A stretch of DNA of 64,000 nucleotides, from NCBI GenBank assembly GCA_004764695.1, contig SMSO01000031.1, positions 4,821,048 to 4,885,047 of the forward strand, in the 5' to 3' direction. This DNA is from Schizochytrium sp. TIO01 (Eukaryota; Sar; Bigyra; Thraustochytrida; Thraustochytriidae). Position numbers and translations under genes: made by a program. Position 1 is the stretch's first letter, and every line of letters begins with the position of its first letter. The notes below the pieces were generated by a model. The model was not told the origin of the DNA and did no database searches. It was given only the letters and a program-made list of their open reading frames with translations. Below, piece by piece: positions 1-64,000 of the stretch.

Positions 1-5
1 AAACA

Positions 6-27
6 TTTTATTTATTTATTTATTTAT
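6..27. repeat. (TTTA)n microsatellite
   Basis: About five uninterrupted TTTA units at the left edge of the window. A related degenerate TTTA/TTTAC tract lies at 239-270. Confidence 0.85.
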
Positions 28-304
28 AATTAAGTAAATAAATTAGCTATCATGATGGTTGATTGAGTTGAGATCGAACATCACTGCAATCTGCGAACGT
101 ATTCTATAGATTAAAATGATAAAATCAAAGCAAAGGAAAAACATATATTCAGGAAAGAAGGAACCAGGAAAGGGGGCGCTCGTTGGGCGACATTTTGTCA
201 ACTCCACGGACCGAGCGCTTTGAGATCTTTGCTGAAGATATTTATTTACTTATTTACTTATTTATTCATTTACCTGCGAGATTGTGGATGGACACGAAAG
301 AAAC

Positions 305-305
305 G

Positions 306-357
<52 letters not shown>
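305..357. repeat. (ATCA)n microsatellite
   Basis: About 13 near-perfect copies of the tetranucleotide ATCA, followed by a diverged copy. The tract is open in several frames and creates spurious Asn-Gln-Ser peptides. Confidence 0.9.
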
Positions 358-1104
358 GTCAATCAAACAGAAACCCGACTTCGAAGAAGATCATCGGTGC
401 GGGTTTCTTTCGCTTTCGGGCCGATCCCTTCGCATTTATCTGCTGATGGGTCTGGAAAGGCGCTGCGTTTAAGGGCAGAGTCGGTCGGCTTGAGGCCCGT
501 GATGCTAAGCGAAGGCCAACGTACGCTAAACAAATCCGCAAAGAAAGAAACAAAGACACAAAGGAAGAAAGAAAGATTCGTTTGGCTGGCCAAGATGCGG
601 CCAAGATGCAAGCTTAAAAATTGGGAAATAGGTGGGTTTACGGTGGATGCACGAGAGGACGAATGACGAAAGAATGAAAGAATGCATAAAAACGAATTCG
701 AAGAGAGTACGCGACGAGCCGTAGCCAAGGCCCCCCGTGGTTTTCGCCTTCTCCGCGCCTTTCTTAAAAGGCAGGCAAAACAAACCAACTTAAGGCTCGT
801 GAAAAGCCAAGTCCAGCTCCAAGTCCAAGTCCAGCCTTGGAACGGCGAGGAGAGAGAGACCGAATGCCAAGCGGAGCTCAGTTTACAGTAGCTCTGAGGA
901 GAGCTCGCTCTTGGATCAAACTTGGGGCTGGCTTGCCTCCGAGTTTTCTTTTCTATCAAGTCAATACATCAATACATGAATCTATTTCTCTCGAGGTCCT
1001 CAACTGCTTTCAACTGCTTCGAACTAACTGTCAGCAATGTGAGCATAAAAAGCAGAGCCCTTTCGTATGTGCTCTATAGCTTTGCTTAGATTATGGCCAA
1101 CGAT

Positions 1105-1155
1105 GATTGATTAACTGAATGATTGATTGAAATGAATGTATGAATGAATGAATGA
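1105..1155. repeat. degenerate TGAT/TGAA tetranucleotide tract
   Basis: Imperfect tandem TGAT units pass into TGAA units. The same unit change recurs at 33156-33182 and 33783-33824. Confidence 0.6.
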
Positions 1156-2228
1156 TTGCTTGACTATGCCTGAAAGTTGATCTGGCCAGGCTCCCGAGAG
1201 ACTTAAAATCGCTCAGGCAGAAAGAGCCCCATGTGTGTGAGCCGCCTCTTCGACTTTTAAGAAGTCTATTTGATGGAAGAAGAAGAAGAAGACCTCAGGT
1301 CAGTAATCAAACCAAGACCTCGAACCTGTGTTTTCGACGAATCGTTAGATCCATAAACTTCTTTCGTTTGTTGCTGCTGTTATTGTTGAACTTAACTCCT
1401 AAATTCTAAAGTGGCTTTCCAAAAAGAAGTTCTTACTTATTTTCAAATCAAAATATCAAAGATAGAAAAGAAAGCAAAGTTTGTGAATGAAGTTTTCTCC
1501 CTCTGTCTCCTCTGTCCACATAACCTATGTACTAGCTAGTTGCAAAACAAATACAATGAACCTCCCCTGGGCGCGCGGCGTGACTGTGGGGAAACGGAAA
1601 GCAGTTTCCTCCAGTGATGTGAGGGCGCTAAATTTGCAAAGAGCAGGGCCGCTGTGGGGAGGGGCTGCACAAAGCAGCGCGCGCTAGGGCCCTGCCAGCA
1701 TAAATGTTAGGGCTGATTTTAGGACATGTACTTTAATGGGTTTAAGACGCCCACCCTCGCGGGAGATCCTCCTTCCTCTTCGTCGCGCGGCATGAGATCA
1801 ATTGCATTTTGTGTGATTATATTACCCTCATAATCGATGGATTTCCTGATTGGTCTTCGGCCTCTCTGAAAGCCGCGGCCGTCGAGTACTCATGCACAAC
1901 GAAACAGGCAAAGGATGGATGCCTGTGACCAAACGGAGGTTGGCTTCTTCTTTTCATCGCAATCCAAGCACGCACCTCAGACTTGGTCGCCTTGTCGAAG
2001 AGTTCATTGCCAAGAAAGTCCTCGCACTATCCGCTTGAATTGAAGCAGCACGTTTATTGGCCTGCTTGTTTTAGACTGAGCTGAGGGCGCCTCTTTCTTT
2101 CGTAGTTTGCATACTCATTATTACTTTTTATCATAGTAGTCTGTATGACAGAAATTGCTTTTTCAACCAATACATATTAATTATCATCATGTGTGTATGG
2201 TGGCGATTTTAATCATTATTGTTGTTTT

Positions 2229-2287
2229 ATAAATATAAAATATAAATAAATAATCAAATAAATAAATAAATAAATAAATAAATAAAC
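2229..2287. repeat. (AAAT)n microsatellite
   Basis: A/T-only tract that starts irregular and ends as about eight clean AAAT units. Confidence 0.85.
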
Positions 2288-2766
2288 AAGTCAGAAAGAA
2301 TAAGAGCGCCTCTGTCGTTCCATGGGAAGTGTGGCGCTCCATTTTCTTTAGGATCTCGGCATTTCCACTTCGAGTTCGAGTTCAGGTCTCTGGAAAGGTC
2401 TTCAAGCTCGTTCTTCAGAGCAGGAAAGCCGCGGATATTTCCTCAACCTGCCTCGGCCTCCTGCCTGCCTGCCACGTTCTCCAGCGAGTCAGCCAGCCAG
2501 CTCTCTTGCACACGAAGCCTCGAGAACGGGCGTACGCAACGCCGACCCGAGCCCGGATTTCCGCCTCGTCGAACCAGCCTTCGCTCTTTCCCACTCTCAG
2601 CGTACCTCCTACTTACTCACCCATACTGATAAATGTATCTTTAAAAAATAAGCCCTTATGCGTTCTTACCGTTCTTTCTTCCTTCCGAGCCAGCCCCTTC
2701 GTCAGTACCAGAGCTGAAAGAACGGGGAACTCGGGGAATAGCATGAGCGTGTGTCTTTCTTCCTTT

Positions 2767-2812
2767 GATTGTTTGTTTGTTTGTTTGTTTGTTTGTTTGT
2801 TTATTTGTTTGT
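2767..2812. repeat. (TTTG)n microsatellite
   Basis: About eleven TTTG units with one substitution. It is followed after some 50 bases by a short GATA/GACA tract at 2860-2885. Confidence 0.85.
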
Positions 2813-4674
2813 TAGTCTATAGTCTGAGTGCGTGAGACTTCAAGTTCGAAAACAACGATAGATAGATAGATAGACAGACAGACAGTCAGAGGTTCTTCTG
2901 GGCTTGAAGGAGGCCACAGGAGGCCGAGGCAGCTCTGACTCACTCTTAATTTCGGTGCCTAGAACGCCTCACGAACGGTGACGTTGCCGTAGTCTTCCCA
3001 CGCCGGTGCTGAGTAGACTCGAGCGTGCGAGGCTGGCATGACCTCACTCAGTGGAAAGAATGAGAACACAATAATCACTAGATGCAGGAAGCATTACAGA
3101 GTCTGTAGAAATAAACGAAACAAAACAAAACGAAAACCATAAAAACATGGAAATAGCCGTGTCGCTTGGGTTGACTGAGGTACCTCGAAACCTACTAAGC
3201 AGTACGATGCGATCATCACGAAGCTTCGTAAGAAGTGGAGCATCCTGTAGGGAGGCAAAAAATGTGGCTCTACACGGGACTGTTTCATAGTTAGCTTCGT
3301 TGAAGTCTTTTTAATTTCGTTTCATCATCATAACCAAGCCGTTTTGGCTACTTCGAGGTCCCCAAGGTCCTCTTTCTCGGCGAAGAATTCGCTTGTCAGC
3401 GAACGAGCGACGGCCTGACTCCTCGCAGTCTCCCTAAAGCAGGATTGTTTGCAGTCCTGTCAGGAGCTGAGCCTTTGGCGTAGGCTAAGACTTGCAAGCT
3501 TTGAAGAGGCGTCTTTAGAAGATGAAAAATCTTAGAACAACTCTGATGGCCTTCAGCTGAGAGTTGTTGCCGGCGACCAGCAAGTTATTCGCTATGGCCA
3601 TGGCCAAACAGTACGCAAAGAGTTTCAGAGCGCTTCGCAACAAAGAACCTCACGCGAAGAGACATCTCTGCCAGGCGTGATTCATTTATCACCGTGAATA
3701 GACGTGTCGCGCTGTAAGGAACTTGAGCTTGAAACATGTTGAAAAGTCAAAGCCCCCATGCCATTATTTCTACTCCGTACAAACGATATCAACGAACGAA
3801 GAGGTACTAAATCTAACCAGTAATTCACATTCTAGTTTTCACTTCTCACCACAAGCTTGACGAGTTGACCTCGCAGCTTTTATGCATTTTGGAGGAGAAG
3901 CCTCACGAGAGCGTCATCACTTATCTACATCGGTCTCGCGCATTGTGATTTCCCATCTCCTGCAAACAATCGCACATCCAAGAAGTCCTAGCTAGCGAGC
4001 GCTTTTGGCGGTGTCAATGGAAATCCGGAATTACATAGAAATGTAATGTTTGGAAGTGGCAGCTGTATTAGCGACCTTCTACGCAGTACCCTAGGTACTT
4101 CCCTCTTAGCGAAACATCTAGCTAGGTTTCTAGTTGCTAGCAGTGTCGCGATGTAAGGCGGCGACGATGGAATTACGAGGCAGCAGCAGAGTCAGGACAA
4201 CGCGATGGGCCCCGGCGAACGAGACTTGGATACTTTGGGCTTGGCCGCTTGCATCTCGAGGCACGCGGGGATAAGAAGCAGGTCTTGCGAGCTGACAGTG
4301 AAGCCAAACAGAATCGCTGTCCTGTGCACCGCAGACAAGGTCGCAGGCACGCACTGTGTTGAAGGCGATTCTTGCACGTCGTGAGGAGGTTGCGCCGACA
4401 CGATGGTGACGATGATGGCAGCAAAGCCTGCTCATGTAACACGCACGTCGCGAGGGTTGCACAGGAACCCATGATTGGCAGAGCCTTTGAGATTAATTTG
4501 GGCATGTGACGCAGAGTGAACCGGGCGACCAGCGGGTTGCGTTGGGCCAGGGTGGCGTACCAAGCGCTGCGCTTGCTGCGCTTGCCTCGCTCGACTCGAC
4601 GCTTTGGCAAACCCTTTCGACGACGTTTCATCGATCCATCAATCCATCTGTTCATTGTGCTCATTGCTTTCGAG

Positions 4675-4728
4675 CCCAAGCCCAAGCTCAAGCTCCAGCT
4701 CAAGCTCAAGCTCAAGCTCAAGCTCACG
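4675..4728. repeat. AAGCTC hexanucleotide array
   Basis: Roughly nine tandem copies of AAGCTC or close variants. Because the unit is six bases long and has no stop codon in any frame, all overlapping frames stay open. This explains the Gln-Ala, Lys-Leu, Ser-Ser, Ser-Leu and Glu-Leu runs in competing open frames here. Confidence 0.85.
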
Positions 4729-4925
4729 CTCCCGTTCGTCGAGCAAGGGTGCCAATGAACCCCTGCGCGCGCCGGTCGCACATGTTAGAAGCCGCCGTGC
4801 CGTGTCTGTGCAGGCGGAGGCCGTCTCCGCGTGCGCGATTTGAGATCGAAGGTGTCTCCGCGACCTTTTCCTCGATTCACCCTTTTGGCGCAGTCGTCGA
4901 AGACGCAGGACACGACAACAGCCAT

Positions 4926-4960
4926 CAAGCCAAGCCAAGCCAAGCCAAGCCAAGCCAAGC
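4926..4960. repeat. CCAAG pentanucleotide array
   Basis: About seven tandem CCAAG units within a GC-rich patch. A similar AAGGC pentamer array lies near 58489-58513. Confidence 0.85.
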
Positions 4961-5183
4961 TCGCCGGCGCCTCCACCTTGTGCGCAAACCCGAAGAGGTC
5001 CTTGGCGCCAGCGCCGCGGTCTGCGGTGCGTGCAGAAGGGACCAAACACGATCTGCTTGCACGAGCTGTGCAGCCTCCGCTCGATTCAAATCGAAGATAT
5101 GGCACTGTCAACGTTCATTCTTCGCCGCCGCAAAGTTCGAAATGAGTCAACGAATTAGGCGGAAAAGGCAGTTCTAAAGACAT

Positions 5184-5290
5184 AGATGTATATATATGTA
5201 TATAAATATAAATATATTTATGATTTATGATTTATGATAAATAAATAAATATATATATATATATTTATATATGTATTCATAAAGAGAGAG
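5184..5290. repeat. TA-rich low-complexity tract
   Basis: About 100 bases of TATA, AAATA and TTTATGA units, ending in a short GA run. It separates the GC-rich patch on its left from a poly-G tract on its right. Confidence 0.8.
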
Positions 5291-5361
5291 AGTGTGCTCG
5301 CCAGACCAGGGAAATTTTGGGACTAAATTCCGCCCAGGAGAGGGGACAGAACCCAACTGGC

Positions 5362-5376
5362 GGGGGGGGGGGGGGG
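5362..5376. repeat. poly-G tract (15 G)
   Basis: Uninterrupted run of 15 G. Similar runs occur at 12466-12476 and 15140-15154. Such tracts can fold as quadruplexes and are also prone to sequencing error. Confidence 0.85.
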
Positions 5377-5827
5377 TGGCGTAGAACAGTCTGCGCGACG
5401 GTGGGTGCGGGAAAATAAGGCCCGCAGTGGGCCCCACAACTGGATGACTCCCACACCACCCCACTAGGCACTCTTCTGCAGATGCGAGAGAAGAAGGGAA
5501 CTCGGGATAGCAGGGCAGGTCGGGCTGTGGAGGGAAATTATCACGAGGGGACTCCTGGCAGGTGGGCCTAGCTAGCTGCCGTCATTCATTGAAAGTGAAG
5601 AAGGCATGCAGAGAGCAAGCAGGTCTCCCTCCCTCACTCCGCAAAGCGGCCAAGGCAACTCTTTCTCTGCATATATCCATACACCTCTTATTGCTAGAAA
5701 GACAGAAAAAAGAAGAAACCTCGCGACGTTTTCCTTTATGGATTAGTCTATTTCTGGTTAGCGTAGTTAGAGTAATAAGTACGTCTTACAGTCTTCATTG
5801 AGAACACTACAAGTGAGAGGAAAGGAG

Positions 5828-5880
5828 TCCCGTATAAAGGCCGCGACCCTTATACAGGTCACGACCCTTACAAGGGACAT
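5828..5880. promoter_or_regulatory. paired CGACCCTTA elements upstream of the phosducin-like gene
   Basis: The nine-base word CGACCCTTA occurs twice, at 5844 and 5862, each followed by ACA-type sequence. The second copy forms the interrupted palindrome CCCTTacAAGGG (5865-5876). A TATAAAGG-like word lies just before the pair. The cluster is about 390 bases upstream of the start at 6265. The repeats are directly visible; a regulatory role is inference. Confidence 0.25.
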
Positions 5881-6264
5881 ATAAGTAGTCTCTTAATCCA
5901 AAAAAATCTGAGCTCTTTTATTATTTTTTCAATAAAAAGCAGAATGAGCACAGCGAAAGCAAAGCGACAAACTGTGCGCTTTTCACGCGCTTTCTGCGGT
6001 GGCACTCATTTGTGCTGGCAAGGTATTCTGACGGAGATCGAAACTGACTCAAGGTTGTTGAACCGGTATCGGTCGTACTCTCAAACTCCTTCTAGTTGAG
6101 CCCAATCTAGAGCCGTCGCTTAATCTTGATTGCTTTGCTGGGGTCGGCCAGTTTCTGGACGCGGCGCTCGCTTGTGAGCTCAACGAAGACCAAAAGATAT
6201 TCCAGCATTATCGTCATTCCAAGTTGCTGACGCTCGATACAGAACTTGACCCGGTCTTTGTACA

Positions 6265-7134
6265 ATGACTTCTTTTGCAGCAAGTGACACGGCGTACAGA
6301 AATCGAGAAATTGAGACAACAGAATGGGAGGATGTCCTTGTGAAACACGGAATTATTCAAGAGCGGGATGAAATCAAGCTGCAGCGCGCACTTCGTGAAG
6401 AAGCTGCCAAACGGACAGAAAAGGCTGTGGATCCTGATGAAGAACTTCTTACAAAGACCTTAGAGGAACTCGATGTTCTGGAGGATGATATTGAGGAGAA
6501 CACGCTGGAGAAAATCCGGCAACAGCGCTTGCGTGAACTCAAAGCTGAGGCTGCTAAACAACGGTTTGGAGATGTTTATCCTCTTTCTCGTGCAGACTTC
6601 ATTAGAGATGTTACTGAAGCTAGTCGCGAGTACTGGGTGGTGGTTGAAATGTTCAAGGACTCGATTGAGGAGTCTGTGAAATGTTCCCAGATGGTTCGGG
6701 AACTTGCATCGCGGCAGCGAGCGGTCAAGTTTGTGCGCATTTTGTCCACCAACTGCATTGAACGCTGGCCTGATGACAGTGTACCTACTCTCTTTCTGTA
6801 CCATGATGGCGTGATGCAAAAGCAGCTGACTGGGTTAGACTTTTGCGGCGGCATTGAACGTTCTACTGTGGACACAATGGAGCATGCGCTCGCGTTGTAT
6901 GGACTGTTTGAGAAATTAACAGATGAGAACCTGGAGGCAGGTGCTAGGGCTCGCAGAGATGAGGCAGCAGAGGTCGCCCGGGAGAAAGAGGAGGAATTTG
7001 ATGATGATGTTCGTGCCAACGTCAAAGCTGTGGCAGAAGCTGCCTCCGTTGGGAACAAAGTTTCCAAGGTGCCTGAGGCGCGGCGAACTTCGCGACTTGC
7101 AAACCTTGATGACGATGACGACGATGACTGGTAA
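6265..7134 (+). CDS. phosducin-like protein (PhLP2/PDCL3 type), 289 aa
   Basis: The N-terminal motif around residues 19-31 (TEWEDVLVKHGII) is the signature of the phosducin-like 2/3 subfamily (PDCL3, yeast Plp2). A charged helical region follows (about 35-100), then the transition FGDVYPLSRADF (101-112), then a thioredoxin-like fold to about residue 215 with the expected VKFVRI and VPTLFLY strands. The thioredoxin fold lacks a redox CxxC, as is normal for the family. The tail (220-289) is a charged helix ending in a run of seven Asp before the final Trp. Known members act with the CCT/TRiC chaperonin in folding actin and tubulin. The ATG at 6265 gives a full-length protein; the stop is TAA. 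It is a single exon, transcribed towards cobT. Confidence 0.88.
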   Translation: MTSFAASDTAYRNREIETTEWEDVLVKHGIIQERDEIKLQRALREEAAKRTEKAVDPDEELLTKTLEELDVLEDDIEENTLEKIRQQRLRELKAEAAKQRFGDVYPLSRADFIRDVTEASREYWVVVEMFKDSIEESVKCSQMVRELASRQRAVKFVRILSTNCIERWPDDSVPTLFLYHDGVMQKQLTGLDFCGGIERSTVDTMEHALALYGLFEKLTDENLEAGARARRDEAAEVAREKEEEFDDDVRANVKAVAEAASVGNKVSKVPEARRTSRLANLDDDDDDDW

Positions 7135-7923
7135 ACGAAGCTAAGCCTTGCCTTCGAAGCTAACGCTCTTACCCAAACTTACCTTGCACTGCAATCATAT
7201 ACTTGGTACGGCGACTGAGCAAACTAGAACGCCAAAGGGTCTTCATGCCACCCAAGAAAGAATTGAAGCAAGATGCTTGAATTGCCAAACGAATACTTTT
7301 ATTATTTTATTCTATCCGAATGGCTCTTTCTCCACTGCAACATATGATTTGAAAGTAGCAAAATAGATACGAGTTGTGATGAGTAGGTAAAATACTATTC
7401 CTAGTGCTTCACTTCGCCCTATCTCGCGCGCAACAAACATTAACTTAGATCTAATGCTTGGGCGCTAATTTAATGTCTAGTAATAATTGTTTCAAATTCT
7501 TTTGTTTCAAGAAGAAACTATTCAATATATCAAATGAGAGGGAATCTCTTTCAATCGCAGCAATACGAACGTTCTTCTTATTCACTGGATATCCATTCGA
7601 CTTATTCAACTTAGCTGTCAAACGAAATAAAATTTCTTGCTCCGAAAACAAAATGAGGTAATGAGCTACAGAACGAAACGTAAAACTTTTCTTTCTTAAA
7701 CAGTCTAAAGAGGTAAATCTATTAATTCATATGTGGAGAGCTACGTCTATCTTTCTACCCGTTAACGAGTAGACTGTTTCTCCCAACAGGTCGCGCTAAC
7801 AATATCTTCTGTATATAAAACCTAGATCCTGTCAAAGAAGCAGAGGAGAAAGATGTTTCTTATAAGAAAGCTGGCAGACGACAGCTTTCAACTATTGCAT
7901 TCACGGAATGACCCGTATAATGT
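7135..7923. other. intergenic region between convergent genes
   Basis: This stretch holds the 3' ends of two convergent genes, the phosducin-like gene (+) and cobT (-). Short open frames on both strands around 7450-7660 mirror each other over AT-rich sequence and do not look coding. I see no other feature. Confidence 0.5.
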
Positions 7924-8997
7924 TTAGCTCATGGCCATCACCTCCGCGAGGGTCGCACCATCCTTGAGCAAATTAGCACCAGCCCTGAGGATTGGTAAAG
8001 CCAAGGCTGCTCCACTGGCTTCGCCCAAGTGAAGGCTGAGGTCCAATACAGGGATTACAGTGGCTCCGGCAATAGATTGCACTTCCTCAAGCATAAATTT
8101 CTGGCCAGGCTCTGATGATCGTGTGGCGAAGATAAGGTGGCTAGCCACTCGAGGATCATGGCGAACAGCAACAAGGGCAGCAGAACTAGAAATGATACCA
8201 TCCACCAAGAGTGCAATTTCCCGCTCAGGGCCCTGCAGATATGCCCCAGTCATTGCAGCAATTTCCAAACCACCCAGGTCCTGAAGTACACCAAGAGCAT
8301 CTTCAGGAGAAGATCCTCCTCTGGCCAGAGCCTTGGCAATAACCTTGGACTTGTTCTGCATACCCTTCTCATCTAGACCAGTGCCAGGTCCGACAAGTCT
8401 GGTGGGGTCCTCGAAACCGAGCAGCCGAGAGGCAATTGCACTAGCGGGAGTAGTGTTACCGATGCCCATCTCTCCAATGGCAAAGATTCGTGTGCCATCT
8501 TCTTCGATGGCTCGGTCCACTGCGTCTCTTCCGACCTGGAGAGCTGCCTTCATTTGCTCTGCTGACATGGCGGGCTGTACAGCCAGGTTGTCTGTGCCTT
8601 CGCAAACACGATCATTGAAGAAGCGAACAATCTCGTCATGCGGGGTGTCCTCAAGAGAGTATTCGTTTGCGACACCGACATCAATGAGGTCCACAGTCGC
8701 TCCATTGGACTTGGAGAAGCTTGTCGCACAAGATTTGCCAGCGTACATAGTCTTGAGCATTGAAATCGTCACGGCTTGCGGAAATGGCGACACGCCTTCG
8801 TCTCTGGCCACACCATGGTCGCCAGCAAAAATCAAGACTTTCGGACTCTCCAAAATTGGAGGATAGCTCGCCTGAGCTCTACACAGCTGCACTACAAGGT
8901 CCTCAAGTAGGCCGAGGCTACCAACGGGTTTTGCCAAAGAGTCTAAACGAGCACGGGCGTCCGCAGCTGCCTTAGTTTGCTCAGGAGTCTCAGCCAT
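7924..8997 (-). CDS. cobT: CobT, nicotinate-nucleotide:dimethylbenzimidazole phosphoribosyltransferase
   Basis: CobT transfers phosphoribose from nicotinate mononucleotide to a base such as 5,6-dimethylbenzimidazole, giving alpha-ribazole phosphate for the lower ligand of cobalamin. The 357-residue product spans the whole bacterial family. The N-terminal LDSLAKPVGSLG motif is at residues 18-29, the FAGDHGVARDEGVS motif at 57-70, the glycine-rich GEMGIGNTT loop at 175-183, and LGEASGAALALP near the C-terminus carries the expected catalytic Glu (E326, equivalent to E317 of Salmonella CobT). The start is ATG and the stop TAA, with no intron. There is no clear organelle-targeting sequence. It is divergent from cobS, whose start lies about 1.9 kb away. 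A bacterial origin by transfer is likely, but the base composition does not stand out from its neighbours. Confidence 0.95.
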   Translation of the reverse strand: MAETPEQTKAAADARARLDSLAKPVGSLGLLEDLVVQLCRAQASYPPILESPKVLIFAGDHGVARDEGVSPFPQAVTISMLKTMYAGKSCATSFSKSNGATVDLIDVGVANEYSLEDTPHDEIVRFFNDRVCEGTDNLAVQPAMSAEQMKAALQVGRDAVDRAIEEDGTRIFAIGEMGIGNTTPASAIASRLLGFEDPTRLVGPGTGLDEKGMQNKSKVIAKALARGGSSPEDALGVLQDLGGLEIAAMTGAYLQGPEREIALLVDGIISSSAALVAVRHDPRVASHLIFATRSSEPGQKFMLEEVQSIAGATVIPVLDLSLHLGEASGAALALPILRAGANLLKDGATLAEVMAMS

Positions 8998-10908
8998 TGT
9001 TCTGTAAACGCGTGCTAAACTTCAATAGTTCCACCTTTATAGCTTTGCCAAAACCTTTCACGTACGCGCCGCCTCGCTCAAGCCGGGCAAGTTCGTCTTT
9101 GGCTAGCAGGATACGGTACTGATTGCTCGCGCAGGGGTGTAAGTATATTTGTGAAAAACTTCAGTAGCACGATGTGGTTCAGAGTTGGTAGCATTTGCAA
9201 ACTCAACTAAACGTTCCTTTACAGGTCGGCGCATCAATATGCACGACCTTGAGAAGTGACCGCATCTATATGGATACAAATCATGGCAGAGATATGTGCA
9301 TAGGAACACTTGCAAGCGCAAGTCCTTCGTAGATTGTAAGTGAATACTTGCGAAGAGTTTCTCGAGCAATGAATCAATGTATTTATCAGTTCAGAAAAAC
9401 ACACATATTGCCATGGTCGTAGTAGATAGGTAGGGATATATACAGTATACTATTTGTTGGTAGGGTAAATGCAATAACATGAAAATAACTTAGGTAGTAG
9501 GAAGTATCTAATATTTGTAGACGCCAGGATCTTTGAGTTCCTGGATTCCCTTGTCGTCGTAATTTTCGCGAGTAAAGTACGCGAGCTGCCAGAGCCTTGC
9601 TCCCTGCACGGCTCTTCAGTCCCTACTATCCTTCATGAGTAATCTCAAAAGAGTGATCATAAGTCTTGCTATTTTGGGATGAGTGTGTACAACAAAGAGG
9701 GCCAGGAAATGAAATCAGATCGAATGTGAAAAAACGAATGAAAAAATCAATCAATCTTAGGCAATGAAATACCACACATCGTTCATGTATTTGACCTATC
9801 TCCTTTTATAAAAATCGTGGGAGCACGCGAAATTATGAGGCTTCATGTTTTCGGAGGAATGTGCAATCCCTGAGGGAGGTGCTGGTGATGGTGCACAGAT
9901 CCGGGAAAGAGCTCACAAAAACGCTACGACCGCAGAGGATCTTTTCTGTAAAGTATGGTTACATAAACCGGGGAGGAAGCAGAACTAGTAGTGGCAGAAT
10001 AATTACAAATTGTTAGTTGGGCCACGATACCCAATCCCAATGGTCCACAGATAGTTCATCCCATGACAATCAATGGTACAGTCGAGTCGTACACTCGCTG
10101 CGACCAAAGAACTTAGCTTACAGTCCAACGTTCTGGAGACGACTAGGCTTTGGAAGACAGCTCTTGAGCTACTAGGCAGGAAGGCAAGAGTGGGCATGTG
10201 ATGGAGAAAGAAATAAATGGTCTTGAACGAACCAACGAAACCATGCTTCTCTTGGAAGGGCACTGCAGTTTGCAATTGCCATTACGATCTGCAGCTTGAT
10301 TCCTACCAATAATTTCTCCTTTTGCTGGTATCTACACTATCTTGCTTTTAAGCGAAGTTATACCTATACCAATCAAGATTCAGATTTTGACAAAATTGAA
10401 CTAAACCACGCGCCCCTCGCTGCGGTTTCTCCAGTCTCGACAGCTTGCACGCCGCCGCGACCATATCTAGCTTGAGGTAGCCCAATCAGTCCCATTTGTT
10501 TTCATTACGCCAGCGAAGCTGTTCTTGGGAAACCATTGCAATCGCACCCATTTATCACACTACAGGACACCAGAGAAGACGCAAGTCTCGAAGCCAATAT
10601 CTGGTGCCGTCATCCTATAGGTTATGGCGAATAATTTGCGCACAAAAATGGCGTCTGCCTTGCAATGCGAATCCTTGCAAACCATTGAAATGGCTGGAAA
10701 AAGCAGTTTTGGGTAAAACTAAAGAAACCTAAGAATAACGAGTCCAAAATAAAGACCACTCACGCACTGCAGTCGACGCCACAGATGCCAGTAAACCCGA
10801 ATTCGAGGAACTCTTTCTGCGACTGTAGGCTTGCTTCACTGCTTGCGAAGTTCTGCAAAGAGACTTGAAGTGAAGTGAAGGTCCTGAAGAAAAGCGAAGG
10901 CCAGCGCG
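8998..10908. promoter_or_regulatory. intergenic region shared by divergent cobT and cobS
   Basis: About 1.9 kb between the two divergent starts, so both promoters should lie here. Short open frames at 9103-9369 and 10003-10275 (minus) and 10496-10732 (plus) show no recognisable domain. I did not find a cobalamin riboswitch, and none would be expected in nuclear genes. No repeat or RNA gene was recognised. Confidence 0.4.
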
Positions 10909-12078
10909 ATGGCACCCAACAATGCACTGATGAAGTCGAGTCTTGGCGAGGACAAGAAAAACCCGCCTGAGACCGACGAGGCCAACGATGGTAGCTTGAA
11001 CAACGATGGATCCTCGAGTGATGCTGCAGAATTATGCGGAGACGAATCGTCTGGACAAACCATGCGTCAACGCGATGGTATGATCACCACAGACGAGGTC
11101 CAAGGCCGTGGTGACGGCGTGAATCCCAATACTGGTGAAGTGGAAGCCGAGTGGTTTAAGGAATTACGCAGAGCGCTCGTAGCCACCATGTTTCTCACTA
11201 GACTCCCAATGCCAGAGTGGGTTGATCATAACCCACGGGATCTCGTGCCTGGCATGATGTACTTTCCTATCATTGGCTCAATCGTTGGCATCTGGTGTGG
11301 ACTCTGGTATGAGGCTTTAGTGCAGGTGTGGAGCCCGCTGGTTGCGGCTTGTGCGTCCACGCTCGCTGGCGTGTGGGTAAGTGGATGCTTCCATGAGGAT
11401 GGCCTCATGGATACCACGGATGCATTCGGCGGTGGCTGGACACGGGACCAGATCCTGCGTATCATGAAAGATTCTCGATGTGGTACATATGCTGTAGTTG
11501 TTATGAACTTGTTCATGCTCACTAAGACCAACTCGTTGGCCTATCTTGGTTCTGGGGAGAAGGGCATTCTCACCGTTCAACAAGCTCTCATCATTGCTCA
11601 TTCGTGCTCGCGGTTAACTGCTGTCTGGCAAGTTAATCTTTTTGAATATGTTCATGATGAGGGCGACGACAAGGGTTTATTGTACAATACCTACGCTGGC
11701 TGTCTCCGCCTCGGTCTTTTGACTTGGTCTCGTGTGGCCATTGCCACGGCATATACCCTCGCACTCATTGTCATGCTCTTGCCTGTGACAAAGGTTATTG
11801 CTGTTTGCGTAGTTGTAGCCATAATGACGGTCGCCTCGGGAGTGTATGCGACTTCGATTATTGGTGGCATTATTGGAGATTTCTGTGGTGCTGTCATCCT
11901 TCTCACTGAGGGCCTTGTATACCTTATTCTTGCTGCGGATCTGGACGCCATTCCTCTGGATGCTTGGAAACCTTGGTTGCGCCTTGTGTTGTTTTGTGGT
12001 ATCCCAGCATACTTTATGCCTGGTGTCGCTGGTTTTCTCGCGCGTCAGACTAGTAAACAAGCATGCCACACTGATTAG
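10909..12078 (+). CDS. cobS: CobS, adenosylcobinamide-GDP ribazoletransferase (cobalamin synthase)
   Basis: CobS joins adenosylcobinamide-GDP to alpha-ribazole (or its phosphate), the last assembly step of the nucleotide loop, and is a polytopic membrane enzyme. The family region begins near residue 83 with FKELRRAL, then FLTRLPMPEW (95-104). The diagnostic HEDGLMDTTDAFGGG is at 162-176, the acidic motif thought to bind Mg2+ and substrate. IMKDSRCGTYA follows at 185-195 and the C-terminal GGIIGDFCGA at 319-328. Hydrophobic segments fill about 110-160, 195-210, 270-345 and 355-377. The first 80 residues are an acidic, low-complexity extension absent from bacterial CobS (usually about 250 residues). 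Start ATG, stop TAG, single exon. Its partner cobT is the divergent neighbour. Confidence 0.95.
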   Translation: MAPNNALMKSSLGEDKKNPPETDEANDGSLNNDGSSSDAAELCGDESSGQTMRQRDGMITTDEVQGRGDGVNPNTGEVEAEWFKELRRALVATMFLTRLPMPEWVDHNPRDLVPGMMYFPIIGSIVGIWCGLWYEALVQVWSPLVAACASTLAGVWVSGCFHEDGLMDTTDAFGGGWTRDQILRIMKDSRCGTYAVVVMNLFMLTKTNSLAYLGSGEKGILTVQQALIIAHSCSRLTAVWQVNLFEYVHDEGDDKGLLYNTYAGCLRLGLLTWSRVAIATAYTLALIVMLLPVTKVIAVCVVVAIMTVASGVYATSIIGGIIGDFCGAVILLTEGLVYLILAADLDAIPLDAWKPWLRLVLFCGIPAYFMPGVAGFLARQTSKQACHTD

Positions 12079-12570
12079 CAATCCTTCTTTTCTTTGGCGC
12101 ATCTTGAAGAGAGCTCTTTGCTTCTGTTTCTTGAGCATATGTCACCTTTCCGTTCTTTCTCCTCATGTGTAAGCACTATTCATATATCATTATTTTAAAT
12201 ATTTGTCAATGTTGCAGAAGCACATCACAATCACACCAGAAAGTACCATGATTTGTGTAGTCTCTCTAGTTTTAAAATCAAGATTAGAATAATATGCTAT
12301 AATGCTGGTTCTTGAAAAGATCAATCAGGTTGCGAGAGAATCCATAAATAAACGAGACATGGACACCTAGTGTGCCATGTTTCTCTTAAAGCCATATGGC
12401 GATTGCTATTATTTTCCTGCTTGTAACCCAACGTGTGAATTCTATGGCACTTGTTTTTTTTTTTTGGGGGGGGGGGTTGTATTTAATATCACTTTCACAG
12501 CACGCCCCATCTTCATAATGGCTATGCCAAACACTAGTATTTATCTTCGCCAAGTATCCTGACTACGTAT
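12079..12570. other. intergenic region between convergent genes
   Basis: Holds the 3' ends of cobS (+) and the ankyrin/PH/IQ gene (-). Its one visible feature is the T12-G11 tract at 12454-12476. No gene is seen. Confidence 0.5.
12454..12476. repeat. T12-G11 homopolymer block
   Basis: Twelve T followed directly by eleven G, lying between the 3' ends of two convergent genes. Confidence 0.85.
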
Positions 12571-14400
12571 TTATCTGCTGCGCGAATAAACACAATTACC
12601 CTCTCGAAGGCGAGCTGTAGAGCGAATTGCTAGAAATGTTCGAACACGAGTTTGAATTACGAGTGCGGCAAGGTTTTCTCTTGGTAGTACACTGCGGAGG
12701 AAGTTGACCCATGTATCTGCTTGGGATCTAGAATCAGTAGCAAAGTATTTTGTATCATGAAAGTCATCAATTGTGCGAATAAAAAATTCACACCATTCAG
12801 TTGGCGAATCATTACCAGAGCGGATTCTTACATCGAGCAGTTTATTGAAAGGGATAAATTGCTTTGCTTGGGATCCTGGGGCTGGGTCTGAGTCCCGCCA
12901 ATAGGCTAAACCTCCAAGTTCTCTGCTTGCTTCTACCAGGCGTGGTTTATACGCGAGTTTTACACGAACCTTACTCATAGCTAGACCAGTAATTAGTGAT
13001 AACGGGCTTTTACTTACTTGCATCCGCAAAACTGCCCTCAACGCAGTTTTATCTGACAGAACAGGTCGAAAATTCGGCAGACTTTCCTCGTATAATGCTT
13101 GGAGATCGGCGGAAGAAGTCATCTCGCTTAGAACCCGAGTGAGTTGCGAACCCGAAGAGTGACGATCAGCATTCCCCTTGCTGCTACTGCCTGTACTGAG
13201 CGTACTACTACTGAATTTTACCAAACGACGAACACGATTAAAAGATTTGTGTCTGGATAGCCTAGACGACGGGGATACTGGACTTAAGGGTGGAGAAGGA
13301 GACGAAACACTGGTCGATGATTCGTGTTGAAGCAACGATAATTCGGTGGCGGCTCTTTGCAAACGAATCTGCATTTCACCTCTTGGTCCTAACACAAGAC
13401 GGTGTGCTTGTTCGCGCCGAACTCGTGCACGGGCAGCAACTTGACGACCTGCAAAACCTCGCCAAACTGCCTGAATGGTTGCTGCCGGAAGAACCTTGTG
13501 TTGAAGTGCCAAGATGTTTATAGTACTGACTTGATGGCGCCCCCCATCCAGGGAAACAAACAGAAAGCTTATTCTTCTAATCTTTTCTTGGTTAGGTTGA
13601 GCTTCATGGTATATATCTACACGCATATGCTCTCGATAAGTTTTCTGTACGCGGATACTAACAATAGAACTTGACAGTAAATAGGTAAAGAGACTTTGGG
13701 CCGATGCATTACTCCAAACAGAAAGTGCTGCAATATTTTGGTTTACGCTCATGTACTTTGTACTCCATTTGCGGGATCCCCAGCGCCTGCCTGGATCTAG
13801 CATACGGACTTGCACGGTTTTAGAGAGCGTCATTCGCATGATATTTTCTATAACAAACGGTTCTTGTGGCCACTTCAGAAGTACATGCACCATGCTAGCA
13901 CAGTTGAGCCCCCCGTGCATGGCCACATCAAGAGCTTGCTGTTGCCGCACAGTCTTCATTGTCGGGTTTGCGCCATGACTGAGAAGAAATTGAACGAGGC
14001 TAATATTTTGCCCTCGACATGCCCAGTGCAGCGCTGAGTAGCCCATTGCTCGGTCCGTAGCATTAATTTGAGCACCATAATCCAAAAGGACCCGGACCAC
14101 TTGAGTTTGTGCAATGTGGTCCGCATTTGGTAAAGCACATGCCAAGTGCAAGAGTGAAAACCCATTAGTGACGTCAGTGTCAGCGAGACTCTGGCCTGAC
14201 CTGCCTCCATGACCTACTTCGTCACTGCAGGTTCCACCAGGCCTCTCCACCTCGGCCAGAATTTTCTGAAGTTCCTCATAATCGCAGCAAGCCACCGCCA
14301 CCTCAGCAGCTTTTCGTGAGGCCAGTGCATGTGGCGTGGGCCATCGCTCGCCTCTGCAGTCTGCTGACGATGGTAGTCTCAAACTTTGCTCGCTCTTCAC
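12571..14400 (-). CDS. ankyrin-repeat protein with two PH-like domains and IQ motifs (5' end unresolved)
   Basis: The open frame codes for about 609 residues. Ankyrin repeats lie at about 78-175 (FSLLHLACAL, YSALHWACRGQN). A PH-like domain follows at about 200-305, starting with a GSRKWSTKYMSV strand. Then comes an IQ calmodulin-binding motif (IQAVWRGFAGRQ, 309-320), a Ser-rich linker (360-420), a second PH-like domain at about 475-575 ending in ADTWVNFLRSVL, and a last IQ-like motif (VIQTRVRTFL, 581-590). This suggests a membrane-associated, calmodulin-linked scaffold; the function is unknown. The first codon of the open frame is GTG. No in-frame ATG occurs before residue 119, inside the ankyrin region, and an in-frame stop lies at 14455-14457. 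The real start is therefore probably in an upstream exon, perhaps the ATG-led frame at 14512-14760. Stop is TAA. Confidence 0.8.
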   Translation of the reverse strand: MKSEQSLRLPSSADCRGERWPTPHALASRKAAEVAVACCDYEELQKILAEVERPGGTCSDEVGHGGRSGQSLADTDVTNGFSLLHLACALPNADHIAQTQVVRVLLDYGAQINATDRAMGYSALHWACRGQNISLVQFLLSHGANPTMKTVRQQQALDVAMHGGLNCASMVHVLLKWPQEPFVIENIMRMTLSKTVQVRMLDPGRRWGSRKWSTKYMSVNQNIAALSVWSNASAQSLFTYLLSSSIVSIRVQKTYREHMRVDIYHEAQPNQEKIRRISFLFVSLDGGRHQVSTINILALQHKVLPAATIQAVWRGFAGRQVAARARVRREQAHRLVLGPRGEMQIRLQRAATELSLLQHESSTSVSSPSPPLSPVSPSSRLSRHKSFNRVRRLVKFSSSTLSTGSSSKGNADRHSSGSQLTRVLSEMTSSADLQALYEESLPNFRPVLSDKTALRAVLRMQVSKSPLSLITGLAMSKVRVKLAYKPRLVEASRELGGLAYWRDSDPAPGSQAKQFIPFNKLLDVRIRSGNDSPTEWCEFFIRTIDDFHDTKYFATDSRSQADTWVNFLRSVLPRENLAALVIQTRVRTFLAIRSTARLREGNCVYSRSR

Positions 14401-15318
14401 AAAGTCAGCAACATGCCTAGCAATGGCTAAAGCCTTCCTAGTAGTTAACCGGAACTATTCTGCTATCTCATCCTTTCATGAGCTTTGGCGACAAACACTT
14501 CAGCAATTGGCTTAAGGGAAGAAGTATTTGGCTGTGTTTGGTATGTAAAGCGCGCAGACAGATTCGTTTGCAGGACCTTTCGAATGCTGCTCATGAGAGG
14601 TACTGATCTGGAGTGAATCTGGTTCATTGTAAAGATGGGTAGCTAAGGAGATTTTGCACAGAACACTTGGTCTTTGTGTCATTGCTGTTGCGGGGATCTG
14701 AAAAGGGGAGAGTTGACTCAGAGATGATTTGGTTGACATCTTTAAGACCTTATGAGTCATTTTCCTTTGCGCAAAGGATGAATCGTTCTAATTTTACTCA
14801 AAGAGGGTTCAAGAGATACGGTCTCGAAGCCAGTTAGTCTGGTTCCCTGCATGGTGCAAAAGTAAATTAACTCTGGCTATGGCTTCCCAAAGGAGATCAA
14901 TGTAATAGAAAGGAACTGTTATAAATGCAAACAAGACAGGTGATTGAACAAAACTGGACCATTCTCTGGATGCCGCATCGACCAATATTTCTTAAAACAC
15001 AGCGAACAGTCGAAATAGATGATTCATTAACGATTAAGTAAGAACAAAATTCAAAGAATCTAAATCTTTTTAAAAAAAGATGACAAAAGTCAAAGGATGA
15101 CGATGCGTAAGGGTCATGGGGTCAGCATGATCAAAATTAGGGGGGGGGGGGGGGTCGTAAAGGGCGTTTCTACATGCTTTGCTTCAAACACAAGCAAGCG
15201 AGGAAGGCATGAGCTTTAAGAACAACAGTGGAGCTAAATTTGTAACGCGTAATTTTCCAAATCAAAATAATGTGCAACAAATTCAAATAAAGGACATTGA
15301 ATCTATAATGGATACCTT
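14401..15318. other. region upstream of the ankyrin gene; possible first exon
   Basis: The minus-strand frame 14512-14760 begins with ATG, runs 82 codons and lies just upstream of a gene that lacks a start codon. It is a candidate first exon, with AG acceptors available between 14400 and 14457. It has no recognisable domain and the join is not proven. A 15-G run lies at 15140-15154. The remainder shows nothing. Confidence 0.3.
15140..15154. repeat. poly-G tract (15 G)
   Basis: Uninterrupted run of 15 G, about 165 bases beyond the stop codon of the minus-strand gene ending at 15319. Confidence 0.85.
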
Positions 15319-16224
15319 TCACGATGGACCTTCACCTGACGCAGGCGAGGTACTCCATATTTGCGCTGCTGCCTCGAGAGCTCGATTTTGATCCTCTGTA
15401 AGTAGTCCATAAGCCCCCCCACCAATGAGATTGCTTATGGTTTGAGCAACTTGTTGTTGATCACGTTTTGCCCAACGCTCATACTGCAGAAGGCGCTTCA
15501 GTTGCTTATCGATTGCTCGATGGGGTCGCTGAATTCCACAAAACATGGCAGCATCGCAGATGACACGAAGTTCTTGACGGATAAAAACTCGTGAGATATG
15601 CAAAAGCATGTTCAACTCCTCAGTCTTCCACCGACCTTTGCTGTAATCTGCATCTGAATCAGTCTTACGCCGTCGTTTGATCTGTTTCACGGCGGCTGCA
15701 GCAGCATCATCTTCATCTCCCATGTCAGTTGGCATTGGCACCGGAGGTAAACTCGGTGACATTCTGGTTGGCGTTCTATGAGACAAGGCATAACCAGAGG
15801 TTTCATCAAAGTCTTTTCGTTTGCTCTGAGCGTGCAACATTTGGGAGGACTGTGCCCTTATGTGCCCTCCTTGTCTGGAAGAAATGACAGTGGCAGCATT
15901 ATGTGTTATGCCACTTACGCTGCTGCTGCTGCTGCTTCGATTACTGCTGCTGCTGCTGGTGCTACTCGTACGAGAAGGCAATCTTGCAGCGGAGTTTGTA
16001 TTCTTGTACGGCGTTGGGCAATATTGCGGTTGCGGGTGTGAAGGATATGCTGCACCATGAACATGAGGCAAACCAGGTTCCGCGCTGCCACTAGCACTGG
16101 ACGATTGCTGGTACATTGTAGAGGATGACGAAGATGCAGATGACGAAGATGGGTGGGCCATGTGGATGTCTTGGCGCCTGATGAGAAGAAACCTGATCTT
16201 CTTGACGCATAGAAACTAAACTGG
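15319..16224 (-). CDS. C-terminal half of a Ser/Gln-rich nuclear-type protein with a basic helical domain
   Basis: The frame is open from about 16224; its first ATG is at 16161 and gives 280 residues. The first 90 residues are Ser-rich and low in complexity, coded partly by CTG/AGC trinucleotide runs. A basic cluster KQIKRRRK (159-166) looks like a nuclear localisation signal. It is followed by a compact domain (about 175-245) starting GRWKTEELNMLL and rich in Arg, Leu and aromatic residues. This could be a Myb/SANT- or homeodomain-like helical unit, but I cannot name the family. It most likely continues the protein coded at 16091-17374, because the composition carries on smoothly across the overlap in a frame shifted by +1. 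An intron, a sequence error or a true frameshift would all explain this. A DNA-binding role is inference. Confidence 0.6.
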
Positions 16225-17374
16225 AAGCATTACTGATGTGTCGAACAACGAGCTGAGGCTGTTCATGCTGCCCTCGCTGGGAGGACGTAAAATGCTGCGT
16301 ATGTTGTTGATAATGTCGTGGTTGCTGTTGTTGTTCAGGAGAGTATGAATAACCATAGTGAGAAGATCTATGGGAAGGATATTGTGAATGGTACGGCTGG
16401 TCTCCGGATTGTCCATGCTGATATTGATATTGTTGATTGAGTTGAGCTTGAGGGTAACGCTGCGCGGGGCTATGTTGGGGTCCGTAGCTCATTTGATGTT
16501 CTGGATAATATGACTGTTGCATTGCACTTTCAGAATGGTCTTGTGTATAATAATGGCGTACATTAGGAGACATGGGTCGAGCATGCCCATACGGACTAAT
16601 AGGTCCTTGGGTACTCGGGTGCGGATGACCGGGGGGTGGGGGATAGAAGTAGTTCGGTGATTGCGGTTGAGAGTTATATTGTGAGACTATGGGCGAATAA
16701 CCGCCTGGATAGACTGGACTAACCATTTGAGATGGGGAGTATGGGGGATACTGGTATTTGGGAGAAGCAGCGTGAACTGAGATTGGTGGGGGCCTTGGTG
16801 CTCGTTCCATTTTTGTATAAGCCCATTGCTGTCCTTGATTCCAGGGTTCTTCAGTTTGAGGTCTTGGCGCAGTAGTGCTTTTTGAGGCATGTGATGGACT
16901 TGTTTCTTGCTTGATCGAATACGAATGTGAATGTCGTGATTCATCTTCACCTCTATGTGAGGTAGCAGGAGCCGAGTCTTGTGCGCTGTCCATGGTTGTA
17001 TGGCGATCTGAGTCACTCCTATTAGCACTAGAGTTGGTCGTGTTACTTCTGCCTCTAGTAATGGCTGATGAATTTAATATGACGTCCCCTGTTGCTGAAG
17101 AGCTTCTCGTGTCTTGCTGATGTGCCTCGGAACTGAAATTTTGGCTCGCCCCGGGGCCGATCCCAGCAGAAGAATGGTATGTATATGCTGAGTGTGGTCT
17201 TGGTCTACGATAACTGGGGTTTGGTCCAGATGAAGCGCTAGTTGTAGTTGCTGACGCTCGTCGTCGCCTTGGTGGTTGTTCTGACGTTTCAAGTTGTTGA
17301 TTCTGTTGTTGCTGTCCATCGTTACTAAGATCAAACGTGAACGAGATCCAGTCAACCTCGTCTTCCTGACTCAT
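16091..17374 (-). CDS. N-terminal half of a Gln/Pro/Tyr/Ser-rich low-complexity protein
   Basis: 427 residues from ATG at 17374. It starts with an acidic, hydrophobic stretch (MSQEDEVDWISFTFDL) that resembles an activation-type motif. Then follow Ser/Thr-rich and Pro/Tyr/Gln-rich sequence with repeated YSP, QYP and HQPQ-like words, typical of disordered transcription regulators and RNA-granule proteins. From about residue 390 the frame begins to read sequence that makes better sense in the +1 frame. Its last 20 residues are a hydrophobic out-of-frame tail, so the native protein probably does not end here but enters the frame 15319-16224. A pyrimidine-rich AG that could be a splice acceptor ends at about 16178, but no matching donor could be fixed. 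Confidence 0.6.
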   Translation of the reverse strand: MSQEDEVDWISFTFDLSNDGQQQQNQQLETSEQPPRRRRASATTTSASSGPNPSYRRPRPHSAYTYHSSAGIGPGASQNFSSEAHQQDTRSSSATGDVILNSSAITRGRSNTTNSSANRSDSDRHTTMDSAQDSAPATSHRGEDESRHSHSYSIKQETSPSHASKSTTAPRPQTEEPWNQGQQWAYTKMERAPRPPPISVHAASPKYQYPPYSPSQMVSPVYPGGYSPIVSQYNSQPQSPNYFYPPPPGHPHPSTQGPISPYGHARPMSPNVRHYYTQDHSESAMQQSYYPEHQMSYGPQHSPAQRYPQAQLNQQYQYQHGQSGDQPYHSQYPSHRSSHYGYSYSPEQQQQPRHYQQHTQHFTSSQRGQHEQPQLVVRHISNASSLVSMRQEDQVSSHQAPRHPHGPPIFVICIFVILYNVPAIVQC

Positions 17375-20300
17375 GCGAAAAGACTGTGGCCTCTATGGCG
17401 GGCGAGCAGGGCGCCGCCAGTGCCTGCTGCTATGATAAATATGTATCCAGCTTGCTAAGCTTAAGATTACAGTTTTGTTCTTGACTAAATCTGACAATGA
17501 ATAAACAGCACTTCAAGGAAACTGGAATATGATGTCTTACAATGGTAAGTGTCTCTTTTTGTAGTGGAGGGAGAAAGTCTTAGCCAAGTGTGACCGATTC
17601 TAGAGGCGTTGACTGTGTTGTTTGGAGTGCCTAGTTTTTGTGGAACCTTTATCTTGAGATTAGAGAACAACAAGTTTAGTGGCCAAAGGACTAATATCGT
17701 GTTCTTCACTAGATCTTGAAAGCGCAAGTCGTATTTTCAACAACTAGAGCCCACGTGTATGAGTTTTGACCACAACGACGAGCCACAGCTGATATGCGCT
17801 TCTGTAAAAGGTGCAGTTTCGTGAAACACTAGTAACACGTCAAGATCTCGAGCAGTCTTCAACGATCGAGTCAGAAGCTACACGTAATCAGATTGAGTAT
17901 CAGTAAACGCGAGCAAGCCAGCTATCCAGCTGTCGGTGCAGGTGAGAAGGGTTCTGTATGTATGAATATATAATTAATAGTTGAGCTGACCAGGCGAGCT
18001 CGCAGCAGACCAGCTGAGCCGGGCCAGCTCGCTGGGAACGACCTTGAACCAGGACAATAGCAACAGTGCTTCACCTGAGCCTGATGCCACCTTCACCGCG
18101 TACGCTTTAGTGCGTCGCGACGGTGCCTCGAAGCGCCGACTTTGGCGCTCTGAGGTTTGGCTAATGTGTCCTTCGTTCCTGTTCTCGTTGTGGGTCTGAT
18201 CGTTATTGTCGCGCCTCCCTTTTTTGTTTTATTTTTTGGTCGAATTTTCAAAAATAAAATCCTGATCATTTTTTTTATTTAAAAAACAGTATTCCAAATT
18301 GTTACAATAATCAAAATTGGTAGCAACAAGTAATTATAAAAAAACTCAACATATATACACATATACATAAATACATAAATTTTATTTTAAAACAAAAACA
18401 CTCAGGAAAAGGGATGAGATTTATTAAACCTTTTAAAGCTAAAACATGGTAACAAACTATAACATGAATCTGATTCCAAGCGGGGGTTGAAGAGGACGGA
18501 TGGTTAGGAAGCTACTACAGAACAAACCCAAAAGAAGAGACCGTCCTTCATCTGTTTCTCTATATTCCCTGGTCTGTCTCAGCGAGGCGGGTTTTAATCT
18601 TCCGGGCACTGTTTCTATGAATGCAGTTTTGATATTGAAAGAAGGATAAAGAAAGAAGACTACCAGTACCTGCGCAGGAGAAAGAAACTTTCTTCTCCCC
18701 AATTTACATCCCTATTGCATATACAAAAACTTAAATATTTAGTAAAAGAATTACTAATTTAGTTTAAAAAAAAAGAAAAAAAGAAAAAAAGACGGGGTGG
18801 TTTATCCTCAAGCAGCCCCATTCAATTGAATTTGTTTCGAATCTCTAATGGTCTGTATAAGATACGATCTATTGTCTAATCCAAGGACCCCGACCAGTCG
18901 TCTGCAGATATATCAGCACAGCTTACCAACATACTGGGGCCTCGAACAAGAAAGCAGCAACCAACCAGAAACCAGAGAGGGCCCCAAAGTGTTCACCCGA
19001 TGGCGAAGAAGAAAAAAGAAAAGAAAAGAAAAGAGAAACCTTTACACATTAAAAATAGCCTTTCTTAGAGCAGTGACGAAAGCCTTTTTAATATTATCAA
19101 GGAAAAGAGATTATGGCAAATAACTTGCCTATGTTTAAATGCATTTGATAAAAAGTAATAATGCAAGGTAACGAAAGGAGGAGGGAAGAAAACGTAAGGC
19201 TGATAGTTTTTTTAATAACTTAAAGAGAGAATAATTTTGGAAAAGGGTATTCCCGACTAAGAACACGACGAACGAGGAAAGTCTGACAGAGAGAAAATGA
19301 ACGAAACGAGACCAAAGCAGCGTTTCAGGGTACGATTTGATCCTGTTGATCAAAGAGCTGATAAGCTCGTTGCGAAGCGGCGGCGACGGTGACTGACTGG
19401 CGACGACGCAGCACAACATTATGGGACCCTGGTCAGCTCAGGCTTAGTTAGAGCTTGCGGCCAAAGCAAGGCCCGCCTCAGACTTGCACGCAGCTGCTAA
19501 TCCTGTGTCTTTTCGTTTGTTTGTCCTTCTGTCAGACACTCCTCAGAAAACATTAATCTGATTATTGCTATTATTACGAAAGTGTAAACATTTAAACAAA
19601 TGAACTTCTGCGATGAAAAAAAACACCAAACAAGCAGGAAATAAATAATAAAAAGCAGAAGGTGAGTTTCTTTTAAAAGCGAGCAAATAAGTGAACAAAG
19701 GTAAATCGATTTTTACGAAAGAATCATTGAGAAGGAATGGTTATCGACGTGATGGTGGTCGTCAAGTCCGTGAGCCTCGGCCCACTCTGGATGGCCGGCC
19801 ATTCATGGTGTCGAAATTGTCTTCCGAGTTGATCAAAGCTGCGGCCACTGATTCATCATCAGCCTGAAGATGCGTGCGAGATGTTAAATGCTTAATCCAA
19901 GTTGAGACATGACATGGCGCACACCCTTCCATCCTCTTTGCCTAATTGTTTGAAGTGCCCTTTTTTAAATTATATATAGGAAAAGAAAAGAAAAGAAAAA
20001 AAGAAAAATCAACCTATGTTATTAAATATGTAAAAGAATGGATATTTGCTTGTTTGTTTGACATATATAGAGAATCGATGCAAAGTATATTCCTCGTCGC
20101 TCTCATCGTCTACTTCTTCTTCTTCGTTTTAATGCAGTAGTTCTTACCCATCTTTGGAGTTCCAAGGATCTCGAAAGTTCTTTGTTTCTTTTATTTTCCT
20201 AGCCGCCTGTCATTCTGTCTGTTTAAACATTTAAAAGTGATCAATCAAAATCAGCAACAAGAAGGAGCCACGACCAACTCACCTTTGTCATAATCCTTGC

Positions 20301-21263
20301 ATGCAACTATTCTGTGATGGTTTTCCAGTCCAGGATACATCTTTGCACTCCTCTCTTTGTCTGCGATGATACGTGGATGCTGATGATGTGGTTCCCTGCA
20401 AGTCTTTCCTTTGGCCTTTTCCCAATTGGATGCTTTCGTAAGCTTTCGCGCCATTCCTCGCGCTTTACGAATCGCTCTTTTTATCCATTGATCTGTTCGT
20501 TTTCAGATGAATCGTTCGTTTCCCTTTCGGGCTTTGAATCGCTTCCATTTTTCCCATCACGATATATATTTAATTCTATGGTTTCGCTTTATTTATTTAC
20601 ACATTCATTCATCTTTTAGTAAATGGTAAAAGTTGGAAAAAGAAAAGAAACGTAAAGAAGAGAGAAGAAAGAGTACAATAAAACAAACCTTCGTCGAAAG
20701 TAAGTCAGCACGCACCATTCCCCTGCTCCCTTACAAACTACTCTACTCTACAAAACAAAGCAAGCAACATCAGTATTATTCCTTCTCAAAGGGATGGAGA
20801 GATTAAGGAAAGAAACACCCAAACAGCCGAATAAGCAAACAGCAGAGCGGTCATGATCGATCTTTTCTTTTATTTTCGCCTTTCGCTTTCAATTTTATAC
20901 TTCGCTTTTCACTCTTCGCCCACTCATTCATTCTTTCACTTTTTCTTTTTTAATGCAATCAATCAATTCATCAATCGATTGTCGATGTCCACTGCGCAGC
21001 ATCCCAACCTAACCTGAATGCGCAGCTCCCGACGCGGCATGGCAGCGCAGAGCCTGGCTGGCTGGCTGGCTGGTTGGCCGGCTAGCTGACATCCAGCAGG
21101 GCCCCTCTCGCTCCACCGGTGCCTTCGCTATGTCCCGAAGCCGCCTCGGTACTCTTGCGATCTCCGCAGAAGGTCGTGCACTAATACGAACGAAGGCAAT
21201 ATGATTGGAAACTAACTGCGTCCATACAGAAGTATGAATCTAAATATGGTTCTATATATCATG

Positions 21264-21440
21264 TATTCTGTTTCTATATATTCTGTATTCTGTATTCTGT
21301 ATTCTGTACTATGTATTCTGTATTCTGTATTCTGTATTCTGTATTCTATATTATGAATTATGTATTCTGTATTCTGTATTCTGTATGTTGTATTCTGTAT
21401 GTTTTATTCTGTATGTTTTATTCTGTATTCTGTATTCTGT
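21264..21440. repeat. TATTCTG heptanucleotide minisatellite
   Basis: About 20 copies of a seven-base unit, TATTCTG, with interruptions in the middle (around 21343-21360) and a variant TATGTTT-containing section near 21390-21420. It is distinct from known telomere units. The array is open in one plus-strand frame, which is a by-product of the repeat. Confidence 0.85.
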
Positions 21441-21959
21441 GTATATGTAAGTGTGTACGTATGTATTTACATAAGCGGCGCTTCTTTCTAAAGGGGGAGG
21501 CACTACAACGCAGCGTGGAACAGAACGCGCCGGAATGGAACGCGCAGATAGATAGACCTGACTGAGTTTGGCATAGTGCACTGATCGATGAATGAATGAT
21601 CGAAGCAAATGTAGAGAGCGAGCGATCGATCGGTCCGAGGGATGCGAACGGAGGCAGGAGCAGAAGACTGCGCTGCAGGCGGCATAAGGACGGAGGAGGA
21701 GGGACTGACTGGAGGGCAGGCAGCTCAACTGGGAGCACCAAGAGATGCAGCAGCCTCGGAGGGAACCAAGAAACCAACCTGAAACCTCCCCTCGGAGGTG
21801 AATGAATGAATGAAGATGTGAGCAAGAATCGAGTTTTTTCTTCTTTCTTCTTCTTCTTTCTTCTTCTTCTTCTCATGAATGCTTTCATAGCTCTTTCGTT
21901 GTTTTGACTTAGTTTCTTAGGAATATTATAGAACATGGTTTATGATCTTATCGATCGAG

Positions 21960-22086
21960 TTTGTTTGTTTGTTTGTTTGTTTGTTTGTTTGTTTGTTTGT
22001 TTGTTTGTTTGTTTGTTTGTTTGTTTGTTTGTTTGTTTGTTTGTTTGTTTGTTTGTTTGTTTGTTTGTTTGTTTGTTTGTTTGTTT
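21960..22086. repeat. long perfect (TTTG)n tract, 127 bp
   Basis: About 32 perfect TTTG units without a single substitution, implying recent expansion. It is almost the same length as the TTTC tract at 44715-44839. Confidence 0.95.
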
Positions 22087-25000
22087 AGCTGGAAGATAAT
22101 AGAGGGTTCCTGACTACCGCTGGATGAATAAAACAAATCAATAACGAATGGTATAATAGAGCTCAAACTTGAATACGGTTAAAAGGAAATAGAAAGGGTC
22201 CACGAAGGAAAGACCGCAAAAAAGAAAGGAGGAAGGAAGCGAAGAAGAAGAAGAAGAAGAAGACGACCGACCTTCTACCTAAGAAGGTAGGATCTACCTA
22301 CGAATGTATGTATGAATGAATGTATTATCAGCCCTACTACACCTTGCACAGGAATACGCGTAGTCAGTGCCAGCATTGCAAATGGAGGGGTTTCGAATGC
22401 AGCTCGACACCGCGTTTCGAGAACTTCTTCGTCACACCACGTGCCTCATTTCGGTGCTTGTTTTATTTGTGAGCGATCATATATGAAAACTCAAGCATTG
22501 GCACTGGGACCTTCAATTCTGAGAATCCAGATCAGTGCTTCCACCGGTGAGCGAGGCTTGTCGCGTGCAGAATCTGCATTAGCTGAGGAGATCTCGGAGC
22601 TGGGGATCGACTAGAAAATAAAAGTCGGCGCGACAATGCTGGATGGATGGATACCAGCTTTACACTGGTGGTGCTCTTTTGAGCAAAGTGATCCACGGTA
22701 CGAAATTTTACTCAGAAGTCTGGGCAATACAAGACACTTCGAGATGTGAAGCCGTGCAAATGATGTTGAACTTGGAGCAGGTCAGGGGCTGGCTTTGCTC
22801 CCTTAGTTTCGTCAAAAAAAAAGTTCTACCACAGAATATGATTGCTGTATTTAAAGTGGTGTTTTGTACTGCCTTCGTTGCGTGTGCAATGTCCCCAACA
22901 CAGAACATTGTAACTCAGAATCCGCAAGATGTGCAGGTTGCTCCTATTGCGTTACTTCGAGTTTTGTCGATTCTAAAAGTCAGAACGCAAATGTAAACCG
23001 AAATCCTGGCTCAGGATTTGCCAATCCAGCCACGCACAATCCCACTCTGCTTTTGCCACGCAGGCTTTCCAGTCCTTGGCTTGGAGACGGCTGCAAAACC
23101 AAATCTCCCCAATCCGTTTTCCTTACTAGTAAAAGACCAACGGGAGAGGCGAATGCACCAGAGGATATAAACTGCACAAAATGCACTATCAAGTTGTATT
23201 GACGCTAGTCCCCTGGGCCTCTTACGTAAGCGCTTCCTGGTAACCATACTGACATTGCGTATTTCGGCATGGCATAAACTGAGCACATTCGGGTGTAGAT
23301 TAAAGATAAGAGATAAGTAACGTGCCTTTCTTTACAACAAATGATTTCCAGAAGAAATCGGTTCAATTCCATTGCATGCTGACATTTCAAGTTTACAACA
23401 AAACTGCTATTCAACGCATGGCGAGTTTGACCAGAATTCAATCATTGTATTGACATCTAAAGAAAGAGAAACTTCATATTTACCATATTCAAACCAAAGC
23501 GTTAGATCAAACGCAATTATCTCATACATTCGAGTTCACAGCAGCAAAGCTTTTATGATGGAAACAAACCATAAATATAGTCCCTATTCACGCTCGAGCT
23601 GGAATTATGTGAGACTTAAAACCATAGTACTCTCTTCGGACTCTCAATGTTTTCTTGACTTTGATATTTTGGAATGAATCAGGCAAAGTGTTTAGCATAG
23701 GAAACCAAGAAATACAAAGGAAGGAACCTCAATTTCTCATCTACTTAGTGAGATCTTGTTGCAGTTTATGACAATTCTTTACGGTGTTCTTGTTATCCTA
23801 TTTGGAATTGATTGTTGACACTACCGTGACCTGAGGGTTAGACAAATCACGAAAATAGGCTCTTCAAAATGTGTGTGCCTAACCTTATTATATGCGTAAA
23901 ATTTGATTATCTTGGACACCATGGTGCGTGGGCGAGGGAGCAGTGAGCTTGCTCTCATTCAACATGTCGGTACAAATCGAGAGATACCTATGTCCTTCTC
24001 TTTCGTTCACATTTCGCTCAGATCAGCTTTTTTATTTTTTATTTTTTATTTTTAAAAATTAAATTTAATTAAATAATATAAGTTTTTAATTTATATTATT
24101 TATTTTAAACATATATTCTGCACTTATAAGCCCAAAGTTTAAAGAGAGCAGATAAAGAAACTGCTTGCTTAATTATCTTCATTAGCTTATCTTGGAAATA
24201 AAAAGATAGTCTTGCCACGCGCAAGCGACTAAAGTAAAATGAGCTCGCTAAATCCGGGCTGGAAAGGAGTAGCGCTTTGGGCGATTAAATCTTGTATACA
24301 TGAATCCTCACGACGAGAAGAACCACAATAGTAGGAGGAGCTCAAATGCAAAGCATGTAGCTGACTTGTAAGTTAGTTTGCAATTAGCGTGAAACATTTT
24401 TATTATGTGTTTATTCTAAACGATTCTTAGAAAAACACTTTTTAACATTAAAAACAAACATTAAATTTGAATATTAAGACATACAATACATAAGTAATCA
24501 TGATGTTACTTTAAAAAAAATGTCACAATGTGATTTTTTTCTTCAAATAAATAAAATTATAAATAAATAAATAAAACAATTTAATGAATTATATTACAAC
24601 CGAGTTAACTCTTCTCAACCTAAAAAGATTAACATTTTTGCCATGTATGCGTATGCTGTAGAAGTCATACGGGCTACAAGTCAGTCGCTTTAGAAGAGAC
24701 GTCCGGGGCGTCTTAATTCAGAAAGCAGTTGGTGGTCTACAATTTCATGACAAATATCCCAAACAGAAGCAAGCCCAAGGCATCAGGATGTGTGAATATT
24801 GAATAGACAGGGAAGCATAAGAAAGTACACTCCCGGTAGGAACCAGAACACCTTCCTTTAAACACCTGTATGATTGCAGTATTCAACGGGGCAAGCAAGC
24901 AGAAGCAAACGAAAGGCAAGCAAATCAAAATAACACTGCAGGAGGGAGGGAGGATAATGACACGTGGAAGACAGAAGCGTTTCTGTATTGTCACCAATAT

Positions 25001-25626
25001 TCACCTCTTCGTTCAAGATAATACCCTTAGTACCTTGCAAGTATCGTGCTCGTAACCAAGTTGCGAATGGTACAAAAAAGCAAAAAAGAAAGGGACAATC
25101 AATAATAAAGAGAGAGCTCTTTCAAGTCTGGTTTTCTCTTGTGTTGCCGCGTAAGACTCATTTGCAATGAGAAGTGACGAGGATTGGAACTTCGATACTT
25201 TTATTCCCTGGATTTCAAGCCTTTAGAGTTACTTCTGAAAGTGTCCGGACTGTAGTCGTTGACTTAGCTCTCCAATTTTAATCAGCGCGAAAACGAGCGT
25301 TCACTTCCCTTTGGTCAACTTAATAGCGATTCAATAAGCAAAACAAAAAGGAAGTGCCATAGTCTAGCTAAGGAAATACTATTTTCCTTAGTTTTCTAAC
25401 TCCCCTCCTCTTTCTGAATGCGAACTTTATCCTCTCTCTCTTTCTCTCCCTATCTTCTCAATTCTAGACAGATGTTAGAATCAAATTTCCAAGGATTAAA
25501 ACAACTAGAAATATTAGTTTTTTTTTTTTAAAGTTTTTTTTTGTGTTGTAAAATAAAGTTTATATTAAAAAATAGTAACTAAAGAAACACATTAAAAATA
25601 AAATAGAAATAAATTAAGGAATGGTG

Positions 25627-25627
<1 letters not shown>

Positions 25628-25661
<34 letters not shown>
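25628..25661. repeat. (TCAA)n microsatellite
   Basis: About eight perfect tetranucleotide units. Confidence 0.9.
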
Positions 25662-28340
25662 GTTTGTTTTCAGAATACAGCTTCATACAGCTTTCATATG
25701 TCAACCCCCCCCCAAAGCTCACTTTCTAGAACTTACTCCGCTAACTCTATTGCTCAAGACCCACTCACATACACTGAAATGCTGCTTCATTTCATCGCAG
25801 TCATCAACTGCATCGGAAGGCGTGGCTGTTCGTTTCCAAGAATGTATTCATGCAGGCAGCGGAACGCATCGTCATTTTTACTTCAGCACCCTCAGTGCAT
25901 GCAGCAAGTTGGACCGTGCTATCGTGAGCGATGGTCTATCTATCGTGATCATCTACAGCAGATTTCTTCACTAGAGTAACTTAAGACAAACACAAGAAAC
26001 AGAATGGCAACTTAATGATGAAGGACTTAAGAAAAAAAAGTTAATAAAGTCAACTTTGATGCTTGCAGCAATCAGTATTTCATTACATTCAAGAGAAAAA
26101 AGTATATGATGTAAAAGTTTTAAAGACTAAAATCTTACAATAAAGGTATAGCTAGATAATGAATGATAGACCTATTCGGTACTGACTGTTATTGTTTTGA
26201 TGGAAGAATACTAAACTCAAGAAGCCAAGTTATCACTACTGTAGTTATATATGTTTACAATTATTATTAGTATTATTTTATTATATTAATTATGAAAGAA
26301 ATACGTACTTTTTTGTTACTCAGTTACGTTATGTGCTAGTAGTTTTTAAGATTCTTTTGCTTGCTATGAAACGAAACATCGCATCAGCACCGCTAAGGCG
26401 TTCTATCGAATCGCTGCATAATTTTTCAGAAGAGCTACAGTGTGCAGTGAGTAGTTGCTAAGGGCGCATATGCCATACTGGAGATGAGAATAAAACCGGG
26501 TTACACTGCTTTTCGCTTCTTCAGAGAAATATTAGTCAGGCTAATTGATGGTAACATTATGCAATGCGTTGGAATACTAAATGCTTCCAATTGAGCCTGT
26601 TGAATATCCTTGATTTAGAACATTCGAAAGGAAAAACTAATGATATGTAAATTACATACCCGAGACCAATGCTTGTTGTTTTAAAAAAAATTGTGTACAG
26701 TCGATTCATGAAGAGATATGGCACCTTTTTAACAGTGTAAAGCCCATATTCAATGTCCGAATTCAGATGAAAATAGTATGATTACAATTAATATACTTTC
26801 GAAGAAAGTCACTTCATTTAAGAATCTGATTATTGTTCAAGATGTATGTCATTATCAAAATTGTTCATTAATTGAAAGACAGTGTACAATACCTTAAGGT
26901 TTTTCAAATTCTCAGATCATATTTTTTTGCAAAACTGAATCTAACTAGGACCATAGTTTGTTTATTGTATGACGGATGAGACAACATTGTGGTCAAATGC
27001 TTCGCATGTCCAATAAGAAGCTCTGCTATTGGCTAAGCAACCTTTTTATAATCGATTTCACATACGAAGGGTGTAAGGATACCATCTAGAAGTTTTATTA
27101 ATTTATTATTATTATTTAAATCTCTGAAAGGCATCCAACAGGAGTTTAACCTCCAGAGCCTCGTTTAAGTCATAAGAGAAGAGATACACTATAAATATTC
27201 ACCAAGACTTTCTAACCTATAACGGCTCATGATAACGAGAAGCGCAAAAGTCAAAGAAACGTTGTCAATATCTGCGAGAGGAGAGGGTTCTAATGGCTGA
27301 TGTTGTTGGTACCAAAAGTTTAGAAGAAGAGAAAAGGAAGTAGCACGATCTACCTTATGCAACTAAGTATTGGAATTCTACGATTAGTAATAAGAAAAGA
27401 GATAATGTAAAGGAGCCTACTTGCTGAATGAAATTCTGAATAGTTAGGCTCAAATACAAATATTTGAGAAGAAGCTACAGTTTCATTGAAGATGAAAGAT
27501 GTTCTTGAGAAATTCTTCTAAACTGATCGATTTATACTCTCAGGGCTAATAAACCAACTAACTGCACGATGTAAATATGAGACAACCCTCCCGCCTACAG
27601 GCAACTGGAATAAGCAGGCTGCTCAACAGTATGGCGTTCTTATAGTGTAAATGACTGTATAGTGCAAACAACTGCATGGTTATAGCTCAGCACATTTTTC
27701 AGAGCTAAGAGGTCTCGCTTAGTAGGTGAATCTAATGTAAAGTAGGTGCTTTTCTTTGTCTTCTTTACATATTCATTTATTTAGTTACAAATATTGGTAC
27801 TAGGCCTTTATCCAATAAAAGTCATGGAGAGGATATTCAATTTCAAATTCGAAAATTGGCATTTCCTTTCTCTTGATTGAAGCAACTATTTTAGTATTTT
27901 TTAAAAGAAAAAGAAAAATACATTTTGCATGTATTAGCTATATTACTTTAAACATAAATGAAGAATCCTTTTAAAATTATAATGAAAAACATTTCACAAA
28001 GAAATGGAAGAGCAAAGTATTCGTAACTTATGAAACTTTGGAATTAATCCCCTAGGTAGTAGAGTGAAAGGAGTGGTCCTTACTGGCTAAAGGAAGTAAA
28101 TGGGATGGACAAATCCACACTTGGAAGTGATAAGAAACTTATTTTGATATAATTCGGAAGCAAGGAGAAATTGAGACGGGATCTCCTTATTCAAATTGTA
28201 GGCTTCCAGACATCGTCGTCATGGGAGGAAACGTATCTGGTCTCGAGTTAGAGGCGCTACGAGTGGATAAGTATCAGATAGGAGGACTAGAAGTCTCCCC
28301 TCTAGCTAGAAGTTATTAGAAGCGAGTAGCTTTTAAAAAA

Positions 28341-28404
28341 GCGAGCGAGCGAGTGAGTGAGTGAGTGGGTGAGTGGGTAAGTGAGTGAGTAAGTGGGTGG
28401 GTAG
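28341..28404. repeat. GAGC/GAGT/GGGT tetranucleotide array
   Basis: Sixteen four-base units that drift from GCGA through GTGA to GTGG while keeping the four-base register. Confidence 0.85.
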
Positions 28405-31400
28405 CATCTACATAGTACGGGGCTACTGAGTACTCTCAACCTAGAAGTACTCAAGTATCTGCCTACAAAGGTACATTCGCATGATCAACTTACTTTGTTT
28501 GAGGTACCTGTACCTACGAAGCTTTTGCTGGAGACATCATCATTCACCATGAATATGCTTGCAATCTGCTCCGACTACGTGAAGTAGTTTCATTTCTCGA
28601 CTATTCCCTTTAGACATACCACGGGAGTATGGCGGAATGGTTGATTGAGTAAATTGAATAATACCTTACTTAGTAAGTATGTGGATGGTTGGAGTCGTCC
28701 AATAGAATATTATGGAGTGCAGCTGCTGACAACAAATTGGTACCTACCTACGTTGAGCAACGTAAGTACCTATTTGCAGACTGCTAAAGATTGTATTTGA
28801 ACTACGATCTTGATTGACTATTCTTACTTGTTCTTATCAGTAAGGGAATTTATGAGTATCATTAAAAACAAATTCACCTCCGCATATATAATATTGGGTC
28901 TAGCAACTTTGTTTGTTTATTTATTTTGGTCTTTGGGAATAAAAAAACAGAAACCAAAACTCTTAATGAAAGGAAGACGCCTAGCAGCTTTTTTCATCTG
29001 CCAGTAGGCCTTCCCTCGTTAAAATCTGCTCTAAACCTAACCTGTTATAAGAATCATTGCGTGTATCGTAATCTTTGTTATCTCTAATTGCCGTGTTGAA
29101 GACTTTCTGGGGGGGCAAAAAGCCGCGAACAGCTTCGGTTTTGCTCATACATAGCACTCAAGATCTGTATAGTTTTATCTAGTAATACCTAGATAGAAGT
29201 AATTTCAATCCTTGCAGACAGGATCTAAAAGTATAATAACATCAAAATAGACGCACCCCTGCAGCTCCAAAATGCTTGCCATGTAAAATTCGTTGAAAGT
29301 AAGAAGAAAAAAATAATAAACATCCTCCTTTTACTTTTTATTTTTTTAAATTTAAATTTAAATAAAAAGCAGAGAGGTAAAACTTCTTAAAATAGAAGGA
29401 CCGAAGAAAATAGAAGCACAAATGTACCATAATCGATGAGCTTCTTTTTTACCAATGGCATTTTCAATAGTGAAATGAAGGCATTGCATACTATTGTTTC
29501 ATGAATGAAATGCCTATCCTCAAGCACTTCAGCTGACATGAACCATCGTTGCAACCAGAGGTAAGTTTGTTATTATTTATCGAGTGGGCCCGTGCGAGTC
29601 GACAACACTTTTGATAGTGTTAATTAAAGTAGCTGTCATTTAGAGCAATGCTAAGAGCGAAGATTATGAATGCAGAGCGCGAAGGCATGATATACGCTTG
29701 ACTTTTTTGTTGGTAACTTTATACTGAAGGCCCAGTTGCCCAATTATCGATACATGAAAATGAAAGTTTTGTCGCATATACTTTCTGTAAAAAACCAAAA
29801 CAGAATAGACACCTATTTTGAAACCAGAATAACAGAGCGCAAGCTTATACGAAACTATGAAAGTTGTAGGCATTCATGTGAACTGCTGTATGCTTTGAAT
29901 GTCCCATGAAGAATAAGAAGAAGAATAAGAAGTCCGGGACATGAGCCGATCGTTCATATTTATCTAAAGGTAATTATTTTAATCCCCTCTCTAAACTTTT
30001 GAAGTTCTTCACGATTTTTCACAGATGTACTCGATCATGATGCATAACTATGTTGAGTTCGTCGCAACTACTGTATCTCACATTTCAATGCTCTTGTTTA
30101 TTTGACTTACATGTCTCGTGCAGAGGTCTGCAAACTTGAGCTCAGAGACATAACTATAAACGTTGTCCCTCTCTACCATGCTAGACTAGTCACTGTGCAT
30201 AGCCTAGGCATTCTTTTGCAAACTCGTACCTGTTATGATATAGCAAGTTGAGGAAGGACTCTTTTCTCTCTTGAGAGAGTCCTTTTGTGACCATAGCTCG
30301 CACAGCGCGTTACGTTATCTACTTAGTCAGTTAGTTCTTGAGCGATTGTCCGGAAATACAACCTTTTCTGCTGTGTGGAGACAAAAAGCTGCTTGTAGAT
30401 AACAAAATAGGATTCTAAGACTGCACATCTGCAAGCTATTCTCTCACACGACGTTATAATAGTGCCCCTCGCATCACTTTGCCATGGGGTTCCACCTACC
30501 AACGAAGGGATAGGTAGGTAGGCAGGTAGGTAGGCAGATACAGCAAGCGCAATGAAAACTTGAAGAGAAAGAATAAACCGTCTTTCGTTATACAGTTCTT
30601 CTTCCTTACTTCTAATTGTAACTGCAGCTTAAAACATTCAACGAAGCAGAAGCCTTCAAACTGATAGCAGCGGGTCTTATTTAGGCCATCCCGACAGCAC
30701 GAACAGCAAAGAATCGTTATTTCGTTTCCCCACCTTAGTTATCCTGAAAGGCAAACGGACGGGTGAAGCACCACTGATAAGTTGTAATCATAATTCTCTA
30801 GCTGTATCAAGAAGAGGATGAAGATCGTACTCGTGCTACAGCCCGATCTAGTTTTTATTTTTATTTCCTTTCTTTAGCTGTAACGGTCGAAATTAGAGGT
30901 ATACGGACAGAGCGCAATTCAGAGTAGAGTAGAGCCGACACAAGGACGGATGTCGTGAATAAATGCGCGTGGCCATCTTCGTTTTGCTTCCACCGTGTTT
31001 ATGGTATAGTTACTGTAAGAGACCGTCAGAACCAAGTACAAGATCTCGCTCCGCAAAGCAAAGCTCTTCTTCACTTTCCGAATCAATCTGTAAGCCCAGC
31101 ATTCTTTCGCTCAGCACCTGCGCAACGGATGGCCTAACTGCTACAAGGACTCACTCACTCACAAGATCCTCAGCACTGACGACCCTGTACGCAACACTTA
31201 CAATCCGTTTCGTTCGTCCCAGCGCGAAGGCCACAGCTGATTCTGATTCTGCCCTACCCTCTTCTGTTCACAAGCCTGAGTCATGCCTGATTCCCTGTGG
31301 AGAAAGTACACGAACGATAAGAAGTCCGGTGCGCGCAAATGAAATGCCAATCTATCAGTTGGCTCACAGGACCACAGTCACGCCAGGAGCTGAGGAGTAT

Positions 31401-31668
31401 TAACTATCATCTTTGAAAGAAGTCATAAGGACCAACAATCTCGCCTTCTTCTCTAGAGGTGCAATGAAGCAGAGATGAAGAACTGACGATTGATTCAACG
31501 TAGCACCGTCTCCTTTGGAACAGGTGCCGCGAGCAAGGAAGCTAGTTTCGAGGCGGCACTACGTCTTTCTGACTGCCTCGCTTTTAGTGGAGTTTTCAAC
31601 TAAGTTCGGGTTTGTGCCAGCTCAGTAGAAGAGAGGATCACTCGCCTATTTGTAAGGTGAGGTAGGTG

Positions 31669-31669
31669 C

Positions 31670-31704
<35 letters not shown>
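31669..31704. repeat. (GATT)n microsatellite
   Basis: Nine perfect GATT units. Confidence 0.9.
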
Positions 31705-31705
<1 letters not shown>

Positions 31706-32107
31706 AAGTCACCTGCCGAAGTGATGAGGTTTCGAGGCCGCCTGCTACTCCGTGTGACCTAAAGCTGAGCTGAGAAGCTGCTCCTCTTGAAGCAATCGTC
31801 CCTCGCTGCAGCTTCTCCTGTATCGTTAGAGTGAGTTGGTTCAACGAGCCCAGGACAGTCAAACTAAGCTCAGGTTTGTCCAAGGAGAGAGATAGGTGTA
31901 ATAGACAAGGTGGGTGGGTAATCTATCTACCTAAATGCTAAAGCACACAGAAGCTAACTTGAAAGAGACAGAATTTTGGCACTTGAAAACTTTTCGCCTT
32001 AGCTTAGTTCCACCTAGCCAGAGCTAGCGCTGCCACCCGCTGAAACAATCTGTTTCTTGGAATAAAGGATCGCCGCTTTATGGAATAAAACAGATGATTA
32101 TTGGCAT

Positions 32108-32148
32108 GTATGAATGAATGAATGAATGTATGAGTGTATGTATGTACG
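32108..32148. repeat. TGAA/TGTA tetranucleotide tract
   Basis: TGAA units pass into TGTA units in the same register. Confidence 0.8.
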
Positions 32149-33155
32149 TCTGAATGGATGATTCTATGTAACCTCGGAAGAACTCAGAACCTCTGGGAAG
32201 ATCACCTCCACCACCCAGCAATTCCGCTGTCAATTCTGGAAACGGCCTTCTGCATTCCATTCCATCTCTAGAGGCAGAGGCTGCACGAGGTCTCCACAGG
32301 GTGCGTCTCGACAGCTTGCCTCGCTCGCTTGTCCGCCTCCATGCACGCATGCGTGCATTACCTTAAGTGGTTTCCCAAAGAAAGGAAAGAAAAGCAAAGC
32401 CAATGAAAGACCTGCAAGCCTGCCACCGCGCTTTCTATTCTTCAGCTAGCTAGCCTTACGCAGCACAAGTTGTGGCATATTTTTGACCTTTTGCTTATTT
32501 CAACCATCTTTTCTGTTAACATTATTCATGAGCTCTTGCAGATACTATACTTTATATACATATTTTAATTTTTATGGAAACTGGAAAATAGACGTTTAAT
32601 ATAAAAACAGAAAAACTTGCTGCCCTAGAATAAAGTTTTCAAGCGACTTTCTTGCTCTTGTCATTTTGTAAATCAGGCCGATAGATGAGGTGAATAGTTA
32701 GATTGATAGACAGATAGACAGTTTTAGCTTATGAATGGTGATGTCTTGAAGCAGCAGGTGGAGCCATGAGGAAATACTGGATCAAAGCGGCCGTTGCGGT
32801 AACTAACGCACTAAAACTAACCAACTGACTGGCTGGTTGACCGAAAGACCGCCGCGGTGTCTGGTCTGTTCTAATCTAGTCTTGTGGTTTGTCTGCTAGC
32901 CTCCAAACCACAGGATTGTCTTCTCCAGTCACGCTTAAATAGATGGCTGCCTCACCTCGGTCGCACCTAATAACGCATGGGCAACACGATTAAAAACAGC
33001 TTGCTTAGCTTGTTCGCTTGCTGGCTTGCTTGCTTGTGTGTTTGCTGGCTTGCGACTGCATCGACGGCGATCGTGAGCGTGAGAGCACGAAAGGAAAGAG
33101 GCATGTATGATTGCCGAGCCGGCTATAGCTCCGAGTTCCTCGTTTCTAATCAGTC

Positions 33156-33182
33156 AATGAATGAATGAATCAATCAATCAAT
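33156..33182. repeat. TGAA to TCAA tetranucleotide tract
   Basis: Three TGAA units followed by three TCAA units in one register. The tract at 33783-33824 has the same change of unit. Confidence 0.8.
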
Positions 33183-33782
33183 CCACATGGGTGTCTGTAT
33201 GGATGTAATGCATGTATTAGTTTATTGATTGAGCAGCACAGCGACAAGGATGTCTCGAGCGTGGTTTGCATAAGCTTTAGTCCAGGCTGGAGCGCGAGAG
33301 CGTGCACGGCGTGGTCCGAAAGCAAAGGGCACGGACGCTGAGGCTTTGTTCGCGTGAGGAGAGAAGAAGAGTGAAGATGTCAAAATAGTGCACCACTCCC
33401 TAACTAATAAGCTGAGACCGCTCCTTTCAACTAGAAATGAGAGCAACAGGTCCGGAAATGCCGAAATGCCATCTAGGGGAACCTACGAATAAACAAATAC
33501 AGAGACACATTTATAAAAACACCTAGTCAGGTAGGTACTAACTCACTTACTTGCTTACCGTCCGAATTGGTTGGGCCTGTGCTGCATGGCTTGACTTGAA
33601 GCATGGATGGATGAACTCCTGCTTGCGCAGGTACTTGCTATCTTTGCGACAGTTTTGTAACAAAGATGTGACATACAATGAAATAAGATCCTGGAGGAAC
33701 TTTCCATAGGAAGGATATAGCAAACTCGTCGATCGCCAACAACTTGAACATAGTCTGCCTCTTTGGTAACTGAGGGAATGAT

Positions 33783-33824
33783 TGAATGAATGAATGAATG
33801 AATCAATCAATGAATCAATTGAAT
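33783..33824. repeat. TGAA/TCAA tetranucleotide tract
   Basis: Tandem TGAA units, then TCAA, then TGAA again. Open frames reading through it are spurious. Confidence 0.8.
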
Positions 33825-34370
33825 AGTTGATGAATTAACAATGATGAAGTAAATGGTGAAAAGATGCTTGAATTAACAATCATGAAGTGAATAGTGTCAC
33901 TATAAAGGTGAATAAACAAATGCTTTGAGCGAAGTCTTAACTGGGCAAGTTGGCGTGGACCCTGCACGTGTCGCATACTCACTGACTCATCGCCACCTCT
34001 TACACACGATTTGTGTGATTGCGATCTCTGAAGAAAGGAATGAACTCGCAAGCTCCAAATTTGGAGCATTGATCGGGCTTTTGTGAGAAAAACCCCAGCG
34101 TACAACTGGACCTTTTTATATAATAGAGGGATTGGATTGTGCGTACGCTCGCATTATCTCATTAGAAAACGAAATGTGATGTGACTGCAAACCTATGCAA
34201 CAACTACCACCGAGTAGAGGTCGGCTGTATTGTTGGCAGAAGGCCTTCCAGTCGCTAACTTGCTCGCTTGAAGTAAGCGCAAAGGAAACAAACTAAAGAA
34301 AGTTTCTGTTAACTACTAGCATATCATCTGTTCGAAGGGCATACGTGAGCGAATTGAGAATCACTTGTCC

Positions 34371-34400
34371 ATTTTGTTTTGTTTTGTTTTGTTTTGTTTT
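34371..34400. repeat. (TTTTG)n pentanucleotide tract
   Basis: Six TTTTG units, the last one diverged. Confidence 0.9.
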
Positions 34401-37400
34401 ATTAGTTGGTTCTGGTTCGCCTTGCATGGAAATATGATGTTTATTTAGCTTTTAAAGAAAGCTGCCAAAGCCAATTAAACAAAATTCTGCGATGAACAGG
34501 CTGGATTTACATACTATTTGTTCATCTTCCGGCCCAACGCTTGTGAGAGGTGCTCCGGAGAGAACTCGATCATATGTTGTAGCTTTAATTCAAAGGAGTA
34601 ACTGCCGCCTTTAATTTAGACCTGAGGAGAGCGCTCTGAAAAGTTTCATTTGTCTCTTGTCTCCACAAGGGCATATACTTCAAAATATCATACTAGAGAA
34701 TAAGAATAAACTTTATTGGGTCGAAGGCGGTATCAGAGTATTCACTAGGCTCAGGTCTATTGTCGACCACCGGGTAGGACCACGCCAACCTCTGCCTAAT
34801 TTTATAAATAAAATAAATTACGTTATTAATCAGACATAATAGAAATGCCATCTATGGATGCTCAATTATATCTTTTGTCTACAGCACGTTGAAAATACGT
34901 ACCTATGCATTTCTAAGATTTTTGTTATCTTTAAGGACATTTGTACAGTACTTGCCCGAGCTTCTTCGGTTGCCGCTTGCTTCCTATAACATCTGATAAT
35001 CAACCATTTATCGTACTGCAGTTAGAACCAAGCTCGATCCGCACGCTGGGTTTCTGCCCGATTTGGATTTTCCAAGGTTGTTAGATGAGATGAAATGGGT
35101 AGGTACTGTTGTCAACTTTTGATTCAACTCAGGAAGATAATCCCGACCTGCCAAACTTTTGAAGGATGATTGCAATCTCTAAGAACATGTAACTCTGTTC
35201 TTCTTACAGGGGTTCTTAGAAATAACCAACGTCACTTTTCTTTTAAAAATGCAATCTTTATTCGAAAGTGTGCAGCTCTGTTTTTTTTTTGTTTTTTTTT
35301 TCACATAAATAACTGATTGAATTCTTTATATAAAAATAAATAAAATCTACTTTAAAACATAAAGTACTGGAGAAACTTGAAATGGGCATACATCTTCACC
35401 AGTCTCTGTAATGGGTCATAGTATACAAAACTAGTGTTTGGCATTTGCTCTATCTGCTTCACATAGATTGCGATTTCCTTCAGCCCATCCGTATGATCCT
35501 TTCTGCAGTAACTTCATTATCTGATGCAGCTTTCAGAACATACGACTTTGCATCTCTTCCACACCAAAAACCTAAAATAGATGCTTCATGTTTGTTATTT
35601 TGCCTATTGAGAATCAGTTTGCTTGGCCATATTGCTTTGAACTTTGCAATTTCGACCCTTAACTCTTACCAACAATAAAATGCCTCTCCCCAAACCCAGT
35701 ATGGTTTGATGAAGTGCCGCTCTGACGCTTGAATAGGCGCTACAATGGTATGCTTTAAATTTTACATTGAGGCATGACTTCATCATTCTTCAAGAAGAGC
35801 GGATGCTCGCTGTCTCGCAATGGTGTTTGAAGCGCCACCAAACCTCTTTATATTATTCGTTCGGTGTCTTCGAGGACCCGTGTCCGGGTTTAGGAAGATT
35901 CTTCTAAATGTGGAAATGTGGGGTTGTTTTGTCCCTTCACTGACCAACCTATTTTGTCCCCTCTTGGTACGCTGCAACCAAACAAAAACTATTTTTCTCG
36001 TGAAAGGTGTGGTCAAGAAAGTGTGTGAGGATCAAGCAATGGTGTAGGAATAGTAGCCTTCAACATTCGTTCCCTAGGCAATCTTTCGATTTATAGAAGA
36101 AGCCAAGAGTGTACCTTAGACACCATATAATCATTGAAGATGGGTTTGGCAGACTTTCACTAGTTTATTAGATGCTGTAAGGGGGATAAAGATTGTTGGA
36201 AGAAATACCACAGACTTTTGGTGTTTTTTACACTCATCCTTCCTATTTATGAGGGAAAGAAGGTTAAGAGTGATTAACGAATGCTAAGAAGAGGTTCTGT
36301 ATAGTTGTGGGGTTCCTACTTTTTTTTTCAGTTCATTAAAACAAATCACCAAAGATTTAATAGTTCTTTCTTTGATTTTTTTTCAACTACACCATTTATA
36401 CTAAAATATATTTAAAAAGAGGAGAGTGCTATGATTTAAATAACATGGAAAGAGAAAAACTAAAGGAAAGATATATATACTTTTAAACATCGAAACCCAA
36501 GATCTTTGAAATGAAGGCAAGTATAAGAGAAGAGCATCATCTTTGGTTGTAGTTTATAGATTGTACCTTTGTGTGATGTATAGTAATTGCATTGATGCAT
36601 TAAATGAGCTGGAGACGCGTAGAGGTCATGCTTGGATAACACCGGCTCTTCCTCAACAGGGTCAAATGATGTATCTATAAATTCAATGTTTATCCTTCGA
36701 AGTCACTGTTCAATAGTAAATATTTGCTCAAATTGGTTTATTAAACTGAATTTACCGTGAAAGCAACAGAAAAAAAGAAAAGAAAAGAAAAAACATTATT
36801 TCAACTTTTAAAATGTTGATCTTCTAAACATATTTAAACTAAAACTAAAAGGAAAAGAAAAAAATGTACATGTAAGTTCACTTATTTTTCTTGGACGAAT
36901 GAATACCTATAGGAATAATAGTCAGTATTTGATTTCATGTCAATTATCACAGGTGAGAACGCTACTAAGCAATGAACTTACCTGCTTGACATATAAATAT
37001 TTTGGTTGACTAAGTCTCGAGTCTATGCTTATCTTGCTTATTAACGCGGCAATCTGACATAAACTCCTCTTGAGTGAAGTCGCTAATAAATTTTCATGGA
37101 TTGAGAGGCGACTGTGTTGAATTCGTTCTGAAGCTGACTTCGTTGCATATTTTCAATTCCAACTTCTGCGGTGCACCAATGAAGACTTGATAATACCTGT
37201 CCATGACATAGCTCTTTCAGTTAAGTGGAGATCGAACGTCCATCCTTACCGTGGTCTGCAGAGATTTATGTGCCCGCTAGCCAAAATGCATATAGACGAG
37301 GGAAAAAACGTGTCTGCTCCCTATTTATCTGGTTTTCTTGCTCATTGATTTCTGTTCCGCTCGAGAAATTGTTGATAGAAAGTATCGCTAGGGAGGTGCT

Positions 37401-37432
37401 AAGAAATCTTAGTTATTCAATCTTCTCTGTTG

Positions 37433-37463
37433 AAAAAAAGAAAAAAAAAAAAAAAAAAAAAAA
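37433..37463. repeat. A-rich homopolymer tract
   Basis: About 30 A with a single G interruption. It could be the poly-A tail of an inserted cDNA, but no recognisable gene body or target-site duplication was seen next to it. Confidence 0.8.
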
Positions 37464-38610
37464 GAGGAAAAAACACAGATGGTGAAACACATTATCGTAC
37501 AATCAAAAGACTCACGTACCTACAAGCTATACAGCGAAGAGAAGTGGCTGGTGCTGGTGTTGAACAAAACCGATGTTTAGCATCCTCTACGTTGAAGCTC
37601 AAGGCTGTGGCTGAAACAAATGGTTGGTGTGGTTGACTTAGGTGGGGTTTTAGACAATGCAGAAGAGATTGTGTTTTTGGTATAGTTTTGCGTCACCTTT
37701 GCTCTTGTTGGCAGCACACGAATGAGATTTCACTTCCAAGGTACCGAGTACGTCGATGGTGATTACTTTCTGAAGTAGAGCCTTGATTGGTTGTTCATAT
37801 TTGGGATTGCCACGAACCACTGGCGGTGTGAGGTCGTACACTACCTAGTATCGCGTGGTGTAATTTACCCACTGATTTCGATGGTAGGTACTAATATATG
37901 TTTTAAGAACCTACGTAGTGCATCAGCATCTTGCCTCAAAATTTACGACTGAGTCGTAGAAGGCCCTCTGCGCAAAAGAAATTAAATTCATGAGACATGG
38001 CAAGGCAAGAATATCTAAGTAGCCCAAAACATCAACATGCACGAAAGAGCGTCCCTATATATTCTTCTGCGGCTTTGACCGACCAAGGCTAAACTCCGGG
38101 TGCTTTGCCGACGTGCGATGTTATTACTTTTTGTTTTTCGTTTAATTTTCTTCGTTCTCAAACAATGTTTTTTCTTTCTGTTCTTTTCTTTTCTTTTCAT
38201 TTCATTTCTAAAAATATTATAGTGATGTGCTTTTCATATATAAGATTTTCTTCTAAAATAAAAGATACATTTTAACAGGTCGTTTTATTTTATTTTTAAA
38301 ATTACTAAAAAAATAAAAGTTTTATTTGTTTAACTTTTCAAAGAAGAAGAATAAATTCCCAGTAAGAAAACTAAAACAAATAATGTTTTATTTTGTTTAA
38401 ATAGTTTTTTTAATCGTTTTCTAAATTGTATAAATATGGGAAAAAGCCTGGCGCAAACGCCAACTGAGTGAATCCCTCATTGCCGCCAAAATTTAAAGAG
38501 CGATGGTGCGACAGGCTGTAAATATGCGCAATCTATACCATACCGAAATAAACAAATTAATTCGAGTAGCGCGAAGTCAGAAGCGTCACTGCCCTCATTT
38601 GGAGGAGGAG

Positions 38611-38633
38611 AATGAATGAATGAATGAATGAAT
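38611..38633. repeat. (GAAT)n microsatellite
   Basis: Between five and six perfect tetranucleotide units. Confidence 0.85.
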
Positions 38634-41600
38634 ACCTATGCCGCCCAACCATCGCTGGCCTGTGAGAATTTCACGAGCAATCCTTTCCATTGCTAAATCC
38701 TATAAACTACACAAGGTTCTCTCTGGCTGGCATTCAATGCTTCAACTTAGGTATTCTATATGGATCCATTCAATGGGGCACGATGTAAACGTATTCACGG
38801 CATTTTTTCCATGCGTCCGAAGAATGCTGTTCTGGAAGCCATTGGTTCTGCGGAATCGAAGTTAGTTCTGCATAGTTAGTCAGCGGACTTGGTTTTTCAG
38901 AAAACTATAAATTACATTCGCGCTGTTCATAGTCTATAATTGACCAATCAATCCATGCGCAAAATAGTTCTTCTGTCTGAGCAGAATCCGGTGCTAGAAA
39001 AGGCAAAGGTAACATCGAAGTGACGCTCGGCAATAATAGGAACTACTAACTGGGTACCTAGGGAGCTCGCGATGGTCTCAAAACTAGCTTTTGGCTTTTG
39101 ACACGCGCGCGGAAAGAAACTTTTCCCTCTCACTTCTTTCTCACCTTATCCATAGATGCGCCAAAATGCAAAAAGTGCCAGAGCGGCCTTTCTCTACCTA
39201 CTTCTGTACTATTAGGAAGGCACTACCTAGCTAGCTAACATCGAACGAGCGCTATTGCCATGTGCTATTGCCATAGAGCTGAAATGACAAGGTGAAAACC
39301 TGCGTTGAAGGCTGGCCTGTTGAAGCCCTCGGTGGCTGACTGTCTCTGCGTCAATAATCTATTGTCTGTCTTTGAATAGAGCTCGAACAATTCCTGAAGA
39401 GAAACGGATTTGTGAATTTGTAAAAGTATTTTTTAAAATTTATAAATATAGGCTGTCTATCTGATACGTTTTCTTTATTATTTTTTTCAAAGGTATACCC
39501 AACTGAATAAAAATCAAGACAGAATACGAAACAGAGCAAAGAAGCAGTTCAACAAGTTATTCTTGGCACCACGTAGCACCCCTTCGTTGAGAAAGCTAGC
39601 TGCACCCGACTTACTTGCTTGTTTACTTGCTCGGCCCAGGGTGGTTGGCGTCCCAAGTTGGCTTGGCCCAGCAACAAAGCTTGAGAACTCGCGAGTTCAG
39701 GCTCGAAAGCTGACTCACAGCCATAGGAAGTAAAGTAGGCAAGTTGAGGAGGCGCGACTGAGTCCGTGCAATAAACACGCTATCACCAAGCTAATACACA
39801 GAGGTTCAGAGGATCTTCGCAGCACTCATTCAACAACGAACTGGCGCCTCAGCCTTCGGGTGCTGCTTGTTTGCTTAACTTTCATTTGGTCAGTCAAAAG
39901 AACTGAAGCTTGCAATTCTTGTATTCTGGGCGATGTACCGACCAGGGATGCCGGTTTCATCTTTTAGCACTCGTTTCATGATGAACTTTCTGCGAATATT
40001 GATTATTGTAGATACCAATCAATGCTCCTCAAGCAAACTGAGAACCAGAACCTCGTGAAAAGTAGCCAGCTGCAGCCGTCATACAATCGAAGGTAAGATG
40101 CTGCCGGGGATAGTACGTGTCCGTGTCTGTCTCGATGGATGATTGATTGTTTGTCAGCATTCGTGTATTTGAAGAGAACCGTCCGAGGTTCCTGGCTTGC
40201 ACGGACTGGCACTATTTCGTGATTGTGGAGAACGAGGTAGCTTCAACTGACCCCCAAATCTTGAGCAGCTAGGACCACACAAAGGAAGCGTCGCTAGGAA
40301 GGCCTTCTTTTGGTTGCTTGCTTCCTTCCCTCCGTGCAGACCACCGATTAGCTAACGACGATGCACGGCTTCTTCTCAGAGAGAACGAACGAGGCACTAT
40401 GCATCAATCAAAGTAATGGAGAAGTTGCCTCTTTGATGTATTAGACTCATGCTCCACAGAAGTTAACTTGGAAAGCTAGTTCAACAGCAGGACGTCGGAA
40501 ATTGCCTGCCGTTGCGGCGCAAGGCGCCGAAGAAGCTTGGCTCCAGCACAGCTCTCGCACACGTACGTGATGCTGTCTTGCTGCCAGCTGAGGCTACGCT
40601 TGGAATCCCAGGTTTCTTTCTTTGGGGAGAACCACACGCGAAAGGCCCGAGTGGCCTGGTCAAAGTCTGCCGTCCCTTGTTCCTCTTTCTTTTGATCTTC
40701 GCACTACTTTCTTTAATCTTAGACAGCCAAGAGAAGGCAGTAGGGAGTAGTACCGCCAACTTAATGGCACGAGGATGGACAAAAGAGTAGATGTTTTACT
40801 TTATGATGCCTTGTTTTTAAAGCAAAGACTGTTGACGCTCACGGGTCTCGCAAAAAGTGAGAGGAATTAGTGGCCATGGTATGAAACCCAAATTGATACT
40901 TAGGGCTTTTCATTGGAGACCAAACCTAAAGGGTTTGCAACTGCATGATTAAAGTTCATAAACTTTGCTTGCTTCACCAATGCGTTTTCTCATGCACCGT
41001 GGCAGCGACGAAAAGACGAGGAAAACAAAACCATGATCTCTATACGCCAACTACACAACTTTCGATAATGTCTAGGAGAATGATTCAAAGCTGTTTGCAT
41101 AGTTTCAAGGTTGAAACTGTTCAAGATCTTCGAAACAATCTTCGAGCTGTACCGCCACGTTCTTTAAATTAGTCATGGTAGCGTCTGCTTTTCCTGTTAG
41201 AAATAAAACCCTTCTTGCGTTAATCATTATGCCGACGTGGGAAAAGAAATCGCTTCAAGCGTAAAGTTGAACTCTTTTGCCAAACTCTTTTAAAGTATTA
41301 TAAAAAATCTCTTAGAAAATGTCAATGCTCCGATCATCGGATACCCGGAAACCTTTTTTTCATTGACTACTCAGTACATGTAAGACTGAGTGATATTATG
41401 AAAAAGTTACTTCTATGAATAAGCCTAATAAGGTGCAAAGTCAACTGGATAATTAGTTTAACTTCTCTTTTTGCTGTGTTCTTTTTCTTTTATTCAAAAC
41501 GCTCGAGCCTCTTCAAAGCCAACTCAATATTATAAACTTTTTAAAGAAAGTAAATATATTTTCTCAAAGTGTAATTGGCTTGAGGAAGTGAATTAATAGT

Positions 41601-42447
41601 GCGAGATTCTGTGCTCCATAACGACACGCACACTATCTCGAACGAAGAGACTCAGATGAAAGAGCAAGAAATTGAACGAATACCCGGCTTGCCGCAATTC
41701 CACCCATGTGAGATCGTCGGGACGCGCATGGCTCTGGCGGCCGGACCGCCGTTAAATTCAATGCAACACCTATCACGTATTGGCTAATCGACTGGCCTCG
41801 CGCAAAGTTCATAGAAATTCCCCGCCATGTGGGAATATATTCTTGTATCTTCAATATGTTTTAACGAAAGAACATTGTTTAGTAGTTTTTCTCCGCTTAG
41901 ACTATTATATCTTTCTTTTTTAAATAAATTCTTTTACTCTTTTTTCAAAGTCTTAAAAAAAATACTTGAATACTTGAAATATTAAACATAATTTTAGCGT
42001 GCAGTGTCAAATCATCTTCCCTTCTTTAAAGTTTCCAATCTTATACTAGTAATTGGTTTGATTTGCTTCTGATTAAAAGAGAAATTCAAAATACATGAAG
42101 ATCTAACATTGAATGCTGGAAGGTTGAAATATTTAAGCGCTTTTAAAAAATGCTTATGAAAAGAAAATTGTTTCAAAATAAATGTTCTTTTTTTTGCATT
42201 TAAAAAGATTCGAATGGTTCGCGAATTTTGTAAAATTTTGGGGAGGATGCGCTGAGTTTCCAGTTGTATTCTTTCATACTACTACCAGAACTTTTTTTAA
42301 AACACTTTTAAATTTTAAAAATGAGAGAGAATTAAGTATCAAGAAATATTCTAATAACGCCATATAGACGACAGTCAGTCCTGCTTGCAGCGAAGGGAAA
42401 ATTGTTACGATTGGCGTTCCAAGGTCAAGAAACTGAGAGATAAAGTT

Positions 42448-43002
42448 TCAAGACCCAAAGAGGAAACATTGTACAGAAACAAGAAATGCCACGTCAACGC
42501 AGAAAGACTTTAGAACCATCGTAACATCTACAACACCAGAGAGAGAGACCGCCCCCCCATGCGTTATCATAGAGCCATCGACAGGCTCTGATCCAAAGTA
42601 CTGCTCTTCGGACTGTGCCAGGTTATTCCGAATGAGAAGTATATTCTCTTCTGCAGACTTGCTGCTATGAAATGATTTGTTGTGGTGCTGCTCAGTTGAA
42701 AGAAACCATCCTGGGAAATGAATCATGCCCCAGGGAGAAACTCGGTCTGTACAGGTAACCAACAATAGGGTGTTATTTAAATAGGTGACTGAGTGGTTGC
42801 CAGATGTTTTCTGAAACCTGCGCAAATGATTTATTACCTTCTGTGTGACATTGATCACTACTCTACGATTCAACACAGTATATAACAGCACCTCAATACT
42901 ACCGAATATAAAAAATGCAAAAGCTGAATATTGAGCTAGTTTTCGACGACGTGCTGGTACATTATGGTGAAGACAGTAACTATAAAAGCTAGCAAAAATC
43001 AA
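42448..43002 (-). other. 184-codon open stretch without ATG, possible exon or relic
   Basis: This is the longest open stretch in the gene-poor block and sits in AT-rich sequence, where stops should be frequent. It opens with a TTG, and the first ATG codon is only at residue 92, so as it stands it cannot be a complete gene. A hydrophobic segment near residues 27-45 (SAFAFFIFGSIEVLLYTVL) is followed by Arg-rich sequence. No family is recognised. It could be an internal exon, a decayed gene or chance. Confidence 0.2.
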
Positions 43003-43994
43003 CGTCTATTGTTGCTTCTTATGTCATACAAGCTGATTGTGAAGGCATATTTGATTGCAAGCCACCAGACTGTTTCAGGAAACCCTAGGTACTTCCTAGC
43101 AGCAGAAAACGTCTTTCTGATGGATTTTCCTACAACACATTGCCGTTTTACGTACTAAAAGATCTGTTGGCTCTCAACAATTGAAGCAATCATGTTTTCA
43201 GTTTGGTTGCTTAGTCTTCGAATTCCAAAGCTAAAGATTTAGAGGCAGAGTCGCCTATTGATGACGGTACATAAACGTTTTGTGTGTTCTTCATTACTCA
43301 TTTATGAGAGTGCTATTGCCAGACTGAAAGAACGTCACTTCTCACATGAAGAGGACTGATCGTCGCGATTTTCGATTTTTGGTGATTCTGTCACCTGTCA
43401 TACTGCGAGTCCTAATGAGTTATAAATATATGAGTTGTCGAACCTGCCTTCGTGCTAACATAATCTTAAACTTTTAACTTGCAAGTCAAGTAGCTTCAAG
43501 TATTATGTCACGATTTCCAATTAATTAAACTTTAAACTTATAATTTAAAAAATTCTACTTTCGAAAAAAGTCTTCCCCTACGATTTGATTTTATTATAAA
43601 CAATACTTTATTCCTAACAATTTTCTCAATTATAATAACTTTTAAATATGCTTGAACATGAAAAAAAAAAAAAGATTAAAAAGATAAGTCTCAATCAATA
43701 CAGATCATTTTAATATTATTTCTTAATAAATAATTAAAAAAACAAAAAGTTTTCGGTCTATCCATGAACGATCGTTAGTCATTTCTGAGACAGACTAGCA
43801 GACCTTCTGAATACAATAGGTCACTCGCCATCTCTCTTCGCTGGCCACCGAGCTTGATAGCGTCCAAGCGTCTTATTAGCTAGCTTATTATGATTCATTG
43901 TGAATTCATCTTCAAAAGCCATTCGCTAGCCGATCACCTACCTCCTGTCCTAGTAGTAGCGATTTCTTTAGTTCCCCTCCTTACAGTTTTAGCA

Positions 43995-44028
43995 CCTGGG
44001 TTAGTAATATAAAAGTCACTAACCCAGG
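43995..44028. repeat. perfect 11-bp inverted repeat (hairpin)
   Basis: CCTGGGTTAGT at 43995-44005 is matched exactly by ACTAACCCAGG at 44018-44028, with a 12-base A/T-rich loop. Directly after it, CCAGGGTTTC occurs twice, at about 44024 and 44039. It may be the end of a small inverted-repeat element or an RNA hairpin; no gene is attached to it. Confidence 0.6.
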
Positions 44029-44600
44029 GTTTCTCCAGTCCAGGGTTTCCCTGATTTGAGCTGGAGTCTGCCTCGTCTCTTGCTCCAGATGGACATTGGA
44101 AGCTGGCTCAGGAAACAGCAGAGGCCGGCTTTGGACCCGGAGACTTTAGTATCTCCGAACGTCCAAGTCCACTCTGAAGCTGTTCCACCGCATTCGATCG
44201 GTCGCAAAGAAAGCGAACTCAGCAGATGACTGATGGCTCTTCTATGCAAGCGCGATTTGATGAATAAAAGTCTGAAGACCAAAAATAGAAATCAATGGGA
44301 AATGAATGATGAAGAACAGTAAAGCAACAGGGAGTGAGCAAAACTTTGAGGATTTCGGGTAATGCTTGGGCAGGACAAGCAAGCAGGTCAGTAATGAGAC
44401 AAGGAGCTGCGAAAAAGCGCCGAGTGTTTCAAGAAATCCTGTTAAGACCGTGGAACTATGGTAAGATTGCTTTTATCTATGAATGTACCACATCGATTCA
44501 ATTTATACTTCAACAGCAGCAGGTTTACCTCGAAATACTATATTCTTTTACAACAACTAATAACGAATACCCTATAGGTATATGCAGGTAAACATAATAT

Positions 44601-54000
<9,400 letters not shown>

Positions 54001-54189
54001 CTTAGATTTCCAATCGAAGGAACTAGTGGACAAGACATTGATAGAGTTCTTGGCGTCCCTTCATGAAACCCTAGTCAAGCTGCTCTGACTTCGGTACAAT
54101 TGCCTGGTGCTTGCGTACAACTATATGTGGCCATTGCTTTCTGCAGCTCTGTAGAGCATTGGCTATTAAATTAACCTACCAGGACTGGA

Positions 54190-55150
54190 TCAGCTCTGAT
54201 TTGCATGATGAAGTAGCGGAATCTGCGAATCCGCGGACCCCTTCTCGCTATATAATGTAAATTGCCACCATAAGAATTGCCGTAAATAAGGTTTGACAAT
54301 AGAGAAAGAGTAGGCAGCCAGATTTATGTGGCTGCCGGAGTCAAGAACCAGAAGTGTAAATACACATTACCTACATCCAAGCATGGTGTAACTTAAGTTG
54401 ATGGTTGTAGAGGTTAAATTAACCTAAATCCATCGATTATCTCTAGCACCTTTCAAGAAAGTCTTAACCACCTTAATTACTGCATGAATTTATCTGTACT
54501 GGAATTCATTCTCCATGACAGCAGCTCGCTAACTCTTAAATCAGCCTTCTTAAAGCCTTCATCAAGACCCGTGCCTTCATCTTTATAGTTAACCTCAAGC
54601 TGACCAGAATCATCTTTCAGCAATATGACAGGGCGGACTCCAAAAATGAGAATTCAGGAGGTATATTTCCAAAATCATAAACACGCGTATCTTCTAGAAG
54701 ATCCTGTATGGTTGATATTGCATGATCAGGCTCTTGAAACATTGGAAAAGAGTAACTTTCTTGACTTATGTCAGTCATACGATTGAGGGGCCATTCTTAA
54801 CGGTAGATTGTGAGCTTTGCAAAAAGATTTCAAGCTTCAACAAACGACAAATGTCTGCTGAATTGGCACACTGCAATATTCACCATTCAGTCCTCCTAAA
54901 AGCTCAAGGAACAAAAGATTAGAACACCTGCGTCATTATGCCCGCGTGTTGTTCAGCATAACTTCTTGGTTTAAAACATGCGAACTATTGACAAGGTTAC
55001 GAGATCTTGAAACATGATGTTTTGATCGAAAATTTGTAAGGGCGGGTTCTCTTAACCAAAGAAAAAAAATTGATGGAGGTTTTTTGAGGTCACATGGAAG
55101 AAGCCTGAGACACATGAAACAGCTGTTAACCACGCTTCACGAGTAATTCG
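54190..55150 (-). mobile_element. probable decayed Ty1/copia-type retroelement fragment
   Basis: Read on the minus strand, a 98-codon frame at 54483-54190 with internal stops at 54424-54426 and 54367-54369 matches the start of copia reverse transcriptase in order and spacing. It has an A..K....FL.....RW segment, then LGCR.CVFTL (copia: CRWVF.K), DSGSHI, VKPYLRQ (copia: VAKGY.Q) and I.LLHHA (copia: SIR.LL..A). Just upstream, two more frames (54620-54796 and 54480-54653) carry acidic linker-like sequence, with MNSSTDKFMQ fitting the copia EA..S..KW..A word. Near 55.1 kb, REAWLTAV and TSKNL fit the end of the integrase. Several frameshifts and stops show it is dead. No LTRs or target-site duplications were identified. 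The matches were made by eye and need a profile search. Confidence 0.4.
54313..54336. repeat. 8-bp perfect inverted repeat
   Basis: GGCAGCCA and TGGCTGCC separated by eight bases. It falls inside the proposed retroelement relic, so it may be chance or a later rearrangement. Confidence 0.5.
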
Positions 55151-56959
55151 AAAACAGGATGGATTAAATCAATTTCGTTCTGTTGTAGGATGGATATAAG
55201 ACTTGTTCGTATAATATCCTCGAATAAGGCACTACGTATGAGCAATCGAAACGTGATCATAAGATTCATTAATTACTTTAGCTTGATATTTCAAGATAAA
55301 TGAATTTTCACGACTGCAGTTAAGTAGAGCCGTATACTTTATGAAACACAAAATAAAAAACTTGCCAGGAAAATACTCCCTTGGCGAGGAACAATAGCGT
55401 TTTGACGGAGATTGAAACCTGTTCCGTCCTCTATTTTCTAACCCCTTTCCCGCCCGCACGCCCGCGAGTTTTTTTTAGCTCAAGCACATCAGCATGGAAA
55501 GAGTATAAACAAAATTATCAATACGCTTTGGTTTCTTGCTATTATAGGAGCTGACTACCTTCATGTGACAAGCTTAGCTGTCAAGCTTTAAAAGGGAAAC
55601 TTCCTTGACAATCATAAGGAAGTGCCAACGTGTCGAATCACGATTTACCAGTCGCAGTCGTCCGAGTCATCAACAAATCTCGATGATGCTGAACTTAAAT
55701 CAGACTCTCATGCAACCTGTGCTGTGCTGAGTATTTTATGGGAAATACAATAAGAAAGGCATAAAGTCTCACTTGGTTCGCTTGCCATCCTTTGAGTCAG
55801 GGTATCACGAGGGTCTTCCCGCTACAGCAGCGTCCGCAGCCAACTGGCTACCTAAAGAAATAAATCAAGCCTTCTAAATAGCCTGATGCAAGCAGCTGGT
55901 GTATTTATATGGAATGTTTAGGAACCGGCGCGTGGTCCAAACAAAATCAATCCTAAGATAGCAGATTGCCACGATTTTCACGCTTTTGGCATTGCAAATT
56001 ATACGTTGATGCTTCGACAGCATTGGAGGGGTTAGAAACTAATTTTCTTTTGTATGAATGTAACAATGTGGATTTACTAGCTCCAGTGCTGTTGGTTTCT
56101 ATAATGGGACTTGAAATTTATTGGAAAAGTTTAAATCACCGACTAGAATGTTCTGAGTTTGCAATGAATTTGACAGTTAGCTTGGAATGTATTTTCTTCA
56201 TTAGGTATCAGATGATAGGAAGTTATTGTCCGAGGTTATTTTCTTCCTTGAGCCCTCAGGCAGTTCATGGTCTTTGACAAAATAATGTAGCCCTGATATC
56301 TACAATTTCTTCAATGTTTTGAAAGGCGTCTATAAAGTTTCGTACAAATATCTTTGGTTGATTATTTCCAAAGTTTTTATAAAGGGCAACCAACCTATTT
56401 TGCGTTATCTGTTGAAATCAGTGCATTGGTGCTCCACTTTAGCTTCAGGTCCTAGCTATCGTTGGTTGCAGTTGCCTCCAGAGATACCTCAATAATCTGC
56501 AAGTAGTCATCAGAGATTCCTCCTATCAATCCTTTAACTTGCGTAGAAACTCAAGTCACAACAGTAGGTAGGCATGCAAGAGATGTCCCCGAAGCGTCCT
56601 CGACAATTACTGTGCACACCTCTTTCACGCCAGCCAATCACCCAGAGACTAGTACTCCTATTAGGGCTGGCAGCTCTTTTAACACCCTGGAAGTTGCATT
56701 TGGCTCGCCCCTAAACCCAGTCCGTCCTGGCCTTTTCAGCTTTCTTGCTTTCTAAACTAGCTAGAGGCAGCAACCACGCACGGTTCGGGAGATCCATCCT
56801 CAGTCTTCAAGCACAAAGATAAATGGAAAGTACCATCGCTTGAAACCTTCTTCTAACCCTGTGAGTGCACCTTTGCTACAGAGCACTATTGCTTTCTTTC
56901 TTTTCTTGGGCTCTGACTCCTAGCCTGCTCCTAGCGAGGTGCTACCTACCTCTATCCAC

Positions 56960-57046
56960 ATTCATTCATTCATTCATTCATTCATTCATTCATTTATTCT
57001 TCATTCATTCATTTATTCTTCATTCATTCATTTATTCTTCATTCGC
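56960..57046. repeat. (ATTC)n/(TTTATTC)n tract
   Basis: About nine ATTC units followed by three copies of a larger unit (ATTTATTCTTCATTC-like), showing a compound repeat. Confidence 0.85.
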
Positions 57047-57747
57047 TTAATTCAATTCGGTGTGCATGAGAACTTTTCTCTCTGCTTTCGCACGAGTTTC
57101 ATGTCATCCTAAACAGTTTTATAAGTAACGAAGGCTAAACGTTATTGAGGAGCAAACTTGATAGGACTATTTAAGCCCGCACTGTTCTGCGAGCGCGGCA
57201 TCTCCCTCGCAGCTGAGGTGGCGACGATGGCGCCTTCTTCGCTGCAATCGCGACTCTTTGGGGAAACCCTCGAGCACCTTGAATCAGCGCTGAGGGCGTG
57301 GTACCTCAGGCACAAGCCTCGATCATTCTGCAATAATTCTTGGCCCAGCCTTGAGATTGCTCGTAATATAAAGTACTGAGTGAGTCCTGTTCGAGTGTAA
57401 GAGCTCTACGACAGCGAGCGATCAAAATGGCTTAGAGCTTTTGTTCACATGGCGTCGAACGTTTGCTCTGACTGTGCCTGAGACGATGGTGAACGGTGAT
57501 CTTGGACTTTTCACTGCAAGCAAGCAAGCAAGCAAATCGAGCCATGGTATTGCAATCCTGGAGACCAAGGCATCGCTTATTGTGGTCATTCACCCCTCTC
57601 AGAGTGATCGATCTAAAGCGTGTGCCCTGAGATCATTGTCACGAAATACCTGCTGCAGCTACTGTTGTTGTGCTGCTCCGTGTGGGTTTCCCATGCTCCA
57701 GGCATGCGAAAAGCATGTTATGATGGATGCACCTTGCTTGAAGGAGC

Positions 57748-57772
57748 GTATGTATGTATGTATGTATGTATG

Positions 57773-57806
<34 letters not shown>

Positions 57807-57808
57807 TT
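57748..57808. repeat. (GTAT)n microsatellite
   Basis: About 15 GTAT units with one ATAT interruption. Confidence 0.9.
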
Positions 57809-58488
57809 CTGCCATGAGAATGGGGATATCAACGGAGATGGCGCTAGATCGATCACATGTGCAGATATACATATTTACAGCAGAAATGAGGCAAGGCATC
57901 GATTGAAGTGCTCGCGACGATTCAGCTGAGGCAGTTCCAGCCACGTGGAGGTTCCTTGGCATGGCAATGCTGGCGGGGAGATCTGTCTGCAGGAATGCAG
58001 CTTTTGCTGTGAGCTCAATCGAGCAAGATCCGCATTTTGTCAGCGGTTGAGTGAGTGAGTGAGTGAGTGAGTGATCATCATTCGTTGATTGTTGCTCGCT
58101 CAGTCGCTTTCAGTGAAGGCGCGGCACTGCTATATTATTGGGTAGGTGTCCCTAGTCAGTAATGAGGGAAGGATGAAAAACAAACGAAAGAAATAAATCG
58201 AGAATCATCGATCGGATGGCAACAAACAACGCCCACGATTCGCTCCCGCAGCGGTGAACGAGGGCTGCAGAGAGTGTAATGGCGCTCTCGTGGGCACCTC
58301 GCATCGCGTTCAACGCAGCATCTCAGTTAGCTAGCACGAATGCAGGGCGGATGACTTATTTTTATAAAGGTGATGAGTGCACAGCGCCACCGTACATTGC
58401 ACGAAATGATTGATTTTCATTGAAAATCGCAAAATTGATTCTCAATATGCCAGGCGTGCGTGCTATATCAATGGCGTTGAGAAAAGAC

Positions 58489-58513
58489 CAAGGCAAGGCA
58501 AGGCAAGGCAAAG
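58489..58513. repeat. AAGGC pentanucleotide tract
   Basis: Five tandem AAGGC units in the upstream region of the transsulfuration fusion gene. Confidence 0.85.
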
Positions 58514-58740
58514 AGTAGCGAGCTTGCGATGGAACGAACAAGGGACAACGCTAGCAAAGACTGGCAGCATCAGAGACGATGCAAATAGAAACCAGCCGGT
58601 TGCTTGTCTCGGTTTTTGATTTAAAGAAAATGCAAATAATTTCATAAATTGTAAAATGTTTATAGAGAACTACTATTACTAGACCATAGCCATTTCTACT
58701 AGCGACAGGAGAATCTTACTTTTAAAAGAATGCAATGCAG

Positions 58741-58862
58741 AGCAAAGTAAAGTAAACTAAAGTAAACTAAAGTAAAGTAAAGCAAGACGAGACAAGACAA
58801 GACAAAACAAGACAAAACAAGGCAAGACAAGGCACGCAAAGCAAATCAAATCGAGGCAAAGC
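58741..58862. repeat. drifting pentanucleotide array just upstream of the fusion gene
   Basis: About 24 five-base units keep one register while the sequence drifts from AAAGT/AAACT through AAGAC/AAAAC to AAGGC. The array ends about 46 bases before the ATG at 58909, so it probably lies in the leader or core promoter. The plus strand is almost free of T in its second half. A role in expression is possible but not shown. Confidence 0.8.
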
Positions 58863-58908
58863 TGCTTCAGCTAGCAAGCTAGCCAGATTTGCGGACTCGG
58901 CGCCGGCG

Positions 58909-61900
58909 ATGCACACGCTGCGACCTGCTCGTTCGCGCCTGGCCCTGGGATCGCGTTCCGTTCCCGCTCGCCGCCGCCAGGACGCCTCGTCATCTTTCAT
59001 CTTGTCGTCCTCGTCGTCCTCATCGACACTAACCTCGAGACCTCACGCTATGAGTTCCACCCCTTGGTGGCCTGCTTCCATCCAGCAGGCTCGCACTGTG
59101 AGCACTGCAAGCAACTCCAGCGGTGTCTCTCAACCTAAGCGCTCGGAGTCCAAGAGTGTTGACGGAGAGAACATGAGTGGCGCCTCCAGCGTCAGCATGC
59201 GCTCCCGTTCGTTTTCATCGGGTGCCAGCAACGGCCAGGATGCCGATGCCGCTCGCAAGCGTAGCTACCGCCTCGCAACTCGTGTCGCAAACTTCGGCAG
59301 CGATGTCAGCGGTCTTCAGGACCCTTCAGGCACCGTGAACGTGCCCATCTACCAGACTGCCACCTTTGACTGCCGCGACCAGGACCTCTACGACTACACT
59401 CGCAGCGGAAACCCGACACGCCATGCACTCCAGAACGTCTGTGCTTCACTCGAGGGACCCGATGCCAAGGCTTTTGCTTTTACCTCTGGAATGGCTGCGC
59501 TCACAGCAGTTGTGCGTCTCATTCGCCCTGGTGAAACCATTTTGGCATGCCAAGACATTTATGGTGGAATGCACAGACTTCTTATGCATGCAGCACGTGC
59601 CAGCGGTGCGACTGTTCGTTTTGTGGAGACATGGGACGTTAAGCAGGTTGAAGAGGCCTTTGCAAAGGAGGGGCAGAACATCAAGATGGTATGTCTTGAG
59701 TCGCCAACAAACCCTCAGATGCGTGTGAGTAATGTTGCAGAGATTGCTAGAATTGCTAGAGCAAATGACGCAATTGTATCGATTGATAACAGCATGATGT
59801 CACCAGTACTCATGCAGCCGCTGGCTCTGGGAGCAGATATCGTGGTGCACTCCGCGACAAAGTTCATGGGAGGGCACTCAGACGTGATGGCAGGCATCGT
59901 TGCAGTGAGGGACCCGGAGCTTGCCAAGAAGATCTATTTTATGCAAAATGCGGAGGGAAGCGGTCTTGCACCGTTCGACTGCTTTCTCGTGCTCAGAGGA
60001 ATTAAGACGATGGCACTTCGCGTGCGGGAAGCCCAGAAGAACACGCTGGCGGTGTACGAGTTCCTTGTGCGCCACCCGGACGTGATTGGCGTAAACTACC
60101 TCAAGCCTCTCCACGATGAGCAGCTCCACATTGACCCGGTGCTCGAGGACCGCAAACGTAGTCACGGCAACCCAGACTGGGTCAACGAGACCAAGACTCA
60201 CTTTGAACAGGCTACCGGTGGTGGTGCACTCCTTAGCTTCGAGATGCGCTCTGCTGAAGTTTCCCAAGAGGTGATCAAGAACCTCAAGCTCTTCAAGAAC
60301 ACCGTAAGCTTTGGTTCCTGCAGTTCTCTGGCCGAAATCCCTGCTCAAATGTCCCACGCTAGTATCCCCGCCGAAATGCAGACCATGTCTCCTGCTCTCA
60401 TCCGCCTCTCTGTCGGAATTGAGGACAGCCGTGACTTGATCGCGGACCTTCGCCACGCCATTACTCTGGCCTCTATGAAGACCTCGGAGCAAGAGAACTC
60501 TGGTGATGCCTACAAGCTTGAGCGCACCCAGAGCTACGGTTCCTTCCCTCTTGGTGAATCGGTCCCTCCCAAGGACCACCATGCTGTTGGTGTGTCAATG
60601 CCCTCATGGGAGGATGTCGTCAAGTACGAGGAAGGCGACCCCGAGACTCATGCTCAGCTGTCCGCTGGATACCCTCGTTTCGTGTTTCTGCACGCCGTAA
60701 AGCAGCTCTTTGCCAAGGCTGAGGAGCTCTTTGCTGCGCCTGGAGAGCGTGCTATGGTTCTTCCGAGTGCCCGCATTGCGCTGAGACTCCAATCCTTTCT
60801 TAATGACCCCCAGGTTCGTCTCCATGACTGTTTTGCACACAATGCTTTCGCTGTGACTTTCCCTGAGGCGCACATGGACAAGGCCAAAAAGTTTTGGCAG
60901 CACTCTGGTGAAATTGTCTCGAGCCGTAAGGCGGCTGCAGTACTCGACGTCATCGATCGCACCTGCTTCGAAAATGCACGCAAGGGTGGCGGTCGTGACG
61001 TTCGCAATGCTCAGAGGAACGACAGTGCAGAGGCCCCTGATGCTCGTATACCTCCGGCCACGCCGCACTCTGGAAGACAGGTAAACTTCGCAGCCCACTC
61101 TTCCCTTAAGAAGCGTATTGCAGGCATCCACCACGAAGATGCGGATAATGTCTATCTCTTCCCAACTGGCATGGCAGCACTCGCATCTACGCAGCGCCTT
61201 CTTAAGCTTTCATCGCAGTGGGAAGAGAAACCCCTGCGGACTGTCATCTTTGGATTCCCGTATCTCGACACACTCAAGCTCGCGCAGCTTGAACCTCTCG
61301 GCTCTGGCGCTACCTTCTTTGGTCGTGGCGATGAGGAGGACTTTGTAAAACTTCGCGAGCTTCTTGAGCGCGAGCGGATCTCGGGTCTCTTTTGTGAGTT
61401 CCCTTCGAACCCTTTGCTCAAGGCACCTGATTTGTCTAGACTGAGGGCCCTTGCTGACGAGTTTGGGTTTGCCATCATCATGGATGACTCCGTTGTTGGA
61501 TCTGCGAACGTTGATCTCACTGGCCCTCAGGGCGCTGATATCATCTGCACCTCTCTCACCAAGCAGTTCTCTGGATCTGGTAACGTTATGGGCGGCTCCC
61601 TTGTTTTGAACTCTCAGAGCCCGCTTTACGGAGTGCTTAAGAGCCGCATCGACCACGACCACGAAGAGAACTTGTGGTCTGAGGACGCTCAGGTGCTCCT
61701 TAAGGCCAGCGCTGATTTTGAGTCTCGTGTCGCCCGCACCAACGCCACTACCATGCAGCTGGTAGACCATCTGTCCAAGTCTCCGCTCGTCAAGTCCGTC
61801 TATCACCCGTCATGCGTACAAACAGAGTTGTATGATCGCTTCAAGCGTGATGCTCCCCATGCTGGCTACGGTTCGCTCTTTTCTGTAGTTTTTAAGGAGC

Positions 61901-62133
61901 CCTCCCACGCACAACGTTTTTACAACAAATTGCAGATCCCTAAGACCCCCGGCTTTGGCACAAACTTCTCCATGACATGTCCGTACACAGTTATTGCGCA
62001 CTACCATGAGCTTGAGTGGGCTGCCAACTTTGGTGTGGATGCCAACCTTGTGCGCATCTGGATCGGCCTCGAGGACCCTCGCGAGCTCGTTGCCAAGTTC
62101 GACGCTGCTCTCGACTCATGCTGCGACCTGTGA
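58909..62133 (+). CDS. fused cystathionine beta-lyase / cystathionine gamma-synthase, 1074 aa
   Basis: Residues 1-100 are Arg/Ser-rich without acidic residues at the start, like an organelle presequence. Residues 118-522 form a complete plant-type cystathionine beta-lyase: YDYTRSGNPTR (161-171), FTSGMAALTAV (191-201), LESPTNP (263-269), the PLP lysine K318 in SATKFMGGHSDVMAG, NAEGSGLAPFDC (347-358) and MSHASIPAEM (481-490). A linker of about 35 residues follows. Residues 556-1074 match the fungal (STR2-type) cystathionine gamma-synthase over its full length: VGVSMPSWEDVVKYEEGDP (560-578), SAGYPRFVF, FPTGMAAL (751-758), CEFPSNPLLKAPDL (829-842) and the PLP lysine K885 in TSLTKQFSGSGNVMGGS. The synthase makes cystathionine from cysteine and O-acylhomoserine; the lyase cleaves it to homocysteine, pyruvate and ammonia. 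One polypeptide thus covers forward transsulfuration. Single exon, stop TGA. A second in-frame ATG is at 59050 (residue 48). Confidence 0.92.
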   Translation: MHTLRPARSRLALGSRSVPARRRQDASSSFILSSSSSSSTLTSRPHAMSSTPWWPASIQQARTVSTASNSSGVSQPKRSESKSVDGENMSGASSVSMRSRSFSSGASNGQDADAARKRSYRLATRVANFGSDVSGLQDPSGTVNVPIYQTATFDCRDQDLYDYTRSGNPTRHALQNVCASLEGPDAKAFAFTSGMAALTAVVRLIRPGETILACQDIYGGMHRLLMHAARASGATVRFVETWDVKQVEEAFAKEGQNIKMVCLESPTNPQMRVSNVAEIARIARANDAIVSIDNSMMSPVLMQPLALGADIVVHSATKFMGGHSDVMAGIVAVRDPELAKKIYFMQNAEGSGLAPFDCFLVLRGIKTMALRVREAQKNTLAVYEFLVRHPDVIGVNYLKPLHDEQLHIDPVLEDRKRSHGNPDWVNETKTHFEQATGGGALLSFEMRSAEVSQEVIKNLKLFKNTVSFGSCSSLAEIPAQMSHASIPAEMQTMSPALIRLSVGIEDSRDLIADLRHAITLASMKTSEQENSGDAYKLERTQSYGSFPLGESVPPKDHHAVGVSMPSWEDVVKYEEGDPETHAQLSAGYPRFVFLHAVKQLFAKAEELFAAPGERAMVLPSARIALRLQSFLNDPQVRLHDCFAHNAFAVTFPEAHMDKAKKFWQHSGEIVSSRKAAAVLDVIDRTCFENARKGGGRDVRNAQRNDSAEAPDARIPPATPHSGRQVNFAAHSSLKKRIAGIHHEDADNVYLFPTGMAALASTQRLLKLSSQWEEKPLRTVIFGFPYLDTLKLAQLEPLGSGATFFGRGDEEDFVKLRELLERERISGLFCEFPSNPLLKAPDLSRLRALADEFGFAIIMDDSVVGSANVDLTGPQGADIICTSLTKQFSGSGNVMGGSLVLNSQSPLYGVLKSRIDHDHEENLWSEDAQVLLKASADFESRVARTNATTMQLVDHLSKSPLVKSVYHPSCVQTELYDRFKRDAPHAGYGSLFSVVFKEPSHAQRFYNKLQIPKTPGFGTNFSMTCPYTVIAHYHELEWAANFGVDANLVRIWIGLEDPRELVAKFDAALDSCCDL

Positions 62134-62674
62134 AGCAACATAATCAATCATTAGACAGACAGATATGCATCATAAACACTTGCCCGCCTATATTAAAAAT
62201 CCAAAGAGAACTAGAAAACTTTAAAAAAAAAATATTACATAACGCCCCTGACTCAGTAAAAATAGTTCTTGATAGGACATGATTCTTTAAAACTTTAGAA
62301 AGAGCTCAGGATTTTATGGTTCTATTTCTCGTTGCCTCTGCGGGGGCGGGCCCTTATGCTCACGAATATTCTTTTCTGTGGTCAGAAACTTAGAGCTTTT
62401 GACTGTTTTAGTCAACTTTTTTTTTTGTGTAGGTAAAATGAACTATGCAATTTGCTAATCAAATATGCAAAGAAAATATGGGATGGATCGTCTTTATGTT
62501 TGCCTGAAGGCAATGAGTGCTATGGAGCAGAAAAAAGGAAATAAGCCTCAGATGCTACCTTGGTAGTAGGTAAGATGCAAGGAAAGGAAAATAGGTGAAC
62601 CTGGTATGAAGACCGGGCTTATTACTTGAAAAACAAGAAACGACAACAACAAAGAAAAATGATAACAATAAAAA
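62134..62674. other. intergenic region between convergent genes
   Basis: Holds the 3' ends of the fusion gene (+) and the USP5-like gene (-). It contains short A and T runs near 62220 and 62420 and nothing else recognisable. Confidence 0.5.
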
Positions 62675-64000
62675 TTAAGCCGACACGCGCTCGAATATAT
62701 AAAGAAGCCCATGCTCGAGGGGCGGGTTTTTGGACTTCGCTACCTTTCGATCATTGAAGATCACCCAGTCATCCTTGCTATCATCGGATAGATCTTTTGA
62801 CAAATTGCAGTGAGCTAAGTAGTGTCCACCTTGAGGAGTCTTGCCAAGGTGCGAGATGAACCCACGCAAAATATAATTGCCCTCGTCAGCATCATTCTCA
62901 GAACGAATGCGCTCTTCCTGCTTAGCCGCATTCTGTTCTCCGCTGCTACCGCCTCCGGCTTTAGCAGCTGCCACGAGATCCTCCAGGTCCGATGCATGAC
63001 TAAACAGCCAATCTGCTGCACGTTCTACATTACCACCACATTCCTTCAGTGCCAGCTTTACGCCATCCTCCGAAAAGCCCATGCTGGACAGCATCATCAC
63101 CGCCTCGGGATCAGCTCCACCACCATCAAGCCCACTGCTAGATTTGGACTCGATTACAGGAGGATCCGTAAAATCTGCATCGCCCATGTGTTCCAGAACC
63201 CAATTCATGGCAGCCTCTGCAGAATTGTTTCCTGTGGCCAGCAAAGCACGCTTGCATCCATTCAAATCAAAGCCCATGGACGTTAGCTGTGCAAGGAGAC
63301 CCTCATCAGGCTCAGTGGGCGGAGGCGGGCCTGCAGTTTGGTCAGGCTGCACGTCGGGGAGCTCCTCCTCACCAGCTTGCAATCCCTTGCCACGGAAAGC
63401 ATTAAGGTTTAAGTCTCGTGGGACTGGAACGCGAGCCTCGATCTTCCGTGGTGTCCAGTCTTCGCCAACCACATAGCGCTTGAGCTGAATAGCCAAGTAC
63501 TGTGGAAACGTGCCAAGTGAGGGGACTTGAATGGCCTTACCACGGCGTCCAGTCGCAGGCGACAGATAGTCGTCAACTTCAACTGCAGAAGAGTCTCCTA
63601 GAGAGGAGGCAAGGCATGTTTCGAAAGACACCACTGGAAGCTCCTCGTCCTCCTGTTTCTTATTGTCGCCCTTGGCATCTTTCTTATTCGTGGTGGAAGA
63701 AGGCGGTGGCACGTTGAGCATGAGTACATTGCTCACCATGTCTTGGTACTTGACCTGACCAGACTGCTGGCATTCAAGGCGCTCCTCCACCAAAAACGAA
63801 AACCAGCGTCCCGGATTGATGAGTTCTTCATCAACTTCACCTCCAGAGGCTGCATGATCCATGCGAGAGATCTTGTCCAAGACGTACTGAAAGTACTCAC
63901 GAGCATCCTGCTGTTCGCGTGTACCAAAATCAGGATGCCCATGACCAAGGCAATCCTTTAACATCTTCGGGGGAACTGCCATTACACCATCGTCTTTGGC
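62675..64000 (-). CDS. USP5/isopeptidase T-like ubiquitin-specific protease, C-terminal part (runs off the window)
   Basis: The frame is open to the right edge; the Met at 63982 is internal, because sequence before it still matches the family. USP5-type enzymes disassemble free polyubiquitin chains. Visible parts, numbered from that Met: KDCLGHGHPDFGTREQQDAREYF (9-31), the QQDA helix that follows the catalytic Cys box in this family; FSFLVEERLECQQSGQVKY (61-79); FPQYLAIQLKRYVVGEDW (159-176); two UBA domains (226-265 with LTSMGF, and 291-330 with LSSMGF); then the His box GGHYLAH (385-391, catalytic His387) and WVIFNDRKV (406-414). Two UBA domains inserted in the catalytic domain are diagnostic for USP5/USP13. 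The zinc-finger UBP domain and catalytic Cys lie beyond the window. Stop TAA at 62675-62677. Confidence 0.93.
   Translation of the reverse strand, partial: AKDDGVMAVPPKMLKDCLGHGHPDFGTREQQDAREYFQYVLDKISRMDHAASGGEVDEELINPGRWFSFLVEERLECQQSGQVKYQDMVSNVLMLNVPPPSSTTNKKDAKGDNKKQEDEELPVVSFETCLASSLGDSSAVEVDDYLSPATGRRGKAIQVPSLGTFPQYLAIQLKRYVVGEDWTPRKIEARVPVPRDLNLNAFRGKGLQAGEEELPDVQPDQTAGPPPPTEPDEGLLAQLTSMGFDLNGCKRALLATGNNSAEAAMNWVLEHMGDADFTDPPVIESKSSSGLDGGGADPEAVMMLSSMGFSEDGVKLALKECGGNVERAADWLFSHASDLEDLVAAAKAGGGSSGEQNAAKQEERIRSENDADEGNYILRGFISHLGKTPQGGHYLAHCNLSKDLSDDSKDDWVIFNDRKVAKSKNPPLEHGLLYIFERVSA

Follow-up and report, generated by a model that had tools for sequence, protein, structure and literature searches.

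The stretch of DNA analysed here, referred to as the window, comprises 64,000 nucleotides of contig SMSO01000031.1 from the thraustochytrid Schizochytrium sp. TIO01. Towards its end, an open frame that stays open without invoking any intron occupies 58909..62133 of the forward strand and encodes 1074 codons plus the stop. The frame starts with ATG, with the nearest upstream in-frame stop at 58768. The longest stop-free frame in 58300-62700 comprises 1120 codons, whereas 300 first-order Markov simulations gave 155 codons on average and 281 at most. The encoded protein is composed of an N-terminal extension (residues 1-135; 58909..59313), a cystathionine beta-lyase (CBL)-type domain (residues 136-521; 59314..60471), a coding linker of about 26 residues in the same frame (residues 522-547; 60472..60549) and a cystathionine gamma-synthase (CGS)-type domain of the CndF/BesB lineage (residues 548-1070; 60550..62118), which includes the lineage's own N-terminal region. 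Both halves are full length, as a sequence-only reading of the window had proposed, with the profile TIGR01329 matching residues 136-521 and CndF aligning to residues 548-1060. The two PLP lysines also lie where that reading placed them, K318 (SATK; 59860..59862) in the lyase-type domain and K885 (SLTK; 61561..61563) in the synthase-type domain, all on the forward strand. The extension is rich in Ser and Arg, and similarity to enzymes of solved structure sets in between residues 111 and 136. Its first 40 residues contain 7 Lys or Arg, 1 Asp or Glu and 15 Ser or Thr; the first 24 are basic without any acidic residue, the first of which is residue 25. Judged by this composition, the extension might serve as a mitochondrial presequence of the fused protein.

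Downstream, the 3' part of a ubiquitin carboxyl-terminal hydrolase gene with two UBA domains (62675-64000, reverse strand) runs convergently with the fused gene. Upstream, about 40 kb (18000-58000) contain no ORF of 200 aa and show a G+C content of 33-45% per 2 kb and many 4-base tandem repeats; this part is either gene-poor or holds genes with introns. Further away lie a CobT gene (7924-8997, reverse strand), which scores 337.1 bits on TIGR03160 against a cut-off of 319.3, and a CobS-like gene (10909-12078, forward strand), which matches PF02654 and reaches 174.5 bits on its best NCBIfam model against a cut-off of 273. These two cobalamin nucleotide-loop enzymes are thus encoded about 2 kb apart in a eukaryote; genes of this kind are reported for certain eukaryotic algae, where they are connected with cobamide remodelling (PMC4850488, in excerpt).

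The N-terminal half matches TIGR01329, the profile of eukaryotic CBL, at profile positions 11-381 of 383. The half alone scores 431.0 bits, 100 bits ahead of the next model (331.1), and the whole protein 477 bits. Both values are below the curated cut-off of 487.5, and the half is therefore named CBL-type. PF01053 also matches this domain. Its best solved structure is Arabidopsis CBL (PDB 1ibj), with an identity of 52% (182 of 349 aligned positions). In an 11-row tree, the half forms a clade with 1ibj and L002 (G000:C36), a paralogue in the same genome, with a support of 100/99. The motifs EGSGLxPFDC (EGSGLAPFDC in both the half and 1ibj) and SFGS are common only to these three of the 11 rows. 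Residues Y163, R165, Y218, D293, S315, K318 and R499 are identical in all 11 rows, and conserved Tyr, Asp and Arg positions, in the patterns Y.R, YGG, D and R, have active-site roles in this family. The Glu of the ESL-type motif, which we take to mark CGS and CGL, is present in five other rows and, as ET, in a sixth, whereas the N-terminal half has Ser, 1ibj Lys and L002 Asn at this position. Compared to Arabidopsis CBL, the half has a longer loop at about residues 396-429 and is fused to a second enzyme, in addition to its score below the TIGR01329 cut-off. The earlier assignment to the plant/algal beta-lyases thus holds for the clade with the Arabidopsis enzyme, but falls short of the curated threshold. 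L002 was aligned to the second half in two alignments (A1 and A3), on which no first-half result depends; a third (A2) placed bacterial relatives of the second half on the first, and was used only for equivalent active-site positions and for the loop of the N-terminal half.

The C-terminal half is matched by Pfam over its last two thirds only. The nearest solved structure is CndF (PDB 8zif), a fungal enzyme (PMC10367076, in excerpt), which aligns with the half end to end in one stretch of 513 residues (E 6.1e-72), including the N-terminal region of the lineage; BesB aligns more weakly. The half belongs to a lineage with an extra N-terminal region, which comprises CndF, BesB and bacterial homologues. 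On a profile including 21 of these bacterial homologues, CndF scores 354.7 bits and BesB 311-314 bits, compared to 163.4 bits for the best classical enzyme. A 29-row tree splits this lineage together with the C-terminal half from five classical rows at 100/100. Within the lineage, CndF is the partner of the half at a support of 87/90, a fork that is not firm; the bootstrap had yet to settle completely. The branches of CndF (1.66) and BesB are long, as would be expected of a derived enzyme in the case of CndF. An insert at about residues 681-725 of the C-terminal half is shared with CndF; for most of its positions, 19 or more of the 21 bacterial rows lack this insert.

The C-terminal half keeps 66 of the 70 positions invariant in all 21 rows, including Y785, D859, K885 and R1049, and changes the other four (D555K, P855A, D892N and G1013T). 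Of 137 positions at which 19 or more rows agree, 107 are kept and 30 changed. The bacterial Tyr equivalent to Y785 (61261..61263, forward strand) aligns with Y218 of the N-terminal half, and Phe replaces it in BesB. This difference, together with a score of 162.1 bits on NF042918 against a cut-off of 800, argues against a BesB function. A classical CGS was likewise rejected, based on 75.7 bits on TIGR02080 against a cut-off of 504.55 and on the split from the five classical rows; among the models listed, the half passes no curated cut-off. No second gene of this lineage was found among the best candidates scored in the own genome, the next best being a classical paralogue with 57.5 bits. The second half had been read as a fungal STR2-type gamma-synthase. 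The fungal affinity agrees with CndF as the nearest structure within the CndF/BesB lineage, while the STR2 identity is inferred, the relatives compared being CndF, BesB and the 21 bacterial homologues.

The bacterial homologues (L021-L041) were obtained from one genome scan, in which 27 stretches matched and 21 were confirmed. They come from Verrucomicrobiota, Planctomycetota, Kiritimatiellota and Sumerlaeota, and share 34-41% identity with the C-terminal half. All are stand-alone genes, in contrast to the fused half. According to the ORF list, a classical transsulfuration-type PLP gene adjoins the homologue in two of the 21 loci, with both neighbours model-checked. In L022, this gene directly precedes the homologue on the same strand, which corresponds to the order within the fused gene, with three in-frame stops between the two. 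In L023, it is divergent, with cysK also adjoining. The two neighbours show 35% (L022) and 38% (L023) identity to the N-terminal half of the window protein. In addition, metF adjoins the homologue in L024, and two further bacterial genomes have a classical match at a distance of about 6 kb on the contig of the homologue. For 14 of the 21 loci, the genome was searched for a bacterial fusion. In 13 of the 14, the open frames of the homologues comprise 492-548 codons, and in three (G004, G008 and G009) no match to the N-terminal half was found at 1e-20. For the remaining candidate (L022 / G002:C185), the search table gives one frame of 1013 codons for both matches, but the translated DNA contains two separate genes and the fusion was rejected; the conflict between the table and the stops in the DNA is unexplained. 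Two scans of viral contigs yielded no confirmed relative, with 42 stretches matching the pattern and none confirmed in the first, and none obtained in the second.

The assembly (64.06 Mb, 37 contigs) carries further genes of sulfur amino acid metabolism. A candidate for the homoserine acetyltransferase MetX (L019) scores 383.7 bits on NF001209, above the cut-off of 331, but fails the stricter TIGR01392 (417.7 against 500). A second MetX candidate scores 293.2 on NF001209 and is below the cut-off. Both candidates begin with long stretches without acidic residues, and a mitochondrial location would fit these starts together with that of the fused protein. Two CBS genes are above cut-off. The stand-alone CBL-type gene L002 scores 490.2 bits, above the CBL cut-off, so the fusion need not be the sole lyase of the cell. 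With up to 783 aa, the product of L002 has a long extension at its N-terminus and ends in a hydrophobic tail; it is possibly membrane-anchored. L003 is a CGL/CGS-type gene, and L004 and L005 are further family members; none of the three is above the cut-offs of the models listed. The CGS/CGL-type L005 (G000:C13) shows a hydrophobic, basic N-terminal segment resembling a membrane anchor or a strong targeting signal. Two genes of the O-acetylhomoserine sulfhydrylase type, L006 (540.0 bits) and L007 (648.3 bits), are above the TIGR01326 cut-off of 495.1. In L006 (G000:C34; 739 aa), the sulfhydrylase-type domain is fused behind a CoA_binding_2 domain, which makes it another fusion in sulfur amino acid metabolism. 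Based on this set of MetX, CBS, CBL-type, CGL/CGS-type and sulfhydrylase-type genes, the forward route, the reverse route and direct sulfhydrylation seem to coexist in the genome.

A mitochondrial locus (L018) was also read in the same assembly, giving nad4, cox1, cox2 and atp6, of which nad4 and atp6 are read partly or to the locus edge. Before the first ATG of these four genes, TTA occurs at codon 3 of cox1 and codon 15 of cox2; elsewhere it occurs only near the end of cox2, at codons 267 and 269 of 274. This pattern agrees with the mitochondrial code of thraustochytrids (NCBI table 23), where TTA acts as a stop codon. The cox1 region is found twice on G000:C15 (near 20749 and 61898, about 41 kb apart) and once on C37, perhaps reflecting a circular mitochondrial genome that was assembled more than once around.

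We propose that the fused protein is probably a bifunctional enzyme of forward transsulfuration. The C-terminal domain would catalyze a PLP-dependent gamma-substitution, in which an activated homoserine, most likely O-acetylhomoserine, reacts with cysteine to form cystathionine. The N-terminal domain would then cleave cystathionine by beta-elimination to homocysteine, pyruvate and ammonia. These putative substrates are based on the presence of MetX and from the fungal assignment, in which Str2 forms cystathionine from O-acetylhomoserine and cysteine and Str3 converts cystathionine to homocysteine (PMC11506715, in excerpt). The genome context, with a MetX candidate and with bacterial homologues beside classical PLP genes, fits forward transsulfuration. 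As to the reason for the fusion, we favor a synthase tied to its lyase that would commit cystathionine to homocysteine and away from the reverse route, since the genome also has CBS and a gamma-lyase/gamma-synthase-type gene potentially able to serve that route. That the fusion acts as such a committed unit, insulating the forward from the reverse route by channelling or co-localisation, is a tentative suggestion. The active sites of this PLP family are built across subunit interfaces, so the fusion would need an unusual oligomer or a pairing of the two unlike domains. Both activities, their substrates and the reason for the fusion are inferred.

The affinity to CndF allows a different reading, in which the C-terminal half performs gamma-substitution as a member of the CndF lineage but with another nucleophile, such as a carbon nucleophile on the way to a specialised amino acid, and the fusion does not serve transsulfuration. 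The two solved relatives of the half, CndF and BesB, are not cystathionine synthases, and its closest solved relative is CndF rather than a tested CGS; the fork pairing the two is not fully supported. Furthermore, other nucleophiles are known to be used by fungal enzymes with the same gamma-substitution chemistry (PMC10367076, in excerpt). We nevertheless consider this reading unlikely, as the half is fused to a CBL-type domain, no further gene of its lineage appeared among the best candidates scored in the genome, and among the 21 bacterial loci the homologue has a classical PLP gene as its neighbour in two, one of them also with cysK, and metF in a third. The long branch of CndF would also be in keeping with a derived enzyme.

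Returning to the bifunctional enzyme, one half might instead be inactive and serve as a scaffold or regulatory domain, leaving the protein effectively monofunctional. A decay of the N-terminal half would be permitted by the second CBL-type gene, which is above the curated cut-off that the half itself does not reach, and given this gene the half may be redundant or specialised. However, both halves retain the PLP lysine and the family-conserved Tyr, Asp and Arg positions, and the nearly complete set of bacterial-invariant residues in the C-terminal half speaks against its loss of function. A protein with one inactive half is thus quite improbable.

The single polypeptide itself, as first read, was borne out by the junction. 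A codon model was trained on the fused ORF with residues 481-600 left out. By this model, the frame of the ORF has the top coding score among the six frames in all seven sub-windows across the junction, of which the outer ones partly overlap the training part. Within 60400-60720, the remaining forward frames have three and five stops and this frame has none, and the hexamers AATAAA and ATTAAA are absent. At third codon positions, the G+C fraction amounts to 0.61 for the lyase domain and 0.62 for the linker, and the two parts of the second domain show 0.55 and 0.61. If there were two genes, the first would have to end in a stop, which the lyase domain lacks. The C-terminal domain begins with a conserved stretch (LG..PP.D.HAV) at residue 548, ahead of M564. 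The closest Met before this residue is M523, shortly after the end of the lyase domain, from which internal initiation could possibly give an additional shorter product. Therefore, even though the fusion was examined in a single genome and M523 could start a separate second product, an artefact of assembly or gene model that joins two genes separate in the cell is highly improbable, in view of the coding signal through the junction and the missing stop and polyadenylation hexamer.

Among the matches listed from the open-access literature, none describes a CGS-CBL fusion, and cases that are annotated without being discussed may well exist. In the excerpted part of PMC2705460, the entry for the oomycete CBL Ps120833 lacks the letter used to mark multifunctional proteins, and in that of PMC4523565 the CGS-like and CBL-like genes of a diatom are separate entries. 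Thraustochytrids also have crtIBY, in which enzymes acting in succession are likewise fused and whose inactivation is reported for Aurantiochytrium limacinum (PMC10016063, in excerpt); its enzymes and pathway are unrelated to those of the present fusion. In the same genome, one long frame joins a phytoene desaturase-type and a phytoene synthase-type domain. Fusions of consecutive enzymes are known as such, as are both enzyme families and the pathway, and the joining of this particular pair would be new. The surprise therefore lies in the architecture and not in the chemistry. Two opposite pathways share cystathionine as their intermediate, and a fusion of the forward enzymes in a cell that seemingly also has the reverse enzymes would provide a clean test of whether joining prevents a futile cycle. 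The fused gene may also serve as a ready-made construct for engineering methionine supply and, if the fusion is common to other labyrinthulids, as a marker of the lineage.
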